A stretch of 64,000 nt of DNA from Bacteroidota bacterium (GCA_018266835.1 JAFDZP010000002.1:324419-388418); one strand, 5' to 3'; positions 1 through 64,000 are shown, counted from the stretch's first letter. Notes: a model not told the origin generated them from the sequence alone. Numbers and translations are program-made.

Positions 1-219
1 TTCGGATTCCACAGAGTTGCATTTACTATGACTTCATCAACACCAAACGGCGGAAATTACGACAGAGTTTATGAAAAATCGTTCAATATATACGGTTCAC
101 ACAGATTTGGAATATTTAACTCGTATATAAGTGCCAATACAAGGAAGTCCTTATGGGATAATAATATCAGCGAATTCTCATCTACTTACATGGGAGCTCC
201 TTATAGAATTTCTTTCTAA
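1..219 (+). CDS. C-terminal end of a probable outer-membrane protein (5' truncated)
   Basis: The frame is open from the first base of the window, so this is the last 72 residues of a longer protein. The tail is rich in aromatic, Ser, Thr and Asn residues and ends in RISF. An aromatic last residue and alternating short hydrophobic stretches (SFNIYGSHRF, FNSYISANT) are usual for the last strands of an outer-membrane beta-barrel such as a TonB-dependent receptor. The family cannot be named from this fragment. An internal ATG at 28 exists, but nothing favours it as a start. A strong hairpin follows 27 bases downstream. Confidence 0.55.
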   Translation, partial: FGFHRVAFTMTSSTPNGGNYDRVYEKSFNIYGSHRFGIFNSYISANTRKSLWDNNISEFSSTYMGAPYRISF

Positions 220-246
220 GGATTTCATTTTAAAACAAAAACGAAA

Positions 247-273
247 ACGCTGCCTTTTTTACGAGGGCAGCGT
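247..273 (+). terminator. Rho-independent terminator after the truncated outer-membrane gene
   Basis: ACGCTGCC at 247-254 pairs perfectly with GGCAGCGT at 266-273 around an 11-base loop, followed by CTGATTTTG. It separates the first gene from the sigma-factor operon. Confidence 0.75.
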
Positions 274-335
274 CTGATTTTGAAGTATTTTAACATCGAT
301 AAGAATTTAGTATTTTAGATTAAACTAAAAAAGTA

Positions 336-932
336 TTGGCTGGCGATTTATTAAATATAGATTCTGATGATATAGAAATTATTGATAGTTTCAAGAAAGG
401 AAATCAACAGGCTTTTAATATTCTTGTTAACAAATATCAAAAAAAGATTTACTGGATTGTAAGAAAGATGGTTCTTGACCACGATGAAGCAAATGATATT
501 ACACAGGACATTTTTATCAAGATTCATAGTTCTTTGCATGACTTCCGGGGTGATTCAAAATTTTTCACCTACATTTATAAGATAAGCGTTAACTTTTGTC
601 TTAACCACATTAGTAAAAAGAAAAGAACTTCCAACAAAGAAGTTGATATTGAAGACGAAACATTAGACATAAAAAGCGACGATATGGGTACCGATGAACA
701 TTATGATGAAAAACGAAAGCAAAAGCTGTTGAAAGAGGCTATTGAAAATCTTGAAGGACAGCAAAGAGCAGTTTTCAATATGAGATTCTACGATAATTTG
801 AGTTACGAAGAGATAGCAAAAATTCTGAATAAGTCAGTAGGAGGTATGAAAGCTAATTACTTTCATGCAGTGAAAAAAATTGAAGCTTACATAAAAAGCA
901 AAAAAGATATTAAAGAGATTTTCAGTTGTTAA
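336..932 (+). CDS. ECF-type RNA polymerase sigma factor (sigma-70 family)
   Basis: A 198-residue two-domain sigma factor that would direct RNA polymerase to a small regulon. Region 2 spans about residues 20-95, with the core-binding stretch DEANDITQDIFIKIHSSLHD. Region 4 spans about 138-185, with the helix-turn-helix LSYEEIAKILNKSVGGMKAN. The length is typical of ECF sigmas. The start is TTG; no in-frame ATG precedes region 2 and no clear Shine-Dalgarno is visible, so the exact start is not firm. The next two genes follow within 15 and 10 bases: an anti-sigma-like membrane protein and a Spy/CpxP-like periplasmic protein. That trio is common for envelope-stress sigmas, so regulation by a membrane-bound anti-sigma is inferred. 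Confidence 0.92.
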   Translation: MAGDLLNIDSDDIEIIDSFKKGNQQAFNILVNKYQKKIYWIVRKMVLDHDEANDITQDIFIKIHSSLHDFRGDSKFFTYIYKISVNFCLNHISKKKRTSNKEVDIEDETLDIKSDDMGTDEHYDEKRKQKLLKEAIENLEGQQRAVFNMRFYDNLSYEEIAKILNKSVGGMKANYFHAVKKIEAYIKSKKDIKEIFSC

Positions 933-947
933 AAAAAATACACACTT

Positions 948-1682
948 ATGGAAAACAATCATTTTGACGAGCTGCTTTACAGCCTTCCTGATTACATCTC
1001 AGGAGAGCTTGATGATGAAAAGGTAAAAGAAGAAATAGAAGCGAAACTTCTGGTCGACTCATCGTTCAGGGAAGAATACGATTCATTGAAGTCAACAATG
1101 AATTTTATACGTGAAGCTGAACCGGAGCCGCCTTCTGAAGTTTATTTCGCTAACTTACAGGCAAATATACTTTCAAAAGTTCACAAAGAAACCGAACCGG
1201 AAAGACAAAGTATTTTATCAAGGCTTGTCGGTTACTGGAAAGTTGTTGTGCCTGCGCTTACAGTCTGCGTAGTTCTTATTATTTACTCACAGAATATGAA
1301 TACTCCCCCGCTTCCTTTAACTGAGAATGTTAAAGTGCAGATGCCTTTACAAAAGCCTTTGAATGAAAAAAGCGGGAATAAAAGTCAGGATACAAGTTCA
1401 AAGGATGCAGTTATTACAAATGATAATTCAGATCCTATAGATAATACTTCATCAAATGAATCAAATGAAATAAATTTAAATACATCAAAGCATAAAAGAA
1501 CCGAATCGATATCCTCAAATGATAATGTTACTCCTGATGAAACCGTGAGTTTAAGTGATGATACAGAAGGCGGAATAATTTTCGGAAGAGAAGACGATAC
1601 ACAGGCGCAGTATGATTATGATAATCTATCCACCGATGACCAGCTTGATATTTTACAAAGCTTAAGAGATAAAAAACTTTAA
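948..1682 (+). CDS. Probable membrane-anchored anti-sigma factor
   Basis: A 244-residue protein directly after the ECF sigma. The N-terminal cytoplasmic part (1-95) is acidic and helical, begins like many anti-sigma domains (LPDYISGELDDEKVKEEI) and lacks the Cys-His motif of zinc-binding anti-sigmas. One transmembrane helix lies at about 97-115 (YWKVVVPALTVCVVLIIYS). The rest is a low-complexity periplasmic segment rich in Ser, Asn, Asp and Thr, ending in an acidic tail (about 195-244). Position and topology support the anti-sigma role; the sequence alone does not prove it. Confidence 0.75.
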   Translation: MENNHFDELLYSLPDYISGELDDEKVKEEIEAKLLVDSSFREEYDSLKSTMNFIREAEPEPPSEVYFANLQANILSKVHKETEPERQSILSRLVGYWKVVVPALTVCVVLIIYSQNMNTPPLPLTENVKVQMPLQKPLNEKSGNKSQDTSSKDAVITNDNSDPIDNTSSNESNEINLNTSKHKRTESISSNDNVTPDETVSLSDDTEGGIIFGREDDTQAQYDYDNLSTDDQLDILQSLRDKKL

Positions 1683-1692
1683 TTTTAACTTT

Positions 1693-2145
1693 ATGAAAAA
1701 TTTTATCCTAATTGTAACGATCTTCATCATTTCTTTTGGCGCAGCACAGGCGCAGCCGAAGAAAATGACTGAAGAATTAAAAAAAATAAGAAAGCAGAAA
1801 TATCTGGAAAGTGTAACTATAGATGATGCTACTGCCGATAAGTATTTCGATATTTATGATGCAAACTTTGAAAGCATCATGAAGCTGAATAAGCAGAAGA
1901 GAGATGACATGGAATACATCGAAAAAAATACAGATGCATCCGATGTAACTGCTAAGCTTGAAGAAATTCTTGATCTTGACGGAAAAATCCTTGATAAGAA
2001 AAAAGAACTCTACTCGCAGATAAAAACTCTCTTAACGCCAAAGCAATTAGCTCAGTCTGTTATTTTTCAAATGAAATTTAACAAAGAGCTTAAGAAGCAG
2101 ATAGATAAGAGAAAAAAAGGGAAACGACCTGACGGCGAAAGATAA
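1693..2145 (+). CDS. Periplasmic Spy/CpxP-like helical protein
   Basis: A 150-residue exported protein with a signal peptide at 1-20 (cleavage after AQA). The mature part is almost entirely charged helix and includes the motif LLTPKQLAQSVIFQMKF near 113-129, which resembles the LTPEQ repeat of Spy/CpxP-type chaperones and metal-resistance sensors. The C-terminus is strongly basic (DKRKKGKRPDGER). As third gene of the sigma/anti-sigma operon it may sense or relieve envelope stress; that role is inferred. It ends 5 bases from the convergent TPR gene. Confidence 0.7.
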   Translation: MKNFILIVTIFIISFGAAQAQPKKMTEELKKIRKQKYLESVTIDDATADKYFDIYDANFESIMKLNKQKRDDMEYIEKNTDASDVTAKLEEILDLDGKILDKKKELYSQIKTLLTPKQLAQSVIFQMKFNKELKKQIDKRKKGKRPDGER

Positions 2146-2150
2146 TTAAA

Positions 2151-2552
2151 TCACCGGCAATACTGATCCATAGCATCATGCGCTTCTTTTAAACCAAAAT
2201 TCATAGCTTCCTGAAAGTCAAGGCATGCCTTATCTGATTTTCCGAGACCAAGGTATGCTATACCCCTTCCGTAAAATGCTTCAGCGTAATTGAATTTCAA
2301 TCTTATACAATCAGAATAATCTTTCACCGCCTCACTGAATTTTTTTGTAGCAAGGTAAACAGTTCCTCTTCCATGATAAGATTTGTAAAAAGTAGAATCT
2401 GTTAGAAGTGACTGGTTAAAGCTGGACATGGCAGAATCCATCTGCCCTTTTTGCATAAAATAATTTCCCCTGTTGTAAAGCTCATTTGCAGACTGCGAAA
2501 AACTTATCTTACAGAATGATACAAGTATTAATGCAACAAATAAATATTTCAT
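2151..2552 (-). CDS. Small exported TPR-repeat protein
   Basis: A 133-residue protein with a signal peptide at 1-19 (FCKISFSQ) and three tetratricopeptide repeats filling the mature part. The repeats start near residues 23 (ANELYNRGNYFMQKGQMDSA), 57 (YKSYHGRGTVYLATKKFSEA) and 91 (AEAFYGRGIAYLGLGKSDKA). TPRs are protein-binding scaffolds; the partner is unknown. The gene lies 14 bases downstream of the type IX cargo gene on the same strand, so the two may be cotranscribed. Confidence 0.8.
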   Translation of the reverse strand: MKYLFVALILVSFCKISFSQSANELYNRGNYFMQKGQMDSAMSSFNQSLLTDSTFYKSYHGRGTVYLATKKFSEAVKDYSDCIRLKFNYAEAFYGRGIAYLGLGKSDKACLDFQEAMNFGLKEAHDAMDQYCR

Positions 2553-2566
2553 ATATTGAAAGTTTT

Positions 2567-3781
2567 TTATTTTGCTAAAATCATTTTTTGGGTCAACTTA
2601 CCATCCGGAGTTTCTAACGCATAGAAGTAGATTCCTGTTCCAAATCCGGCCATATTAATTTTTTCATCGTAGCTGCCTGCATTTAAAAATCCTTCTTTTA
2701 AAACTTTTATTAACTTTCCTGTTACATCATATAAAGATAATTTCACATCTGAATTTTTATCCAGCGTAAAATTTATATTTGTAGAAGGATTAAACGGATT
2801 CGGATAATTCTGATTTAATTTGAACGATGTACTTACCAATGCTGAATTATTTTCAACAGAAACAATCTCGGTTAAATTTCTTTTATAGCAAAACGCATTA
2901 TCCGTTCCAGCATAAACTACATTAGCTCCCATCGCTAAAGCCCTCACATTTTGATCCAAAAGACCAGTATTAAATTGAACCCATATGTTTCCATTGTTGA
3001 ATGTGGCAAATACTCCTGCCTGAGTTGCTGCAATAACTTTGTTGCCGGAAGCGGCAAGACCGTTAATAGTAGTATTTGTAAGTCCGTTGTTTATTTGCGT
3101 CCAAGAACCGCCGTTATCTGTAGATTTAAAAACACCTGCGCCGTAAGTGCCGCAATAGATATCATTTCCTAAATATGTAAAGCAAGGTACGTATTGATTT
3201 ATAAGACCTGTGTTAACGGAAGTCCAGCTTGCTCCCTGATTTGTTGAGCGAAACACTCCGCCGCCGTATGTTCCTGCATAAACATCAGAGCCTTTAGTCA
3301 GTAATCCTATTACAGTTTGATTTGCCAAACCCGAATTTGACTGTACCCATGTAGTTGCGGGTCCATCACAAATAAAAACTCCGCCGCCGTATGTACCCGT
3401 TAAAAGTTTTGTACCGATAACTGTAAAAGCTGATATACTGAAATTTGTAATGCCGCTGTTTGTAGGAGTCCAGTCAGAACTAATGTTCATATTATTATAG
3501 AACACCCCTGCATTAGTTCCTATCACTACACTAGTTCCATATAATGTCATTGCATATATCCCATTATCAATTAATCCAGCACCTGAATTTACCCAGGTAC
3601 CCCCATCATTAGTAGTGTAATTGAATTTGTTATTTGCAGTTCCTACGAATAATTTTCCTGGCACACTTGTTATACATCTTACTTGTGAACCATTTGGACC
3701 GTTCATTGATAACCATTGCGTATAGCCTGCTGCAGAACATAAAAACATTATAGTTATAAAAAAGAAAAATATTTTTTTCAC
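2567..3781 (-). CDS. Secreted beta-propeller-like repeat protein with type IX secretion C-terminal signal
   Basis: A 404-residue protein with a signal peptide (1-21). It has about seven repeats of roughly 40 residues around the pattern GTYGGGVFxSTxxGxSW, each followed by N-x-GL; this resembles the BNR/YCF48-type propellers of secreted proteins in this phylum. The last 80 residues hold NYPNPFNPSTNINFTL, a Gly-rich hinge (YDVTGKLIKVL) and a basic end (KMILAK), the classic type A sorting domain recognised by the type IX system. The start is GTG; no ATG lies upstream of the signal peptide. The protein is likely displayed or released at the surface; its ligand is unknown. Confidence 0.85.
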   Translation of the reverse strand: MKKIFFFFITIMFLCSAAGYTQWLSMNGPNGSQVRCITSVPGKLFVGTANNKFNYTTNDGGTWVNSGAGLIDNGIYAMTLYGTSVVIGTNAGVFYNNMNISSDWTPTNSGITNFSISAFTVIGTKLLTGTYGGGVFICDGPATTWVQSNSGLANQTVIGLLTKGSDVYAGTYGGGVFRSTNQGASWTSVNTGLINQYVPCFTYLGNDIYCGTYGAGVFKSTDNGGSWTQINNGLTNTTINGLAASGNKVIAATQAGVFATFNNGNIWVQFNTGLLDQNVRALAMGANVVYAGTDNAFCYKRNLTEIVSVENNSALVSTSFKLNQNYPNPFNPSTNINFTLDKNSDVKLSLYDVTGKLIKVLKEGFLNAGSYDEKINMAGFGTGIYFYALETPDGKLTQKMILAK

Positions 3782-3807
3782 TTAGGAGGATTATTTAAAC
3801 AATACAA

Positions 3808-3815
3808 CAAAATTA
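3808..3815 (-). promoter_or_regulatory. Possible -7 box of the type IX cargo gene
   Basis: The minus strand reads TAATTTTG here, an exact match to the Bacteroidetes -7 consensus TAnnTTTG, 27 bases before the GTG start at 3781. No -33 TTTG is found at the usual spacing, so support is partial. Confidence 0.35.
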
Positions 3816-3933
3816 ACTTTTTTATTTAATTAAATGAATTGAAATAAGCATACTTACATCAATATTTTCACTTGAGGTTTAAACAAGCTTATAAGTATGA
3901 GACTTTGGAAAACTTCTAAACCACCCACTAAAT

Positions 3934-3954
3934 CCCCTCCTTGTAAAGGAGGGG
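3934..3954. repeat. Palindromic interspersed repeat (CCCCTCCTT hairpin)
   Basis: CCCCTCCTT pairs with AAGGAGGGG around a three-base loop. The same hairpin occurs three more times in the island at 21.5-22.0 kb, twice with one extra C:G pair and once with another hairpin inserted in its left arm. It sits in the otherwise featureless 294-base space between divergent genes. Confidence 0.8.
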
Positions 3955-4075
3955 GAATTTCACAATTATAATTATATATCATCAAATTCTTTTTAGAAAA
4001 ATACTATTTATCTTTATCGGAGTAATCAAACTTTTATGTTTAAGGTTTTATTCATATTTTATAAAAAATTTTACA

Positions 4076-4711
4076 ATGCTTGAAATAACCCATTACATAA
4101 AAACTTTTATTGCAGTTTTTATTTTAGTAAATCCGCTTGAAGGCATACCGCTTTTCCTGAGTGAAACACAAAATGTTACTCAGGAAAAAAGAATGGCAAT
4201 TGCTAAAAAGGCGTCGCTTGGAGTTACAGTGATTTTACTATCGTCTTTATTCCTTGGAAGACTTATTCTTGAATTATTCGGAATTGACTTAGCTGCATTT
4301 CAGTTATCGGGCGGGATAATAATTTTTATAATTGCGCTTAAGATGGTTTTGACAAGTGATGACAGTTCAAAAAATCCCGGAGAAGATACGCAGACGATTA
4401 AAGATCCTGAGAGAATTGCAATTGTTCCGTTGGCGATTCCGCTGCTGGCAGGTCCCGGTTCAATTTCAACAATTATTTTATACGGAAATATGGGTACAAG
4501 CATTTCACATTATCTAATTCTTTCAGGAATTATATTTGCGGTGGGACTTGCGACGTGGCTATCATTAAAAGCTGCCGTGCCTATGACAACATTCCTGCAT
4601 CAGACAGGTGTAAATGTATTAACAAAAATTTCAGGACTGCTTGTAGCCGCCATTGCCGCTGAGATGGCGCTGACAGGATTAATAAAACTGCTGCCTAAAC
4701 TTCAGCCTTAA
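4076..4711 (+). CDS. MarC-family integral membrane protein
   Basis: A 211-residue protein of about six transmembrane helices. It shows the MarC (UPF0056) hallmarks: an early NPLEGIPLFL segment (residues 19-28), FQLSGGIIIFIIALKMVL (about 75-92) and a central IAIVPLAIPLLAGPGSIST loop (about 113-131). Members resemble transporters, but their substrate is not established; the link to antibiotic resistance suggested by the name was not upheld. The ATG start is the first in frame. The gene ends 7 bases before capA, suggesting cotranscription. Confidence 0.88.
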   Translation: MLEITHYIKTFIAVFILVNPLEGIPLFLSETQNVTQEKRMAIAKKASLGVTVILLSSLFLGRLILELFGIDLAAFQLSGGIIIFIIALKMVLTSDDSSKNPGEDTQTIKDPERIAIVPLAIPLLAGPGSISTIILYGNMGTSISHYLILSGIIFAVGLATWLSLKAAVPMTTFLHQTGVNVLTKISGLLVAAIAAEMALTGLIKLLPKLQP

Positions 4712-4718
4712 ACCCCAA

Positions 4719-5840
4719 ATGCAAAAAATATTTTTATTTTGTTTTGTTATTCTTTTTTCTTCATGTGGAAATAAGAGCAGTGAAGAACACATTACAAAAA
4801 AACCAGAGCTAACTAAAGATTCATCGTCCACCGAAACAATTACAAAAAAACCATCCGAACAGAATAAAGAGAATTTAATATCTATAATAGCCGTCGGTGA
4901 TATTATGATGGGTTCTAACTACCCCACCAATGCATCGCTTCCTCCCAACGACGGAAGAGATATTCTAAGCGGAGTTAGCGAAGCTTTGCAGAATGCAGAT
5001 ATAACTCTGGGAAATCTGGAAGGGACACTGCTGAACTCAGGAGGAAAGGCGAAGGACTGCGGAGAGCATTGCCATGCGTTCAGAATGCCGGAGCATTATG
5101 CAGAGTATCTTAAAGATGCGGGATTTGATTACATGAATCTTGCAAATAATCACAGCGGAGATTTTGGAGTAATAGGCAGGGAGTCAACAAAAAATACATT
5201 GGAGAGCTATGGAATAAAATACGGCGGGCTACAGGATGCAGAGACGAGTGTGATGGAAGTCGGGAGAACAAAAATCGGCTTTGCAGGCTTTGCCCCAAAC
5301 TGGGGAACATGCGATATAAATAATTTAAGCAAAGCGAAAGAAATTGTAAGCGATTTAAAGAAGGAATGTGATATAGTTGTAGTTTGTTTTCACGGCGGTG
5401 CAGAAGGCACGGGCGCCCAGAGAGTAAGAAATGAAACGGAATATTATTTGGGAGAGAAGAGAGGTAACGTAGTTGAGTTCTCACATGGAGTAATAGAAGC
5501 AGGAGCGGATCTGGTTCTAGGCAGCGGTCCGCATGTAGCACGGGCAATGGAATTATACGAAGGGAAATTTATTGCATACAGCCTTGGGAATTTTTGCACT
5601 TACGGAAAATTCGGATTAGCGGGAGTGCTTGGGCTTGCACCAATACTTAAAGTATATGTTGACGGCAAAGGAAAATTTGTGAAGGGAGAGATAATTTCCG
5701 TCCAGCAGAAAGGGAGAGGAATACCGGAGATTGACGAGACGAATAAATCGGCGCAGATTATTTCAAAGCTTACTCAAATGGATTTCACAAACTCAAAAAT
5801 AAATATTGACGGTGATGGAATAATAACGATAGATAACTGA
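4719..5840 (+). CDS. CapA/PGA_cap family metallophosphatase-fold lipoprotein
   Basis: A 373-residue protein with a lipoprotein signal (lipobox FSSC, Cys at residue 16) and a short Ser/Thr/Lys linker. The PGA_cap domain runs from about 57 to 320, with AVGDIMMGSNYP, LGNLEGTL, NLANNHSGDFG, VVCFHGGAEG and GSGPHVARAMELYEGKFIAY. These blocks carry the metal-site Asp, Asn and His residues of the calcineurin-like fold. CapA proteins take part in poly-gamma-glutamate capsule synthesis in Bacillus, but most homologues outside capsule loci are uncharacterised and no capBC genes are nearby. It probably acts at the inner face of the outer membrane. Confidence 0.85.
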   Translation: MQKIFLFCFVILFSSCGNKSSEEHITKKPELTKDSSSTETITKKPSEQNKENLISIIAVGDIMMGSNYPTNASLPPNDGRDILSGVSEALQNADITLGNLEGTLLNSGGKAKDCGEHCHAFRMPEHYAEYLKDAGFDYMNLANNHSGDFGVIGRESTKNTLESYGIKYGGLQDAETSVMEVGRTKIGFAGFAPNWGTCDINNLSKAKEIVSDLKKECDIVVVCFHGGAEGTGAQRVRNETEYYLGEKRGNVVEFSHGVIEAGADLVLGSGPHVARAMELYEGKFIAYSLGNFCTYGKFGLAGVLGLAPILKVYVDGKGKFVKGEIISVQQKGRGIPEIDETNKSAQIISKLTQMDFTNSKINIDGDGIITIDN

Positions 5841-5873
5841 AACACATTGGAATAAAATTCGTTACGGAGTAAT

Positions 5874-6623
5874 ATGGAAAACATAAGAGAAAAAATAGTA
5901 AACTCCCTCGTTAAGTTATACGAACCGATAGAAGACGTTTACGCCGTCTGGGAAAACGGCTCTACTGCGTTCAATAGATTAGATGATTACAGTGATATTG
6001 ACTTAGCTGTTGAATGCGAAAAAGAAATAATTCCCTCACTGATAGAGAAGACAGAAAAGCTGCTGGAAGAGGTTGTAGGTATAGAAGCAAGATATGAGAT
6101 AAAGCAAAATCCTTTTCCGGGAATGGAGCAGGTGTTTTATAAATTTAAAAATACCTCGCCGTTTTTATTACTTGATATAGGATTTTTAAGACACGGAGAA
6201 AATAAAGAAGGATTTATTCAGCCGGAGATTCACGGAGAAGTGAAAGTTCATTTTGATAAAATCGGAATGACGGAAGTGAAGGAGTTAGAGAAAGGTGAAT
6301 GGGATAAAAAAATGGCTGCAAGAGTGGAGTTAATAAGGAAGCGGCATGAAGTATTTGGTATTATGCCTTTGAAAGAGCTGCCCCGTGAGCAATATGTTGA
6401 TGCCTTTGCTTTTTACTATGGTTTTTATTTAAATACACTTGTTGAACTGCTCAGGATAAAATATAAACCGTTCCGCTACAACTTTGGCTTAAGATATCTT
6501 AAATACGATTTACCGCCTGAAGTTTTTGCAGAAGTAGAACCTTTAGTATTTATGAAAGATCCTGAGGACATGAAAAATAAAATTCACAAAGCTAAGGCGA
6601 TGATTGAAGAGTTATTAAAATAA
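5874..6623 (+). CDS. Nucleotidyltransferase-fold protein
   Basis: A 249-residue soluble protein. Residues 26-46 carry the minimal nucleotidyltransferase signature GS-x9-DxD (NGSTAFNRLDDYSDIDLAV), with both aspartates of the metal-binding pair. The rest is mostly helical and has no second recognisable domain. Similar stand-alone proteins include antibiotic adenylyltransferases and the nucleotidyltransferase half of MNT-type toxin-antitoxin pairs. There is no HEPN-like partner next door, so neither role can be claimed. It starts 33 bases after capA and ends at a bidirectional terminator. Confidence 0.75.
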   Translation: MENIREKIVNSLVKLYEPIEDVYAVWENGSTAFNRLDDYSDIDLAVECEKEIIPSLIEKTEKLLEEVVGIEARYEIKQNPFPGMEQVFYKFKNTSPFLLLDIGFLRHGENKEGFIQPEIHGEVKVHFDKIGMTEVKELEKGEWDKKMAARVELIRKRHEVFGIMPLKELPREQYVDAFAFYYGFYLNTLVELLRIKYKPFRYNFGLRYLKYDLPPEVFAEVEPLVFMKDPEDMKNKIHKAKAMIEELLK

Positions 6624-6624
6624 A

Positions 6625-6664
6625 AATATTGAGCATCCAGGCTAAAGTCGGGATGCTCAATATT
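6625..6664. terminator. Bidirectional terminator between convergent genes
   Basis: A perfect 14-base stem, AATATTGAGCATCC (6625-6638) with GGATGCTCAATATT (6651-6664), around a 12-base loop, lies exactly between the nucleotidyltransferase and the convergent SnoaL-like gene. A/T tracts on both sides suit both strands. Confidence 0.85.
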
Positions 6665-6667
6665 AAA

Positions 6668-7060
6668 TTACTTCAACGAATTAACTGCATTGTTAGTATC
6701 AAAAAAATTTTCGTAAGATATGATTTTACCGTTCTGAATTTCCCACAACATAACCCAATTGCTTTCAAACCTCTTTCCTGTTTCGTTGGCTGTTCCAGAA
6801 AAAAAGCCTTTAACTGCAACATTATTTCCACCTTCAATAAATAACTGAGGCTCAAATATATCAAAAGTTAATGCATTTCCCATACCTGTGAAGAATTCCA
6901 TAACTTCTTTTTTCCCTTTTCTTTTTCCGTTATGGGGAATATCAGGATATCCAGGATCAATCCAGTTTATATCATCGTGCAATGATTCAAGTAATGCCGG
7001 AATATTTCCTTTTTGAAAGTTAGAATAAGCTTCTTTAATAAGCTGAATGTTTTTACTCAT
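6668..7060 (-). CDS. SnoaL-like/NTF2-fold protein
   Basis: A 130-residue single-domain protein: helix-rich start (MSKNIQLIKEAYSNFQKG), then the pattern typical of SnoaL-like polyketide cyclase relatives (DDINWIDPGYPDIPHNG, GKKEVMEFFTGM, FEPQLFIEGGNNVAVKGFFSG, GKIISYENFFDTNNAV). The fold is a cone-shaped barrel that may bind a small hydrophobic molecule; no substrate can be read off. The ATG at 7060 was preferred to an in-frame ATG at 7192, because the extra 44 residues are low-complexity and would run into the neighbouring gene. Confidence 0.8.
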   Translation of the reverse strand: MSKNIQLIKEAYSNFQKGNIPALLESLHDDINWIDPGYPDIPHNGKRKGKKEVMEFFTGMGNALTFDIFEPQLFIEGGNNVAVKGFFSGTANETGKRFESNWVMLWEIQNGKIISYENFFDTNNAVNSLK

Positions 7061-7148
7061 TTCTATTTTATTTTTATTTTTTGTGAATAAAAATAATACG
7101 AACGTACGATAATTTTGGATTTGGAAAATTTTGGATGGGGGAAATCTA

Positions 7149-9269
7149 TTATTCTTGCATAATTTTTCTTGATAGAAAAAGTTCAGCGGCAACGAAAACT
7201 AAAGCAAGAATTAAAAAGTATTTCCAGAGCTCAATTCCGAACTTAGCTTCTTTAATTGATTCTTTTACCTGATTAATATCATTAATTACCTTAACATTTT
7301 TAAAGGAGCTTTTAAAATATTTTTCAATTTCTTTTGCATCTTCTTTTGCTAAATTGCTTTCATTTGAATTGAAGTTTAACGCGAAGGAATATTTTGAACT
7401 GGAAGAATCGCTGAAAGAATATACACCCGGCATTGAAGAAAAATTGCTGTAAGGTAAAGCAATATAAGATGAAGTAATAGAAGGCGTATAATTAATTTTG
7501 TTCTTAGCCGGATTTACTGCTGAGCTTACTCTTAAAGACTGATTTAAACTTATCACATTATTCTTTCCTATTGTATAAGCACTTTGATTAACATTTCCTT
7601 GGGAATAAAATATACTTCTCACAATCAACGGAACAAAAATACTTTTCATTGGCAAGTCTGACATCTTATCATTTGCAGATACTGCGCTTAATAAAACTCT
7701 CCCCTGCCCAACATTATTTTCTGTTAAGAAAGGTCTGTTATTCGAAAGCTCAATTAATGTCACATCTTTCTCTCCCGGAGTAATGAAATAAAAACTTTTA
7801 AGCTCGGGAGAATCCAATATAAATTTATCTGAAGTAAAGTTTAATTTTTCATTCTTAAAAATTCCTGAAAGCAGCGGATGCTCAAAATTTACACGGTTAA
7901 ACTTTATTGATTTATTTGAACTTTCATCAGCATTTATATTACCAAGATGCGCAGAGTTTAACTTTGTAAATAAAGTATTATAAGAATTCAAATCAGCATT
8001 TTGTGAAGGGAAAAAGTAAACTGTACCGCCGTTCATTAAATAGTTGGAGAGGCTTTCAATTTCAGCATTTCCAAATTTTTCTATTCCCGATACAAAAACA
8101 ATATTATAATCAGATATTCTGGTTGGTACAGCGCTTTGCTCACTGATTTCAAAAAGATTACTTTTACTTTTTACAGAATCTGAAAGCAATGACGAAGCGG
8201 ATTCTACTGCCAGCTTTATAAACTTAGTATCATTACCTATCAGACCAATCTTAAATTTCTCAGGAATATAAAACGAAAAATAAATTTTATTATCGTATTT
8301 GATTTCATCGTCCTGCGCATTATCTATTGCAAGCTCAATCATTCCCGAATTATTGCCGGACTTCTCCGCTTTAAAAGTCAGCTCAATTTTTTTGTTTTCT
8401 GATGACTGCAGGTCAATAACTTTTTCGCCCTTTAACACAAAACTTGAATCATTTCCTTTGCTGTAAATATTTATTGTTTTATTAGATAGCGCATACTGTG
8501 AAAAATTATGCATGTTAACACTTAATTTAACATCTCTTTCCTGCTCAATAATTGCAGATTCTATTTTAAAATCCTCCAGCGCAACATTGTTTACTTCCCT
8601 CTTCCCGATATTAACTGCAAATAATGAAAAATCCGATTGTGCGCTTAAACTACTTACATCTGAAAAATTATTTTTCTGGAAGTCGGAAATTATGTAAACA
8701 TTTCTATTGAGTGATGAAGATTTGTTCAGCAAGTTTTTTGCAAACTCCAGACTTTGCGGTATATTAAAATCTTTATAAGATATCGATATGTTTTTTATTG
8801 AGTCCTTGTAATTTGTCTGCGTATTTGTCCAGTAAACGGGAGAAGGTTTCCCAAACTCTGATGATGCAATAATTGTAATTTCATCTGAGGGATTCAGAGT
8901 TGAAATAATATCGTTCACTGACACTTTGGATTGCTCAAGGTACTCACCATAAGCATCTTTAGCGGACATGCTGAATGAATTATCAATTATAATTATAGAA
9001 GCGCTTGATGTTGAGCTGTTTCCTGCAGCACTTTTATATACAGGATTTGCGAAAGCAAGAACAAGAAACGTTATTACTAAAATTCTGAAGAGCAGCAATA
9101 AAAGCTGTTTTAGCTTAATCCGTTTCATCTTGGATTTTTGCAGCTCCTTTAAAAACATTAATGTGCTGAACTCAACTTTCTTTAATTTTCTCAGATTAAA
9201 AAAATGTATGATAATCGGGATGGATATGGCAAAAAGGGCGAATAGTATCGATGGATTAAGGAATGTCAT
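7149..9269 (-). CDS. BatA-like membrane protein with von Willebrand factor A domain
   Basis: A 706-residue inner-membrane protein. Residues 1-80 match the BatA N-terminal region: a first helix (SILFALFAISIPIIIHFFNL), a basic loop and a second helix (LLLLLFRILVITFLVLAFA). A VWA domain follows at about 93-230 with the MIDAS motif DNSFSMS. A long extracytoplasmic beta-rich region ends in a final helix (about 684-702). Such proteins are widespread in Bacteroidetes, often near MoxR/Bat genes; none are adjacent here. The function is unproven beyond metal-ion-dependent protein contacts. It is divergent from the thiamine gene. Confidence 0.82.
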   Translation of the reverse strand: MTFLNPSILFALFAISIPIIIHFFNLRKLKKVEFSTLMFLKELQKSKMKRIKLKQLLLLLFRILVITFLVLAFANPVYKSAAGNSSTSSASIIIIDNSFSMSAKDAYGEYLEQSKVSVNDIISTLNPSDEITIIASSEFGKPSPVYWTNTQTNYKDSIKNISISYKDFNIPQSLEFAKNLLNKSSSLNRNVYIISDFQKNNFSDVSSLSAQSDFSLFAVNIGKREVNNVALEDFKIESAIIEQERDVKLSVNMHNFSQYALSNKTINIYSKGNDSSFVLKGEKVIDLQSSENKKIELTFKAEKSGNNSGMIELAIDNAQDDEIKYDNKIYFSFYIPEKFKIGLIGNDTKFIKLAVESASSLLSDSVKSKSNLFEISEQSAVPTRISDYNIVFVSGIEKFGNAEIESLSNYLMNGGTVYFFPSQNADLNSYNTLFTKLNSAHLGNINADESSNKSIKFNRVNFEHPLLSGIFKNEKLNFTSDKFILDSPELKSFYFITPGEKDVTLIELSNNRPFLTENNVGQGRVLLSAVSANDKMSDLPMKSIFVPLIVRSIFYSQGNVNQSAYTIGKNNVISLNQSLRVSSAVNPAKNKINYTPSITSSYIALPYSNFSSMPGVYSFSDSSSSKYSFALNFNSNESNLAKEDAKEIEKYFKSSFKNVKVINDINQVKESIKEAKFGIELWKYFLILALVFVAAELFLSRKIMQE

Positions 9270-9353
9270 TCAGCAATTAAGGCTATAGTATTTGTATTTA
9301 AAAAGTTGTTAATAATAGCAATATTTTGTGCAATATTTACGAAAAAATTTTTA

Positions 9354-9986
9354 ATGAAAGCTGTCATATTTTTAAACGGAAGATTACCAAGCACAAAAAT
9401 CATAAAAAAATTCGTTCATAAAAATACTTTAATTATTGCTGCCGATGGAGGAGCAAATCAAATTAAAGAAATTAAAATCAGCGTTCACGTTATAATCGGT
9501 GACTTAGATTCCATCTCCGATGAAAGCAGAAAATATTTTATACGTAAAAAAACAGAGATAATTAAAATAGAAGAACAGGACTCGACTGATTTTGAAAAAG
9601 CACTTAAGCATTGCCTTAAGAAAAAAATTAAAGAAGTAACTGTCTTCGGCGCAACGGGAATGAGACCTGACCATACATTGAATAATTTCAGCATACTAAA
9701 AAGATTTTATAAAAAACTTAATATATGTCTTATCACTGATGACTTTGCTGCTTTTTATTTGCCTAAGCGTTTCTCCTTTAACTACAAATCCGGAGAAACA
9801 GTTTCATTAGTCCCAATGCCAAGTGCTACAGAAATAAAAACCAAAGGATTGGAATTTCCTCTTAATAATGAGACTCTTGAGTTTGGCAAACGGGAGGGAG
9901 CGCTTAATAAATCTAATTCGGATAAAGTCAGTATAAGTTTCAAAGAGGGCGACATGCTTATTTTCAGAAAACATTTTCTAGCATAA
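9354..9986 (+). CDS. thiN: Thiamine pyrophosphokinase
   Basis: A 210-residue enzyme that transfers pyrophosphate from ATP to thiamine to give thiamine diphosphate in the cytoplasm. Family motifs are in order: AADGGANQ (29-36), IGDLDS (48-53), the Asp-rich DSTDFEKAL (76-84), and GATGMRPDHTLNN (99-111). The ATG at 9354 is preferred to an in-frame TTG at 9306, because homologues start directly with the first beta strand (KAVIFLNG). A sodium:solute symporter gene starts 5 bases after the stop, which suggests coupling of uptake and phosphorylation. No TPP riboswitch is apparent in the short upstream space. Confidence 0.88.
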   Translation: MKAVIFLNGRLPSTKIIKKFVHKNTLIIAADGGANQIKEIKISVHVIIGDLDSISDESRKYFIRKKTEIIKIEEQDSTDFEKALKHCLKKKIKEVTVFGATGMRPDHTLNNFSILKRFYKKLNICLITDDFAAFYLPKRFSFNYKSGETVSLVPMPSATEIKTKGLEFPLNNETLEFGKREGALNKSNSDKVSISFKEGDMLIFRKHFLA

Positions 9987-9991
9987 ACTTA

Positions 9992-11398
9992 TTGAGAGTT
10001 TCATTTTCCATATACGATTACGCAGTTATAATTTTATACTTTGCAATTTCAATTGTAATAGGGTTAAGAGTAAAATCGGCCGATAAAACAAATGAAGGAT
10101 ATCTTGTTGCAAGCAGAAGAATTACTCTGCCTGCATTTGTTGCCACGCTTGTTTCAACTTTTTACGGGGGGATTTTAGGTGTAGGAGAGTTCACTTACAA
10201 CTACGGCTTTTCAAGCTGGATAATGAATGCCTTCCCCTATTATTTTTTTATTACGATATTTGCATTTTTCTTAGCTAAGAAAATCAGAAAGAGTTCTTTA
10301 TATACAATACCGGATAAACTTGATTTGGTTTACGGGAAGGAAGTCAGTATACTAGGAGCGTTCCTTGTTTTTCTGTTGGTAACTCCTGCGCCATATCTGC
10401 TTATGCTTGGAATAATATTACAGGTGATAACGGGATGGTCAATACAAGTTTCTATTTTAGTCTGTCTTTTACTATCAATAGTTTATTTATTCAAAGGCGG
10501 ATTAAAGGCAGATGTAAACGTGAACATATTTGAGTTTGTAATGATGTATGTCGGCTTTGCAGTTATATTACCGTTTTGTTTTTCTAAGATAGGAGGCTTT
10601 GGAGTTCTGGCAGATAAATTGCCTGCGGGGCATTTAACTCTTACAGGCGATAATTCATTATCGTATATCTTAGTCTGGTTTTTAATAGGCTCATGGTCAT
10701 TGGTTGATCCGACTTTTCACCAGAGATGTTATGCTGCTGAGTCGCAATCTACTGCAAAGAAAGGTGTTCTGATCTCATTAATGTTTTGGTTTATATTTGA
10801 TTTTTTTACAATAACAGTCGGGCTTTATGCAAGAGTATTTTTGCCCGATTTAAAAGAGCCGCCGATGGCTTATCCGTTACTGGCAGATTCTATTTTGCCT
10901 ATAATTATAAAAGGAGTTTTCTTTACGGGAATGATTGCAACAGTGATGTCAACTTTACATTCGTATATTTTTGTATCGGCAACTACATTTGGCAATGACA
11001 TTGTTTCAAGAATAAGAAATCAGAAGGATGTGCTTAATAGGTTTTCAAAAATCGGTATTATAGTAACGGCAATTATTTCATTAATAATTTCATTTTACTT
11101 TCCTTCAGTGGTACAGATATGGTATTTAATCGGAACTTTATGTATTCCTCCGTTATTAATAAGTATAATAACTTCATATTTTGAAAAGCTTCAGGTAAAA
11201 TCATTTTATATTTTCAGTTCGATGCTGGCTTCATTTATTATTTCACTGTCTTCATTTCTAATAGGTCAATTTAACATGGTGGACGGAAATCCCGTATATC
11301 CGAACGGATGGGAGCCGATGTACCCCGGTTTAATTGCCGGTCTTGGAATTTATTTTATAGGATTGTTAGGAAAGAATTTAAACAAAGCAAAAGTTTAA
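9992..11398 (+). CDS. Sodium:solute symporter family transporter
   Basis: A 468-residue protein with about 12-13 transmembrane helices. The N-terminus has typical SSS features: YAVIILYFAISIVIGL, then EGYLVASRRITLPAFVAT and STFYGGILGVGEFTYNYGF. A conserved mid-segment (LVWFLIGSWSLVDPTFHQRC) also fits the family. The TTG start sits 5 bases after the thiamine pyrophosphokinase stop, and the next gene begins on the base after this stop, so the three form a tight operon. The context makes thiamine or a precursor a reasonable guess for the substrate; the sequence does not show it. Confidence 0.85.
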   Translation: MRVSFSIYDYAVIILYFAISIVIGLRVKSADKTNEGYLVASRRITLPAFVATLVSTFYGGILGVGEFTYNYGFSSWIMNAFPYYFFITIFAFFLAKKIRKSSLYTIPDKLDLVYGKEVSILGAFLVFLLVTPAPYLLMLGIILQVITGWSIQVSILVCLLLSIVYLFKGGLKADVNVNIFEFVMMYVGFAVILPFCFSKIGGFGVLADKLPAGHLTLTGDNSLSYILVWFLIGSWSLVDPTFHQRCYAAESQSTAKKGVLISLMFWFIFDFFTITVGLYARVFLPDLKEPPMAYPLLADSILPIIIKGVFFTGMIATVMSTLHSYIFVSATTFGNDIVSRIRNQKDVLNRFSKIGIIVTAIISLIISFYFPSVVQIWYLIGTLCIPPLLISIITSYFEKLQVKSFYIFSSMLASFIISLSSFLIGQFNMVDGNPVYPNGWEPMYPGLIAGLGIYFIGLLGKNLNKAKV

Positions 11399-14155
11399 TT
11401 GAGAAAGTCATTTATCAAAATATTAATTGTAATTTTTTATATAATCTTGCCTGCAATTTGTTTTGCGCAGGGAGTTCAAATAACTGATACATTAAAATTA
11501 GATTACAGAACTAAAGAATCATTAGATACAAACTTATTTAATGTATTCCCAAAGAAAGTAAATAAAACGAAGGTCGGGTTAGTATTAAGCGGCGGAGGCG
11601 CAAGAGGAATTTCTCAGCTTGGAGTAATGAGTGTGCTTGATGAGAACAATATTGATATTGACCAGATAACGGGAACAAGTATAGGCGGTGTAACAGGAGG
11701 ATTATATGCTACGGGTTACGCACCTAAAGATATAAAAGAAATTTTCAAAAATGTTGACTGGGTAACTACATTAAGCCTTACTGATAAATATCAGAGGCAG
11801 TATTTATTCTTAGACCAGAAATATATTCAGGATAAAAGTCTGATTTCAATTTCAATAGACGGGTTTACCCCCACATTGCCCTCATCTCTTTCTTCGGGGC
11901 AAAAGCTGACGGAACTGATAAACATTCTGATGCTGAATGCGAAATATCATCCGAGAAAAAATTTCAAGGACTTGAAAATCCCGTTGGCTGTGGTTGCAAC
12001 AGATTTTGACAAAGGTGAAAAAGTGGTTCTGACAGAGGGAAATTTAAGTGAAAGCATAAAGGCTTCTTTCACTTTTCCTCTGTTGTATTCTTCAATAAAT
12101 ATTAAGGGCAAGAATTTGGTAGACGGAGGTTTGACTGCAAATATTCCGGTAAGCGTTTCAAAAGAGTTAGGTGCTGATTATACTATTACTGTGAATTCGA
12201 CCAGCCCGTTAAGAAAAAGAGAGGAGATAACAAATCCGTTATACACTGCAGACCACATACTTTCTATTACAATGAATCAGCTGAATAATTCTCAGCTGCA
12301 GAATTCTAATATTGTTATCACTCCTGAAATAACAGGAACCTCAACATTCGATTTTGATAAGATAGATTATTTATATGAACAGGGAAGAATAGCCGCTCAA
12401 CAGCAGGTTGGAAAAATTATAGAGGGAATTGACTCTGCTGAAATTGCATCATCAAAGTACTTCAATAATTTTCTCATTAATCCCACATCGAAAATAACTT
12501 TAATTGGTGAGCTGCCTGCTAATTTGAATTTTTCAAATGTCATATCAAGTTTTAAAGACTATAAGTTTGTACGATACACTGAAATTGAACATAAATTGAA
12601 AATGCTCTATAGGACAGGATATTTCAGCAGCATTGATGCTCAAATAACAGGAGAACCTACGGGGGCAGTAATAAACTTTGTTGCGCATACAAATGATGTA
12701 CTTGAAAATGTTATCTCAAATAGTTCATATCCTCAGATAACAAATATTATTAATGATTTCAGAATTCTGAATAAGAACTCAACTTTAAATCTTAATGACT
12801 GTCATAAATTTTACGAAAAACTTTTGCAGGCATTAAGAGATAATAACCTGAGTCTCGTTGAAATTGAAAAATTTTATTTTAATCATTCTACCAAAACTCT
12901 TGAGATATATTTTTCAGACGGTAAAATTAACAATCTGGAAATCACAGGTAACGTAAAATCAAATGAAAATTTAATTCTTCGTGAACTCTCATTTGATAAA
13001 GAAGAAGTATTAAGCAAGGATAATCTGGAAAACTCTCTTAAAAATATTATCGGAACAAATTTGTTCAGACAGGTTAGCTTTGATTTTGAATATAACAAAA
13101 AGAAGTACCAGCCCGACTTAATGATAAGAGTTGTTGAAAGAAGCTCAAGAAATATCAGAATTTCGGGAAGAGTAGATAACGAAAGAAATCTTCAGGGATT
13201 TTTTGATATAAGAGATGAAAACTTGTTTGGAACGGGCTTAGAAACAGGAGCATATTTTGCGGGTGGATTAAGGAATCAGTATTTTGAATTTGAATTCAAA
13301 TCAAATCAGCTGTTCAAGTCTCCGCTTACATATGATTTATCATATTATACCGGTTTTAAAAACCTTTACGAATATAAAACTATTATAGATAAAGACAACG
13401 ATACCTACGATAGAACTCAACTCGGAGAATACAGAAATAAAAAGACAGGATACAGTATTCTTGTTGGTCTTCAGGTTGAAAAATTAGGGACAGTTTACGG
13501 GCAGTTAGGTTTTGAATATCTGGCAGCAGTAAGTTTAACTCCAACCAATATGCTGAGGGAGGAATATAATACATTGAAGTTGAAGTTCGGAGGCAATTTC
13601 GATACGCGTGATGTGTTTCCGTATTCTACAAACGGCTCGCTTATTAATTTCTTTTACGAGACATCTCAAAACAGACTAGGCGCTGATATCAGCTACTCTA
13701 AAATATTTTTGAATTACGATTCATATTTTCCTTTAGGAAGGCTGCACACATTAAGACCGAGATTTATTTTCGGTTCAGCTGATAATACTACTCCGCAGCC
13801 GGAGTTTTTTACAATCGGAGGAGAAGATTCTTTCTATGGAATGGTTGAGGACGAAAATACAGGAAGACAGATTTTTGAGTTCTCTTTAGAATACAGATTC
13901 AAATCTCCCTATAAATTTTTCTTTGATACGTATTTTAAAACCAGATATGATTTAGGCAGGGTCTGGGATAATACAACAGATGTAAAGTTTAAAGACTTAC
14001 GTCACGGTATTGGAGCATCAATATGTTTTGATACACCTGTCGGAGAGTCCAGTTTCTCAGTCGGAAAAACGTTTCTGATTCAGAAAGGATTGACTCAGGA
14101 TTCGTTTATTTTCGGTCCTTATACATATTATTTTTCTATTGGTTATAAATTCTAA
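11399..14155 (+). CDS. Patatin-like phospholipase fused to Omp85-type barrel
   Basis: A 918-residue outer-membrane protein. A signal peptide (1-24) precedes a patatin domain (about 55-265) with the oxyanion loop SGGGARG, the nucleophile elbow GTSIGG and the catalytic Asp in VDGGLTANIPV. Then come one or more POTRA-like segments (about 365-570) and a 16-strand-type BamA-like barrel to the C-terminus (last residues YYFSIGYKF). This matches the PlpD-like type of patatin autotransporter. The Ser-Asp dyad looks intact. The TTG start follows the symporter stop with no gap. It probably hydrolyses lipids at the cell surface or periplasm. Confidence 0.88.
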   Translation: MRKSFIKILIVIFYIILPAICFAQGVQITDTLKLDYRTKESLDTNLFNVFPKKVNKTKVGLVLSGGGARGISQLGVMSVLDENNIDIDQITGTSIGGVTGGLYATGYAPKDIKEIFKNVDWVTTLSLTDKYQRQYLFLDQKYIQDKSLISISIDGFTPTLPSSLSSGQKLTELINILMLNAKYHPRKNFKDLKIPLAVVATDFDKGEKVVLTEGNLSESIKASFTFPLLYSSINIKGKNLVDGGLTANIPVSVSKELGADYTITVNSTSPLRKREEITNPLYTADHILSITMNQLNNSQLQNSNIVITPEITGTSTFDFDKIDYLYEQGRIAAQQQVGKIIEGIDSAEIASSKYFNNFLINPTSKITLIGELPANLNFSNVISSFKDYKFVRYTEIEHKLKMLYRTGYFSSIDAQITGEPTGAVINFVAHTNDVLENVISNSSYPQITNIINDFRILNKNSTLNLNDCHKFYEKLLQALRDNNLSLVEIEKFYFNHSTKTLEIYFSDGKINNLEITGNVKSNENLILRELSFDKEEVLSKDNLENSLKNIIGTNLFRQVSFDFEYNKKKYQPDLMIRVVERSSRNIRISGRVDNERNLQGFFDIRDENLFGTGLETGAYFAGGLRNQYFEFEFKSNQLFKSPLTYDLSYYTGFKNLYEYKTIIDKDNDTYDRTQLGEYRNKKTGYSILVGLQVEKLGTVYGQLGFEYLAAVSLTPTNMLREEYNTLKLKFGGNFDTRDVFPYSTNGSLINFFYETSQNRLGADISYSKIFLNYDSYFPLGRLHTLRPRFIFGSADNTTPQPEFFTIGGEDSFYGMVEDENTGRQIFEFSLEYRFKSPYKFFFDTYFKTRYDLGRVWDNTTDVKFKDLRHGIGASICFDTPVGESSFSVGKTFLIQKGLTQDSFIFGPYTYYFSIGYKF

Positions 14156-14252
14156 TATTCCCCTCGTTTATTCTTCCAAATATGAAGTTCTTTTTACAAC
14201 TTAAATAGTTAATTTTCGTATTAACTACCAACAATTCATTATAAAAAACTGA

Positions 14253-16763
14253 ATGCTCTCCGGTAAGCTTTCTGAAAATACCGTAAGAACTGCGCTTATA
14301 TTAATTACAACTTATTTTGTAATTATGTTTGGCGCAATTATCTTAAAAGCTTATGTGAATCCTCTGGGTATAGATGATTCCGTGAAATCCTATGTCGAAG
14401 ACGGAAAATATGCCGGTATGTTTTATTTTTACAAAGTTGAAAAAGGCGGGGCATGTGACCAGGCAGGAATTAAACCGGGAGATTTACTTTTAGCAATTAA
14501 CGGTCAGAGAATTACTGAAATATTTCAAGACCAGTACATACTTAACAGTCTAAAAGCAAACGAAATAGCAGAATATAGTATTATACGAAACGACCAGGAG
14601 TTCAAGATAAATGTTAAAGTAAGAAAATACTTCCATCTTTTATTTTATATTTTTTCACTTTTAGGCCTTCTTTTTTTAGTCATAGGGTTTTTAGTAGGGT
14701 ACTCAACTCCAAAGGAGAAGACTTCCCTGCTCTTCTATTCACTCGGGATGTGCTGTTCTTTAGGTTTTTTAATTTACGGCGGAGTGCAGCTATATGTAAA
14801 AACTAACTCATTCCTTTTTTATAATTGTTTCTTTTTCTCTTTGCTGTTCCTTCCTATATTCGTGCATTTTATTGCAAGTTACCCTATTGAATATTCGTAC
14901 CGTTTCAGGAAGCCTTTGCTTGTATTAAATTATCTTTTCATTTTCATTCTTCAGATTTTATTAAATCTGAATTATGCATATAACTACATTGATTTACCTT
15001 CTTTGTTTTATCAGTTCATACAATATATAAATCTGATTTATATCATTGCTGCTCTATTATTGTTTATAAGGTCATTTATAAAAGTTAAAGAGCCTCTGCT
15101 AAAGCAATCGTTAAAAACAATTTTATATGGATTTATTATAGGAGGTTTCGGCTTTATATATTATTTTGTTCTGCTCTCATTTATTTACGGAACAGATAAC
15201 GCTTACAATACAATTTTAAGAATTCCCGCAATTGCTGTGCTTGCCATACCAATTTCTCTTGGATATTCAATATTCAAATACAGAATTCTTGAAACCGAAT
15301 TTATAATTAAAAAGAGTTTAGTATTTGGAATTGTAACGGCTTTCATAGTCGGATTTTATCTGCTGATAGTATTTCTCATTGATAGTTTTGTTACAGTTTA
15401 TTTTAATACCAACAAGCAGATTTTAACAATAACTGTAGTTATTATCATTACTTTCACTTTTGATTTTGTTAATAAAAAAGCAAAGGAATTTGTAGATAAA
15501 AAACTTTACCGCGAAAGATATAATTACAGACAGTCACTGTTAGAGTTTACTACTGAAATTCAGTATCTGCCAAACATTAAACAGATAATTGAAATATTTG
15601 CGCGTATTGTAAAAAGGTCGATGGGTGTGAAAAGAATGGATATTGTGATTAAAAATCTTGATTATTTTCAGCTACTTCAGGAAACAAATTACAAGCAGGA
15701 CAGACAATTCATTGATGAAGATGATGATATAAGCACAACATATTTGAAATTATTTGATAAGGATAAAAAGTCCAAACTGCTTTACGCAGCACAAATACAG
15801 GAACTGAATCTTGACGAGACCGATAAAAAAGTTATTGCCGAAAACGGAATTGTTCTTACAATACCTTTAGTATACGATGATAATCTTATTGGAGCTTTGA
15901 ACTTCGGACCTAAAGATTCCGGCAAAGCTTATTCTGATGAAGATATAGATTTGCTTGAAACTCTTTCTTCACACTGCGCAGTAGCATTTGAGAACTCAAG
16001 GTTATTGAGAGAAGAATTGGAGAAGAAAAAATTGGATGAAGAGCTTTCAATTGCAAAAAATATTCAGGCAGGACTTCTTCCAAAGCTTAATAAAAAAATT
16101 GAAGGCTTGGATATAAGCGGGATATCAATTCCTGCAAAAGAAATCGGCGGAGATTTTTATGACTGTATTGAAATGGGAGATGACAGATATTTAATAGTGA
16201 TAGGCGATGTATCAGGAAAGGGTATTCCTGCAGCTATTTACATGGCGAAAATACAAGCAATGATTCAATATGCATCGGGAATTTATTCTACTCCTTCTGA
16301 AATTTTGAAAGAAGTAAACAATTTGATTTACGACGATATGGACAGGAAATCATTTGTTACAATTGAACTTGCAATATTTGATTTAAAGAATGAGAAAGTG
16401 AATATCTGCAGAGCAGGACATAATCCTTCTATATCAGTGAAAAAAGATTCAATCAATTTTATTACAAATACCGGTATTGGCATTGGATTAGATAAGGAAA
16501 AAATCTTTAATGAAAACCTTACAGAGAGCGAGCTTAAAATTGTAAATGGTGAAATATATGTATTCTACACTGACGGACTGACTGAGGCATTTGATGAAAA
16601 AAGAGAACTTTATTCACAAAAAAGATTATTCGAAATTCTTGGAAAGAACAAGGAACTGCCGGCTAATGAAATTACTAAACAATGTATAGACGATATTATA
16701 TTATTTAGAGGAAGTGCCGAACAAAACGATGATATTACATTACTTGTTGTCAAAACTTCTTAA
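14253..16763 (+). CDS. PDZ, multi-TM, GAF and PP2C (SpoIIE-type) serine phosphatase, copy 1
   Basis: An 836-residue membrane phosphatase. An N-terminal helix (about 13-32) is followed by an extracytoplasmic PDZ domain (about 50-125; AGIKPGDLLLAINGQRI) and eight or nine more helices (about 128-405). A GAF domain (about 425-585) and a helical linker lead to a PPM/SpoIIE catalytic domain (about 610-836). Metal-site motifs are present: GGDFYD, DVSGKGIPAA, FYTDGLTEA and QNDDITLLV. Such proteins usually dephosphorylate anti-anti-sigma factors of the STAS type; no STAS or anti-sigma kinase gene is next door. The next gene is a paralogue of the same design. Confidence 0.88.
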   Translation: MLSGKLSENTVRTALILITTYFVIMFGAIILKAYVNPLGIDDSVKSYVEDGKYAGMFYFYKVEKGGACDQAGIKPGDLLLAINGQRITEIFQDQYILNSLKANEIAEYSIIRNDQEFKINVKVRKYFHLLFYIFSLLGLLFLVIGFLVGYSTPKEKTSLLFYSLGMCCSLGFLIYGGVQLYVKTNSFLFYNCFFFSLLFLPIFVHFIASYPIEYSYRFRKPLLVLNYLFIFILQILLNLNYAYNYIDLPSLFYQFIQYINLIYIIAALLLFIRSFIKVKEPLLKQSLKTILYGFIIGGFGFIYYFVLLSFIYGTDNAYNTILRIPAIAVLAIPISLGYSIFKYRILETEFIIKKSLVFGIVTAFIVGFYLLIVFLIDSFVTVYFNTNKQILTITVVIIITFTFDFVNKKAKEFVDKKLYRERYNYRQSLLEFTTEIQYLPNIKQIIEIFARIVKRSMGVKRMDIVIKNLDYFQLLQETNYKQDRQFIDEDDDISTTYLKLFDKDKKSKLLYAAQIQELNLDETDKKVIAENGIVLTIPLVYDDNLIGALNFGPKDSGKAYSDEDIDLLETLSSHCAVAFENSRLLREELEKKKLDEELSIAKNIQAGLLPKLNKKIEGLDISGISIPAKEIGGDFYDCIEMGDDRYLIVIGDVSGKGIPAAIYMAKIQAMIQYASGIYSTPSEILKEVNNLIYDDMDRKSFVTIELAIFDLKNEKVNICRAGHNPSISVKKDSINFITNTGIGIGLDKEKIFNENLTESELKIVNGEIYVFYTDGLTEAFDEKRELYSQKRLFEILGKNKELPANEITKQCIDDIILFRGSAEQNDDITLLVVKTS

Positions 16764-16819
16764 GCATTTTAGTGTAACCTTTTTGGTTTTATAATGTATA
16801 TTAAGAGTATAAATTTCTT

Positions 16820-19324
16820 ATGAAATTCTTAAATAAATTTTCAGAGCAAAACCTTCGATATTTCTTCAGTTTTGTAACACTGATTGTATTCTTCCTGTGC
16901 TCATACTCATTTTTGGATAATTCTGTTTTTAACAGAATGACAAACGATGACTGTCTGTGGCTGGAAGAAAATAATGGGGTGAGACTTAAAGAAGGTCTGT
17001 TGATTACTCAGGTAGTGCCCGGGGGAACAACAGATAAAGCCGGAATAAAAGACGGCGACATCTTGCTTGAAATAAACGGAAAGAAATTTAAGGATACGAA
17101 AGAAGCGCAGAGACTAATTAACAGCGCTGAAACAGGTGAAGTAATGACTTATACTGTTCAAAGAGGAAATGAAATTTTGAAATTCTCTTTTCAGGCATAT
17201 AAGTTTTTTAACTTAGTTCTGATTGTATTGTTTTTACTCAGCCTGGGTTTTTTACTTAACGGATTTGCAGTCGGCTACTCTAAACCAAGAGAAACATCTT
17301 CACAGATTTTCTTTTTCATGTCTCTTGCATTTTCATTATCATATATCCCCGGAACTGACCCGTATGGTGAATACAATCCTATCATAATTTACATATATTT
17401 TTTGCTAAAGATTATTGGTGGAGCATTTGTAAGCCCGTTATTTGTTCACTTCTTTATTTCATATCCAACAAAAATAGAATTCAACAGAAGAAAACTATTT
17501 CTATGGATTATTTATCTCGTTTCAATTTTTGCAACAATTCTTAACCTGAAATACAATTCCTTCTGGCTTTCCTTTAATGTTATCAATGCAATTTACCTGA
17601 CTTTAGGCGCGCATTATATGATTAGGTCTTACTCCAAAACTGAAAACGCTACGATAAAGAAATCGTTCAAGATAATAATCACCGGATTTTTCATAGGAGT
17701 TGCCGGTTTTACTTATCTTTTAATTTATTCACTCATTGCAAAGAAGGCAGCTTTCCTTGTCTCTGCATTATGGTTTTTACCATTCTTACTTGTACTTGCT
17801 ATTCCGTTGTCATTCAGCTATTCAATCTTTAAATATAAAATTCTTGATACTGAATTTATTATAAAGAAGGGTCTGGTATTCGGAATTCTGACTTCAATAA
17901 TAGTTTTATTCTATCTTGGAATAGTCTACACTGCCGATTCATTTTTAAGCGGATACATTGGCACTAATAAAAAAATCATAACTTTTACAGCGATAATTGT
18001 AATCACTTTTACATTCGACTTCTTCAATAAAAGGGCAAAGGATTTTGTTGATAAGCAGTTTTATAAGGACAGATATAACTACAGAAAGGCACTCCTTGAG
18101 TTTTCGCAGGAGCTTCCAAAAATGAAAAGCATAAGACAGGTCCTTGATAAGCTTGGTATTTCTGCAAAGCAGATAATGGGAATAGAAAAACTTAATGTAT
18201 GGATTTACGATGACCGATATTTAAACATTCTTAAAAAAGAACTCGAACTAAAAGAAGTAAACAAGACCATTACTTTTAAGGATATCTGGCTTGATGAACT
18301 GATGACTAAAATTTTCAGAGAAAATTCCGAACCGGTACTACTCTCTGAAATTGAAATTGATGGAATGAACCTGACTGAGCAGGATGTAGAAGCAATCAAA
18401 AAAGCAAACATTTATCTGGCTGTTCCGATTTATCTAAAGAATAAATTAATCGGAGCATTAAACTTCAGCAAGAAGCCATCCGGTAAAGAATATTCAGAGG
18501 AAGATATTGACCTTCTTAAAACAATCGCATCTCAGACTGCAATTTCATTTGAGAGCTCAAGACTTCAGATAGAAGAACTTGATAAGCAAAAAATTGATGA
18601 AGAGCTCGGTGTAGCAAGAAAGATTCAGGAAAGTCTGCTGCCTGACAGAGCCATTAAAATGGAGAGACTGGATCTCGAAGGTACTTCGAGTCCTGCTAAA
18701 ACAATTGGCGGTGACTTTTATGACCTGATAAAAATAAACGATACAAAACTGCTTGTAATTGTTGCTGACGTATCAGGGAAAGGAATTCCTGCAGCATTGA
18801 ATTTATCTAAAGTGCAGGCAATGATTCAGTTTTCGACGAAGGTATTTAAATCTCTGAGGGAAATTCTGATGTCAGTTAATAAACAGATTTACAATAAGAT
18901 TGACAGAAAATCATTTGTAACAATAGCAGCGGGATTATTTGACCTGGAAACAATGACTGTGAAAATCTGCAGAGCAGGACACAACCCAACACTTTTTGCT
19001 AATGAAAATGAAGTGAAAGAAATTAATTCAAAAGGCATCGGACTTGGTTTGGATAATGCAAAGCTATTCGATGCAAACTTACAGGAAACTGAATTGAAGT
19101 TAAACTCAGGTGATGTTTTCTTATTTTACTCTGACGGATTAACGGAAGCGATGAATGAATTCAAAGAGGAATTCGGATTGCCGAACGTTAAAAGAATACT
19201 TAAAGATAACGCTGCTAAAACCTCAATGGATATACAAATGAATCTGATTGACGAAGTGAAGGCATTTAAAGGGCATGCAGAACAGAACGACGACATTACT
19301 CTTGTAACAATAAAAATTAAATAG
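16820..19324 (+). CDS. PDZ, multi-TM, GAF and PP2C (SpoIIE-type) serine phosphatase, copy 2
   Basis: An 834-residue paralogue of the preceding gene, 56 bases downstream, so a tandem duplication is likely. The order is the same: N-terminal helix, PDZ (VVPGGTTDKAGIKDGDIL), membrane block ending near ITFTFDFFNKRAKDFVDKQF, GAF domain, coiled linker and PP2C domain with GGDFYD, DVSGKGIPAA, FYSDGLTEA and QNDDITLVTI. The catalytic and membrane parts are much closer between the copies than the PDZ and the first half of the GAF domain, suggesting the two sense different signals but share targets. Confidence 0.88.
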   Translation: MKFLNKFSEQNLRYFFSFVTLIVFFLCSYSFLDNSVFNRMTNDDCLWLEENNGVRLKEGLLITQVVPGGTTDKAGIKDGDILLEINGKKFKDTKEAQRLINSAETGEVMTYTVQRGNEILKFSFQAYKFFNLVLIVLFLLSLGFLLNGFAVGYSKPRETSSQIFFFMSLAFSLSYIPGTDPYGEYNPIIIYIYFLLKIIGGAFVSPLFVHFFISYPTKIEFNRRKLFLWIIYLVSIFATILNLKYNSFWLSFNVINAIYLTLGAHYMIRSYSKTENATIKKSFKIIITGFFIGVAGFTYLLIYSLIAKKAAFLVSALWFLPFLLVLAIPLSFSYSIFKYKILDTEFIIKKGLVFGILTSIIVLFYLGIVYTADSFLSGYIGTNKKIITFTAIIVITFTFDFFNKRAKDFVDKQFYKDRYNYRKALLEFSQELPKMKSIRQVLDKLGISAKQIMGIEKLNVWIYDDRYLNILKKELELKEVNKTITFKDIWLDELMTKIFRENSEPVLLSEIEIDGMNLTEQDVEAIKKANIYLAVPIYLKNKLIGALNFSKKPSGKEYSEEDIDLLKTIASQTAISFESSRLQIEELDKQKIDEELGVARKIQESLLPDRAIKMERLDLEGTSSPAKTIGGDFYDLIKINDTKLLVIVADVSGKGIPAALNLSKVQAMIQFSTKVFKSLREILMSVNKQIYNKIDRKSFVTIAAGLFDLETMTVKICRAGHNPTLFANENEVKEINSKGIGLGLDNAKLFDANLQETELKLNSGDVFLFYSDGLTEAMNEFKEEFGLPNVKRILKDNAAKTSMDIQMNLIDEVKAFKGHAEQNDDITLVTIKIK

Positions 19325-19369
19325 GCTTCTCATACCATGAGTTCAGCCTTATAAAATCTCTCAAACAAT

Positions 19370-20662
19370 ATGATTCCGCGTTACTCACGAAAACAGGTCA
19401 GTGATATCTGGTCTGATGAAAGCAGATTTAAGATCTGGCTTGATATAGAAATACTTGCATGCGAAGAGCAGGCAAACCTTGGCATTATTCCGAAATCCGC
19501 AGTAAAAAACATAAGAGCAAAAGCAAAGTTCAACACACAGAAAGTCCTTAAGATAGAGGAGAAAGTTAAACATGATGTTATAGCTTTTCTTACTAATGTT
19601 GCCGAGTACGTAGGGATGGATTCACGGTTTATTCATATGGGAATGACAAGCTCAGATGTTGTTGATACATGCCTCTCTGTTCAGATGAAGCAAGCAGGAG
19701 AGATTATACTCAAAGACTTAATCTATGTTCGAGAAAGCTTAAAGAAGAAAGCAAAGAAGTATAAGTATCTTACACAGATTGGAAGAACGCATGGAGTACA
19801 TGCAGAGCCTATTACACTCGGGCTTAAGTTTGCTTTATGGTACGATGAAATGAACAGGAACATTGATAGAATGAAGAGAGCTATTGATATCATTTCAGTC
19901 GGGCAAATCTCGGGAGCAGTTGGAACATATGAACATCTTTCACCTAAAGTTGAAGCATACGTCTGCAAGAAGCTTGGACTTAAGACAACAAAGATATCAA
20001 CTCAGATATTACAAAGAGACAGACACGCTGAGTACATGAACACATTGGCTTTGATTGGCTCATCCGTTGAGAAGTTTACGACTGAAATAAGGCATCTTCA
20101 GAAGACTGAAACGCTCGAGCTTGAAGAGTCATTTTCTAAAGGACAGAAGGGCTCATCGGCTATGCCGCATAAGAAGAATCCCATTACTTGTGAACGTTTA
20201 TCAGGGATGGCAAGAGTGCTGAGAGGTAATGCATTGGCTTCGATGGAGAACATTGCGCTTTGGCATGAGAGAGATATAAGCCACTCATCTGTGGAAAGGA
20301 TTGTGGTACCGGACTCAACAATTCTAACAGACTATGTGCTTTATCAATTCAAACAAATTGTTGATAATATAGTAGTTTATAAAGAAAATATTAAAAAGAA
20401 TTTAAATCTTACTAACGGATTAATTTTTTCTCAGACAGTTTTATTAAAACTTATCGAGAAAAAAATGAAGAGAGAAACTGCATATAAAATTGTACAGGAT
20501 GTAGCAATGAAATGCTGGAGAGAGAAGATCAGTTTCTTTGAACTGTTAAAGAACGATTCTGAAGTTAAAAAATATTTAACTGAAAAAGAGCTAACCGATA
20601 TTTTCGACTACTCAAAATCAAAAAAGAATATAGATTTTATTTTTACTCGTGTCGGCTTGTAA
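19370..20662 (+). CDS. purB: Adenylosuccinate lyase
   Basis: A 430-residue cytoplasmic enzyme of purine synthesis, releasing fumarate from SAICAR and from adenylosuccinate. Fumarase/aspartase superfamily signatures are clear: MGMTSSDVVDT (about 91-101), RTHGVHAEPITLGLKF (about 140-155) and the flexible signature loop KGSSAMPHKKNPI near 260 with the catalytic Ser. The N-terminus (IPRYSRKQVSDIWSDESRF) is that of the Bacillus-type enzyme. Length is normal. It is convergent with lexA and shows no operon partner for purine synthesis. Confidence 0.95.
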   Translation: MIPRYSRKQVSDIWSDESRFKIWLDIEILACEEQANLGIIPKSAVKNIRAKAKFNTQKVLKIEEKVKHDVIAFLTNVAEYVGMDSRFIHMGMTSSDVVDTCLSVQMKQAGEIILKDLIYVRESLKKKAKKYKYLTQIGRTHGVHAEPITLGLKFALWYDEMNRNIDRMKRAIDIISVGQISGAVGTYEHLSPKVEAYVCKKLGLKTTKISTQILQRDRHAEYMNTLALIGSSVEKFTTEIRHLQKTETLELEESFSKGQKGSSAMPHKKNPITCERLSGMARVLRGNALASMENIALWHERDISHSSVERIVVPDSTILTDYVLYQFKQIVDNIVVYKENIKKNLNLTNGLIFSQTVLLKLIEKKMKRETAYKIVQDVAMKCWREKISFFELLKNDSEVKKYLTEKELTDIFDYSKSKKNIDFIFTRVGL

Positions 20663-20750
20663 AATTTACCACTAAAACTTTAAACCACAAAATCTCACTA
20701 AAGAAATCATTAATTTAGTCGGGAAAAAGTCGGGTTTTAAAAAAATACGC

Positions 20751-21371
20751 TTACGCTACAAAGCCTCTTCTAAGTTCAATTACTTTTCCGATTATACTGA
20801 ACGGTCTGTTCATAATTGCTTTGTATCTCGGATTAGCTGCCTCTAAATAAGCTTTTATTTTTGTTTTCTTCAAAGTCTTGCATGTTGCTTCGTCATCGAG
20901 TAAGGCAATAACGACGTCTCCGTTATCTGCATCGTCCTGCTTACGAACAATCACAATATCTCCGTCATAAATTCCGGCATCTTTCATACTTTCACCTTTT
21001 ATTCTTAAAGCGAAGTGAATTGTATGCCCCGCTTTATTTTTTTCCATGGTTACATATCCCTGAATATTTTCCTGAGCGAATATCGGCTCGCCTGCTGCAA
21101 CGTTTCCATAAATCGGAATCATATCTGCCATGTCCTGAGTCTTGTTATCGCCGGGACGCGTAACTTTAAATCCGCGGGCAACATCAGGGTATCTTTTTAT
21201 AAAGCCTTTTTTCTCAATGGCGAAAACGTGGTCCTGAACTGTGCCTAAAGTGATTTTAAATTCCTCTGCAATTTCCTTCAGTGTCGGAGGAAAAGGATTA
21301 TCAATAGAGAACTTCTCTATGAAATTAAGGATCAAATCCTGCTTTTCTGTTAGTTTTTTTGCTCGTGCCAT
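20751..21371 (-). CDS. lexA: LexA repressor of the SOS response
   Basis: A 206-residue repressor. The winged helix is at 1-70 (LTEKQDLILNFIEK, PPTLKEIAEEFKITLGTVQD). The cleavage site Ala93-Gly94 lies in NVAAGEP. The S24-type domain has the catalytic Ser128 (IKGESMKDAGIYDGDIV) and Lys165 (EATCKTLKK), so RecA-stimulated self-cleavage should be intact. The recognition helix differs from that of E. coli, so its operator will differ too. No inverted-repeat operator could be identified with confidence in front of the gene. The 1-kb upstream region is full of repeats, one family of which starts 140 bases away. Confidence 0.93.
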   Translation of the reverse strand: MARAKKLTEKQDLILNFIEKFSIDNPFPPTLKEIAEEFKITLGTVQDHVFAIEKKGFIKRYPDVARGFKVTRPGDNKTQDMADMIPIYGNVAAGEPIFAQENIQGYVTMEKNKAGHTIHFALRIKGESMKDAGIYDGDIVIVRKQDDADNGDVVIALLDDEATCKTLKKTKIKAYLEAANPRYKAIMNRPFSIIGKVIELRRGFVA

Positions 21372-21567
21372 ATATTATATACTTTATTTAATTAACCTTA
21401 AACAAATATGGCTTAAATCTCTTTAAATATCAAGTGATATTTATTATAGGAAACTGAGGGTTATGAAGAGAAAGTTTTTTTGCAGTGAGAATTTCAATTA
21501 CGTGCAAATTAATTGTAGCATTATTGTTGCATTCTTTAACACAGATTTTTGATACCGCCCCCTCAAT

Positions 21568-21590
21568 CCCCCTCCTTGAAAAGGAGGGGG
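21568..21590. repeat. Palindromic repeat, copy 2 (CCCCCTCCTT hairpin)
   Basis: CCCCCTCCTT, loop GAA, AAGGAGGGGG; preceded by GATACCGCCCCCTCAAT, which is shared with copy 4 at 21944-22004. Ten base pairs. Confidence 0.8.
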
Positions 21591-21711
21591 AAGCTATATA
21601 AAAAAGTCGGGAAATAGTCGGATTCCTGAACACTGATTAATATGATTTTTATGATCACTCAGTTGTTACAAAATTGTCGCATTATTGTTGCATTCTTAAC
21701 CACCCCTCAAT

Positions 21712-21734
21712 CCCCCTCCTTGAAAAGGAGGGGG
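21712..21734. repeat. Palindromic repeat, copy 3 (CCCCCTCCTT hairpin)
   Basis: The same 10-bp stem and GAA loop as copy 2, preceded by CCCCTCAAT and followed by AAG. Confidence 0.8.
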
Positions 21735-21819
21735 AAGTTCCTGAAAAAATGAAGAATTCCTTAAAATAGAATAAAATAAAGTTACATTGTTGTCACATTC
21801 TGATCAAAGTTCAGTTCCG

Positions 21820-21908
21820 GCTTTAGCTGGATTGTAACATTATAGTAGCATTTTTCTCAATTTGCAGACCTGACAGGATTAAAAACCTGTCAGGTTAATT
21901 TATAAAAA
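21820..21908. repeat. 88-base direct repeat block, copy A
   Basis: This block is nearly the same as 22048-22134. It runs from CTTTAGCTGG through a pair of 11-mers and TTTGCAG to the hairpin GACCTGACAGG / CCTGTCAGGTT (about 21868-21897), then AATTTATAAAA. Confidence 0.8.
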
Positions 21909-21950
21909 GTCGGGAAATAGTCAGATTCTTTAATACATATTTTGATACCG

Positions 21951-22004
21951 CCCCCTCAGTCCCTCCCGCCTTTTGGCGGGACAGGCTCTCCTTGAAAAGG
22001 AGGG
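21951..22004. repeat. Palindromic repeat, copy 4, interrupted by a second hairpin
   Basis: The same family as copies 2 and 3 (CCCCCTCAGTCCC ... CTCCTT GAA AAGGAG), but a second hairpin, TCCCGCC TTTT GGCGGGA (21964-21981), with ACAGGCT lies inside the left arm. The copy therefore looks like one small element nested in another. Confidence 0.75.
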
Positions 22005-22047
22005 AAAGAATTTGCTAATATAAGATTGTGAGCTACGATCAGTCTTG

Positions 22048-22134
22048 TCTTTAGCGGGATTGTAACATTATTGTAACATTTTCTCAATCTGCAGACCTGA
22101 CAGGATTAAAAACCTGTCAGGTCAATTTACAAAA
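22048..22134. repeat. 88-base direct repeat block, copy B
   Basis: The second copy of the block at 21820-21908. Its hairpin GACCTGACAGG (22095-22105) pairs with CCTGTCAGGTC (22113-22123) over 11 bp. The TC at its end restores the pairing that copy A has partly lost. Confidence 0.8.
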
Positions 22135-22204
22135 TAGTCACATTATTGTCGCATTTTGTTCCTCAACTTTTTTAGATTTAATTCTACCAAATTATTTCTT
22201 TCAA

Positions 22205-22237
22205 TTGATGGATTTTTGATGGATTTTTGACGGATTT
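22205..22237. repeat. Three tandem 11-bp repeats (TTGATGGATTT)
   Basis: TTGATGGATTT, TTGATGGATTT, TTGACGGATTT head to tail: the same 11-base period as the ATTGTNRCATT pairs, but an unrelated sequence. Confidence 0.85.
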
Positions 22238-22272
22238 TTCTGCAAAATAAGGGAAATCATTTTCTTCATTCG

Positions 22273-22373
22273 GGGGCGTCTGTCCCGATTCCATCGGGAC
22301 CCACCGTAAGTCCAAAATTGATAAAATCAATTTTGAACTTACGACGGCCGAACCTCCGGTTCGGAGACGCCCC
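22273..22373. repeat. Cloverleaf-shaped compound palindrome
   Basis: An outer 9-bp stem, GGGGCGTCT (22273-22281) with AGACGCCCC (22365-22373), encloses three hairpins. The first is GTCCCGAT/ATCGGGAC (22282-22300, loop TCC). The second is CGTAAGT plus CAAAATTGAT with its complement (22305-22343, loop AAA, one mismatch). The third is CCGAACC/GGTTCGG (22348-22364, loop TCC). All loops are three bases. It has no tRNA features apart from the shape. It could be a mobile miniature element, a structured RNA at the 3' end of the barrel operon, or a terminator for it. Confidence 0.8.
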
Positions 22374-22405
22374 TATCACTTTAAACATATTCCAAAAATT
22401 AGATA

Positions 22406-23503
22406 TTAGAACACAGGTACCCAATTGAGATTTATACCTATTGTATTGAAATTTGGATATGGTACTTCGGTATTCAGTCCGCCGTTGTCTCTTCCCGGCT
22501 GACGCAAATTTACATAATCGACTTTTATTAATAGAGGAGTTTTCATTTTGAAAATTAAATCTAGCGGAATCTTAACACCTGCTCCATATGTGAACTGTGT
22601 AAATTTTGATAAATAATACGAAAGAATTGAATTAGTAAATCCGGCATTTCTTGATACGTATCCCATCCTAAAAAATAAAATATCATATATACAAAATTCA
22701 CATCCAGCCTTGTAAGTATAATATTTTGCTATATTGAGAATTTTTTCAAATTCAAAATATCCTAAAAAAGAAAATTCTTCTCCATTTTTTTTCAGTCTGT
22801 CACCCTTTTGAATAAAATCATAACTGCCTCCTATCCGGAAAATTACAGGAAGATAAACATTGTAGGTAAAATCCAGGTCTGAATAAACATACTTAGAATT
22901 TGTAAAATTATTTACAGATAATCCCAATTTGAATTTATGCGATTCAAATTTATTCTGCACCGCGTGTATTTCAAAATTTTTCAACACTCCAAAATCGAAT
23001 GTAGGAACTAACCCCTTGTTATTGAATTCTCTCACAGGGAAACGGGGATTGTTATCTTCAACCAAATTTATATTAACTCCCGCATAAAAATCTTTTACCA
23101 TTTCACGTGAAAAATTTAACGTGTAAATATAAGGTTTGTAAATTGTTGAAACAGAATATTCTTCATTGAAATCAAAATGGTATCTGCTTAACCCTATGCT
23201 TCCTATTTTATTTAATTTATAGGTAGCTCCGAAGTAATTAAAAAAGGATTGCCGTGAATTATAATACCTCCCTGAAAATGAAGTGTTAATATTTAGACCT
23301 TCCGAAAGACCTGAAAGCGCGGGATTATAAAAAGAGCCGAAGTCATTCTGATTATCTGCTACGTGTCCCCTTCCCATTGCTTCAGCTCTTGCGCTCGGCT
23401 GCCGGGCAAGAAATAACTCTTCAAGATAACCGTCATATTTATCTGACTGGGAATAAGTAATTCCCGAAACTAATAATAATATTAACACAAGGATTTTTCT
23501 CAT
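22406..23503 (-). CDS. Outer-membrane beta-barrel paralogue 5 (PorV/PorQ-like)
   Basis: A 365-residue protein with a signal peptide (1-18, GITYSQ). After it comes a family hallmark shared by all five genes here: RQPSARAEAMGRGHVA, then GSFYNPALSGL. The rest is an alternating pattern of amphipathic strands with another shared motif, NFSREMVKDFYAGVN (about 134-148), and it ends in NLNWVPVF. The SARxxAMG...YNPA layout resembles the PorV/PorQ-type FadL-fold proteins annotated in this phylum, but that link is from motif memory only. The last gene of the array on this strand; its 3' end abuts the cloverleaf palindrome. Confidence 0.75.
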   Translation of the reverse strand: MRKILVLILLLVSGITYSQSDKYDGYLEELFLARQPSARAEAMGRGHVADNQNDFGSFYNPALSGLSEGLNINTSFSGRYYNSRQSFFNYFGATYKLNKIGSIGLSRYHFDFNEEYSVSTIYKPYIYTLNFSREMVKDFYAGVNINLVEDNNPRFPVREFNNKGLVPTFDFGVLKNFEIHAVQNKFESHKFKLGLSVNNFTNSKYVYSDLDFTYNVYLPVIFRIGGSYDFIQKGDRLKKNGEEFSFLGYFEFEKILNIAKYYTYKAGCEFCIYDILFFRMGYVSRNAGFTNSILSYYLSKFTQFTYGAGVKIPLDLIFKMKTPLLIKVDYVNLRQPGRDNGGLNTEVPYPNFNTIGINLNWVPVF

Positions 23504-23647
23504 AACAGTTCAGTATTATATTAATTAACAACATTTGAAATATTAAACAACTAGGACATCTGCAGTTCCCTGGCGTAGCTAAACAATATACTAAGATCAT
23601 ACTAAAAGAAAAAAATGTTACTCCCTATTAGCACGTATAGGTAATTT

Positions 23648-24796
23648 TTACGGTATGTAATTCAGATTAAATGCATATGTAGTATATGCCTCTCCGTCAG
23701 GACTTGCATTACCACGAACCGGAGTTGATAAATGTGCAAAATCAAATTTCAGAACTAAAGAGTTTTTCATATTAAACATTTCACTCAGGGGAATTTTTAA
23801 TCCCAATCCGAATGAAAAATCAAATTGAGTTTCATCGTTTTTTGAATTTGTATATCCGGATTCATATTGATTATCATTTACACTTGTATTAAAATATCCG
23901 GTTCTAATGCTGAAAAAATCTGCAATCAGTAATTCCTCTCCAAATTTATAAATAACATCATATTCAGAATTCACCACATTTTCGTATTCTATGTTAGTAG
24001 TTGACTGAATAACGTAAGCGTCTTTTGAAGATTGCTTTGGTCCCAGCTTCACGTTATAGCATGCCCCTAATCTTAAAATTTGCGGGAGGGAATAAGTTTC
24101 CGCTTTGGTGCGGTAATTAGTAATTGCCGGTTTGTTTATATTATAAATTGACGCACCTATAATTATTGAGTGCAGACTCTTGTTAACTTTTGTAGGTTCA
24201 AATTCAAATTTTTTCAATAAACCGAAATCTAAAGTAAACGCATCTACAGCAGCAGTAGATTTAGGTTTTTCATTACCTACCTGGAAAGGAACAGGAATAA
24301 TATCAAATCCCATATGAGATGCTCCGAAGTTTACACCTGCATAAAAATTCTTAACTATCTCCCTTGAATAATTTAATCTGTAAATTGAGTTGTAAGTAGC
24401 CGGCCTTGTATAACTATAGAAGCGGCGATCTTTGTAATTGTATTCTCCAACATTCAAAAAATATCTGCTGAACGAAATGCTTCCGATTTTTTTATCCGAA
24501 TATCCCAGCTCAAGATAGTTGAGCTTTATTGTCTCATCAAAATAATAAGGGGATGAAAAAGAGGCGTTGGCAGTAATGCCTTTACTCATAGATGTGAGCG
24601 CGGGATTATAGTATGAACCGAAATCTCCCGTCATGGATACAGCTGATGCTTTTCCCATTGCATCCACGCGAGCGCTTGGCTGACGGTTCAAATAAAGTTC
24701 GTCCATTGCTCCATTGTATTTTGGAATATCGGAATCAGACTGAGAGTAAGCTAATGAAGAAAATAAAATGAGGGATAATAAACAGAGTGTTTTCAT
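23648..24796 (-). CDS. Outer-membrane beta-barrel paralogue 4 (PorV/PorQ-like)
   Basis: A 382-residue member of the array with a signal peptide (1-18, LAYSQ). Shared motifs: NRQPSARVDAMGKASAVS, GSYYNPALTSMSKG, LNYSREIVKNFYAGVNFG and the end FNLNYIP. It differs from its neighbours in extra loop residues (such as DRRFYSYTRPA and the insert around NTSVNDNQYES), consistent with surface loops diverging while the barrel is kept. A 144-base space to the next gene (23504-23647) shows no terminator or promoter that could be recognised. Confidence 0.75.
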   Translation of the reverse strand: MKTLCLLSLILFSSLAYSQSDSDIPKYNGAMDELYLNRQPSARVDAMGKASAVSMTGDFGSYYNPALTSMSKGITANASFSSPYYFDETIKLNYLELGYSDKKIGSISFSRYFLNVGEYNYKDRRFYSYTRPATYNSIYRLNYSREIVKNFYAGVNFGASHMGFDIIPVPFQVGNEKPKSTAAVDAFTLDFGLLKKFEFEPTKVNKSLHSIIIGASIYNINKPAITNYRTKAETYSLPQILRLGACYNVKLGPKQSSKDAYVIQSTTNIEYENVVNSEYDVIYKFGEELLIADFFSIRTGYFNTSVNDNQYESGYTNSKNDETQFDFSFGLGLKIPLSEMFNMKNSLVLKFDFAHLSTPVRGNASPDGEAYTTYAFNLNYIP

Positions 24797-24812
24797 TTTA
24801 ATAATAAATAAT

Positions 24813-25895
24813 TTACGGTATATAATTTAAACTAACAGAAAGTATTGCATATTTGCCGTAATCATTATATGTGTATCTTGAATATTCGTTCAGGTCATTT
24901 TTCATATAATCTACTTTTAATTCCATAGTGTTTTTTGTTAGCAATAGTTTATTGATTGGTATGTTAAGACCTAATCCAAAAGTAATTACAGATTCATCTC
25001 TTTCAAATCCGTCATGGATTTTAGAATAAAAATATCCGCCTCTCACAAATAAGATATCCCATAGTGACATCTCTTCACCAAATCTGAACGTTCCGAAATA
25101 GTCTGAATTGATTACTTTATCAAATTGTATATGGGTAAAAAACCCAAGCGGATAAGGAACAGCTTGACGTTCTCCCTTTTCAATTTTAAGCTGGTGACTT
25201 GCGCCTAATCTGAGTGTTACCGGTAAAGGTGTGAGATATGTATCTCCTACTTTTGAATTTGTAAAATTGGAAATTGACGCGCCAGCCTCAAATATCTGTT
25301 TGTTATCTTCTGATTCAATTTCAAATTTTTTTAATACTCCTAAATCCAAAGTAACTCCATCAGCAATAAAAAAATTTCCTTGATAGCCGTTAGCAGTACT
25401 CCAATGATAATAATTGTAATAGTGAAATATACCCAGATTGATTCCTGCATAAAAATCTTTGACTATTTCCCTGGAATAATTTACGGTATATACTGCATCG
25501 TAATAACTGCCTTTGAGTTGCGCTTTAAAACCCAGATTATCTTCACGTGCCTTACTGAATATGTATGCACTCACTCCAAAGTTTCCAATCTTATCATTTC
25601 CGTATGAAACTCCAAAATAATTTATACTGGGCTTACCACTTTCCGATTGCGAATAGGAATAATCTGCATTAAATCCTTTGTTCAGACTTGTCAAGGCTGG
25701 ATTGTAATAAGAACCAAAATGGCCATCTGAGTTTGCTACAAGTCCCCTTCCCATCGATTCTCCCTTAGCGCTCGGCTGATGATTGATAAACAAATCATCG
25801 AGTATTCCTTTATAAAGATTATCATCTATTGTAATGTCCTGAGAGTAACATAAATTTGAGACTATTATTAAAAATAAAATGCAGAGTTTTTTCAT
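24813..25895 (-). CDS. Outer-membrane beta-barrel paralogue 3 (PorV/PorQ-like)
   Basis: A 360-residue member with a signal peptide (MKKLCILFLIIVSNLCYSQ). The start at 25895 is chosen over an in-frame ATG at 25922, because the signal peptide begins exactly there and the longer form would nearly touch the upstream gene. Motifs: NHQPSAKGESMGRGLVA, GSYYNPALTSLNKG, VNYSREIVKDFYAGINLG and the end VSLNYIP. It follows paralogue 2 with a 30-base gap and precedes paralogue 4 by 16 bases, so cotranscription is likely. Confidence 0.75.
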   Translation of the reverse strand: MKKLCILFLIIVSNLCYSQDITIDDNLYKGILDDLFINHQPSAKGESMGRGLVANSDGHFGSYYNPALTSLNKGFNADYSYSQSESGKPSINYFGVSYGNDKIGNFGVSAYIFSKAREDNLGFKAQLKGSYYDAVYTVNYSREIVKDFYAGINLGIFHYYNYYHWSTANGYQGNFFIADGVTLDLGVLKKFEIESEDNKQIFEAGASISNFTNSKVGDTYLTPLPVTLRLGASHQLKIEKGERQAVPYPLGFFTHIQFDKVINSDYFGTFRFGEEMSLWDILFVRGGYFYSKIHDGFERDESVITFGLGLNIPINKLLLTKNTMELKVDYMKNDLNEYSRYTYNDYGKYAILSVSLNYIP

Positions 25896-25925
25896 TAGAA
25901 GAATTAATTTTTTTGATTGCATTTT

Positions 25926-27020
25926 TTAAAATCCCGGTGTCCAGTTTAATTTAAAGCTAAGCATCTGATACTTTGTAACGTCTTCAGGATATTCAATATA
26001 ATTATCCGTCGGAACAGGCTTTAAGCTTGCATAGTTTATCGATATATCTACAGGCGATTTCTTTTCCAACAATAAGCTTATTGGAAGATTAAGACCTATA
26101 CCGTAGTTTATATTATCTTTATCCATTGAAGAATACCCTGCCCTTACAGAAATCAAATCTATTAGTGTTCCTTCTATTCCTATCTTTTGTTCATTATTCC
26201 TGTTTGAATTTACCACTGATTCATTTTCCAGATGAACAAGTAAATTCATAAGGCTGAGATTGGAGATTAATTTATTTTTCCTGATATTAATATTGTAACT
26301 GAAACCTAAGCGAAAAATCTGCGGCAAAGGAAAATAGTACGCAGGCTCATAATAACTTTCTGCAGGAGTATAAGCTTTGGAATTTGTGATATTATAAAAA
26401 GCACCGCCTATTTGAACTCCCTGAAAAACATCGGCATTAATTTTTGAGACAGGTATTTTTATCAATATTCCTGCATCAAGTGAATACAAACTTTTATTTA
26501 GACTTTCTAAATACTGTTTTGAATTGTACGGGTTAAAATAATGCGGCTGAACGCTGTTTATATTTATTCCCGCAATGAAATCTTTTGATATATCTCTCGA
26601 ATAATTGAAAGTATAGATTGTATGGTTATTCTTGTAAAGATATTCATTCTGATCTTCAGGTATCCATGAGCGTTCAACGATCTTATAATTCACATTGTAG
26701 CTGCTGACTGAAAAAGTCCCCACTTTTTTAAAATTGTAAGATGCATTCAAAAAATTGTAAGATGTACCTTTGTATCCGGGATATCCCTGAGAAAATGAAG
26801 TATTGATGGTAAGTCCTTTATCAAGTGATGTTAATGCCGGATTATAATATGAGCCGAATTCATTTTCAGTGTATGCTGAAAATCCTCCTCCCATCGATGC
26901 AGATTTCGGACTCGGCTGCCGGCCGAAATAAAGCTCTTCAAGAAACCAGTGATAATCTGAGGACTGAGCGAATAAAGCACTGCCCGATAAAATCATAAAG
27001 AAAATAGCCAGTGTTTTCAT
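25926..27020 (-). CDS. Outer-membrane beta-barrel paralogue 2 (PorV/PorQ-like)
   Basis: A 364-residue member with a signal peptide (1-18, GSALFAQ). Motifs: GRQPSPKSASMGGGFSA, GSYYNPALTSLDKG, FNYSRDISKDFIAGININ and the end FKLNWTPGF. It lacks the FYAG spelling of its sisters (FIAG here) and carries its own loop sequences. It begins 19 bases after the frameshifted paralogue 1, so the whole array probably forms one minus-strand transcript. Confidence 0.75.
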   Translation of the reverse strand: MKTLAIFFMILSGSALFAQSSDYHWFLEELYFGRQPSPKSASMGGGFSAYTENEFGSYYNPALTSLDKGLTINTSFSQGYPGYKGTSYNFLNASYNFKKVGTFSVSSYNVNYKIVERSWIPEDQNEYLYKNNHTIYTFNYSRDISKDFIAGININSVQPHYFNPYNSKQYLESLNKSLYSLDAGILIKIPVSKINADVFQGVQIGGAFYNITNSKAYTPAESYYEPAYYFPLPQIFRLGFSYNINIRKNKLISNLSLMNLLVHLENESVVNSNRNNEQKIGIEGTLIDLISVRAGYSSMDKDNINYGIGLNLPISLLLEKKSPVDISINYASLKPVPTDNYIEYPEDVTKYQMLSFKLNWTPGF

Positions 27021-27039
27021 GGGTAAATTTATTTTTAAA

Positions 27040-28142
27040 TTAAAAACTTGGAGACCAGTTTAAGTTTATGCTGAATGTTTTGTAATAATCGTATTTATAA
27101 AAATATTCATGCCAGTAATAATCCCATTCAGGCTGCTGATTTAAATGGACGTAATCAGCGGATACTGAAAGAGGAAATTTAGTCCTAAATATTTTATCCA
27201 AAGGAATTTTCAATCCGAATCCGTAAGTAAAGGGAGTAAAATCAGATGCAAGTTTATATACATAGGTGTTTCCTACATAATAACCGAGCCTTACTGCAAG
27301 AAGATCAAACAATATAGTCTCGCTTCCAAGTTTTATAACAACATATCTGTTTGAATTTGTGACAGCTTCAAATTCTAAATGCGCCAAAAAATTCAGCAGC
27401 TTGCCTTTATTAATTAGCGGATTACCCGAAACAGATAAATTATAACTTCCTCCCCACTTACTATGGACGGCAAAACAAAATACTCGGGGTCAATTCCACC
27501 TCCTGTCGTGTATTGAGCCTTGTTTATGTTATAATAAGCAGCACCCATCTGAAATAAATTAGAAAATTTTTGAGATGAACTGATTACGGGAAATTTGAAC
27601 AGGAGACCAATATCAATCGGAACACTGTTTTTATCTATATAGGAAGAATAAACAATATTTAAATTTACACCCGCATAAAAATTTTTCAGCATTTCCCTTG
27701 AGTAATTCAAAGTATATATGAAATTACGATTTTCAATCACATATTTTTGTTCGACGTATTCCGAACCATTATAAATAAGTGATGTAAATGTGTTGACATT
27801 GTAATAGGAATATCTGCTTAAGCCGAAGGTTCCTACATTTCTAAAATTGTATGATGCTCCGTAATAATTGAACTTTGAATTCTCATAATCTTTGTAATCT
27901 CCGGAAAAAGATGTATTGAAAGTAAGTCCCTGACTCAGGCTTGTAAGGGCGGGATTGTAATAAGAACCGAAGTCGTTGTTTGTATTTGCTACCAATCCAC
28001 CTCCCATAGACTGAGCCTTGGCGCTTGGCTGCCGGTCAATATATAGTTCACGGAAGAAATCGTAATAGGCAGGAGTGTAATTTTGTGAATAAGAAATACC
28101 TGAGGATAGAATAAGAAACAAAAATAGCCAGACGATTTTCAT
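27040..28142 (-). pseudogene. Outer-membrane beta-barrel paralogue 1, frameshifted
   Basis: The first gene of the array, broken into two frames. The upstream part (27414-28142) has a signal peptide and the hallmarks DRQPSAKAQSMGGGLVA, GSYYNPALTSLSQG and LNYSREMLKNFYAGVNLN, then leaves the family pattern after FVLPSIV. Shifting frame at about 27457-27459 restores WGGSYNLSVSGN and runs straight into LAHLEFEAVTNSNRYV and on to NLNWSPSF. Adding one C would give VRWGGSYN, as in the sisters (IFRIGGSYD, TLRLGASHQ). The restored length is about 367 residues, the same as the others. Decay, phase variation or a sequencing error are all possible; the lost base is not in a long homopolymer. Confidence 0.8.
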
Positions 28143-28356
28143 TTTTTAATTGTGATTAACGGAATAAAACAGATTAAAAAAGTAGAATGTCTGTTATGGG
28201 GTTGGTGTTTGTTTATTGGAATTGTATAAATATCTTATGTAGGTATTGTAATTTTTGAAGTAATGTAAATTATACAGCTTTCTATTTAAAATCAACTCAG
28301 AATTTGTATAACATTTAATCTTGATATAAAAAATTAGTTTTATTAAATTGGAAACT

Positions 28357-29007
28357 ATGAAGACCAATTTAGTTTCCAGCGATAAATTAAGTATTTCGGA
28401 AAAAGATAAGATATTATTCTACTCACAGAATATTTTTTTCAAAGAAGGATTTAATAAGATAACGATTAACGAAATTGCTTCCGGTCTGATGATTAGCAAA
28501 AATACCATCTATAAACACTTCCGCTCTAAGGAAGTTCTGCTTCATGAAGTAATACATAACTTTCTAAATAAGACTCAGGAGAGAATCGGTAAGATAGTAA
28601 ACTTCGAGGAGAATTCCGTATTAAAATTTATTTCACTCCTGAATTTCATGGGCAAAACGCTCAGCACAATCTCTCCTTACTGGATGAACGACTTAAAAAT
28701 TCACTCGCCTGAGCTTTGGGAAAAAATGGATAACTTCAGAAAAGAAAAAATGTACACCTTCTTATCAAAAATTATTCTTCAGGGACAGAAGGAAGAATTG
28801 GTTGCAGAGTTTCCTCCGTCTATAATAATTGAAATTTTTATTACCTCAGTCCGCTCAATCATAAATCCTTATTTTTTAACCACACATAATTTTTCCTATA
28901 AAGAAGCCATCGACAGCACATTCGATATTCTTCTCAATGGTATTCTAACAACTAAAGGAAAAAAAGTTTACAGGAATTTTTCAAACCACAATTATGAGAT
29001 ACATTAA
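28357..29007 (+). CDS. TetR/AcrR-family transcriptional regulator
   Basis: A 216-residue regulator. The helix-turn-helix is at about residues 17-60 (ILFYSQNIFFKEGFNKITIN, then EIASGLMISKNTIYKHFRSK), with the family pattern TxxxIxxxxxxSKxTxYxHFxxK. The ligand-binding half is divergent, as usual. The ATG at 28357 was chosen; a TTG three codons upstream (28348) is possible. It overlaps the HlyD gene by 14 bases, so it very likely controls the exporter operon it heads, as CecR does for ybhGFSR in E. coli. Its operator was not identified. Confidence 0.88.
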   Translation: MKTNLVSSDKLSISEKDKILFYSQNIFFKEGFNKITINEIASGLMISKNTIYKHFRSKEVLLHEVIHNFLNKTQERIGKIVNFEENSVLKFISLLNFMGKTLSTISPYWMNDLKIHSPELWEKMDNFRKEKMYTFLSKIILQGQKEELVAEFPPSIIIEIFITSVRSIINPYFLTTHNFSYKEAIDSTFDILLNGILTTKGKKVYRNFSNHNYEIH

Positions 29008-29956
29008 TATTGCCCTACTACTGTTTGTATTCCTATACGGATGCTCCAAAAAAGAAGATACCGATACTATTACATCAACAGGCACAATTGAAAGCGTAAA
29101 TGTTACCATCAGTTCCAAAGTCGCAGGACAGATAAGCTCGCTTAACTTCAAAGAAGGCGACAGAGTAAAACAAGGAGATTTGCTTATTGCAATCGACCAC
29201 GATTTACTCGATATACAACTACGTCAGGCACAGGCAGGGGTTGATTTAGCTCAGGCGCAGTTCAACCTTGTAAAGAACGGCGCAACAAAGAATGATATTA
29301 AAATACAGAGTGATTTAGTCGAGCAGGCAAGAATAAATCTTGAAGCGGCAAAAATTGAGCGCGACAGAACAGAAAATTTATACAAAGAAAATTCAATCAC
29401 AAAGCAGCAATATGATAATGTGCTTTCCAGATATGATTTAGCGGCAGCGCAGTTACAATCCGCAAAAGATAATCTTACAAGAATAAAAAATATTACAAGA
29501 CCGGAAGATATTGAATCTGCCAGAGCGAATCTCAACAAGGCAATTTCAGCCTATGATTTGCTTAAGCAGAATATAAGTGACTGCAGTGTTTACGCTCCCG
29601 TAAACGGAATAATTTCAAAAAAATATGTTGAGCAGGGTGAGATTGTAAATCCGCAGTCATCACTTTTGAAAATCTCAGACTTAGAAACCGTTAATCTAAT
29701 GATTTACGTCTCTGAAACTGAGCTTGGAAAAGTTAAGCTTAACGAAACTGCTGACATTACAGTTGACTCATACAAAGATAAAGTTTATAAAGGCAAAGTT
29801 ATTTTTATTTCACCGGAAGCAGAGTTCACTCCGAAAAATATTCAAACTAAAGATGAAAGAACGAAGTTAGTGTTCGGAGTAAAGCTTGAAATTCCAAATC
29901 CTCAATTTGATTTAAAGCCGGGAATGCCCGCCGATGCAAAACTATTCGTGAAATGA
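28994..29956 (+). CDS. HlyD-family membrane fusion lipoprotein of an ABC exporter (YbhG-like)
   Basis: A 320-residue periplasmic adaptor with a lipoprotein signal (lipobox LYGC, Cys at 17). A biotinyl-lipoyl half-motif (VAGQISSLNFKEGDRVKQGDLL) is followed by an alpha-hairpin of about 110 residues (about 65-185) and the second lipoyl half (VYAPVNGIISKKYVEQGEIV). A beta-barrel domain ends in NPQFDLKPGMPADAKLFV. It bridges an inner-membrane exporter and an outer-membrane channel; no TolC-like gene is in this operon, so a shared channel would be needed. Confidence 0.9.
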   Translation: MRYINIALLLFVFLYGCSKKEDTDTITSTGTIESVNVTISSKVAGQISSLNFKEGDRVKQGDLLIAIDHDLLDIQLRQAQAGVDLAQAQFNLVKNGATKNDIKIQSDLVEQARINLEAAKIERDRTENLYKENSITKQQYDNVLSRYDLAAAQLQSAKDNLTRIKNITRPEDIESARANLNKAISAYDLLKQNISDCSVYAPVNGIISKKYVEQGEIVNPQSSLLKISDLETVNLMIYVSETELGKVKLNETADITVDSYKDKVYKGKVIFISPEAEFTPKNIQTKDERTKLVFGVKLEIPNPQFDLKPGMPADAKLFVK

Positions 29957-29960
29957 TTCT

Positions 29961-30908
29961 TTGGAAGAAATAATTAAAATATCGAATCTAAAAAAAGTTT
30001 ACGGAGATGTTACCGGAATAGATGACATTTCTTTCAGCATTTATAAAAATGAAATGTTCGGCTTCGTGGGTCCCGATGGCGCAGGAAAGACAACGACAAT
30101 CCGTTTGCTCTGCGGACTTATAAATCCAACCGAAGGCACTGCCGATATAATGGGCTATGACTTACGAAAAGATAAGATGAAGATAAAAAATAATATCGGA
30201 TACTTATCTCAGAAGTTTAGTTTATATACCGACCTTAGCGTTGACGAAAACATAGAATTTTTTGCAGATATTCATGGAGTAAAGAACTATAAAGAGAGAC
30301 GGGATGAGTTATTAAAATTTACAAGACTCACTGACTTCAGAAAATTTTTTGCAGGGAAACTTTCCGGCGGTATGAAGCAGAAACTTGCCCTTGCCTGTAC
30401 ACTCATTCACAAACCGAAAATAATTTTCCTTGATGAACCGACTACGGGAGTTGACCCTGTTTCACGCCGTGACTTCTGGAAAATCCTTTCCGACTTAATC
30501 AAAGAAGAAATTACAATTATAATTTCCACTCCGTACTTAGATGAAGCTGAACGCTTCAATCGTATAGCTTTATTTGATAATTCAAAGATTTTGAGATTAG
30601 ATACCCCTGCACACATAAGAGAAGGTCTGAATAAAATTGTAATTGAAATAGTCTGCTCGGATATAAGAAAATCTGATAAAGTTTTAAGAGAAAACACAAA
30701 TTTTGAAATTCAGACTTTTGGCGACAGATTAAACGTTGTTGCAGATAATTTTGAAAAAGATTTTCCTTTGATAGAATCCATACTTAATAAAAACGGAATC
30801 GAAGTTTCCGATAAGAGAATCATTCCCGCATCACTGGAAAATGTTTTCATTCATTTACTAAAGAAACAGCATCAGGAAGAAGAGGTGAGCAAAAATGAGC
30901 ATCACTAA
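29961..30908 (+). CDS. ABC exporter ATPase 1 (YbhF N-half-like)
   Basis: A 315-residue ATP-binding subunit. Walker A is GPDGAGKTTT, the signature is LSGGMKQKLAL, Walker B is PKIIFLDEPTTGVDP, and a switch-like His is replaced (STPYLDEAER). The C-terminal 85 residues are a DrrA-type accessory region. The start is TTG, 4 bases after the adaptor stop. It corresponds to the first half of the single fused ATPase YbhF; the second half is the next gene, overlapping by 14 bases. Confidence 0.9.
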   Translation: MEEIIKISNLKKVYGDVTGIDDISFSIYKNEMFGFVGPDGAGKTTTIRLLCGLINPTEGTADIMGYDLRKDKMKIKNNIGYLSQKFSLYTDLSVDENIEFFADIHGVKNYKERRDELLKFTRLTDFRKFFAGKLSGGMKQKLALACTLIHKPKIIFLDEPTTGVDPVSRRDFWKILSDLIKEEITIIISTPYLDEAERFNRIALFDNSKILRLDTPAHIREGLNKIVIEIVCSDIRKSDKVLRENTNFEIQTFGDRLNVVADNFEKDFPLIESILNKNGIEVSDKRIIPASLENVFIHLLKKQHQEEEVSKNEHH

Positions 30909-31854
30909 TTCAAATAACAACGGTAACTCAATCGAAGTAAAAAATCTGACAAAGAAGTTTGGCAATTTTACATCGGTTGATAGTGTCTCATTTGATGTCC
31001 ACAAAAGTGAGATATTCGGATTTCTGGGAGCGAACGGGGCAGGAAAATCTACTACAATAAAAATGTTGTGCGGAATACTTGAACCGACTTCAGGAGATGC
31101 AACAGTTGGCGGATTTTCTATAATGACACAATCCGAATCTGTAAAAAGAAATATCGGATATATGTCTCAGAAATTTTCTTTATATAACGACTTGACCATT
31201 GAAGAAAATATAAATTTCTTCGGCGGCGTTTACGGTCTCGAAGGCGAAGACTTACTGAAAAGAAAAAAATGGGTGCTAAAAATTGCGAACCTTGAAGGCA
31301 AAGAAAAATTACTAACGGGCTCGCTTCCTACTGGAATAAAACAAAGACTTGCATTAGGAACGGCAGTAATTCACTCCCCTACTATTGTCTTTCTTGATGA
31401 ACCGACAGGCGGAGTTGACCCAATCGAGCGCAGAAATTTCTGGAATCTCATCAATGATTTATCCGCAGAAGGCACAACAGTATTTGTAACGACTCATTAT
31501 TTAGATGAAGCGGAGTTCTGCAACAGGATTTTATTAATAGATGCGGGAAAAATAATCGCAGGCGGAAGCCCAAAAGAATTAAAAGAAAAATACATAACAA
31601 CAATAATTTTAGAAATCGAATGCGATAGAACCATTGATGCATTAACATTACTGGAAGATTCTGATTTTTTTGACAGTACTACAATTTTTGGTAACTACAT
31701 TCACGTAAAGCTGAATGAAAAAACAAGTGAAGATGAAGCAAAAGAATTTATCAAAAAATTACTTGCCGAGAATAATATAAAAGAAAAAAGAACCGATAAG
31801 ATTTCACCTACGCTTGAAGATGTTTTTATAACTTTGCTTGAAAAGAAAAATTAA
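30895..31854 (+). CDS. ABC exporter ATPase 2 (YbhF C-half-like)
   Basis: A 319-residue ATP-binding subunit that probably pairs with the previous one. Walker A is GANGAGKSTT, Walker B is PTIVFLDEPTGGVDP and the switch His is intact (TTHYLDEAEF). The signature motif is degenerate: SLPTGIKQRL instead of LSGGQ. A similar loss is known in the second domain of YbhF-type proteins, giving one canonical and one degenerate ATP site. The stop overlaps the next start by one base. Confidence 0.9.
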   Translation: MSITNSNNNGNSIEVKNLTKKFGNFTSVDSVSFDVHKSEIFGFLGANGAGKSTTIKMLCGILEPTSGDATVGGFSIMTQSESVKRNIGYMSQKFSLYNDLTIEENINFFGGVYGLEGEDLLKRKKWVLKIANLEGKEKLLTGSLPTGIKQRLALGTAVIHSPTIVFLDEPTGGVDPIERRNFWNLINDLSAEGTTVFVTTHYLDEAEFCNRILLIDAGKIIAGGSPKELKEKYITTIILEIECDRTIDALTLLEDSDFFDSTTIFGNYIHVKLNEKTSEDEAKEFIKKLLAENNIKEKRTDKISPTLEDVFITLLEKKN

Positions 31855-32987
31855 TGTTTACAAGAATATTTGCCATAGTGAAAAAAGAGTTCAGACAAAT
31901 CGTCCGCGATAAGCGTTCGCTGATTCTCATTTTTTTCTACCCTGTATTCATGCTTATTTTATTCGGATATGCTCTGAACTTCGATGTTACTCATATTAAA
32001 ATTGGAGTGTATGATTTAGAAAAATCAGAGTTTTCAAGAGAGTTCATTAAAACATTTAACTCTTCAGAATATTTTGATATAGTAAAATACATCAGCGCTC
32101 CCGATGAAGTAAATCAATCACTCGTTGATAAAAGTGTTCAGTGCGTGCTTACAATCCCAGCTGATTTCTCTCAAAAGTTTTATTCTAAAGAAAAGACAAA
32201 CGTTCAGTTCTTAGTTGACGGTGTTAACGGCAACACTGCTACAATTATAATGAACTACGTCAATGCAGCAACGCTGGGGTTCTCACAAAAAATTTCAGCA
32301 GATATTTTTGCAAAGGCAGGCGGTAAAATTACAATGCCTGTGAATATATCAGGCGTTTTCTGGTACAATCCCGATCTGAAAACGACTGAGTTCCTAATCC
32401 CGGGTCTTATTGCAACAATTCTTATTGTCATCTGCGTTACACTCACTGCTGTATCGATTGTCCGCGAGAAAGAACAGGGAACAATAGAGCAGATTAATGT
32501 CTCCCCCGTTTCTCCGTTGGAGTTAATTCTCGGGAAAATTATTCCGTACATTTTGTTGGCTATACTTATTTCAATTTTAGTTCTAATACTCGGCGCAATT
32601 TTATTCGGAGTTCAGATAAAGGGAAGCATCTTGTACATGTTCATAGGGACGTTATTATATCTTATTGCTTGCCTGAGTATGGGAATTTTTGTTTCTACTA
32701 TTGCTGACTCAATGCAAGTCGCATTTCAGCTCAGCACATTAATATCCCAGCTGCCTACAAATATTTTATCGGGATTTATTTTCCCTATTGAAAGCATGCC
32801 GGCACCGATTCAGATTATTACAAATCTCTCCCCTGCTAAATTTTTCCTTGTAATACTCCGTTCAGTAGTTATTAAAGGCACAGGCATAGAAACATTTTGG
32901 CAGCAATATATTTACCTGACGATTTTTGCTTTAGCTTTCTTAACAATTGCTATGATTCGCACTGCGAGACAAAGGAGGACTGTGTAA
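31854..32987 (+). CDS. ABC-2 type exporter permease 1 (YbhS-like)
   Basis: A 377-residue permease. The first helix (LILIFFYPVFMLILFGYALNF) is followed by a long extracytoplasmic domain (about 45-175) and then five helices. The ABC-2 motif REKEQGTIEQINVSPVSPLE (about 206-225) links to the ATPase. The second half ends with SGFIFPIESMPAPIQIITNL and a basic tail. It forms a heterodimer with the next gene in the inferred complex, exporting an unknown drug-like or lipid substrate. Confidence 0.9.
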   Translation: MFTRIFAIVKKEFRQIVRDKRSLILIFFYPVFMLILFGYALNFDVTHIKIGVYDLEKSEFSREFIKTFNSSEYFDIVKYISAPDEVNQSLVDKSVQCVLTIPADFSQKFYSKEKTNVQFLVDGVNGNTATIIMNYVNAATLGFSQKISADIFAKAGGKITMPVNISGVFWYNPDLKTTEFLIPGLIATILIVICVTLTAVSIVREKEQGTIEQINVSPVSPLELILGKIIPYILLAILISILVLILGAILFGVQIKGSILYMFIGTLLYLIACLSMGIFVSTIADSMQVAFQLSTLISQLPTNILSGFIFPIESMPAPIQIITNLSPAKFFLVILRSVVIKGTGIETFWQQYIYLTIFALAFLTIAMIRTARQRRTV

Positions 32988-34117
32988 TGCAGTTGCTGAT
33001 TCAATTCATAAAGAAGGAATTAATACAGTTCAGGCGTGATCCGAAGATGTTTGCAGTTGTGTTAGTCTTACCAGTACTGCAGTTAATTATGCTCGGCTAC
33101 GCCGCTAACTTTGATTTAAATATAGTTCATACAGCCGTACTTGACAGGGATAAATCAGAGGCAAGTCGTGATTTCATTCAGCTCTTTGAAAAATCGGGTT
33201 ACTTCAATATGGATTATTATGTATCAAGTTATGATGAGCTCACTGACTTACTCGATAAAGGAAAAGTCTTAACTGCCATAGTTATACCTACAGAATACGA
33301 AAAGAAAATTAATTCAAACCGGACTGCAAACGTGCAGTTAATCTTCGACGGCTCAGACGGAAACAAAGCAGCAATAGCTGCGGGATATGCTGCGGGAATT
33401 GTATCGGGATATTCACAGGATTTATTACTTGAGCGCGCGGAACGAACAGGAAGAAAAACTACTATCATAGGAACAATCACTCCCGAAGTAAGAATATGGT
33501 ATAACCCCAACCTCACAACACGCACTTACATGCTGCCCGGAATTGTAGGACTTATAATTTTAATCGTTACAACAAGCTTAACATCACTTGCAATTGTTAA
33601 GGAGCGTGAGGTTGGTACGCTCGAGCAATTGATTGTCACTCCTGTAAAACCCTATCAGATGATACTCGGCAAATTTATTCCGTTTATAATAATAGGATTT
33701 GTATCGTGCACAATTGTGCTTACTGTTATGAGGTTCTGGTTCGGCATTGAAGTGAAGGGCAGCATAGCTTTTTTATTTTTATGTACATTTGTTTATATGC
33801 TCTCAACATTGGGACTCGGACTTTTTGTATCCACAATTTCCAAAACTCAGCAGCAGGCAATGATGACTTCTGCATTCGGTGTTTTGCTGCCAATGCTTTT
33901 CTTCTCGGGATTTATTTTCCCTATAGAAAACATGCCGAAGATTGTACAGTACATTACCTATGCAATACCGTTAAAATATTACATCATAATGATTCGCGGA
34001 ATTGTTTTGAAGGGAAATACATTGATGGATTTATGGCAGGACTTATTGATTCTTTTCGGAATAGGAGTTGTCATACTTGCGTTAAGTTCACTCCGCTTCA
34101 ATAAAAAACTCGATTAG
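32987..34117 (+). CDS. ABC-2 type exporter permease 2 (YbhR-like)
   Basis: A 376-residue paralogue of permease 1 with the same layout: first helix VVLVLPVLQLIMLGYAANF, a large periplasmic loop, the KEREVGTLEQLIVTPVKPYQ coupling motif and SGFIFPIENMPKIVQYITY. The ATG at 32987 is chosen over in-frame upstream codons because it overlaps the previous stop (TAATG) and is preceded by AAAGGAGG at 32971-32978, an unusually good Shine-Dalgarno for this genome. Confidence 0.9.
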   Translation: MQLLIQFIKKELIQFRRDPKMFAVVLVLPVLQLIMLGYAANFDLNIVHTAVLDRDKSEASRDFIQLFEKSGYFNMDYYVSSYDELTDLLDKGKVLTAIVIPTEYEKKINSNRTANVQLIFDGSDGNKAAIAAGYAAGIVSGYSQDLLLERAERTGRKTTIIGTITPEVRIWYNPNLTTRTYMLPGIVGLIILIVTTSLTSLAIVKEREVGTLEQLIVTPVKPYQMILGKFIPFIIIGFVSCTIVLTVMRFWFGIEVKGSIAFLFLCTFVYMLSTLGLGLFVSTISKTQQQAMMTSAFGVLLPMLFFSGFIFPIENMPKIVQYITYAIPLKYYIIMIRGIVLKGNTLMDLWQDLLILFGIGVVILALSSLRFNKKLD

Positions 34118-34129
34118 AATTTATAATAA

Positions 34130-34636
34130 GTGGATATAATAAGATTTTCAGATAACGATTCTGTTGAAGAGCTTACCTCATTGCTGCATGATGCTTACAA
34201 AGTACTTGCAGATATGGGGCTGAACTTTGTTGCTACGTATCAGACTGCAGAATACACAAGAAATTTTTTAAAGAACGGTGAGTGCTTTATTATAAAAAAT
34301 GAAGACGGCAGGATAATAGCGACTGTGATGTATTATAACTCCCCATTCATGAAAGAAAAAGATACTCCTGAATGGTACCTGAACGAGTTCGTTGCATACT
34401 TCGGAAAATTTGCAGTTCATCCTGAATATCAGTGCAAAGGAATCGGTGGAAAGATGATGGAATTTATGGAAGAATATGCAAAATCAAAAGACAAGACTGA
34501 GCTTGCTCTGGATACTTCGGAGAAAGCACTGCATCTTATAAAACATTATGAAAAGAAAGGATACAGATTTATTCAGCATCACCAATGGGATGTGACTAAT
34601 TATAGGAGTGTGGTGATGAGCAAAAAGCTGTATTAA
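34130..34636 (+). CDS. GNAT-family N-acetyltransferase
   Basis: A 168-residue protein with the GNAT acetyl-CoA pocket (KFAVHPEYQCKGIGGKMMEF, about 103-122, where QxxGxG is the pyrophosphate loop) and a C-terminal HYEKKGYRFIQHH strand. The GTG start lies 12 bases after the permease stop, so it may be read from the exporter operon. If so it could modify the exported compound, but the substrate cannot be inferred. Confidence 0.85.
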   Translation: MDIIRFSDNDSVEELTSLLHDAYKVLADMGLNFVATYQTAEYTRNFLKNGECFIIKNEDGRIIATVMYYNSPFMKEKDTPEWYLNEFVAYFGKFAVHPEYQCKGIGGKMMEFMEEYAKSKDKTELALDTSEKALHLIKHYEKKGYRFIQHHQWDVTNYRSVVMSKKLY

Positions 34637-34660
34637 TTAACAACAGAGCGGTCTTTTTTT

Positions 34661-34797
34661 TAAACGCAAAGAGCGCAAAGTTATTCGCAAAGACAGCAAA
34701 GAAGATAGATAATTAACAAATCGCTTTATAAAATATTCTACAAATTTTAAACTCTGCTTTGCGACTTTTGCGTAAATCTTTGCGTTCTTTGCGTTTA
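34661..34797. repeat. Imperfect 41-bp inverted repeat of CGCAAAG heptamers
   Basis: The left arm at 34661-34701 and the right arm at 34757-34797 match inversely at about 33 of 41 positions. Each arm carries four copies of the word (C)GCAAAG at irregular spacing. This is the main feature of the 328-base gene-free stretch 34637-34964. Repeats with this word are frequent between genes of Bacteroidetes. It could fold as a long hairpin acting as a terminator for the exporter operon. Confidence 0.75.
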
Positions 34798-34964
34798 ATT
34801 AAAGAGTGTTTAATTTGATTAAAATGTTAAAATTCTGAACTTAAAACCGAAAATTTCGTTATAAATTATGTGAAAAATATGCCAAAATAAATTGTTTTTC
34901 TAAACATTCTTTTGCATATTCACAGTGAGAATAGTTAATTTCTAACAAATAAAATCGGACAAAA

Positions 34965-35306
34965 ATGAAAGTAAACTTCACTTCCAGACACTTCAAACTC
35001 CACGAAACTCTCCAAAACCAAATTAAAGACAAAGTAGAAACGTTAGACAGAAATAGTCACCCGATTATTCATGCTGACGTTATTTTATATTTTGAAAGGT
35101 CTGTTAACAGCATTAAAACATGTGAAATAAATGTGAAGATTAAAAATAAAATATTGATAGCAAAGGAGTCATCAGAAGACTTCCTAAAATCCGCAGATAA
35201 AGCAGTTGAGAGAATAGATTCACAGCTGTTCAAATATTTTGACAGAAAAAAAAACGGCAAAAAAGAGTCTCTTAAGTATGCCGAATTAGAAGAAGAAGAA
35301 GCATAA
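34965..35306 (+). CDS. hpf: Ribosome hibernation-promoting factor (short HPF/YfiA type)
   Basis: A 113-residue protein with the HPF beta-alpha-beta-beta-beta-alpha fold: MKVNFTSRHFKLHETL at the start, then DVILYFE, CEINVKIKNKILIAKESSEDF and the last helix DKAVERIDSQLFKYFDRKK. It binds the 30S decoding region and silences ribosomes in stationary phase. The C-terminal dimerisation domain of long HPF is absent; instead there is an acidic tail (LEEEEA). A terminator follows directly, and hprK lies just beyond, a pairing also seen in relatives. Confidence 0.9.
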   Translation: MKVNFTSRHFKLHETLQNQIKDKVETLDRNSHPIIHADVILYFERSVNSIKTCEINVKIKNKILIAKESSEDFLKSADKAVERIDSQLFKYFDRKKNGKKESLKYAELEEEEA

Positions 35307-35325
35307 ATTTAATTTCAAATATTAT

Positions 35326-35348
35326 TAAGGCGGATGAACTCCGCCTTA
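35326..35348 (+). terminator. Rho-independent terminator after hpf
   Basis: TAAGGCGGA (35326-35334) pairs perfectly with TCCGCCTTA (35340-35348) around TGAAC, followed by TGTTTTT. Confidence 0.85.
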
Positions 35349-35414
35349 TGTTTTTACTACAGAATTTTTTAATTAAGCTTTAAGTTTTTTAATTGAATAA
35401 TCCCGGATGCATTT

Positions 35415-36446
35415 ATGCATAAATTCAAAGATATAAGAGAAATAAAGAAGGAGTCTATAACAGTAGAATTCTTTTATGAGCAATGTAAGGAAAGATTTAA
35501 GCTTGAAAAACTTTCTCCCGGAGCAATTCTGCCGGAAAAAATAATTACCGATAAAGATATTCACCGTCCCGGTCTTGCGCTTGCAGGCTATGTGGACTTA
35601 TTTACCAATGACAGAGTGCAGATTTTCGGCAACACTGAAATGAAATATTTAAATCAGTTAACTCCCGAAAAAAGAATCGAGACACTCACACAATTTTTTT
35701 CATTCAATATTCCATGCGTAATTATTACCAATGATAATCACGCAATACCTGAAATAAAATTTTTAGCAGAGCAGAGCAACACTCCCCTTTTTTGTACCCC
35801 ATACCCTACAACAAGATTCGCATATTTCATAGCAGATTTTCTTGACGACCAGTTCGCAGTTCAGGCAGCTATACACGGTTCGTTCATTGATGTTTATGGA
35901 GTAGGGTTGTTGTTCTATGGTAAATCAGGAATAGGAAAATCAGAAATTGCTCTGGACTTAGTTGAGCGAGGGCACAGACTTGTTGCCGATGATATTGTAA
36001 TGGTGCTTAAAAAAGGAGAATCTGTTTTAATGGGAGCAGGAACATCGCTCACAAAAAATTTTATGGAAATCCGCGGACTTGGAATAATAGACGTCCGCAG
36101 CATATTCGGAATCCGCGCAATAAGATATCAGAAAAGAGTTGAGGTTATAGTAGAGCTTGAGGACTGGGATAAGAATAAGGCGTATGAAAGAACGGGACTT
36201 GATTCAAAAAATATTTCACTGCTCGGAATAGATGTAGAGCATGTAAATCTTCCGATTTTTCCGGGGAAGAACATCACGGTAATTGCGGAAGTAATTGCTT
36301 TGAATTATCTCTGCAAACATTACGGATATAATGCAGCAGTCAAGTTTCAGGAGAGTCTTGAAGCGCAGATACAAAGTAATTCATTCAAAAGAAATAAAAA
36401 CGGCTTGGATAGAAGTATAGAATACTTCGAGCACGATTTTGAGTAA
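35415..36446 (+). CDS. hprK: HPr kinase/phosphorylase
   Basis: A 343-residue bifunctional enzyme acting on a regulatory Ser of HPr-like proteins. The N-terminal MurF-like domain (1-145) is followed by the kinase core: AIHGSFIDVYG (152-162), Walker A GKSGIGKSE (169-177), the general-base region RLVADDIVMV (188-197) and the signature MEIRGLGIIDVRSIFGIRAI (217-236). All catalytic residues look present. In this phylum, which often lacks a full phosphotransferase system, its role is not well known. No HPr gene is in the window. Confidence 0.93.
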   Translation: MHKFKDIREIKKESITVEFFYEQCKERFKLEKLSPGAILPEKIITDKDIHRPGLALAGYVDLFTNDRVQIFGNTEMKYLNQLTPEKRIETLTQFFSFNIPCVIITNDNHAIPEIKFLAEQSNTPLFCTPYPTTRFAYFIADFLDDQFAVQAAIHGSFIDVYGVGLLFYGKSGIGKSEIALDLVERGHRLVADDIVMVLKKGESVLMGAGTSLTKNFMEIRGLGIIDVRSIFGIRAIRYQKRVEVIVELEDWDKNKAYERTGLDSKNISLLGIDVEHVNLPIFPGKNITVIAEVIALNYLCKHYGYNAAVKFQESLEAQIQSNSFKRNKNGLDRSIEYFEHDFE

Positions 36447-36513
36447 TCAGTAGTAAGTATTCTCTCGATAAAAATAAATATTCATTAATAGTTTTAGTTA
36501 ATCAAAAAGAAAA

Positions 36514-38313
36514 ATGAGAAAAATAAATTTCTTAATTGTTCTTGCTCTTCTGGGAGCAATAACCCTCACTTCCTGCGGAAGAAAGAAAACAGAAACAGTT
36601 GAAAATAAAAACACTATTAAGCTGATAACACCGCTTGACCCGCCTGATACGAAGGATGCGGTAAACGGTGACTGGGTTGTAAAGCATGAAATGGCAGATG
36701 CCGAAAAACTTATGCCGACTGTTACTAACGACGCAACTGCAGCAGAAATAGATGACTTAATTTATGACGGTTTATTAATTGTGAACAGAGAAACTTATCA
36801 GATAGAGCCGTTAATCGCAAAAGAACTTCCTGTAATATCCGATGACCATATGTCGTATACTTTCACATTAAAAGAAAATGTTACTTTTTCCGACGGCACT
36901 CCTTTAACAGGTGAAGATGTAATTTTTACAATTAAGAGCATAAAGATTCCTTTTGTTGATGCGCAGGCATTAAGAAATTATTTTGATGATGTAAAAAGCG
37001 CAGAGCTTGTTGATGGAAACAAATACAAAGTAAAGATTAATATGTCTAAACCTTACTTTAAAACGATTTACACTTTAGGTGAAACAAAAATTACTCCTAA
37101 GAAAATTTTAGACCCGCAAAACGTAACTGATAAATTTACCTGGGAAATGATTGCAGAAGCTGCAGCAAATCCTGACCCTAAAAAATATCCTGATATGGGC
37201 AAATTTGCTGATTTCATGAACTCACAGGATGTTGCAAGAACTGCAAAATATGTGGTAGGTACAGGTCCTTATAAATTTGAGAGCTGGAAAACAGGGCAAT
37301 CAATCACTCTCACAAGAAATGAAAACTACTGGAATAAAGCAAATGTACCTAACTATCCCAATAAAGTAGTTTACAAAGTTATTCAGGATCAGAATGCAGC
37401 TATCGTTGCTGCAAAGAATAAAGAAGTTGATTATATGTTTGCAATTAATCCTGCTGACTTCTATCAGAACGTAACAAACCCTGAGCAGTTCAATCTTAAG
37501 AAAGCAATTGTTCTTGAACCAACTTATGTTTTCATCGCATGGAATAATGCAAAGCCATTGTTCAAAGATAAAAAAGTGAGATGGGCATTAACCTATGCAA
37601 TCAACAGACAGGATATTATAGATAAAATTTTGTTCAGCGCTGCAGTGCCGATTGAATCACCTGTATTTTACAAGAGTAAGTATGTAAACGATAAGCTTCC
37701 TCATATTGATTATAATTTGGAAAAATCGAAACAGCTTCTTGATGAAGCAGGATGGAAAGATTCTGACGGCGACGGTATAAGAGACAAAATTGTCGATGGA
37801 AAGAAAATGGATTTCAAGTTCACATTCATGAACAACAACAATCCTAAGAGAAAGAAAGTAATGCTTATTGTAATTGAAGGGTTGAAACAAATCGGAATTC
37901 AGGCAGACTTACAGGAATATGAGTGGTCGGTATTTTTGGATAAACAAAAGAAACATGAATACGATGCAGGTTACGGGGCTTGGCAATTATCTGTGACACC
38001 GGAAGATCCTTATCAGATCTGGCACTCATCACAGGCAGAAGGTGAAGGAAGCAATTACATCAGCTATAAGAATCCTGAAGCAGATAAGATTCTCGAAGAG
38101 AACAGAATTACATTCGATGAAACAAAACGTAAAGAATTACTTGATAAATGGCAGCAGATTATTTATGATGACCAGCCTGTTACATTTATGTGGACTGAGA
38201 CATCCAGATATTTCTATAGCGATAGATTCAGAAACACCAGATGGTATGCATATCCTGCATCAGGTCTGGTAAATGAATGGTGGACTCCGACAGCTAAGCA
38301 AAGATATCAGTAG
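36514..38313 (+). CDS. Peptide/oligopeptide ABC transporter substrate-binding lipoprotein (OppA-like)
   Basis: A 599-residue SBP family 5 lipoprotein (lipobox LTSC, Cys at about 21). Characteristic segments: the start of lobe I (LIYDGLLIVNRETYQIEPLI), TFTLKENVTFSDGTPLTGEDVIFTIK, VVGTGPYKFESWKTGQSITL, and DKKVRWALTYAINRQDIIDK in lobe II. It captures peptides or similar substrates at the outer face of the inner membrane for the permeases that follow. A strong terminator and two hairpins separate it from oppB, so binding protein and permeases may be expressed at different levels. Confidence 0.9.
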   Translation: MRKINFLIVLALLGAITLTSCGRKKTETVENKNTIKLITPLDPPDTKDAVNGDWVVKHEMADAEKLMPTVTNDATAAEIDDLIYDGLLIVNRETYQIEPLIAKELPVISDDHMSYTFTLKENVTFSDGTPLTGEDVIFTIKSIKIPFVDAQALRNYFDDVKSAELVDGNKYKVKINMSKPYFKTIYTLGETKITPKKILDPQNVTDKFTWEMIAEAAANPDPKKYPDMGKFADFMNSQDVARTAKYVVGTGPYKFESWKTGQSITLTRNENYWNKANVPNYPNKVVYKVIQDQNAAIVAAKNKEVDYMFAINPADFYQNVTNPEQFNLKKAIVLEPTYVFIAWNNAKPLFKDKKVRWALTYAINRQDIIDKILFSAAVPIESPVFYKSKYVNDKLPHIDYNLEKSKQLLDEAGWKDSDGDGIRDKIVDGKKMDFKFTFMNNNNPKRKKVMLIVIEGLKQIGIQADLQEYEWSVFLDKQKKHEYDAGYGAWQLSVTPEDPYQIWHSSQAEGEGSNYISYKNPEADKILEENRITFDETKRKELLDKWQQIIYDDQPVTFMWTETSRYFYSDRFRNTRWYAYPASGLVNEWWTPTAKQRYQ

Positions 38314-38334
38314 GAGTTTGTTAAGTATTTTCAT

Positions 38335-38432
38335 TATGTCCCAAACAGGGGTTTGGGACATAGAAATTTAAATAATATAATATTTGATTTTATTTCAGAT
38401 TCGTCTCCGTCCCAAACCCCTGTTTGGGACGG
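38335..38432. repeat. Pair of inverted REP-like hairpins (BIME-like)
   Basis: Hairpin 1 is TATGTCCCAAAC, loop AGGG, GTTTGGGACATA (38335-38362, 12 bp). Hairpin 2 is CCGTCCCAAAC, loop CCCT, GTTTGGGACGG (38407-38432, 11 bp). The two cores are exact reverse complements of each other, including the loops. Two inverted palindromes separated by about 45 bases match the architecture of bacterial interspersed mosaic elements. Confidence 0.8.
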
Positions 38433-38447
38433 CTCACTAAAAGAATC

Positions 38448-38482
38448 TAACCCCGTTCTGACAAGGATGGGGTTACTTTTTT
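38448..38482 (+). terminator. Rho-independent terminator after the OppA-like gene
   Basis: TAACCCC (38448-38454) pairs with GGGGTTA (38469-38475), followed by C and six T residues (38477-38482). Confidence 0.8.
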
Positions 38483-38542
38483 AGACCTGCAAAAAAATAT
38501 CAGAATTCAAATTTGGTATTAGAATCTGTTATCTTTTTGCTT

Positions 38543-38550
38543 TATATTTG
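38543..38550 (+). promoter_or_regulatory. Possible -7 box for the permease genes
   Basis: TATATTTG matches TAnnTTTG exactly, 56 bases before the oppB-like start and after the terminator. No TTTG lies at the usual -33 spacing, so support is partial. Confidence 0.4.
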
Positions 38551-38606
38551 TGGATTATAAGTAACCTTCAGCAGAAAACAATTTTTATCATTAAAATAAT
38601 CTTCTA

Positions 38607-39623
38607 ATGACACAATACGTCATAAAAAGAATTCTTCTTTTTATTCCCACCCTTATAATTATTACGATTATTACATTTTGTGTCTGCCGTCTTGCACCCG
38701 GAGATCCGACTGAAATGAAAATGGGTAATACAGGAGAAACTCAGAAGTCCGATGCAAAAAACCAGATTAACGAAACAACAAAAAAATATTACAGGCAGAA
38801 GTTCGGTCTTGATAAACCGCTTTATCAGCAGTATTTCATCTGGATGGGTAATATGCTTCAGGGCGATTTCGGAAATTCATTTAAGGATAACAGACCTGTT
38901 ATAGAAAAAATTGTAGAGAGAATTCCGATTACATTAGGAATGAACATTGTTTCATTCTTCCTTATATATTTAATTGCAGTTCCTATAGGTATATACAGCG
39001 CCACAAAGCAGTATTCATTGGGAGACAGGGTAACAACAATACTGATGTTTATCTTATACTCACTGCCAAATTTCTGGCTGGGGACACTTGCAATTGTTTT
39101 TCTCTGTAACGTTGAGTACATAAAAATCTTCCCGACTTCAGGAATGACTTCAAACAACTATGACCAGCTATCGGGAATAGCAAAATTATGGGATGTTGCG
39201 ATGCACTTTGTGCTTCCAATTATTGTGCTTTCAATAGGAAGCTTTGCATTTATTTCACGACAGATGAGAAGCTCAATGCTTGAAGTTATAAGACAGGATT
39301 ATATAAGAACAGCCCGCGCAAAAGGTTTATCTGAAAGAAAAGTTATACTTAAGCACGCATTAAGAAATTCATTGATTCCGATTCTTACTTTACTTGGCGG
39401 ACTTTTACCTGCAATGGTCGGCGGAAGTTTTATTATTGAAACAATTTTCTCAATTCCCGGTGTTGGCCAGCTTGCAACACAGGCAATTTTTGACAGAGAC
39501 TACCCTATCATTATGGCTGAGTTATTTTTAGTTTCGTTCCTTACAGTTATCGGAATATTGCTTGTAGATATTTTATATTCAATAGTTGATCCGAGAATTG
39601 CATTCAATCAAAAATCTGCTTAA
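38607..39623 (+). CDS. Peptide ABC transporter permease (OppB/DppB-like)
   Basis: A 338-residue permease with six transmembrane helices. The N-terminus is typical (YVIKRILLFIPTLIIITIIT, then FCVCRLAPGDPTEMKMG) and the inner-membrane loop EVIRQDYIRTARAKGLSERK (about 228-247) is the EAA motif that docks the ATPase. It ends with the usual DILYSIVDPRI. A periplasmic segment of about 40 polar residues after the first helix makes it slightly longer than OppB of E. coli. It starts 57 bases after a -7 box match. Confidence 0.9.
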   Translation: MTQYVIKRILLFIPTLIIITIITFCVCRLAPGDPTEMKMGNTGETQKSDAKNQINETTKKYYRQKFGLDKPLYQQYFIWMGNMLQGDFGNSFKDNRPVIEKIVERIPITLGMNIVSFFLIYLIAVPIGIYSATKQYSLGDRVTTILMFILYSLPNFWLGTLAIVFLCNVEYIKIFPTSGMTSNNYDQLSGIAKLWDVAMHFVLPIIVLSIGSFAFISRQMRSSMLEVIRQDYIRTARAKGLSERKVILKHALRNSLIPILTLLGGLLPAMVGGSFIIETIFSIPGVGQLATQAIFDRDYPIIMAELFLVSFLTVIGILLVDILYSIVDPRIAFNQKSA

Positions 39624-39652
39624 TAAATTTTATATAAAATTTTATTTACAAA

Positions 39653-40738
39653 ATGAGTTTACAGGAAGAAAATAGTGAACCGCAAGGTTTAACAGAAGAC
39701 CAGATAAAATCTCAGAAAGAAGTTGACTCAACTTACTGGTCATTTGTAAAGCATCAGTTCAAAAAAAATAAACCCGCAGTTGTATCGTTATACATTGTAT
39801 TATTGCTTGTGATTTTAGCTGTCTTCGCAGACTTTTTAGCGTACAGCAAACCAATTTATACTTCATATAATGGGCAGACATATTTTCCGGTATTCAAAGA
39901 TTATGCCGTATCAATGGGACTTACAAAATGGGACCCGCCGGAGCTCATTAACGTAAACTGGAAAACACTTGATGACCAGGGAAAACTCGGCACTACGATC
40001 TGGCCATTGATTACACCTTACGGTCCGGGTGAAGTTGATTTATCGAATGTTCTTTCAAAACCAACAAGTACACATTTATTAGGAACTGACCCTATCGGCA
40101 GGGATTTAGTCGCAGGACTTATACACGGCTCGCGGATTTCTTTATCTGTAGGTTTTGTTGCCGCAGGTTTAGCTGTGCTTATAGGTGTGCTTTTAGGCAG
40201 TCTGGCTGGGTTTTATGGAGGAACAGTGGATATTCTTATTATGAGATTTGTGGAAATTATGACGAATATGCCAATTTTCTTTTTGATTATAGTAATTGTT
40301 GCGATTTACGGTTCAAGTATATGGTACATTATGGCAGCTATCGGTCTAACAGGCTGGACAACAGATGCTAAGCTTATTAGAGGTGAAATTCTTAAAGTAA
40401 GAAATATGGAATATGTAACGGCTGCTAATTCAGTCGGTCTGCCGAATATGAGAATATTATTCAGACATATTTTGCCCAATGCCATTGCTCCGGTTCTGGT
40501 ATCGGGTGCATTTGCAGTTGCATCAGCTATTTTAATTGAAGCATCTTTAAGTTTTCTTGGATTTGGTGTAAAAGCAACAACGGTAACATGGGGTTCATTG
40601 ATCAATTCTGCCAGAGAGGCTTCAAATGCCTGGTGGCTTGCAATATTCCCCGGATTTATGATATTCTTATCTGTTGTGGCATATAACTTGATAGGAGAAG
40701 GGTTAAGGGACGCTTTAGACCCGCGACTAAGAGATTAG
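39653..40738 (+). CDS. Peptide ABC transporter permease (OppC/DppC-like), extended
   Basis: A 361-residue permease partner of the previous gene. The segment STHLLGTDPIGRDLVAGLIH (about 141-160) and the EAA loop REILKVRNMEYVTAANSVGL-like stretch (about 243-263) are diagnostic, and the C-terminus ends GEGLRDALDPRLRD. Between the first helix and the GTDPIGRD motif lies an extra extracytoplasmic region of roughly 70 residues (about 62-135), which OppC of E. coli lacks; longer loops of this kind occur in the YejE branch. No ATPase genes (oppD, oppF) follow, so they must be encoded elsewhere. Confidence 0.9.
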   Translation: MSLQEENSEPQGLTEDQIKSQKEVDSTYWSFVKHQFKKNKPAVVSLYIVLLLVILAVFADFLAYSKPIYTSYNGQTYFPVFKDYAVSMGLTKWDPPELINVNWKTLDDQGKLGTTIWPLITPYGPGEVDLSNVLSKPTSTHLLGTDPIGRDLVAGLIHGSRISLSVGFVAAGLAVLIGVLLGSLAGFYGGTVDILIMRFVEIMTNMPIFFLIIVIVAIYGSSIWYIMAAIGLTGWTTDAKLIRGEILKVRNMEYVTAANSVGLPNMRILFRHILPNAIAPVLVSGAFAVASAILIEASLSFLGFGVKATTVTWGSLINSAREASNAWWLAIFPGFMIFLSVVAYNLIGEGLRDALDPRLRD

Positions 40739-40824
40739 TATATATTGAAACTTTTAAGCAAAAATTCAGTTAATTGAATTGAAAGCAGTTAACAAAAGTT
40801 TACAAAATATTTTTAATATTTTAG

Positions 40825-40855
40825 TTTGAAGTAACGAAATTTTTCGTTAATTTTG
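40825..40855 (+). promoter_or_regulatory. Bacteroidetes-type promoter of the DUF2795 gene
   Basis: TTTG at 40825-40828, exactly 19 bases, then TAATTTTG at 40848-40855: a full match to the -33/-7 consensus of this phylum. Transcription should start near 40862, 30 bases before a strong Shine-Dalgarno (AAGGAGGA at 40880-40887). Confidence 0.8.
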
Positions 40856-40894
40856 CTAAAATTCATTTATTAACATTTTAAGGAGGAACATAAA

Positions 40895-41122
40895 ATGGTT
40901 TGGACGCTTGAACTTGCTTCCTATCTTGACGACGCACCATGGCCAGCTAACAAATCAGAACTTATTGATTACGCTACCAGATCCGGTGCTCCGCAAGAGG
41001 TCGTCGAAAATCTGGAAGATCTTGAAGACCATGACGAACCGTACGAAAGCATAGAAGAAATTTGGCTTGATTATCCTACAGACGAGGACTTTTTCTACGA
41101 CGAAGAAGCTAAGGATTTTTAA
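40895..41122 (+). CDS. Small acidic DUF2795-domain protein
   Basis: A 75-residue protein with about one third Asp and Glu. It fits DUF2795: a leading hydrophobic stretch (VWTLELASYLDDAPWPANKS), then ELIDYATRSGAPQEVVENLEDL and a conserved EIWLDYPTDEDFFYDEE end. The role of the family is not known; it is often a single-gene unit in Bacteroidetes. This copy has an exact promoter, an excellent Shine-Dalgarno and a strong terminator, so it is a monocistronic and probably highly expressed gene. Confidence 0.85.
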   Translation: MVWTLELASYLDDAPWPANKSELIDYATRSGAPQEVVENLEDLEDHDEPYESIEEIWLDYPTDEDFFYDEEAKDF

Positions 41123-41145
41123 AGAAATTTCGAACTATATTTTTT

Positions 41146-41177
41146 AAAGCCCAATAATTATTTTATTATTGGGCTTT
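41146..41177 (+). terminator. Strong terminator after the DUF2795 gene
   Basis: AAAGCCCAATAAT (41146-41158) pairs perfectly with ATTATTGGGCTTT (41165-41177) around TATTTT, with a T run continuing after it. Confidence 0.92.
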
Positions 41178-41196
41178 TTTTGTTATTAAGAGTTAT

Positions 41197-41204
41197 TAAT
41201 TTTG
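41197..41204 (+). promoter_or_regulatory. Possible -7 box of the Omp85 gene
   Basis: TAATTTTG, an exact TAnnTTTG match 36 bases before the start at 41241; the -33 element is not at normal spacing (TTTG ends 14 bases before). Confidence 0.45.
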
Positions 41205-41240
41205 TGATATAGCCTTATAAATTCAACTTTTCTCCCCATA

Positions 41241-43295
41241 ATGAGTTTAAGAAAATATCTGATTCTTTTTTTCGTATTCATTGCTTACTTATGCGTATAT
41301 TCACAGGAAAATGAACAAGATCCCGGCACTCCGAAAAATTACAATATAAAGCTTCAGGAAGTTGAGTTCCAATTTAACGGCACTCAAACCTTTGACGAAT
41401 CACTGCTTGAAGGAATTATAAGCATTCCCAAAAGTGACGGTTTTCTTACATCGGAATTTTACACTGACTCAAAACGAATTCAAAAATTTTATTTCGATAA
41501 CGGCTTCTTAGATGCAAAGGTGGATACCTCATCAAGAATGGGAGATGACAGCACTAAAATAATTGCAATTTTTAATATCAGTGAAAAAGAAAGATACAGA
41601 ATAAACAGAGTAATTTATAATGGAATTGAGAATGTAACTTCCGATATGCATTCACTTCTTAGTGCAAATACTATTCTCAGGGAAGGAAAACACTATAATA
41701 AAACAGATGTACAGCTTGAGATTTCCAGAATTCTGACACTGCTTGTAAATAACGGATATGCACTGGCTCAGGCAGATGTCCCCGATATAGTAAAATTCAT
41801 TTCCAAAGACAGCACGCTTACCAATAAAGTAGATATAATATTAAATTTCACTCCGCGCTCAAAATTCAATTTCGGTAAGACATCTATTACTTTAATCAAT
41901 AATATATATGATATTGAAGCAAATGATTTACGCAGAGAGCTTCAATATAGTGAAGGTGAAGTTTACAGCAAAGAAAAACTTGTAAGCAGTGAAAACAGAA
42001 TTTCAAAAATTGCAATTTTTGAGAACGGAAGGATTCAGATTGATAAAATTGATTCGGTAAAGCAGATAATTGATTTAAAAATTAATGCAATTGTAACAAA
42101 TAAATATGAGCTTAAACCGGAAATTTTCGGGTTTGATATTGACGGAAGATTTTACGGCGGCGCCGGTTTAACATTTATAAACAAATATTTCTTCGGAGGC
42201 GGCAGAGTATTTACTGCAGGAGTAAAAGCTTTGTTACATGATTTTGATTATTATCGTTATGAAGGCCTCATGACATTGTATCAGCCTCATTTGTTTGACA
42301 ACGACAAAATAACAGGCACAGATAACTTTGGTATAACAAGCCAGAACAAAGCAGATATAAATGATCAAAGGTATAATATTACCAGTGTAAAAAATCTTGC
42401 AAGCATGAAATATGAACTACGTTCATTTACATATTTTAACAATCTTCTTTTGGACTGGAAACTCGGGAATGAAAGATTATCTTATTACGATAATCTGCTG
42501 GTTATAACTCCTGAAAATGATACACTATTAAAACTGAACCAACCTGTAATTAATATTTTCACATCCTCCATTGGTTTTTCTTTAATTCATAATCAGGTAG
42601 ATAACTTACAATTCCCAACTACGGGTTCTTATGCCGCATATTCATTTGAAGAAACAGGCTTACTCGGACTTCTGGTAAAAAGTTTGTTTAATACATCTAC
42701 TTCAAGTTATTTTAAGCTTACTACGCAGAATAAAGTATTCTGGGATATAAGCAAAGAAAATACGGGTACATCCGTTCTCGGTACAAAAATTATTATAGGG
42801 AATATTTTTCAATACGGAGATAATAAATATTTAGTTGATACTATAAATATAGATGACCAGTTAGTACCAAATGAATCCAATTTTACGATTGGCGGCAGCG
42901 CAACATTAAGAGGTTGGCGCGCAGGAAGACTTGCTGCAAATGTTGACCCTGAAATCGGGGGAGGATTTATAATTGACGGCAGCTTTGAACACAGAACAAA
43001 ACCTTTTGCTAAATCCAAAAATACATTGATAAGAGATTTAGGATTTGCTTCTTTTCTTGACTATGGAAACATCTGGGATAGTTACAAAAGTTTCAGGTTA
43101 GATCATATTGCTTTGGCAGTCGGCGCAGGTATCAGATACTATACTATTGTTGGTGCTTTCCGTTTTGATTTAGGTTTTAAATTATATGACCCCGGCGCAC
43201 CTGAAAAACAGTGGCTTTTTCAAAATGATATAGGTACAATTTTTAAAAGCGGTGAAAAAATGCAGATTCAATTCGGAATCGGAAATACTTTTTAA
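41241..43295 (+). CDS. Omp85/BamA-TamA-like outer-membrane assembly protein
   Basis: A 684-residue protein with a signal peptide (1-20). About three POTRA-like domains (about 30-305; hallmark turns such as FYFDNGFLDAKVD, ILTLLVNNGYALAQADVP, LRRELQYSEGEVYSKEKL) precede a surface-antigen barrel (about 320-684). The barrel includes LRGWRAGRL (about 556-564), corresponding to the conserved lid motif (VRGY/F in BamA), and ends in FGIGNTF. It is shorter than BamA and more like TamA-type or accessory Omp85 proteins. It is read from its own promoter region and is followed 18 bases later by holB. Confidence 0.85.
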   Translation: MSLRKYLILFFVFIAYLCVYSQENEQDPGTPKNYNIKLQEVEFQFNGTQTFDESLLEGIISIPKSDGFLTSEFYTDSKRIQKFYFDNGFLDAKVDTSSRMGDDSTKIIAIFNISEKERYRINRVIYNGIENVTSDMHSLLSANTILREGKHYNKTDVQLEISRILTLLVNNGYALAQADVPDIVKFISKDSTLTNKVDIILNFTPRSKFNFGKTSITLINNIYDIEANDLRRELQYSEGEVYSKEKLVSSENRISKIAIFENGRIQIDKIDSVKQIIDLKINAIVTNKYELKPEIFGFDIDGRFYGGAGLTFINKYFFGGGRVFTAGVKALLHDFDYYRYEGLMTLYQPHLFDNDKITGTDNFGITSQNKADINDQRYNITSVKNLASMKYELRSFTYFNNLLLDWKLGNERLSYYDNLLVITPENDTLLKLNQPVINIFTSSIGFSLIHNQVDNLQFPTTGSYAAYSFEETGLLGLLVKSLFNTSTSSYFKLTTQNKVFWDISKENTGTSVLGTKIIIGNIFQYGDNKYLVDTINIDDQLVPNESNFTIGGSATLRGWRAGRLAANVDPEIGGGFIIDGSFEHRTKPFAKSKNTLIRDLGFASFLDYGNIWDSYKSFRLDHIALAVGAGIRYYTIVGAFRFDLGFKLYDPGAPEKQWLFQNDIGTIFKSGEKMQIQFGIGNTF

Positions 43296-43313
43296 GAAAT
43301 ACATTTTAATATT

Positions 43314-44453
43314 ATGTGGTCAAATTTAATAGGACAGGAAAGAGTAAAAAATATTTTTAAGAGTATTCTCGCAAGCGATAGAATTTCTCATGCTTATATT
43401 TTTTACGGAAAACCGGGAGTAGGTAAAGATGCTGCTGCAATTGAGTTTGCCAAGTATCTTAACTGCGAAAATCGGGACCCTGAAAAAGGACCTTGTGATG
43501 TTTGCAAGAACTGTAAAGATATTCAAAGTTTAAAATCTATGCTTTTGAAATTCATTACCGCTTTACCAACAGGAAAAGATGATGATGAAAATTCAGTATT
43601 GCAATCATTAGAAAAAGCAGATTATGAAAGCTATCTGAGTGAGATAGAAAGTAAATCTGAAAATCCTTATCATAAAATTTCACTAGAGAAAGCAAATTTT
43701 ATCAGGATAAGTTCAATAAGAGAAATAAAAGATCTAATTTATCTGACAGGAGCTGAAAATAGGACAAAAGTTTTTCTCATTTCAGATGCCGATAATATGA
43801 ATCCTCAAAGCGCGAATGCGTTGTTAAAAATTCTTGAAGAACCGCCGAAAAATTCTTTATTAATTTTAACGACATCAAAATTAAATTCACTGCTTCCTAC
43901 TATTATAGGAAGGTGTCAGAAAATTCATTTCGACAGCATAAGTAAAAGCAATCTTGTAAAATATATTAAAGATTTAAAGCCTGAACTTGGAGAAACGCAG
44001 TTAAATTTTTATTCAGAGCTTGCTGACGGGAGCGTTTCAAAAGCTCAGAGCATTCTTGAAGGAAATTATGATGAACTGAGAAAAAAAGTTTTAGTGTTAC
44101 TCAGAAATCTTGTGACGATGAATACTATCAAAGCAGGATTTGATATTGATTTCATTACGGGAAAGAAAGATAAGGAAAGGGTGAGACAGTTTTTAATTCT
44201 GATGCAGATATGGATAAGAGATGTTCTTTATAAACGAAGCGGGGCTGAAGAGCTGATAATTAATAAAGATGAGCTGGACAGCATTTCAAAATTTGCTATG
44301 AGATATGACAGCGACTATTTTGATATAATAAATCTGCTGGAAAATTCAATCAATGATATAGACTATAATGTAAATTTGGAGCTGATGCTTTTTAATTTAT
44401 TTGTTAAGATAAGAGAGCTGATTTTAGCAGGAGAAATAAAAGTTAAAACGTAA
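43314..44453 (+). CDS. holB: DNA polymerase III clamp-loader subunit (delta prime type)
   Basis: A 379-residue AAA+ protein. The N-terminus (WSNLIGQERVKNIFKSIL, SHAYIFYGKPGVGKDAAA) and the sensor-1 region (QSANALLKILEEPPKNSLLILTT) are diagnostic for clamp-loader subunits. Four cysteines (CENRDPEKGPCDVCKNC, about 45-61) fit the zinc module. An insert of about 40 charged residues (about 75-120) lies between the zinc module and the next helix. Part of the clamp-loading complex at replication forks. Its 3' end overlaps the convergent Ig-like lipoprotein by 11 bases. Confidence 0.88.
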   Translation: MWSNLIGQERVKNIFKSILASDRISHAYIFYGKPGVGKDAAAIEFAKYLNCENRDPEKGPCDVCKNCKDIQSLKSMLLKFITALPTGKDDDENSVLQSLEKADYESYLSEIESKSENPYHKISLEKANFIRISSIREIKDLIYLTGAENRTKVFLISDADNMNPQSANALLKILEEPPKNSLLILTTSKLNSLLPTIIGRCQKIHFDSISKSNLVKYIKDLKPELGETQLNFYSELADGSVSKAQSILEGNYDELRKKVLVLLRNLVTMNTIKAGFDIDFITGKKDKERVRQFLILMQIWIRDVLYKRSGAEELIINKDELDSISKFAMRYDSDYFDIINLLENSINDIDYNVNLELMLFNLFVKIRELILAGEIKVKT

Positions 44454-45840
44454 TATTAACGTTATCCGTATTCCACATTCCTTTAGCCTTCAATGTTTTA
44501 TCGTATACAAAAAAAGGTTCTGAAGGTTCATAAGGATAGTACTTTCCCGCATCATACTTACCCGAACCATTCATATCAATAAAAGCAAAAAGCATATACT
44601 CCCCTTCCGGAACATTCTCAAATTTAAAGACACCGGGACCGGTTTTATTCATCGAATATCTATAAGATGAATTAATTTTATTTATAAGCTGAATGACAAT
44701 ATTTGCCCGGGTATTTAAAGTATCTTTTATAAGAACACTTCCTGAAATTGTACCCACCTGATTTTCAGAGACTGATTTAAAGTTTCGCCTGAAATCCAAA
44801 GTAGAAGTTTTAAGTATGAATAAATAGGATTTCCCCTGTTTCAAATTTTCAGAAGGAAATACCTGAAGTAAAGAATCATTAATCCAGTTGAAAGCAAGTT
44901 TTATATTTGCATTTGATGAAGAGTCAGTAAGCTTCAAGTTATCTGCAATATCCAACTTGTTAATTTTTTTATTTTTAAAGTAAAAATAAAAACGTGAATC
45001 TACCGGTACACCTGATGCATTATTATCAATAGATGTAAAAACAATATTAAGTGAATCAGATTTTAGCGTTTGATAAAATTCTTTCCCGATTACTCCTGTT
45101 TCAAAGCTTTTGAAAAGAAAATTGTTTCCTGATTGTCTGATTGAATCTGAGACAATCACATCTGAAGGAAGCACAGCAATTTTTTCCACATCTTTATTAT
45201 ACAAAGAATTCCTGTCATCATCATTAAAGGCATAAAGCCTGTATTTACCGTTAGGTAAATTCATTAGTGAATAATTTCCGTTTTCATCAGGTTGAGTTGC
45301 ATAGTCCGGTTTTAATGTATCCGGTTTCACAAAACTTTCATTTGCAGAGGTTAGGATGTAAGCCGTAATAAGCATCCTGTCATAAGTATCCGCAACAATT
45401 TTACCTGAGATACTGCCTTTATCTATCTTATCCCCTGTGGAAAATGCCAGATTGATAGGCGAACTTAAAGCATTCCCGCCGTTTACATCCTTAAAGTCTT
45501 TAGTAATAACAATAGAATAAGTTTTATTTTTATCAAAACCATCTTCATAAATAACCTCTACATCCTTTGCTCCCCAGTCAAACTTAGGTCTTCCTTTTGG
45601 GAGCGGAGAAATTCTAAAGGCATCTTCAAAGCTTCTTCTGTTAACGTATTCATCAAAATAAAATCTTATAGAATTACCTCTGTACATTACGGTATTATTA
45701 GCAGGAGAAGTTTTCAGAATTTTTGGAGCATCCTTATCGTCATCTCCTCCCGAAGGAGGCTGCTGGTTCGCGCACGATATGAAATAAATTCCAAAGAAAA
45801 CTGCACACGTTACTTTCAATATTTTAGCAGCTAATCTCAA
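44443..45840 (-). CDS. Ig-like domain lipoprotein (Bacteroidetes Big_5 type)
   Basis: A 465-residue lipoprotein (lipobox YFISC, Cys at about 23, then ANQQPPSGGDDDKDAPKIL). An N-terminal Ig-like domain of the SbsA/Big_5 kind follows (about 40-135; TSPANNTVMYRGNSIRFYFD ... YSIVITKDFKDVNGGNAL). Then come carboxypeptidase-like and further Ig-like segments, including a second FDEPxxxS-free strand set and a final domain with FVYDKTLKAKGMW. Proteins of this type occur in Bacteroidetes next to envelope genes; their role is not known. It overlaps the histidine kinase gene by 4 bases, so the pair is translationally coupled. Confidence 0.78.
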   Translation of the reverse strand: MRLAAKILKVTCAVFFGIYFISCANQQPPSGGDDDKDAPKILKTSPANNTVMYRGNSIRFYFDEYVNRRSFEDAFRISPLPKGRPKFDWGAKDVEVIYEDGFDKNKTYSIVITKDFKDVNGGNALSSPINLAFSTGDKIDKGSISGKIVADTYDRMLITAYILTSANESFVKPDTLKPDYATQPDENGNYSLMNLPNGKYRLYAFNDDDRNSLYNKDVEKIAVLPSDVIVSDSIRQSGNNFLFKSFETGVIGKEFYQTLKSDSLNIVFTSIDNNASGVPVDSRFYFYFKNKKINKLDIADNLKLTDSSSNANIKLAFNWINDSLLQVFPSENLKQGKSYLFILKTSTLDFRRNFKSVSENQVGTISGSVLIKDTLNTRANIVIQLINKINSSYRYSMNKTGPGVFKFENVPEGEYMLFAFIDMNGSGKYDAGKYYPYEPSEPFFVYDKTLKAKGMWNTDNVNITF

Positions 45841-48800
45841 CTATTTTCCCGGAAAGTTTTTGAAAAATTAATTCGAACTTTTGTACCCTTACCCTTTGCA
45901 CTCTCGTAATCGATATTAGCATTCATATTATCTAAAGATTTTTTTGTAATAGATAATCCAAGCCCCATACCTGATGACTTTGTTGAAAAGTTTGGTTCAA
46001 AAAGTTTCTGCATTATATCGTTATCCATTCCTTCTCCATTATCTTCAATTACAACATTTACAAAACTCTTATCTTCTGATGTAATAATTTTTACCCAACC
46101 CTCTTTATCGATTGACTGCACTGCATTCTTGATTATATTCTGGAACACTCTGTTCATTTCCTGCTTATCGCCTGTAACTTCACTAAGATTATCCTTTAAA
46201 GAAATATCGAAAGTAATACCCGGAAATTTTTCATAGAGTGAGATAACATCGTATATAACATCGTTAATATTTACTTTTTCATATTTTCTCTGCGGAAGTT
46301 TTGCGAAGTTTGAAAACTCAGTTGCAATTTTATTCAGCTTATCAATTTCGTTCAGCATTATATCTTTTGTTTTGGTAAGAGTAATTTCAAACTCCTCGTC
46401 AGTTTTCTTTCGAAGGTATAAGTCATAAAGATGCTGGACGGATAACTTCATAGGTGTCAGAGGATTTTTAATCTCATGTGCAACTCTTCGAGCAATATCA
46501 CGCCATGCAGCTTCCCTCTCCGCTTTTTTTAATTTTTCTTTTGATGATTCAAGCTCGCGCGTCATCCGGTTGAACGAATCTATAAGGCTGCCGAATTCAT
46601 CCTTGCTATCAAGCTTGATTTCAATATTCGTTTCTCCTCTGGAAAGTTTATCAGTGGCAAGCTTTAAAATAGAAATAGGGCGCGTAATTCTTTCTACAAA
46701 GAAAGTGATAAACAATAATAGAATGATAATAACAATAATGTATATACCGAAAATAAATGTAAGAGATTCTGTAAGCTCTTCATTTATTTCATTCTGCCTG
46801 TAAACAGTCTGTGAAGAAATAATAGCCCTGACGTTATTATTTTTATCTAGTATAGGAGTGTATCCCGCATAAAATGAAAAGCCCGGCAAATCAAGATTTT
46901 TAAAATAAATATCTTTCTTCTCGTAATTAAGATTATAATAAGCACCTCCGTCAATTCTGTTATCAAGTAAATCTGATTTAAATAATTCTTCATTCGTCGT
47001 TGAAAACAATTTTAGCCCTGTATAAAGATTAAAATTTTTATCGGAGCGGGATAGACTTTTGTTTAGTATTGTTTTTTCTTTTTGCTTTAAACTGTCTGCT
47101 ATTCTCTCATTCAGAAAATTCTGATTGTTATTTTTGAAGCTCTCTGCGATTAAATTTAAATCAGATTTTATCTGATTCTCAAATGATATATCATACTTAT
47201 TTTTTATATAACCGCGAGTATAAATTGCGAGAAGTATAATTGGAATAACTGAAACAATTATAAATGATGTAAGGAGCTTCTCTCTGAAATTGAACACAAT
47301 AAGATTTCTGGATGCGACGTAATACAGAAAATAAAGAAAGCTGATCAATCCGTATATCATCACAATAAACAATACAAATTTTAAATAAAAATACAAAATA
47401 AGATATGCATCGTTTCTTTTAATACTTATAGAATAAATTTTTTCATAATCGTCCGGTGTATTGACCAGAGTATAAAATGTACGATATTTTTCATTGTTAA
47501 ATGTTTCATAGCGCCATACTGACTTATTATCTTTATTCCTTACAAAATCTTTAAAACTCTCGATTGACTTCGTATTTCCTTTGGATATTTCCGGGTCAGT
47601 AGAGCTTACAAACTCATCATCTATATATTCAGTGATTACCGGAGTAGAAATTAACTTATCGAATAAATTATCTTTTGTATAATTCTTAAAAATTTGAAAC
47701 GAGGACTGCACAAGAAGATTTTTCGGTTCATACTGTACTGTTACTACTGCATATCCTGTTTTTTTAGCAAACTCAGTGTTACGTAAATCAATTTTTTCGA
47801 GAGTAACAATTCCCGAGTAATATTTATTCTCAGTGTTTTTGAAAACAGAAAACTTATTTTTTATTTTGGATGAATCATCCTCAGAAGACCTTACAAATTC
47901 TTCCAGAGTGGTACCGTTATAATCAGGTTCTTCAGAGTAAACACTATCTGCTGAAGCAATTGTATCTTTAACAGGAGAGACTGAACCATACTTTGAAAGA
48001 CGTGAAGATTTTTTTATAAAATTAATGACTGAATCTACATTAAGGCTGTTATAATTAATATTAAAATCAGTAACGAGATTATAATTTGTATCCAGCAGTA
48101 ATACTGAAGAATTGAAATTTTCTGAGCTTAATTTGCTATCCGCCCAAATCGAAAAAGCAAGGTTAGAAGTATTATTGATTTTGCTTGTAAGTAAATTTTC
48201 TGCATCCTTGTTCTCAACAATTTTGTTTAATTCAGTTGTGATTAAGAATAGAATTCTGTCATTATCATCTCCTGCAAGCTTATTTCCAATAAGCTCTACA
48301 AATCTGGTTTCCTGAACAGTAAGCTTTTCAAGAAGTATATAGGGAATTGAAATTAAACTGATTAGCACAAGCAAAGAAATATTAGCATAGGAGAAAATTC
48401 GGAATTCCCTTTTAAGCAAAATATTTCTGCATAAAAAATAAGAGAAGAGAAATATTGAAGAGATTATCAGCAATCTTTGATATACAGACACCGGGAAATC
48501 CGCAAACATTAATTCTATCAGCTGGCTTACCAGTACAAAAAGTATAAAAAGAAAAACCAGAAAGTATTTTCTAACAATTTTATTTGTAATTAAGTCGAAC
48601 TTTATAACTGAATAAAACTCGTTGACAACGAGTATAGTTAGGAATATGAACGCCGTGATACCGCAAAGAAAAATTGAGATGAGAATGAAGATAAGGCCGG
48701 CATCCGGAATCAAACTTGTCTTATCAAGAAACTTCAGATTAGAATCAAATACAACACTCTGAACTATTATCCCAAGAATATAAATTATGCCGAAGAAAAA

Positions 48801-49991
48801 AATAATCTGAAGAAACAGTTCAAAATATATCCAGATTAAATTTCCCGGTTTTCTTCCGTTATCTTTATAATGTTTGAATATATTTTGGAAAACATAAAAC
48901 CCCCATATCAAGCCAAGCACTGAGCTTATTAATAAATCACCGGCTGATTTTACAATTCCTTTTCCGAATGTCGAAGCATAATATGCAGGAGAAAATAAAT
49001 CAGATTCAAGCAATACAGATGGGAAACCAATTTTAAGCCATAAAAACCTAATTAGAACAAGAAACACGAGCAGACAAGCTGACTTTAACCAAATTGAATT
49101 GAACTTTGCTAGCAGCTCTAAAATTATAACAAGTGAAATCAGAGAAAGAAGAAAAATTGTCAGGGAATTTATTTTATCATTCAGAGTATTTATTTCAGAA
49201 AAATAATTCTCCTGATTATATTCAGGCAGCGCAATTTTCCCTATTATTGTTCCGTCTAATCCTTTTAAATCAAATACAACAGCGGATTTATTTGAAACCG
49301 TATCGTTAATAATTTTCCCCGTAATTTCATCGGCAGCAATTATATCAGGAGTCACCTTATATTTTTCTTCTACTTCACTTGAAAGCCCATCATAAGTAAT
49401 AAATTTATTTTTGATTTGAAATTTATTATCAATTAGTCTTGCTGTAGTTGAAACACCGATTATTGTGTTTGTATCCTGTAAATCTCTTATCGGCATATAA
49501 ACAACCAGATAGGTGTAGAAACTAATTTCTTTTATGATTGAAAAACTTTTGCCTGTCAATGCTTTTTGCAGACTGAAGGTTTTTGGAGAAATTTCCCTGC
49601 CTTCAAATGCAATAAGCTCTAAAGGTTTGTTGTATATCTCAATCTGATATGGTGAGCCGGGAAATTTTTTCAGAAATTCATCAAATACTTTTTTATTTTC
49701 ACCTGACTGAATCGTTTTTCTGATTTCTGTATTCGAAGAAATTTTCCTTGCCTCTGTAATTGTTTCATCAGATAATTTTTGAAACGAGTTAAGGATGTAG
49801 TTTATTTTTTCATTATTTTTTCCCGTTAAAACATCCGGATTATTGCTGTTTGAAGTAAGTATCAGCCTGAAAGTGAGGTTAGATGCTAGGTTCCAGAACA
49901 AAAGTAAAAAAGCGATTAAAATTAAAAATTTTAACCGCCTTCCAAATTTATTGTTCAGCGAAGTATTAATCTGTGAAAGATTTTTCAGCAT
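45837..49991 (-). CDS. Very large NtrY-like sensor histidine kinase
   Basis: A 1384-residue inner-membrane kinase, almost twice the usual NtrY length. A first helix (about 22-38) and a periplasmic sensor region (about 40-270) lead to a block of about ten helices (about 270-560). A second extracytoplasmic region (about 565-860) and one more helix pair bracket a third sensor region (about 905-1065). Then come a helix and HAMP domain (about 1075-1140), the dimerisation helix with His1172 (HEIKNPLTPMKLSVQHL), and an ATPase with NIIKNAVQSI, EDNGEGM and GMGLGLSI. No response regulator lies next to it, so it is an orphan here. Its start lies 9 bases after the DUF4783 stop. Confidence 0.88.
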   Translation of the reverse strand: MLKNLSQINTSLNNKFGRRLKFLILIAFLLLFWNLASNLTFRLILTSNSNNPDVLTGKNNEKINYILNSFQKLSDETITEARKISSNTEIRKTIQSGENKKVFDEFLKKFPGSPYQIEIYNKPLELIAFEGREISPKTFSLQKALTGKSFSIIKEISFYTYLVVYMPIRDLQDTNTIIGVSTTARLIDNKFQIKNKFITYDGLSSEVEEKYKVTPDIIAADEITGKIINDTVSNKSAVVFDLKGLDGTIIGKIALPEYNQENYFSEINTLNDKINSLTIFLLSLISLVIILELLAKFNSIWLKSACLLVFLVLIRFLWLKIGFPSVLLESDLFSPAYYASTFGKGIVKSAGDLLISSVLGLIWGFYVFQNIFKHYKDNGRKPGNLIWIYFELFLQIIFFFGIIYILGIIVQSVVFDSNLKFLDKTSLIPDAGLIFILISIFLCGITAFIFLTILVVNEFYSVIKFDLITNKIVRKYFLVFLFILFVLVSQLIELMFADFPVSVYQRLLIISSIFLFSYFLCRNILLKREFRIFSYANISLLVLISLISIPYILLEKLTVQETRFVELIGNKLAGDDNDRILFLITTELNKIVENKDAENLLTSKINNTSNLAFSIWADSKLSSENFNSSVLLLDTNYNLVTDFNINYNSLNVDSVINFIKKSSRLSKYGSVSPVKDTIASADSVYSEEPDYNGTTLEEFVRSSEDDSSKIKNKFSVFKNTENKYYSGIVTLEKIDLRNTEFAKKTGYAVVTVQYEPKNLLVQSSFQIFKNYTKDNLFDKLISTPVITEYIDDEFVSSTDPEISKGNTKSIESFKDFVRNKDNKSVWRYETFNNEKYRTFYTLVNTPDDYEKIYSISIKRNDAYLILYFYLKFVLFIVMIYGLISFLYFLYYVASRNLIVFNFREKLLTSFIIVSVIPIILLAIYTRGYIKNKYDISFENQIKSDLNLIAESFKNNNQNFLNERIADSLKQKEKTILNKSLSRSDKNFNLYTGLKLFSTTNEELFKSDLLDNRIDGGAYYNLNYEKKDIYFKNLDLPGFSFYAGYTPILDKNNNVRAIISSQTVYRQNEINEELTESLTFIFGIYIIVIIILLLFITFFVERITRPISILKLATDKLSRGETNIEIKLDSKDEFGSLIDSFNRMTRELESSKEKLKKAEREAAWRDIARRVAHEIKNPLTPMKLSVQHLYDLYLRKKTDEEFEITLTKTKDIMLNEIDKLNKIATEFSNFAKLPQRKYEKVNINDVIYDVISLYEKFPGITFDISLKDNLSEVTGDKQEMNRVFQNIIKNAVQSIDKEGWVKIITSEDKSFVNVVIEDNGEGMDNDIMQKLFEPNFSTKSSGMGLGLSITKKSLDNMNANIDYESAKGKGTKVRINFSKTFRENS

Positions 49992-50000
49992 TACATATTG

Positions 50001-50471
50001 TCAGTTAATCATAATTTGGTCAATGAACCATTCATCTCTATAGAATTTCAGAGATATAGATACTTCCAGTTCATTTTTATTCCCGTTGATAGAATATTTA
50101 TACTTTCCCATTGCAAAAGCATAAGTGTTATATCGCGTGGAGCGCTTAAATGAAAAAGAAGTCACTCTGAAGTAATCCATGAAGTCAGTTAAAATCAATT
50201 CAGCTTGTGATGAGCTGTAATAGCCTTTTTCGTTACTTATAATATTTAAATAGACCTGTTCATCAAAGTATCTGCTTATACCTGAGACTTGCTGATAACT
50301 TAATCCGCTTCCTATATCTTTGAAAGTTTTTTTACATAGAGCATACTTCTGACGTGTAAAGTCATCTTTATATTTTTTTTCTTTCCACCAGCTATCCTGA
50401 GCAGAGGCGCTGTTTAACAGAAGAAAAGAAAAACAGATTAGGATTAAGACAAAAAGAGGATTTCGGGACAT
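50001..50471 (-). CDS. Exported DUF4783-like protein
   Basis: A 156-residue protein with a signal peptide (1-24, SASAQ). The mature part (helical start, then FDEQVYLNI, GYYSSSQAELILTDFM, YKYSINGNKNELEVSISLKF, EWFIDQIMIN) follows the pattern of DUF4783, an NTF2-like family of secreted Bacteroidetes proteins without known function. It is the first gene of the run that continues into the histidine kinase and Ig-like lipoprotein, all within 10 bases or overlapping. Confidence 0.75.
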   Translation of the reverse strand: MSRNPLFVLILICFSFLLLNSASAQDSWWKEKKYKDDFTRQKYALCKKTFKDIGSGLSYQQVSGISRYFDEQVYLNIISNEKGYYSSSQAELILTDFMDYFRVTSFSFKRSTRYNTYAFAMGKYKYSINGNKNELEVSISLKFYRDEWFIDQIMIN

Positions 50472-50566
50472 ATATACTAATTGATTAATTATAATGTTTT
50501 TATCAAATGTTTTAAATGATTAAATTTTAACTTAAATAATGGAAAAAAGTTCATAATAAAACAAAA

Positions 50567-50595
50567 AAGGCCACCGAAAAAATTCCGGTGACCTT
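50567..50595 (-). terminator. Terminator after the ferritin-like gene
   Basis: On the minus strand AAGGTCACCG (50595-50586) pairs with CGGTGGCCTT (50576-50567), with one G:U pair, and is followed by a T run. It closes the DUF2202 transcript. Confidence 0.85.
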
Positions 50596-50622
50596 GGTTG
50601 GTAAACAAAAGGAAATACTAAA

Positions 50623-51117
50623 TTACTTACACTTTTCAAGTGCGGGTATGTTCCTATTAATTGTAATATCTCTCAGGTCTTCAAAAACTGTTTTCAGAAA
50701 AGTATTAGATACATTCAAAAGAAATTTTTTATACATCTCTACATTTTCTTTTTCATACTTCAGACCCGTTGCGCATGCTTCATCTGAAGTGGAAGGCAAT
50801 ACTATATCTGAAAAATCAAGATTTTTTGGAGTTTCCAAATCATACTTATTGAATACAGTTTCCAAAGCGCTCATGTGATTTTGCTCTGAGTTCATTATTT
50901 TTGCAAACGCACCTGCATCAGGAAATTTTTCATATGCTTTTTTGAAGAAATACTGGTCTCTGCATTCATCTTTGTATGCAGCATTAAGAAATTCTATTTC
51001 TTCAGGTGATAAATTATTTCCTGAGTAAAAAATTGTTTTTGCTCCAAGAGAGTTAAAAGGAATAAAAATTACTGCTAAAAAAATTATTAATGCGAAGTAT
51101 TTAATTAAGGTTTTCAT
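50623..51117 (-). CDS. Exported ferritin-like DUF2202 protein
   Basis: A 164-residue protein with a signal peptide (1-25). The mature part is a four-helix bundle: LSPEEIEFLNAAYKDECRDQ, then FAKIMNSEQNHMSALETVF, and a further helix with YEKENVEMYKKFLLNVS. The ExxH of SEQNHM fits a metal-binding ferritin-like site, although the first helix has EC where many relatives have EEEK. It may bind metal in the periplasm; its position 0.4 kb from a heavy-metal efflux system suggests a link. A strong hairpin terminator follows. Confidence 0.78.
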   Translation of the reverse strand: MKTLIKYFALIIFLAVIFIPFNSLGAKTIFYSGNNLSPEEIEFLNAAYKDECRDQYFFKKAYEKFPDAGAFAKIMNSEQNHMSALETVFNKYDLETPKNLDFSDIVLPSTSDEACATGLKYEKENVEMYKKFLLNVSNTFLKTVFEDLRDITINRNIPALEKCK

Positions 51118-51136
51118 AAAAACCTCCGGTAGAGGG

Positions 51137-51289
51137 TTAGAAGTTAATTGTGTTGTTGTAGGGTAATTTTACCCAGAAAATATTGGCTCTGATATCAAGA
51201 CTTGCAACCGGTGTGTCAGGGTCATCGGAATTCACATCGTTCAGTAAGAACAGTGAATCCGCTTTGTGATGTATGACGCTTTTGTTCAT
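51137..51289 (-). CDS. Possible 50-residue small protein upstream of the DUF2202 gene
   Basis: An open frame from ATG at 51289 to TAA at 51137, ending 19 bases before the DUF2202 start. The protein has sensible composition, with an acidic middle (NDVNSDDPDTPVASLDI) and a hydrophobic end (RANIFWVKLPYNN), and no signal peptide. An exact TAAGTTTG -7 box lies 25 bases upstream. There is no visible Shine-Dalgarno and no known relative. It may be a real small gene, a translated leader, or a relic of a larger protein. Confidence 0.4.
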   Translation of the reverse strand: MNKSVIHHKADSLFLLNDVNSDDPDTPVASLDIRANIFWVKLPYNNTINF

Positions 51290-51314
51290 ATCATATTGGT
51301 TAAGTTCTCTATAA

Positions 51315-51322
51315 CAAACTTA
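51315..51322 (-). promoter_or_regulatory. -7 box for the small protein and DUF2202 gene
   Basis: The minus strand reads TAAGTTTG, an exact TAnnTTTG match. Transcription would start near 51308, about 20 bases before the small frame's ATG at 51289. The rest of the 391-base gap (51118-51508) shows nothing else. Confidence 0.45.
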
Positions 51323-51508
51323 AATACTTTTACAGTCTTATTGTATGATTTACATCATAAGAAAAAATATATTTTTGAAAATTCGGAATGAATATTGTTT
51401 GTGCGATTTGCACATAGCAAAACAATAATCAGTTAAGTAGACTATAAAAATACTTTTACTTTCTTCAAAAAAATCATATAAATAAGATTTTTTTTCCATT
51501 TTTATTAA

Positions 51509-52768
51509 TTAATGGTCGTGCTCTCCTAACTCGCCTTTTTTCATTTCCGAACGCAGATAAAATGCTCCGGTTGTAACGACTTCATTGTCTTCCTCCATTT
51601 TATCAATCGGAAATATCTCAATGTACTTATCATCTTCAACTCCCGTTCTTACATTTATTTTCTTGAAAACAATTTTGTCACCACTCTTATGCTCTTCACT
51701 TTTATGTATATCGTTCTTATGCCCATCCTCTTCATGTTCATGCTCAGCTTTTTCATTAGTTCTTACAAAAATATATTTTGACTCTCCTTCTTCTATTAAA
51801 GAAGATTTGGAAACTGCTTTTACGTTATTTTCCTCTATCAATATTTTAGCTGTTACAAACATATTGGGCAGTAGTTTATTATCCTTATTTTTTATCAGAA
51901 CTCTGACTTTTACCGTGCGGCTTGCATCATCAAAAATTGAATTGATGTTCGCTATATTGCCTTCAAATACTTCATCTCCATAGGTAGATGTTTCAATTTT
52001 TACTTTTTGACCTTTCGATATTTTAGATAAATCTTTTTCAAAAATATTTAAATCAACATATACAGTTGAAGTATTCACAATATGAAACATCTCCGTTGAC
52101 GGTTCAACAAACTGCCCTATCGTGATCATCTTTGAAACAACATTTCCTGAGATAGGTGAAACTATAGAATAAAACCTCTGAACATTAACAGTTGTATCTT
52201 CATCAAGATTATCGAAACGGTTTTTATTAATCTTATAACTTGATAATCTTTGCTCAAGCGACCTCATATTGGTAACTGCTCTTTTATAATTTGCCTCTAA
52301 CTCTGCTATAGTTTTCCTGGAAGTGATATCACTAATTCTTTTTTGCCTGTCTAATTCCTGCTTTGCATATTCAACATCATTTTTTGCTGATATGTAGTCT
52401 GTCTGAATGCTAACAAGGTCAATATTTTCAACTGTTGCAAGAACCTGACCTGCTCTTACATTAGCCCCCTCTTTAACATTAACTGATTTTATTCTGCCGC
52501 TTATTATCCCGCCAACTTTAGATTCCTGTTCCTGATTTATCTTCACTTCCCCTGTAACTTTTATATATCCTGAAATATTCATATCTGTTATCGGTGAAAC
52601 CTCTATTCCCATTAATTTAATCTGCTCTTTTGAAAGTGAAACCTCTGTTTTATTTTCTTCTTCATGATGATGCTCTTCTTTTTTTTCCTCTGAAGCTTCC
52701 TGTTTTTTCCCGCAGGATATAAATACTCCTAATGTTAGAAATATTATTACGATTTTTATATGTCTCAT
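51509..52768 (-). CDS. Heavy-metal efflux RND adaptor lipoprotein (CzcB/CusB-like)
   Basis: A 419-residue periplasmic adaptor with a lipoprotein signal (lipobox VFISC, Cys at 19). A His/Glu-rich metal-binding stretch follows (EEHHHEEENKTE, about 33-44). The lipoyl half GIISGRIKSVNVKEGANVRA, an alpha-hairpin (about 125-195) and the second half IVSPISGNVVSKMITIG are in order. A second His-rich loop sits near residues 340-362 (HEHEEDGHKNDIHKSEEHK) and the end is GEHDH. It links pump and channel and may hand metal to the pump. Its start overlaps the end of the pump gene by 4 bases. Confidence 0.9.
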   Translation of the reverse strand: MRHIKIVIIFLTLGVFISCGKKQEASEEKKEEHHHEEENKTEVSLSKEQIKLMGIEVSPITDMNISGYIKVTGEVKINQEQESKVGGIISGRIKSVNVKEGANVRAGQVLATVENIDLVSIQTDYISAKNDVEYAKQELDRQKRISDITSRKTIAELEANYKRAVTNMRSLEQRLSSYKINKNRFDNLDEDTTVNVQRFYSIVSPISGNVVSKMITIGQFVEPSTEMFHIVNTSTVYVDLNIFEKDLSKISKGQKVKIETSTYGDEVFEGNIANINSIFDDASRTVKVRVLIKNKDNKLLPNMFVTAKILIEENNVKAVSKSSLIEEGESKYIFVRTNEKAEHEHEEDGHKNDIHKSEEHKSGDKIVFKKINVRTGVEDDKYIEIFPIDKMEEDNEVVTTGAFYLRSEMKKGELGEHDH

Positions 52769-55700
52769 TTTAAAACTCTCCCTGTAATCTTTTCTAAATT
52801 AATTATTGAAATTTTTAAATTATACCGGTTACCGGCATACGCTGCTTGTACATCCATATAAGTTCTTAAAGCTTGTAAGAAATCATTATAAGATGCAGTG
52901 CCTTCATCATAACTCCTTTTTGTAGCATCCATAATCTGTCGTGCTTCATCCAGTACACCATTATTTATAAAGTCAGCTTGTCGTTTGCTGTTTGAAAAAT
53001 CATCAAACGCATTTTTTACATCTGATTTCAATCTTCTTAATGTGAAGTCTTCTTCCGATTGCATTATTTTTTTTTCAACCTTAGCCTCGCTTATCTCTCC
53101 TGAATTCTCCAGCCAGAACCAAACGGGAATGCCAAGCCCGACTTCAAATCCATAGTAACCGCTCTCACTTCCTAATTTCAGATTGTAATATTTCAGTGAA
53201 ATATTCGGCAGCAATAAAGACTTTGCGAGAGAAATTTTATTTTCCGCTCTCTCCTTTTTCAATCTGCTTAAAATCAGCTCCGGATTATTTTGCAAAGCAC
53301 TTCTTAACATTTCATCAAGCCGAACATCATATAAACGAGCAGCTGTATCCATTTCAATTTTTATTTCAGAAACATCAGCATTCAATAATAACTGCAGCTC
53401 TGAAAAAGATTTTTTCAAATCATTTTCAATATTTTTCAGTTCGTTTTCCGTTTTTGACTTATTAACTTTTGCATTCAAAACATCAAGCGAAGTTGTAAAC
53501 CCTGCATCAAGTTTTCGTTCTGCTGTTTTTAAAAATTCATCGCTGATTTTTACATTTTCCTTAGCTATCTGTATCAATGAACTATGCAGCATTGCTGTGT
53601 AATAAGCTATTTTTATCTCCGCCGTAACTGAATTTATTTTATTCTGAAGTTCTGCTTTTGCAATTTCTATCTGAACTGACTGAACATCCGAACGCATGAA
53701 GTAAACAGACGGAAACTCAAGTTCCTGCGTTATTCCAATCTTTCTGCTTTCAAAATTTTCAATACCTCCTTTAACTCCTTCGTATTCTAAAAATAATTGC
53801 GGTTTTGGGATATTAACAGATTTTTTAAGCCCCGCTTCTTCTTTCTCAATATTCAGACGGAGTGCTTCAATTTCGCTATTTCTCTTTATACCCATTTCAA
53901 TATATTTATCTATATCATTTATCTGTGCAAACGAAATTGACGGTAATAAAATAAACAAAAGGAAAATAGTCGCTTTTATGTGTGAGCTCATTTTAAAATT
54001 ACTTTTCTTATTAAAGATTGAGTAAAGCAACGGAAGAACAATCAAAGTAAGGAGAGTGGAAGAAATCAATCCCCCAATAACCACCGTTGCAAGCGGCTTC
54101 TGCACTTCAGCCCCTGCCCCTGTAGAAATTGCCATAGGAATAAATCCAAGTGATGCGACAAGAGCTGTCATTAAAATTGGCCGCAGTCTCGCAGAAGTCC
54201 CTAATATTATTCTCTCGTGAACATCTTTCACACCTTCTTTTTCAAGTTTATTAAAGTGCGCTATCATTACTATTCCATTTAATACTGCTACACCGAAGAG
54301 AGCGATGAATCCTACTCCTGCGGAAATGCTGAACGGAATATCTCTTATAACCAAAGCAAAAATACCTCCGACAATTGCGAACGGAATTCCGCTGAAAACA
54401 AGCAGCCCCTGCTTAACCGAATTAAAAGTTACGAAGAGTAAAGCAAAAATAAAAAACAATGAAACCGGAACAGCTACATACAATCTTTGCTTTGCACTTT
54501 CCAAATTCTTAAATTGACCGCCGTACTCTAATGAATATCCGGGAGGCATTTTTAAATTATCTTTTATTTTAACCTGAAGTTCATTCACAAAGCTTTCAAT
54601 ATCTCTGCCCCTTACATTACACTGAGCAACGATTCTTCTTTTTCCGTTATCTCTTGTAATCTCCGCAGGTCCCTCATCAATGTTTATATCCGCTAATTCA
54701 TTCAAAGGAATCTTTGCTCCATTGGAAGAATTGACAAGAATATTTTTTATCTGCTCCATATCTTTCCTGTAATCCTGTTGATACTTAATTACCAGATCGA
54801 ATTTTTTGTCACCTTCAAAGACAACTCCCGCAGTTTTTCCCGCCAAACCTGTTTCTATTATTTCATTTACCTCGCTTATGTTAATTCCATATCTGGCAAT
54901 CTTATCTCTTTTAATTTTTATTTGAAGCTGAGGTAAACCTTCTAACTGCTGAACCGAGACATCTTCTGCTCCTACTATTCCTGAGATAATTTTAGCAGCA
55001 TCACTTCCTGCTTTTGATAACTCAGACAAATCTTCTCCGAATATTTTCACAGCAATATCTCCTTTTGCCCCGGAAATCAGCTCGTTAAATCTTAGCTCGA
55101 TTGGTTGAGTAAATGATAACCCGATTCCCGGAACAACTGACAACTCCTTATGCATCATTTCAACAAGTTCTTCTTTATTTATATTTTTTCTCCACTCCTC
55201 TTTTGGTTTTAACATTACCAATACATCACTAAATTCTACTCCCATCGGGTCAGTTGCAATTTCAGCAGCGCCTGTTTTAGTTACAACTGTTTTAACTTCA
55301 GGGAATTTTGATACTAATATCTGTTCACAGATTGTACCTATCCTTTTTGATTCTTTCAAAGATACTCCGGGTAATCTTGCAATCTGATATGCTACATCCC
55401 CTTCATCAAGTTTCGGAATAAACTCCCCTCCCAACCTAAAAAAAAGTACAATACTGAATGCCAAAGCTATCACAGCAGAAATAATAACCAATGTTTTTCT
55501 TTTTAAAGCAAATTTTAAAGAAGGGAGATATAATCCTTTAATAAAGTTTATTATTTTGTCGGCAATAGTTTCTTTCTCCTTCTGATCCCTTTTTAGAATT
55601 AAATCACTCATCATAGGAACATATGTAAGCGATAACAGCAAAGCCCCTATTAATGCAAACCCAACTGTAAACGCCATTGGCTTGAACATTTTCCCTTCGA

Positions 55701-57108
55701 TGCCTCCTAATGCAAATATAGGCAGGTAAACAACGATGATAATTAATATTCCGAAAATCGCAGATTTTATTATTCCGGTGGTAGATTTGAATATCGTGTC
55801 CTGCATTTCATCTTTATGCAGAGGTCTTTGGTGCTTATGAATTGAATGTGATATTGCCACGATAATACTCTCTACAATGATAACAGCGCCATCAACGATT
55901 AATCCGAAATCAATCGCTCCCAACGACATTAAATTTCCTGAAACCCCGAACAAGTTCATCATTATAAGCGCAAAGAGCATTGAAAGCGGAATTACGGAAG
56001 CGACTATAAATCCGGCTCGTAGATTTCCAAGCAAAAGCACTAAAACAAATATTACTATAATTGCGCCTTCAGCTAAATTTTTTTCTACCGTTACAATTGC
56101 TCTATCAACCAAATCCTCTCTATTGTAGAATTCGTCAACAGTAACACCTTCAGGCAGTGTAGTTTTTATCTCTTCAATTTTTTTATGAACAGTATTTGCA
56201 ACTTCTCGTGAGTTTGCGCCCTTGAGCATCATAACAATTCCTGCTACAACTTCACCTTTTCCATCCTGTGTGACAGCTCCGTATCTTATCCCTCCGGCTT
56301 CTTCAACCTCTGCTATTTGATTTAAATATACAGGAATTCCATGTTCGCTTTTTATTACTATATTATTAATATCATCTTTATTTTCTATAATCCCAATTCC
56401 TCTAATAGAATATTGTTCTGAGTTGTGTTCAATAAATGAACCGCCGACATTGGAATTATTTTTATTTACAGCATCAAAAACTTCGTGCATTGAAATATTA
56501 TAAGAGCGCAAAGCATCAGCATTCACCAATATCTGATATTGCTTTTCATATCCTCCAAAACTATTTACCTCTGCAACGCCTGCTGTTCCGAGTAACTGTC
56601 TTTTGACTATCCAATCCTGAATAGTCCGAAGTTCCATATCAGAAAATGTTGTATCACCTTTTCTTTCCGGTCTCACTACATACTGATAGACTTCTCCAAG
56701 ACCTGTGCTTATCGGCGCCATCTCAGGTGTTCCTAGTCCCTGCGGGATATTCTCTTCTGCCTCTTTTAATTTCTGAAAAATTAAATTTCTCGCAAAATAT
56801 ATATCGACATTATCATCAAACACAGCCGTAACAACTGAAACACCTAATTTTGAAATTGAACGCAGCTCAACCAATTTTGGAGTATTAGAAAGCGATATTT
56901 CTATAGGGTAAGTAATGAAGCGCTCTATTTCAGTTGCAGAAAGAGTTGGGCTTGCAGTGATAATTTGAATTTGATTATTTGTAATATCGGGGACTGCATC
57001 AATCGGTAAATTGATGGCAGAACTTACTCCGAATATTATTAAGAGCAGGACTAAAAATCCTACAACTATTTTTTGCTTTATAGAAAAAGCTATTAGTTTA
57101 TCAATCAT
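52765..57108 (-). CDS. Heavy-metal RND pump fused to TolC-like outer-membrane channel (CzcA-CzcC fusion)
   Basis: A 1447-residue protein made of two normally separate subunits. Residues 1-1035 are an HME-RND pump with 12 helices; the fourth helix carries DFGLIVDGAVIIVE (about 401-414), the proton-relay set of divalent-cation exporters (Zn, Co, Cd, Ni) rather than the Cu/Ag type. From Met1040 (DNA 53991) a new signal peptide (IKATIFLLFILLPSISFAQ) leads into a complete TolC/CzcC-like channel subunit of about 385 residues, with two coiled-coil repeats and LLLNADVSEI and GTASYNDFLQALRTY motifs. The frame is open through the join with no stop. The same fusion is known in Bacteroidetes. The inner-to-outer membrane split presumably needs cleavage at the second signal peptide. 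Confidence 0.92.
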   Translation of the reverse strand: MIDKLIAFSIKQKIVVGFLVLLLIIFGVSSAINLPIDAVPDITNNQIQIITASPTLSATEIERFITYPIEISLSNTPKLVELRSISKLGVSVVTAVFDDNVDIYFARNLIFQKLKEAEENIPQGLGTPEMAPISTGLGEVYQYVVRPERKGDTTFSDMELRTIQDWIVKRQLLGTAGVAEVNSFGGYEKQYQILVNADALRSYNISMHEVFDAVNKNNSNVGGSFIEHNSEQYSIRGIGIIENKDDINNIVIKSEHGIPVYLNQIAEVEEAGGIRYGAVTQDGKGEVVAGIVMMLKGANSREVANTVHKKIEEIKTTLPEGVTVDEFYNREDLVDRAIVTVEKNLAEGAIIVIFVLVLLLGNLRAGFIVASVIPLSMLFALIMMNLFGVSGNLMSLGAIDFGLIVDGAVIIVESIIVAISHSIHKHQRPLHKDEMQDTIFKSTTGIIKSAIFGILIIIVVYLPIFALGGIEGKMFKPMAFTVGFALIGALLLSLTYVPMMSDLILKRDQKEKETIADKIINFIKGLYLPSLKFALKRKTLVIISAVIALAFSIVLFFRLGGEFIPKLDEGDVAYQIARLPGVSLKESKRIGTICEQILVSKFPEVKTVVTKTGAAEIATDPMGVEFSDVLVMLKPKEEWRKNINKEELVEMMHKELSVVPGIGLSFTQPIELRFNELISGAKGDIAVKIFGEDLSELSKAGSDAAKIISGIVGAEDVSVQQLEGLPQLQIKIKRDKIARYGINISEVNEIIETGLAGKTAGVVFEGDKKFDLVIKYQQDYRKDMEQIKNILVNSSNGAKIPLNELADINIDEGPAEITRDNGKRRIVAQCNVRGRDIESFVNELQVKIKDNLKMPPGYSLEYGGQFKNLESAKQRLYVAVPVSLFFIFALLFVTFNSVKQGLLVFSGIPFAIVGGIFALVIRDIPFSISAGVGFIALFGVAVLNGIVMIAHFNKLEKEGVKDVHERIILGTSARLRPILMTALVASLGFIPMAISTGAGAEVQKPLATVVIGGLISSTLLTLIVLPLLYSIFNKKSNFKMSSHIKATIFLLFILLPSISFAQINDIDKYIEMGIKRNSEIEALRLNIEKEEAGLKKSVNIPKPQLFLEYEGVKGGIENFESRKIGITQELEFPSVYFMRSDVQSVQIEIAKAELQNKINSVTAEIKIAYYTAMLHSSLIQIAKENVKISDEFLKTAERKLDAGFTTSLDVLNAKVNKSKTENELKNIENDLKKSFSELQLLLNADVSEIKIEMDTAARLYDVRLDEMLRSALQNNPELILSRLKKERAENKISLAKSLLLPNISLKYYNLKLGSESGYYGFEVGLGIPVWFWLENSGEISEAKVEKKIMQSEEDFTLRRLKSDVKNAFDDFSNSKRQADFINNGVLDEARQIMDATKRSYDEGTASYNDFLQALRTYMDVQAAYAGNRYNLKISIINLEKITGRVLK

Positions 57109-57187
57109 AATTTATTTTAAATAATAAAACAGCGGGACCTTGAAATACAAAATCCTGCAAGATTAAATTTTTATTTAATAAAATAAA

Positions 57188-57484
57188 TTAAGCTTGTGGA
57201 GGGCGGAAAGGAGTATTTATATTATGAAATTCGTAAGTGTTTTTATCCGAGAAATAAAATATTTCAGAATGACTGTTAAAAAATATTGGCAGGTGTGTAA
57301 CTAAAATGCTGTTGTTTAGGATAAGGCAATGACTGCAGTCATCATTTGTTTCTTTTGATTCGTTGCAATCGTCCGAATGGCATTCTGTTTTTATTATAGC
57401 AAACCCGTCGCATTTAACCACTAAGTTAAATGAAAATGCAAATAGACTGATAAGAATTGTTATATGTAATAGTATTTTTGACAA
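57188..57484 (-). CDS. Small exported Cys/His/Asp-rich protein heading the efflux operon
   Basis: A 98-residue protein with a signal peptide (1-24), followed by a metal-ligand-rich stretch (CHSDDCNESKETNDDCSHC, 35-53) and a poorly conserved tail. It starts the minus-strand run, 79 bases ahead of the RND pump. Small Cys-rich proteins, some called DUF6660, often precede CzcA/CusA genes in Bacteroidetes; that resemblance is only by layout. A role in metal sensing or delivery is plausible. Confidence 0.65.
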   Translation of the reverse strand: MSKILLHITILISLFAFSFNLVVKCDGFAIIKTECHSDDCNESKETNDDCSHCLILNNSILVTHLPIFFNSHSEIFYFSDKNTYEFHNINTPFRPPQA

Positions 57485-57571
57485 TGAATGAAATAAACAT
57501 ATAAATTCCCGGGTCTGATTGCAAGGGAAATTTCATTTTCTTAATTTAATGAAATTAAGAAAGATTTCTTG

Positions 57572-57643
57572 TACCCCCAAGAGGATTCGAACCTCTAATA
57601 TCTGATCCGTAGTCAGAAGGTTTATCCATTAGCCTATGGGGGC
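57572..57643 (-). tRNA. tRNA-Arg (anticodon ACG)
   Basis: On the minus strand the 5' end GCCCCCA pairs with TGGGGGT. The anticodon arm TCTGA-CTACGGA-TCAGA gives anticodon ACG, and the T-arm is AGAGG-TTCGAAT-CCTCT. The discriminator is A and no CCA is encoded. The gene stands alone between the efflux operon and the LRR modules. Confidence 0.93.
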
Positions 57644-58020
57644 AATTGGAAAAGTAGTAAAATAGCTTAATTTACCGAGCTTTTAAAGTCAAATTTTCAA
57701 TTTTTAAACAACTGAAAAATTAAAATATACATAACCATCCATACTATTTTCAAATAAATCTTATTACAATTTTTTGCTATTATATTGCGAATACATGCAT
57801 ATTTTAAAATAATTTTGTTCTTTTTTAAATTTTTAGCTCTAACAAATTGCTTATTTTTTGCAACAATCATTTTTATAACAATTTTCTGCAATTTCGGACA
57901 AATATTATACGTTTTTATAATTTAAAATAGTTTTGTCTCTAACAATTTTTCTATGTTTTGTTTGTTAAGATAAAATTCAACAGCTAATTTTGAATAACTC
58001 AATAATCAATCCCCCAGATT
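57644..58020. other. A+T-rich spacer without a gene
   Basis: The 377 bases between tRNA-Arg and the first LRR gene hold no convincing coding frame. A 64-residue minus-strand frame (57697-57891) is low-complexity Lys/Ile/Asn and has no usable ribosome-binding site. The only feature recognised is the promoter at 57961-57992. Confidence 0.6.
57961..57992 (+). promoter_or_regulatory. Promoter of LRR gene 1
   Basis: TTTG at 57961-57964, 20 bases, then TAATTTTG at 57985-57992. Transcription should begin close to 57999, about 22 bases before the ATG. Confidence 0.75.
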
Positions 58021-58446
58021 ATGAATAAAAATATTTTAACAGCTTTTTCAGTGATTAGTTTACTAATATATTCAAATGCTTTTACACAGGAAAACCCTTC
58101 AGCAAAGAGTTCCGGATTTTATTTTGATGTCCAAAATCCTGAATCAGTTTCTGAACTGGATTTAAGCTCTAAAGATATTTATATGTTGCCGCAGGAAATT
58201 TTTGAAATGAAAAATATTGAATGTTTAGACCTGAGTAATAATAATTTGTCTGAACTGCCTGATGAAATTATGCAACTACAAAATTTAAAAATACTTAAGC
58301 TCAACGGAAATAAAATCTATTGGATGCCTGATGCAATTTCACGCTTAAAATTTTTGAAGGAAATTTATCTTGATTACTTTATATGGGGATACAGACTTGC
58401 TGAATTGAAGTCACTTACAAATGCAAAAATAATTTTAACAGATTAA
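58021..58446 (+). CDS. Small secreted leucine-rich-repeat protein, copy 1
   Basis: A 141-residue protein with a signal peptide (1-22, SNAFTQ). About four leucine-rich repeats follow: VSELDLSSKDIYMLPQEIF, IECLDLSNNNLSELPDEIM, LKILKLNGNKIYWMPDAIS and LKEIYLDYFIWGYRLAEL. The repeats have the Lxx(L)xLSxNxLxxLPxEI form of the bacterial-type LRR, which gives a binding surface. The C-terminal cap (IYLDxxIWxYRL ... AKIIL) is shared with copy 2. No membrane anchor or sorting domain is present, so the protein is probably periplasmic or secreted. Confidence 0.85.
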   Translation: MNKNILTAFSVISLLIYSNAFTQENPSAKSSGFYFDVQNPESVSELDLSSKDIYMLPQEIFEMKNIECLDLSNNNLSELPDEIMQLQNLKILKLNGNKIYWMPDAISRLKFLKEIYLDYFIWGYRLAELKSLTNAKIILTD

Positions 58447-58478
58447 TTCTATACAATTTTGGGAGAACGCTTTTAAAA

Positions 58479-58535
58479 CCTTTCCGGGCTGTGAATTTGT
58501 ACATCAATCGCCAGAGTTAAAAAGGTCCGGAAAGG
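58479..58535. repeat. Short inverted repeat after LRR gene 1
   Basis: CCTTTCCGG (58479-58487) and CCGGAAAGG (58527-58535), 39 bases apart. A perfect 9-bp stem with a long loop, of unknown role. Confidence 0.5.
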
Positions 58536-58631
58536 CCAGAAAGCTTATCAAAAAATTTAAAAAAGTTTACCTCAAATTTTTCTCATAACTGCAAAAAATT
58601 TATTAACAATCACACTTCTTTTCTCCTTCAA

Positions 58632-58670
58632 ATTCCGGTGTTTCATTGCCAATTTTAGAAACGCCGGAAT
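58632..58670. terminator. Bidirectional hairpin between LRR 1 and solenoid protein 1
   Basis: ATTCCGGTGTTTC (58632-58644) pairs over 13 positions (one G:U) with GAAACGCCGGAAT (58658-58670), placed between convergent genes. Confidence 0.7.
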
Positions 58671-58706
58671 ACCTTTCCCTGAATTAAAAATCAGTTCTTA
58701 TTAATT

Positions 58707-60164
58707 TCAACATTTCATTAGTTCATCGGCTTTGCTTTCAAGCCACAATTTATTTCTTATTGCTTTGCAATCGGTTATTCCTTTTTTACATTCTTCAATA
58801 TCTATGTTCTTTCCTGATTTTTTATTTAATAAGATTCTGTAAAATTTTAAAAAATTTGAATTTAGCTCAAGGCGGTTATCCGAAATTATATCTGTTCGAA
58901 GCAGATACTGCCTGAATGCCTCAGACTGTGAAAATGCAGATTCAATATAATTCAGCTCATAATAATTCATAAGCTTTAGCAGCTTTATATCTGTTTTAAA
59001 AAGTAGATTATCTTTTTTAACTCTTGAAAGAATTTCAAGCGATTCGATGAATTGCCCCAGTTCAAACAAAATGCGGGCATTGTAGAAATTATAAAAATCT
59101 TCTTTTATTGCTTCCGACAGTTTATTCTTATTTTCCTCCAGAAAATTAAAAGCCCACTGAGATTCCTGTACGTTTAAAGCCGTCAGAATATAATTACTGA
59201 ATTCAACAGGGTGTATAATTCCATTTGTTTCCGTATACCATTTTTTACTTACTCCTTCTTTTACAAGTTCAAATAATCGTCTGTGCATATTTATATCATC
59301 GGGCTTTAGATTCAATTTAATAATATTCTGAAGCCAGATAAAAAAGTACTTCTGCATTTTAGGGGGAATATCATTTTTAACTGCACAGAATAAATTATAA
59401 GCTCTTTCAAAATTACCAGAAATATCATCATCTGCATTTTCTTCTGCAAGGAAAAGATAATAATATAATTCTATTTCACCGAAATAAGGATTATTATTTT
59501 CTTTAAAAGCTTCAATCAGTTTTTTAACATCGGAACTCCTGAAAAAAGTAAAAACTATATTATTTTCCATTAAAAGATTGTAAGACCTTTCCAGACTGCG
59601 AAAACTTGTCTGCTTCAGGAAAAACTCCTTAAGCAAAAATATCATTAATGCTTCTGAGCTTGAGTTCATTAACTTAAGCATTTCTTCGGTGCCTGAAATA
59701 GAAGTGTCATTTAATTTTTCGCTTTCCAGCAAAAAGCTATTCAGACACTTTTTATAGAGAGTGTGCTCTTTTAAATCGTTTGCCTTATAAACTTTTTCGT
59801 AATGTTTATTATATAGCTTTTCAATTCCCCTGTTTTGTAATTCAGTTAAAAGCGCAAAGTCATATTCAAAAGAATTTTCATAACTGATATATCTTAGAAA
59901 TTTTTCTGCCAGGCTCCCTAAATCAGACAATAAATTTCTGACAGTTCCGTCATTAAATTTTTTTCCGGGATACAGTTTTTTATAAATTTTTTCTGAAGTT
60001 AATTTCAGATTATTAAACTCCGGATAGTAAGGTTTTAACACATTAAAAACCTGCAGTAAGTCTTTTGATCTGTTGAAATAAGGAGAAGCTATGAACGTGG
60101 AAAATTTTTCCAATTCCGGTACAGTCAATGAAGAAAGAATTTGAATAGCTTTTAAATGTTTCAT
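58707..60164 (-). CDS. Cytoplasmic alpha-helical protein of unknown function, copy 1
   Basis: A 485-residue protein without signal peptide or membrane helix. The N-terminal 90 residues are the family hallmark: ILSSLTVPELEKFSTFIASP, then YFNRSKDLLQVF, YPEF, EKIYKKLYPGKKFNDGTVRN and LLSDLGSLAEKFLRYISYE. The rest is a chain of helices in the style of an alpha-solenoid, ending in KKSGKNIDIEECKKGITDCKAIRNKLW. It is the most diverged of the three copies in its middle part. It overlaps copy 2 by 4 bases (start within stop of copy 2), so both come from one transcript. The function is unknown. Confidence 0.8.
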   Translation of the reverse strand: MKHLKAIQILSSLTVPELEKFSTFIASPYFNRSKDLLQVFNVLKPYYPEFNNLKLTSEKIYKKLYPGKKFNDGTVRNLLSDLGSLAEKFLRYISYENSFEYDFALLTELQNRGIEKLYNKHYEKVYKANDLKEHTLYKKCLNSFLLESEKLNDTSISGTEEMLKLMNSSSEALMIFLLKEFFLKQTSFRSLERSYNLLMENNIVFTFFRSSDVKKLIEAFKENNNPYFGEIELYYYLFLAEENADDDISGNFERAYNLFCAVKNDIPPKMQKYFFIWLQNIIKLNLKPDDINMHRRLFELVKEGVSKKWYTETNGIIHPVEFSNYILTALNVQESQWAFNFLEENKNKLSEAIKEDFYNFYNARILFELGQFIESLEILSRVKKDNLLFKTDIKLLKLMNYYELNYIESAFSQSEAFRQYLLRTDIISDNRLELNSNFLKFYRILLNKKSGKNIDIEECKKGITDCKAIRNKLWLESKADELMKC

Positions 60165-61633
60165 GACGGTAAAATATTACTTATTTCCTCAAATTTTTCA
60201 AGCAGCCATACTTTATTTCTTATAACATCGCATTCTTTAAGTTCCTTTTTGACGAATGAAATATCCGTTTCTTTCCCGGATTTATTCTTTAGAAGTACTA
60301 AATAGTATTTTAAAAAATTAGAGCTTAATTCTTTTCTTCCTGTATAAGCTTCATCATTTCTGATTATCATTTGCTTAAAAGCTTCGGCATGGGCAAAAGC
60401 TGATTCTAATTCTCCAAGCTCGTAAAAATTAATCAGCTTCAAAATTTTAGAAGCCGCTTTGAATGTATCGTCATCTTTGCTGACTTTCAAAAGGATTTCG
60501 TTCGATTCTATATATTTTTTATCAAGAGAAAGAAATTTAGCCTTATAGTATGTATAAATGTCATTTTTAGCAATAGCATCATCATCAACTGCATCAATTT
60601 GATTTTCCCAAAAGTCTTTTGCCCATTCAATTTCATTGGCAGCTATGGCATCATGAATAATCTGAGAGTACATAAAGCCCGGCATTTTTCCTTTAGAGTC
60701 AAGCGCTAATCCTTTTTCAATCATTTCCTTTTCCACCTGAAATTTTATTGTACTTAAGTGTTTATCATCTGCCTTTATATACATATTAATAATATTAATA
60801 ACCCATACATATATCCTTATCTGTGACTGTTTACCCATACTGTTTATTTGCTCATTAAATATCTTGTAAGCCTCCTCAAAATTATTATAAAAGTTGCCGT
60901 CTTTATTCTGGGCAACCTTAGCAAGATAGTATGGAAGTTTTATATCATCGTAATAAGCGCTTTTACTGTCTTTCATTCTGTTAACAATTGATTCGATATC
61001 TGAAAATTCAAAAAACGTTTCGACAATATCAAACTCTTTCTGCCCCTTATACCAATCTGCAACCTTTACGTGGCATGACTGCGCCAGCAAAAACTCATTG
61101 AGAAAAAAAGAAAATAATGCTTCAGACACTGATTTTCGCAGACTCTCGTTTAAATTAATATTTATTCTCTGTTCGTAGAGCAACATTTCCGACTCAATAA
61201 AACATTTATTCAAATTTTTTCTGTATAATGCATCTTCTTTTATTTCATTTCTTTCATAATACTTATTATAATTTTTTAAAAATTCTTTTTCCAGATATCT
61301 GGCATTCGTTTCTTCTAAAATTTTATGTCCGAACTCAAAAGTATTCTCATAATTCACATATCCTAAAAATTTTTCTGCAAGACTGCCTAAATCCGAGAAC
61401 AAGTTTCTTATAGTGCCTTCTGCATATAATTTTCCGGGATATAACTTTTTATAGATTTTTTCATAATCAAGTTTAGGATGGCTGAATTCAGGATAGTATT
61501 TCTTTATTTCAAAAAAAAGATTTAAGACATCTTTTGAACGGTTGAAGTACGGCGATTGAACAAATTTATCAAATTCGGCAAATTCTTCTTTTGTCAAAGA
61601 TGATAAAATACGAATAGCTTTTACTTGTATCAT
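60161..61633 (-). CDS. Cytoplasmic alpha-helical protein of unknown function, copy 2
   Basis: A 490-residue paralogue of copy 1 and closer still to copy 3. The hallmark reads RILSSLTKEEFAEFDKFVQS, PYFNRSKDVLNLF, EKIYKKLYPGKLYAEGTIRN, LFSDLGSLAEKFLGYVNYE. Shared with copy 3 are NARYLEKEFLKNYNKYYE and QNKDGNFYNNFEEAYKIF, and the end (IRNKVWLLEKFEEIS) is nearly the same. No catalytic motif could be recognised; protein binding through the helical repeats is the likely activity. It is divergent from LRR gene 2 across 184 bases. Confidence 0.8.
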   Translation of the reverse strand: MIQVKAIRILSSLTKEEFAEFDKFVQSPYFNRSKDVLNLFFEIKKYYPEFSHPKLDYEKIYKKLYPGKLYAEGTIRNLFSDLGSLAEKFLGYVNYENTFEFGHKILEETNARYLEKEFLKNYNKYYERNEIKEDALYRKNLNKCFIESEMLLYEQRININLNESLRKSVSEALFSFFLNEFLLAQSCHVKVADWYKGQKEFDIVETFFEFSDIESIVNRMKDSKSAYYDDIKLPYYLAKVAQNKDGNFYNNFEEAYKIFNEQINSMGKQSQIRIYVWVINIINMYIKADDKHLSTIKFQVEKEMIEKGLALDSKGKMPGFMYSQIIHDAIAANEIEWAKDFWENQIDAVDDDAIAKNDIYTYYKAKFLSLDKKYIESNEILLKVSKDDDTFKAASKILKLINFYELGELESAFAHAEAFKQMIIRNDEAYTGRKELSSNFLKYYLVLLKNKSGKETDISFVKKELKECDVIRNKVWLLEKFEEISNILPS

Positions 61634-61749
61634 TTTTTGGGGGATTTTTGCTACAATTTAGCTAATATAATTAACTGTTATTTATTAATTTACGTCACAT
61701 TATGGGATAATTTTATTCCATTTTTTAATGAAAAACTGTAAAAAATGTT

Positions 61750-61781
61750 TTTGCTTTGAGTGTCTATCAATCGTAATTTTA
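61750..61781 (+). promoter_or_regulatory. Promoter of LRR gene 2
   Basis: TTTG at 61750-61753, 20 bases, then TAATTTTA at 61774-61781 (one mismatch to TAnnTTTG), 36 bases before the ATG. The words TGTTTTTGC around the -33 element recur in front of LRR gene 3. Confidence 0.65.
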
Positions 61782-61817
61782 TGCAAAAATTATTTATAAT
61801 AAAATCTAATTAAGAAT

Positions 61818-62228
61818 ATGAAAAAAATTATTATACCAATCTTTATTTTAATCTCCCTGATCATAATGAACTCTACAGCTGCATCCGGTGCCTGTTTATC
61901 TGAGTTAAAATTTTCACGAAGCTTTAGTTCACAGGATCTTGATTTCAGCGGTAAAGGAATGAAAGAGTTTCCTAAAGAAGTGCTTGGCATGACAGATGTG
62001 AAAACATTAGACTTAAGTGATAATAAACTGACAAATATCCCTTCCGAAATTCAGAATCTGAAATACCTTACTGTATTAAAACTGAACGGAAATAAAATCT
62101 ATGAACTGCCTTCTGTTGTTTCAAAATTAAAATTCCTTAAAGAAATTTATCTTGATAGAGAAATCTGGCAATACAGATTGAATGAAGTGAAAAAAATTAC
62201 TGCAGCTAGAATTATTTTAGTAGGGTAA
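61818..62228 (+). CDS. Small secreted leucine-rich-repeat protein, copy 2
   Basis: A 136-residue paralogue of the gene at 58021. A signal peptide (about 1-24, NSTAASG) precedes a short linker (ACLSELKFSRSFSSQDLDFS) and leucine-rich repeats: MKEFPKEVLGMTDVKTLDLS, NKLTNIPSEIQNLKYL, TVLKLNGNKIYELPSVVSK. The C-terminal cap LKFLKEIYLDREIWQYRLNE is almost the same as in copy 1. It is divergent from solenoid protein 2 and convergent with solenoid protein 3, from which it is separated by a hairpin. Confidence 0.85.
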   Translation: MKKIIIPIFILISLIIMNSTAASGACLSELKFSRSFSSQDLDFSGKGMKEFPKEVLGMTDVKTLDLSDNKLTNIPSEIQNLKYLTVLKLNGNKIYELPSVVSKLKFLKEIYLDREIWQYRLNEVKKITAARIILVG

Positions 62229-62245
62229 GAAATTATTTAGAACTA

Positions 62246-62302
62246 CACAATTCGTTCCGGAGCCGTTTGTTCCCGCTTTCGGTCTTCGGAACAAGAATTG
62301 TG
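62246..62302. terminator. Bidirectional hairpin between LRR 2 and solenoid protein 3
   Basis: CACAATTCGTTCCG (62246-62259) pairs with CGGAAC...GAATTGTG (62287-62302), with a 2-base bulge. An inner CCG/CGG closes part of the loop. It lies between convergent genes and its sequence is unrelated to the hairpin after LRR 1. Confidence 0.7.
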
Positions 62303-62305
62303 CTT

Positions 62306-63757
62306 TTAACTCAACTCTTCAAATTTTTCTAACAGCCAGTCTTTATTCCTTATTATCGCACAATCCAATAACTCTTTTTTGAAATGAGAAATATCATCTT
62401 CTGCTCCCGATTTTTTCTTTAACAAAATTAAATAGTACTTTAGAAAATTTGTACATTTTTCTCTATAAATACCATTAGCGGTCTCATTTCTTATATTATA
62501 CTGTTTTAAAGTCTCAGCCTGAGAGAAACCTGCCTCTGTAAAGCCAAGTTCAAAATAATTTATCATCCGTAGAACTTTAGAATCAATTTTAAATAAAATA
62601 TCTTCCTTATCTATTTTGAGCAGCGCCTCATTCGATTCTATATATTTTTTCTGTCTCGATAAAATTTTTGCTTTGTAGTAATTATAAAAATCACTTTTGG
62701 CATCTTCGGCAATCAGATTAATTTTGTTTTCAAGAAAGTCAGATGCCCAATCCAATTCCTTAACTAATATTGCCCCGTGAATAAGATTAACAAACACAAA
62801 TGCGCTCATTTTGCCCGTTTCATCTAATGCAATTTCTTTAGCAACCATTTCTTTCCCGGTTTGAAATAATACCTGTAATAATTCCTTATCATCAATTTTT
62901 GCGTGAGTATTTATAAGATTTCGTAACCAGATATACATTCTGTATTGGGCTTGTTTTGTCATTTTATCAATGCGTTCCTTGAATAACTTATACGATCTTT
63001 CAAAATTAAAAAAAAAATTCCCGTCTTTATTTTGCGTTGTAAGAAAAAATGAATAATATAATTCAATATCTTTATAATGAGGACTATTATTTTTCTTCAA
63101 ACCGCTTATTAACTTAGCAACATCCACGCAGTCAAAAAATAATTTTACAATATCATATTTCCCCGATTGCTCATTTGAGGAAACCCTGGCAATATAACTT
63201 GAGTGCTCGAATATAAACTCTGCAAAGAAAAAAGCAAATAATGGTTCATTGAGATTATTTCGCGAATAATTTTTTGGTTTAATTTTTCTTCTGTCATTAA
63301 ATAGATCTAACTCTGTAACTAGATGATACTTATTAAGATTTTTTTTGTAAAAACTGTCTTCTATTAACTCATTCTCATCATACAAATTATTGTAATTTTT
63401 ATTAAACTCTTTATCAAGATATCTTGCATTTGTTTCGCTTAGTAATTTCAATCCAAAGTCAAAAGAGCCTTCATGGTTTATAAATCCTAAAAATCTTTCT
63501 GCAAGATTACCTAAATCTGTAAAAAGATTTCTGATAGTTCCTTCGTTAAATGTTTTTCCGGGATAAAGTTTTTTATAAATATTTTCATTCGTAAGCTTAG
63601 GGCTTTCAAATATCGGATAGTATTTATTTACAGCGTAAAATAATTTTGTAAGGTCTTTTGAACGGTTAAAAAATGGAGAATTAATGAATCTATCAAACTC
63701 AGCAAACTCCTCTTTAGATAAAGTTGATAAAATACGGAAAGCCTTAATTTGATTCAT
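62306..63757 (-). CDS. Cytoplasmic alpha-helical protein of unknown function, copy 3
   Basis: A 483-residue member of the same family. Hallmark: RILSTLSKEEFAEFDRFINS, PFFNRSKDLTKLF, ENIYKKLYPGKTFNEGTIRN, LFTDLGNLAERFLGFINHE. It shares NARYLDKEFNKNYNN and QNKDGNFFFNFERSYKLF with copy 2 and ends IRNKDWLLEKFEELS. It has no secretion signal. It is divergent from LRR gene 3 across 185 bases. Confidence 0.8.
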   Translation of the reverse strand: MNQIKAFRILSTLSKEEFAEFDRFINSPFFNRSKDLTKLFYAVNKYYPIFESPKLTNENIYKKLYPGKTFNEGTIRNLFTDLGNLAERFLGFINHEGSFDFGLKLLSETNARYLDKEFNKNYNNLYDENELIEDSFYKKNLNKYHLVTELDLFNDRRKIKPKNYSRNNLNEPLFAFFFAEFIFEHSSYIARVSSNEQSGKYDIVKLFFDCVDVAKLISGLKKNNSPHYKDIELYYSFFLTTQNKDGNFFFNFERSYKLFKERIDKMTKQAQYRMYIWLRNLINTHAKIDDKELLQVLFQTGKEMVAKEIALDETGKMSAFVFVNLIHGAILVKELDWASDFLENKINLIAEDAKSDFYNYYKAKILSRQKKYIESNEALLKIDKEDILFKIDSKVLRMINYFELGFTEAGFSQAETLKQYNIRNETANGIYREKCTNFLKYYLILLKKKSGAEDDISHFKKELLDCAIIRNKDWLLEKFEELS

Positions 63758-63876
63758 TCTTTTGTGTGGTTTAGGGGTTAAACTGCAAGACTTCTAATAT
63801 TATAATTAACAATATTTTATACGAAAAACTCCTAAATATATTGTACTTTATTTGGTTAAAAGTTAAAAAAATTGTT

Positions 63877-63908
63877 TTTGCAGATTAGCACTGTTCCCCG
63901 TATTTTAA
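63877..63908 (+). promoter_or_regulatory. Promoter of LRR gene 3
   Basis: TTTG at 63877-63880, 20 bases, then TATTTTAA at 63901-63908, two bases off TAnnTTTG. Its layout and 34-base leader match LRR gene 2, including AGAAT directly before the ATG. Confidence 0.55.
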
Positions 63909-63942
63909 TCAAAATTTTTGATTAAAAAAATCTTAAAAGAAT

Positions 63943-64000
63943 ATGAAAATTTTTTTAATATTTGCCGCAACCATGTTTGTAATACTAAATTCCTCTGCTC
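63943..64000 (+). CDS. Start of a third small secreted LRR-module protein (cut by window end)
   Basis: An ATG at 63943 opens a frame to the window edge, giving the first 19 residues MKIFLIFAATMFVILNSSA, a typical signal peptide that resembles copy 2 (MKKIIIPIFILISLIIMNST). Position, promoter and the AGAAT-ATG context match copy 2, so this is probably LRR copy 3, although the repeats themselves are outside the window. Confidence 0.6.
   Translation, partial: MKIFLIFAATMFVILNSSA

Follow-up and report, generated by a model that had tools for sequence, protein, structure and literature searches.

Gene order and a predictive promoter box tie a family of helical proteins, unnamed in Pfam, NCBIfam, PHROGs and PADLOC, to a subset of T9SS cargo genes. 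This family, designated here as HEL, is best read as a new, lineage-expanded family of local regulators. An earlier note on the same DNA had paired the helical proteins with small secreted LRR proteins; the pairing of HEL genes with genes for exported proteins is stronger and replaces it.

The window, which is the whole stretch of 64,000 nucleotides that was analysed, corresponds to G000:C2:324419-388418 in a genome of 4.0 Mb. It contains three HEL paralogues on the minus strand, sharing 43-53% pairwise identity, and two plus-strand genes for small LRR proteins with signal peptides, LRR1 and LRR2, that are 47% identical (Table 1). The three minus-strand paralogues of 483-490 residues and the two divergent spacers of 184 and 185 bp described in the earlier note are confirmed by the open reading frames. 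Three secreted LRR genes had been announced as well. Those starting at 58021 and 61818 were retained, whereas the gene starting at 63943, once extended beyond the window edge, encodes a 615-aa exported protein with a Por_Secre_tail domain (Pfam E=1.6e-10) and is a T9SS cargo gene. The alternating LRR/HEL modules are likewise reduced from three to two divergent pairs of a HEL gene and an exported partner, on one hand HEL2 (HEL60161) with LRR2 (LRR61818) and on the other hand HEL3 (HEL62306) with the T9SS cargo gene. HEL1 and LRR1 are arranged tail-to-tail with 260 bp between them, and no HEL gene is divergent from LRR1; the region upstream of LRR1 reaches a top box score of just 3.5 with the promoter matrix described below.

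Table 1. Positions of the HEL genes, their neighbours and the promoter elements, counted from the first nucleotide of the window.
Feature	Position	Strand	Description
LRR protein 1 (LRR1)	58021..58446	+	141 aa, signal peptide; ORF; Pfam LRR_8 E=1.7e-12
HEL1	58707..60164	-	485 aa; downstream member of tandem HEL pair, 4-bp overlap with HEL2
HEL2	60161..61633	-	490 aa; head of tandem pair, divergent from LRR2; AlphaFold2 pLDDT 92.7
HEL2 N-terminal five-helix domain (predicted)	61334..61630	-	residues 1-99; AlphaFold2, VIA-align, conservation
HEL2/LRR2 divergent spacer	61634..61817	.	184 bp
LRR2 promoter, extended -33 box	61739..61754	+	TAAAAAATGTTTTTGC; matrix score 12.0, training-set member
LRR2 promoter, -7 element	61774..61781	+	TAATTTTA; 19 nt past box
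LRR protein 2 (LRR2)	61818..62228	+	136 aa, signal peptide; forms a divergent pair with HEL2
HEL3	62306..63757	-	483 aa; divergent from T9SS cargo gene
HEL3/T9SS cargo divergent spacer	63758..63942	.	185 bp; inverted repeat with 12-bp arms TTTTAATCAAAAATTTTGATTAAAA
Cargo promoter, extended -33 box	63866..63881	+	AAAAAATTGTTTTTGC; matrix score 16.1, training-set member
Cargo promoter, -7 element	63901..63908	+	TATTTTAA
T9SS cargo gene, start (not LRR)	63943..64000	+	615 aa; Por_Secre_tail; gene end at G000:C2:390208, past window

A protein search detected 44 HEL copies in the genome, composed of 43 full-length copies and one degraded copy, an 80-aa truncation at C2:1200591-1200833. The complete genome G025, which belongs to another family, contains 49 full-length copies according to a profile search, and a single-protein search found from 3 to 41 or more copies per relative. 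Outside the order the family occurs rarely and in few copies, these counts being lower bounds. A search of genome contigs with a subfamily alignment has recovered 73 named HEL loci, whereas neither the protein from the window nor the full alignment A1 produced any match in these contigs. The named relatives that bear HEL genes are Ignavibacteria MAGs on one hand and Saprospiraceae or other Bacteroidota MAGs on the other hand. No usable match to HEL was obtained in the four databases cited above, including the anti-phage defence and phage families of PADLOC and PHROGs. A profile search of the PDB matched only designed TPRs, and a literature search found no description of the family. Small LRR genes of the kind seen in the window number only two in the whole genome, and at most two of about 33 HEL partners are LRR proteins. 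The earlier note had named, as grounds for refutation, a helical family that is widespread but seldom located beside an LRR gene; judged in this way, the LRR pairing fails, and it was dropped as a general rule.

The orientation of the HEL genes relative to their neighbours was compared with that of background genes in four data sets. In the source genome, the 5' neighbour is divergent in 33 of 38 HEL units, whereas this holds for 120 of the 545 genes in the background (p=6e-16). The 33 comprise 32 called neighbours and a 70-aa secreted peptide at C2:1681855 that the gene caller had overlooked; tandem copies were merged into one unit, and the background was taken from 40 sampled stretches of 20 kb (0.8 Mb). 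The values are 44/45 against 50/254 in G025 (p=4e-25) and 24/31 against 30/142 in G001, a genome of the same genus as the source, with non-HEL genes from the HEL neighbourhoods as background in both. In the MAGs of Saprospiraceae and other non-Ignavibacteria, where the HEL loci are mostly single-copy and tandem copies were omitted, 27 of 28 units have a divergent 5' neighbour, against 32 of 108 genes (p=4e-11). Overall, 20-30% of ordinary genes have such a neighbour. Genes were called with a codon model, and both gene and signal-peptide calls come from simple in-house methods. Local regulators, such as those of the LysR type, are usually encoded head-to-head with the gene that they control, and the consistent orientation expected of a local divergent regulator was found in the four data sets. 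The two-gene unit in diverged versions that the earlier note described goes beyond chance: it extends to about 38 sites in the genome and recurs in other genomes.

The divergent partners in the source genome include 16 T9SS cargo proteins and 9-10 others with signal peptides; those in G025 are divided among 19 T9SS cargo proteins, 13 other secreted proteins and 12 others. Among divergent pairs, T9SS cargo genes represent 16 of 33 in HEL units against 19 of 120 in the background of the source genome (p=2e-4), and 19 of 44 against 3 of 50 in G025 (p=2e-5). The excess is therefore not one of orientation alone. On the 3' side of the HEL genes a non-significant T9SS excess was also observed (6/18 vs 23/134, p=0.10), so the link between HEL and T9SS genes may be partly regional. 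The partners range from beta-propellers, a GH18-type (chitinase-like) protein, LRR proteins and lipoproteins to secreted peptides of 70-80 aa and some cytoplasmic proteins. The units with small secreted peptides are a minority, most partners being large proteins. Two features persist across the units, namely the head-to-head arrangement and, among Ignavibacteria, the box in the promoter. As layout and box stay constant while the partners vary, the data point to an action at the promoter and not to recognition of specific proteins.

De novo motif search in the HEL spacers of three genomes gave one and the same element, (A/C)AA-N6-AAAWNTNTCTTTG, on the partner strand. In Ignavibacteria, the partner promoters carry the extended -33 box ACAA-N6-AAAWNTNTCTTTG-N19/20-TAnnTTTG, facing the partner. 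The -7 box TAnnTT, which was outside the training, lies 19 or 20 nt downstream of the box in 37 of 48 sites. TAnnTTTG with the -33/-7 spacing is the published promoter type of Bacteroides; the box of the HEL partners has the same type of spacing and adds an extended upstream half. The promoter words that the earlier note had seen in both spacers of the window correspond to this box (61739-61754 and 63866-63881) and are real and general. Each spacer carries GTTTTTGC with a -7-like box 19 nt later.

For a held-out test, the matrix was trained on the source genome and G001 only and was applied to G025. Mean scores are 8.3-9.3 for the HEL partners, 3.9 for the T9SS genes that are not partners and 3.6-3.8 for other genes (MWU p=1e-11 vs other genes and 9e-6 vs T9SS non-partners). 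The box together with the -7 element is present in 16 of 44 partners, in none of 21 T9SS non-partners and in 2 of 100 other genes of G025. The reverse test, in which the motif found de novo in G025 was applied to the source genome, gave MWU p=1.7e-5 and 4e-4. The box is also present in other Ignavibacteria (p=1e-4). In Saprospiraceae it is not significant (p=0.14), although the head-to-head layout is present. The HEL promoters of Saprospiraceae have their own conserved stretch, TTTTGtATcATCAAA, which may merely reflect orthology. A strict pattern, which was derived from the same data, has 8 distinct sites in the 4.0 Mb of the genome, 4 of which are in HEL spacers. Inverted repeats are not enriched in HEL spacers (12.5% vs 14% in other divergent spacers). 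T9SS and non-T9SS partners have similar box scores. The box is thus independent of the product of the partner and, as described below, the partner type is not inherited with the HEL gene, so that the common denominator of the units is the promoter and not the product.

The structure of HEL2 was predicted as a single chain by AlphaFold2 from a family alignment of 75 sequences. The model is confident (pLDDT 92.7) and all-helical, and is composed of a five-helix domain (N-domain, about residues 1-95/99) followed by a TPR-type array, for which the Pfam TPR matches are weak. Conservation within the family is highest in the N-domain (2.13 bits per column, against 1.22 and 1.66), which is also net-positive (K+R 17.4 vs D+E 13.4). 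When it was modelled alone, its best three structural matches were DNA-binding proteins, namely sigma-H (Z 7.4), the CadC DNA-binding domain (Z 5.2; 72 residues, rmsd 3.1) and PerR (Z 4.5), all of them weak (Z <8), and its Foldseek matches have E above 2. The modelled N-domain thus appears weakly HTH-like. Profile searches found no DNA-binding family for HEL nor for the N-domain alone, and no Pfam match to Trans_reg_C or BTAD was detected among the 75 members.

On balance, the most probable reading is that each HEL protein locally regulates the gene divergent from its own, through an N-domain that would work at the box or on RNA polymerase and a TPR domain that would respond to a signal. HEL would be a cytoplasmic regulator whose gene stands head-to-head with that of its target, and the product of the target gene is most often T9SS cargo or else some other protein or peptide for export. 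The conserved N-domain would act at the target promoter, either by binding DNA or by contacting RNA polymerase, while the variable TPR-type C-terminal domain may bind a signal, be it a peptide, a protein or a small molecule, by which the switch would be set. Gene order and the common box are observations; DNA binding, the direction of control and the ligand are what we infer. One box common to more than 40 paralogues leaves it unexplained how each HEL would act on its own neighbour only, and the box could belong to a common sigma factor or global regulator. LysR-type and similar divergent regulators also stand head-to-head with their target across a short spacer. Contrary to these, HEL has no LysR, TetR or AraC domain, its sensor is predicted to be all-helical and TPR-type, and its units have one common box before dozens of different targets. 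The proteins that combine an OmpR-type winged HTH with TPRs (SARP/BTAD, CadC-like) resemble HEL in that the N-domain aligns with the CadC DNA-binding domain and is followed by a TPR-like domain; however, the HEL model has no beta wing, and the Pfam domains of these proteins are those sought above in vain.

The RRNPP/RRNPPA receptors (Rap, NprR, PlcR, Rgg, PrgX, AimR) are also cytoplasmic TPR-fold proteins whose gene adjoins that of a secreted partner. HEL could accordingly be an RRNPP-like system of peptide quorum sensing, in which the TPR domain would bind a short re-imported peptide, cleaved from the secreted pro-peptide or exported protein that the neighbouring gene encodes, and the N-domain would act on transcription; we consider this unlikely. 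With residues ~120-489 of the HEL2 model, the top twelve VIA-align matches among the Foldseek candidates are all Rap or NprR receptors, the first being RapI (Z 15.6, 310 residues, rmsd 5.5). The margin is small, since the unrelated TPR protein at rank 13 has Z 12.7 and values of 13-14 are frequent among helical repeats; Foldseek ranked generic TPRs first, and a structural search of BFVD listed only generic TPR-like proteins, without AimR. Rap/NprR as the nearest fold of the modelled TPR part is thus suggestive only. The length of about 480 aa, the adjacency and the TPRs fit the stated criteria for RRNPP receptors, which are a size of 250-500 aa, TPRs and adjacency (PMC10075063). In three genomes, which represent two families, genes for homologous secreted peptides of 70-81 aa stand head-to-head with HEL genes. 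However, most partners are large T9SS proteins, not pro-peptides, and small peptides are rare among them. The HEL proteins number 40-50 paralogues per genome, show no sequence similarity to these receptors and have a five-helix N-domain, without a recognisable XRE-type HTH, where the transcriptional RRNPP members have an XRE-type HTH and Rap has a three-helix bundle. The known RRNPP systems come from Firmicutes (PMC10075063, PMC9765709), whereas HEL is found in Gram-negative Ignavibacteria and Bacteroidota. A Gram-negative counterpart, with 40-50 TPR receptors per cell that sense peptides derived from the neighbour and switch this gene via the -33 box, seems slightly less likely again; if true, the T9SS surface proteome would be chosen by self or kin sensing.

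HEL copies might also duplicate into the promoter regions of strongly expressed genes, through a preference for the box, without regulating them. Such neutral or selfish placement is consistent with the many copies, the occurrence of degraded ones and the shuffling of partner types. We consider it decidedly improbable, as ancient copies with 20-30% identity are still full-length and open and keep one orientation to their neighbour, the single-copy Saprospiraceae members retain the layout, and neither mobile-element machinery nor terminal repeats were seen.

Two-gene units in many diverged versions had suggested in the earlier note matched recognition pairs, for example effector and immunity proteins, in which HEL would neutralise or recognise its exported partner. 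Within the genus, orthologous HEL genes usually retain orthologous partners, but 3' neighbours are conserved as well at such distance. Beyond the genus, the HEL tree shows no inheritance of the partner type, the observed changes of partner class being equal to those with shuffled labels (p 0.26-0.75, on a FastTree tree whose deep branches are poorly resolved). This independence counts against matched effector/immunity pairs. The partners are moreover varied, some of them cytoplasmic, without a common toxin domain; a divergent layout would be unusual for immunity genes, which are normally co-transcribed; and HEL has no match in PADLOC. Matched pairs are therefore very unlikely. Equally doubtful is a role as cytoplasmic chaperones or pilots that deliver cargo of the T9SS or Sec system for secretion. 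In favour of it, cytoplasmic TPR proteins commonly bind clients, T9SS cargo is enriched among the partners and SprA was found in 40 of 40 relatives searched (which makes presence or absence of the T9SS uninformative with respect to HEL). Against it, the genome has 150 or more T9SS-CTD genes and most of them lack a HEL gene next to them, part of the partners stay inside the cell, a chaperone usually shares an operon with its client, and the common promoter box would be left unexplained.

The reading of the HEL proteins as local regulators bears on the control of secretion in these bacteria. In T9SS genomes of Bacteroidota and Ignavibacteria the cargo genes number 150 or more, and little is understood of how each of them is controlled. 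Cargo with Por_Secre_tail (PF18962), to which the gene at 63943 belongs, is the commonest class of HEL partner, whereas the majority of T9SS cargo genes lack both the box and an adjacent HEL gene. The layout and the box give a strong genomic handle with which, throughout the order, dozens of hypothetical proteins could be annotated in each genome. As a regulator family, HEL would supply, in a testable way, the missing local control for a subset of T9SS cargos. Most likely the HEL proteins are local switches for the cell-surface proteome, and 40-50 versions of them would enable the cell to select the surface and secreted proteins that it presents.

The genes adjoining the paralogous family of all-helical proteins of about 485 residues (HEL) are of several kinds. 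The tail-collar-like secreted trio of the source genome (G000) adjoins C2:394332-395780, the fourth HEL gene of this neighbourhood, which lacks a divergent partner. In another bacterial family, represented by the complete genome G025, small fibronectin-III-like proteins without signal peptide are repeatedly divergent from HEL genes.

Features associated with HEL genes or located in the window (C, contig; L, extracted locus with its own coordinates)
Feature	Location	Remarks
REP-like palindrome CCAAACCCCTGTTTGG	window 38341-38427; G000:C2:1200874-1200921 and 1200622-1200637	
Three tandem secreted proteins, tail-collar-like	G000:C2:392525-394009 (L032:5758-8009)	TAT-like signal
Small single fibronectin-III-like proteins	G025 C1:496965, 726063, 842031; L158-L160	HEL partners
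Secreted peptides, 70-81 aa	L042:8856-9065; L049:9531-9767 and 8810-9022	relatives in G001 (same genus) C33 and in G025
HEL gene preceded by 80-aa truncated self-copy	G000:C2:1199109-1200833	
tRNA-Arg(acg)	window 57571-57643	minus strand
Single ORF, 1447 codons	window 52765-57108	

The HEL gene behind the truncated copy displays 91% identity to the HEL of the sister species, and this truncated copy is a recent partial tandem duplication. The palindrome is present in 38 copies genome-wide (at most one mismatch) versus none in the reversed control, frequently arranged as inverted pairs. A HEL spacer contains one such pair, and in the sister species the orthologous spacer has it unchanged.

In the window, the tRNA gene lies upstream of the signal-peptide LRR gene 58021, and the long ORF, from its translation read by eye, is presumably a CusA-type RND efflux pump fused to a TolC-like outer-membrane factor.

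The genes of the secreted peptides adjoin HEL genes in several genomes, mostly in divergent orientation. Pfam returned no match for these peptides; they share the pattern …DGv.w.fvYd.dG.l..YpE and represent a candidate pro-peptide family.
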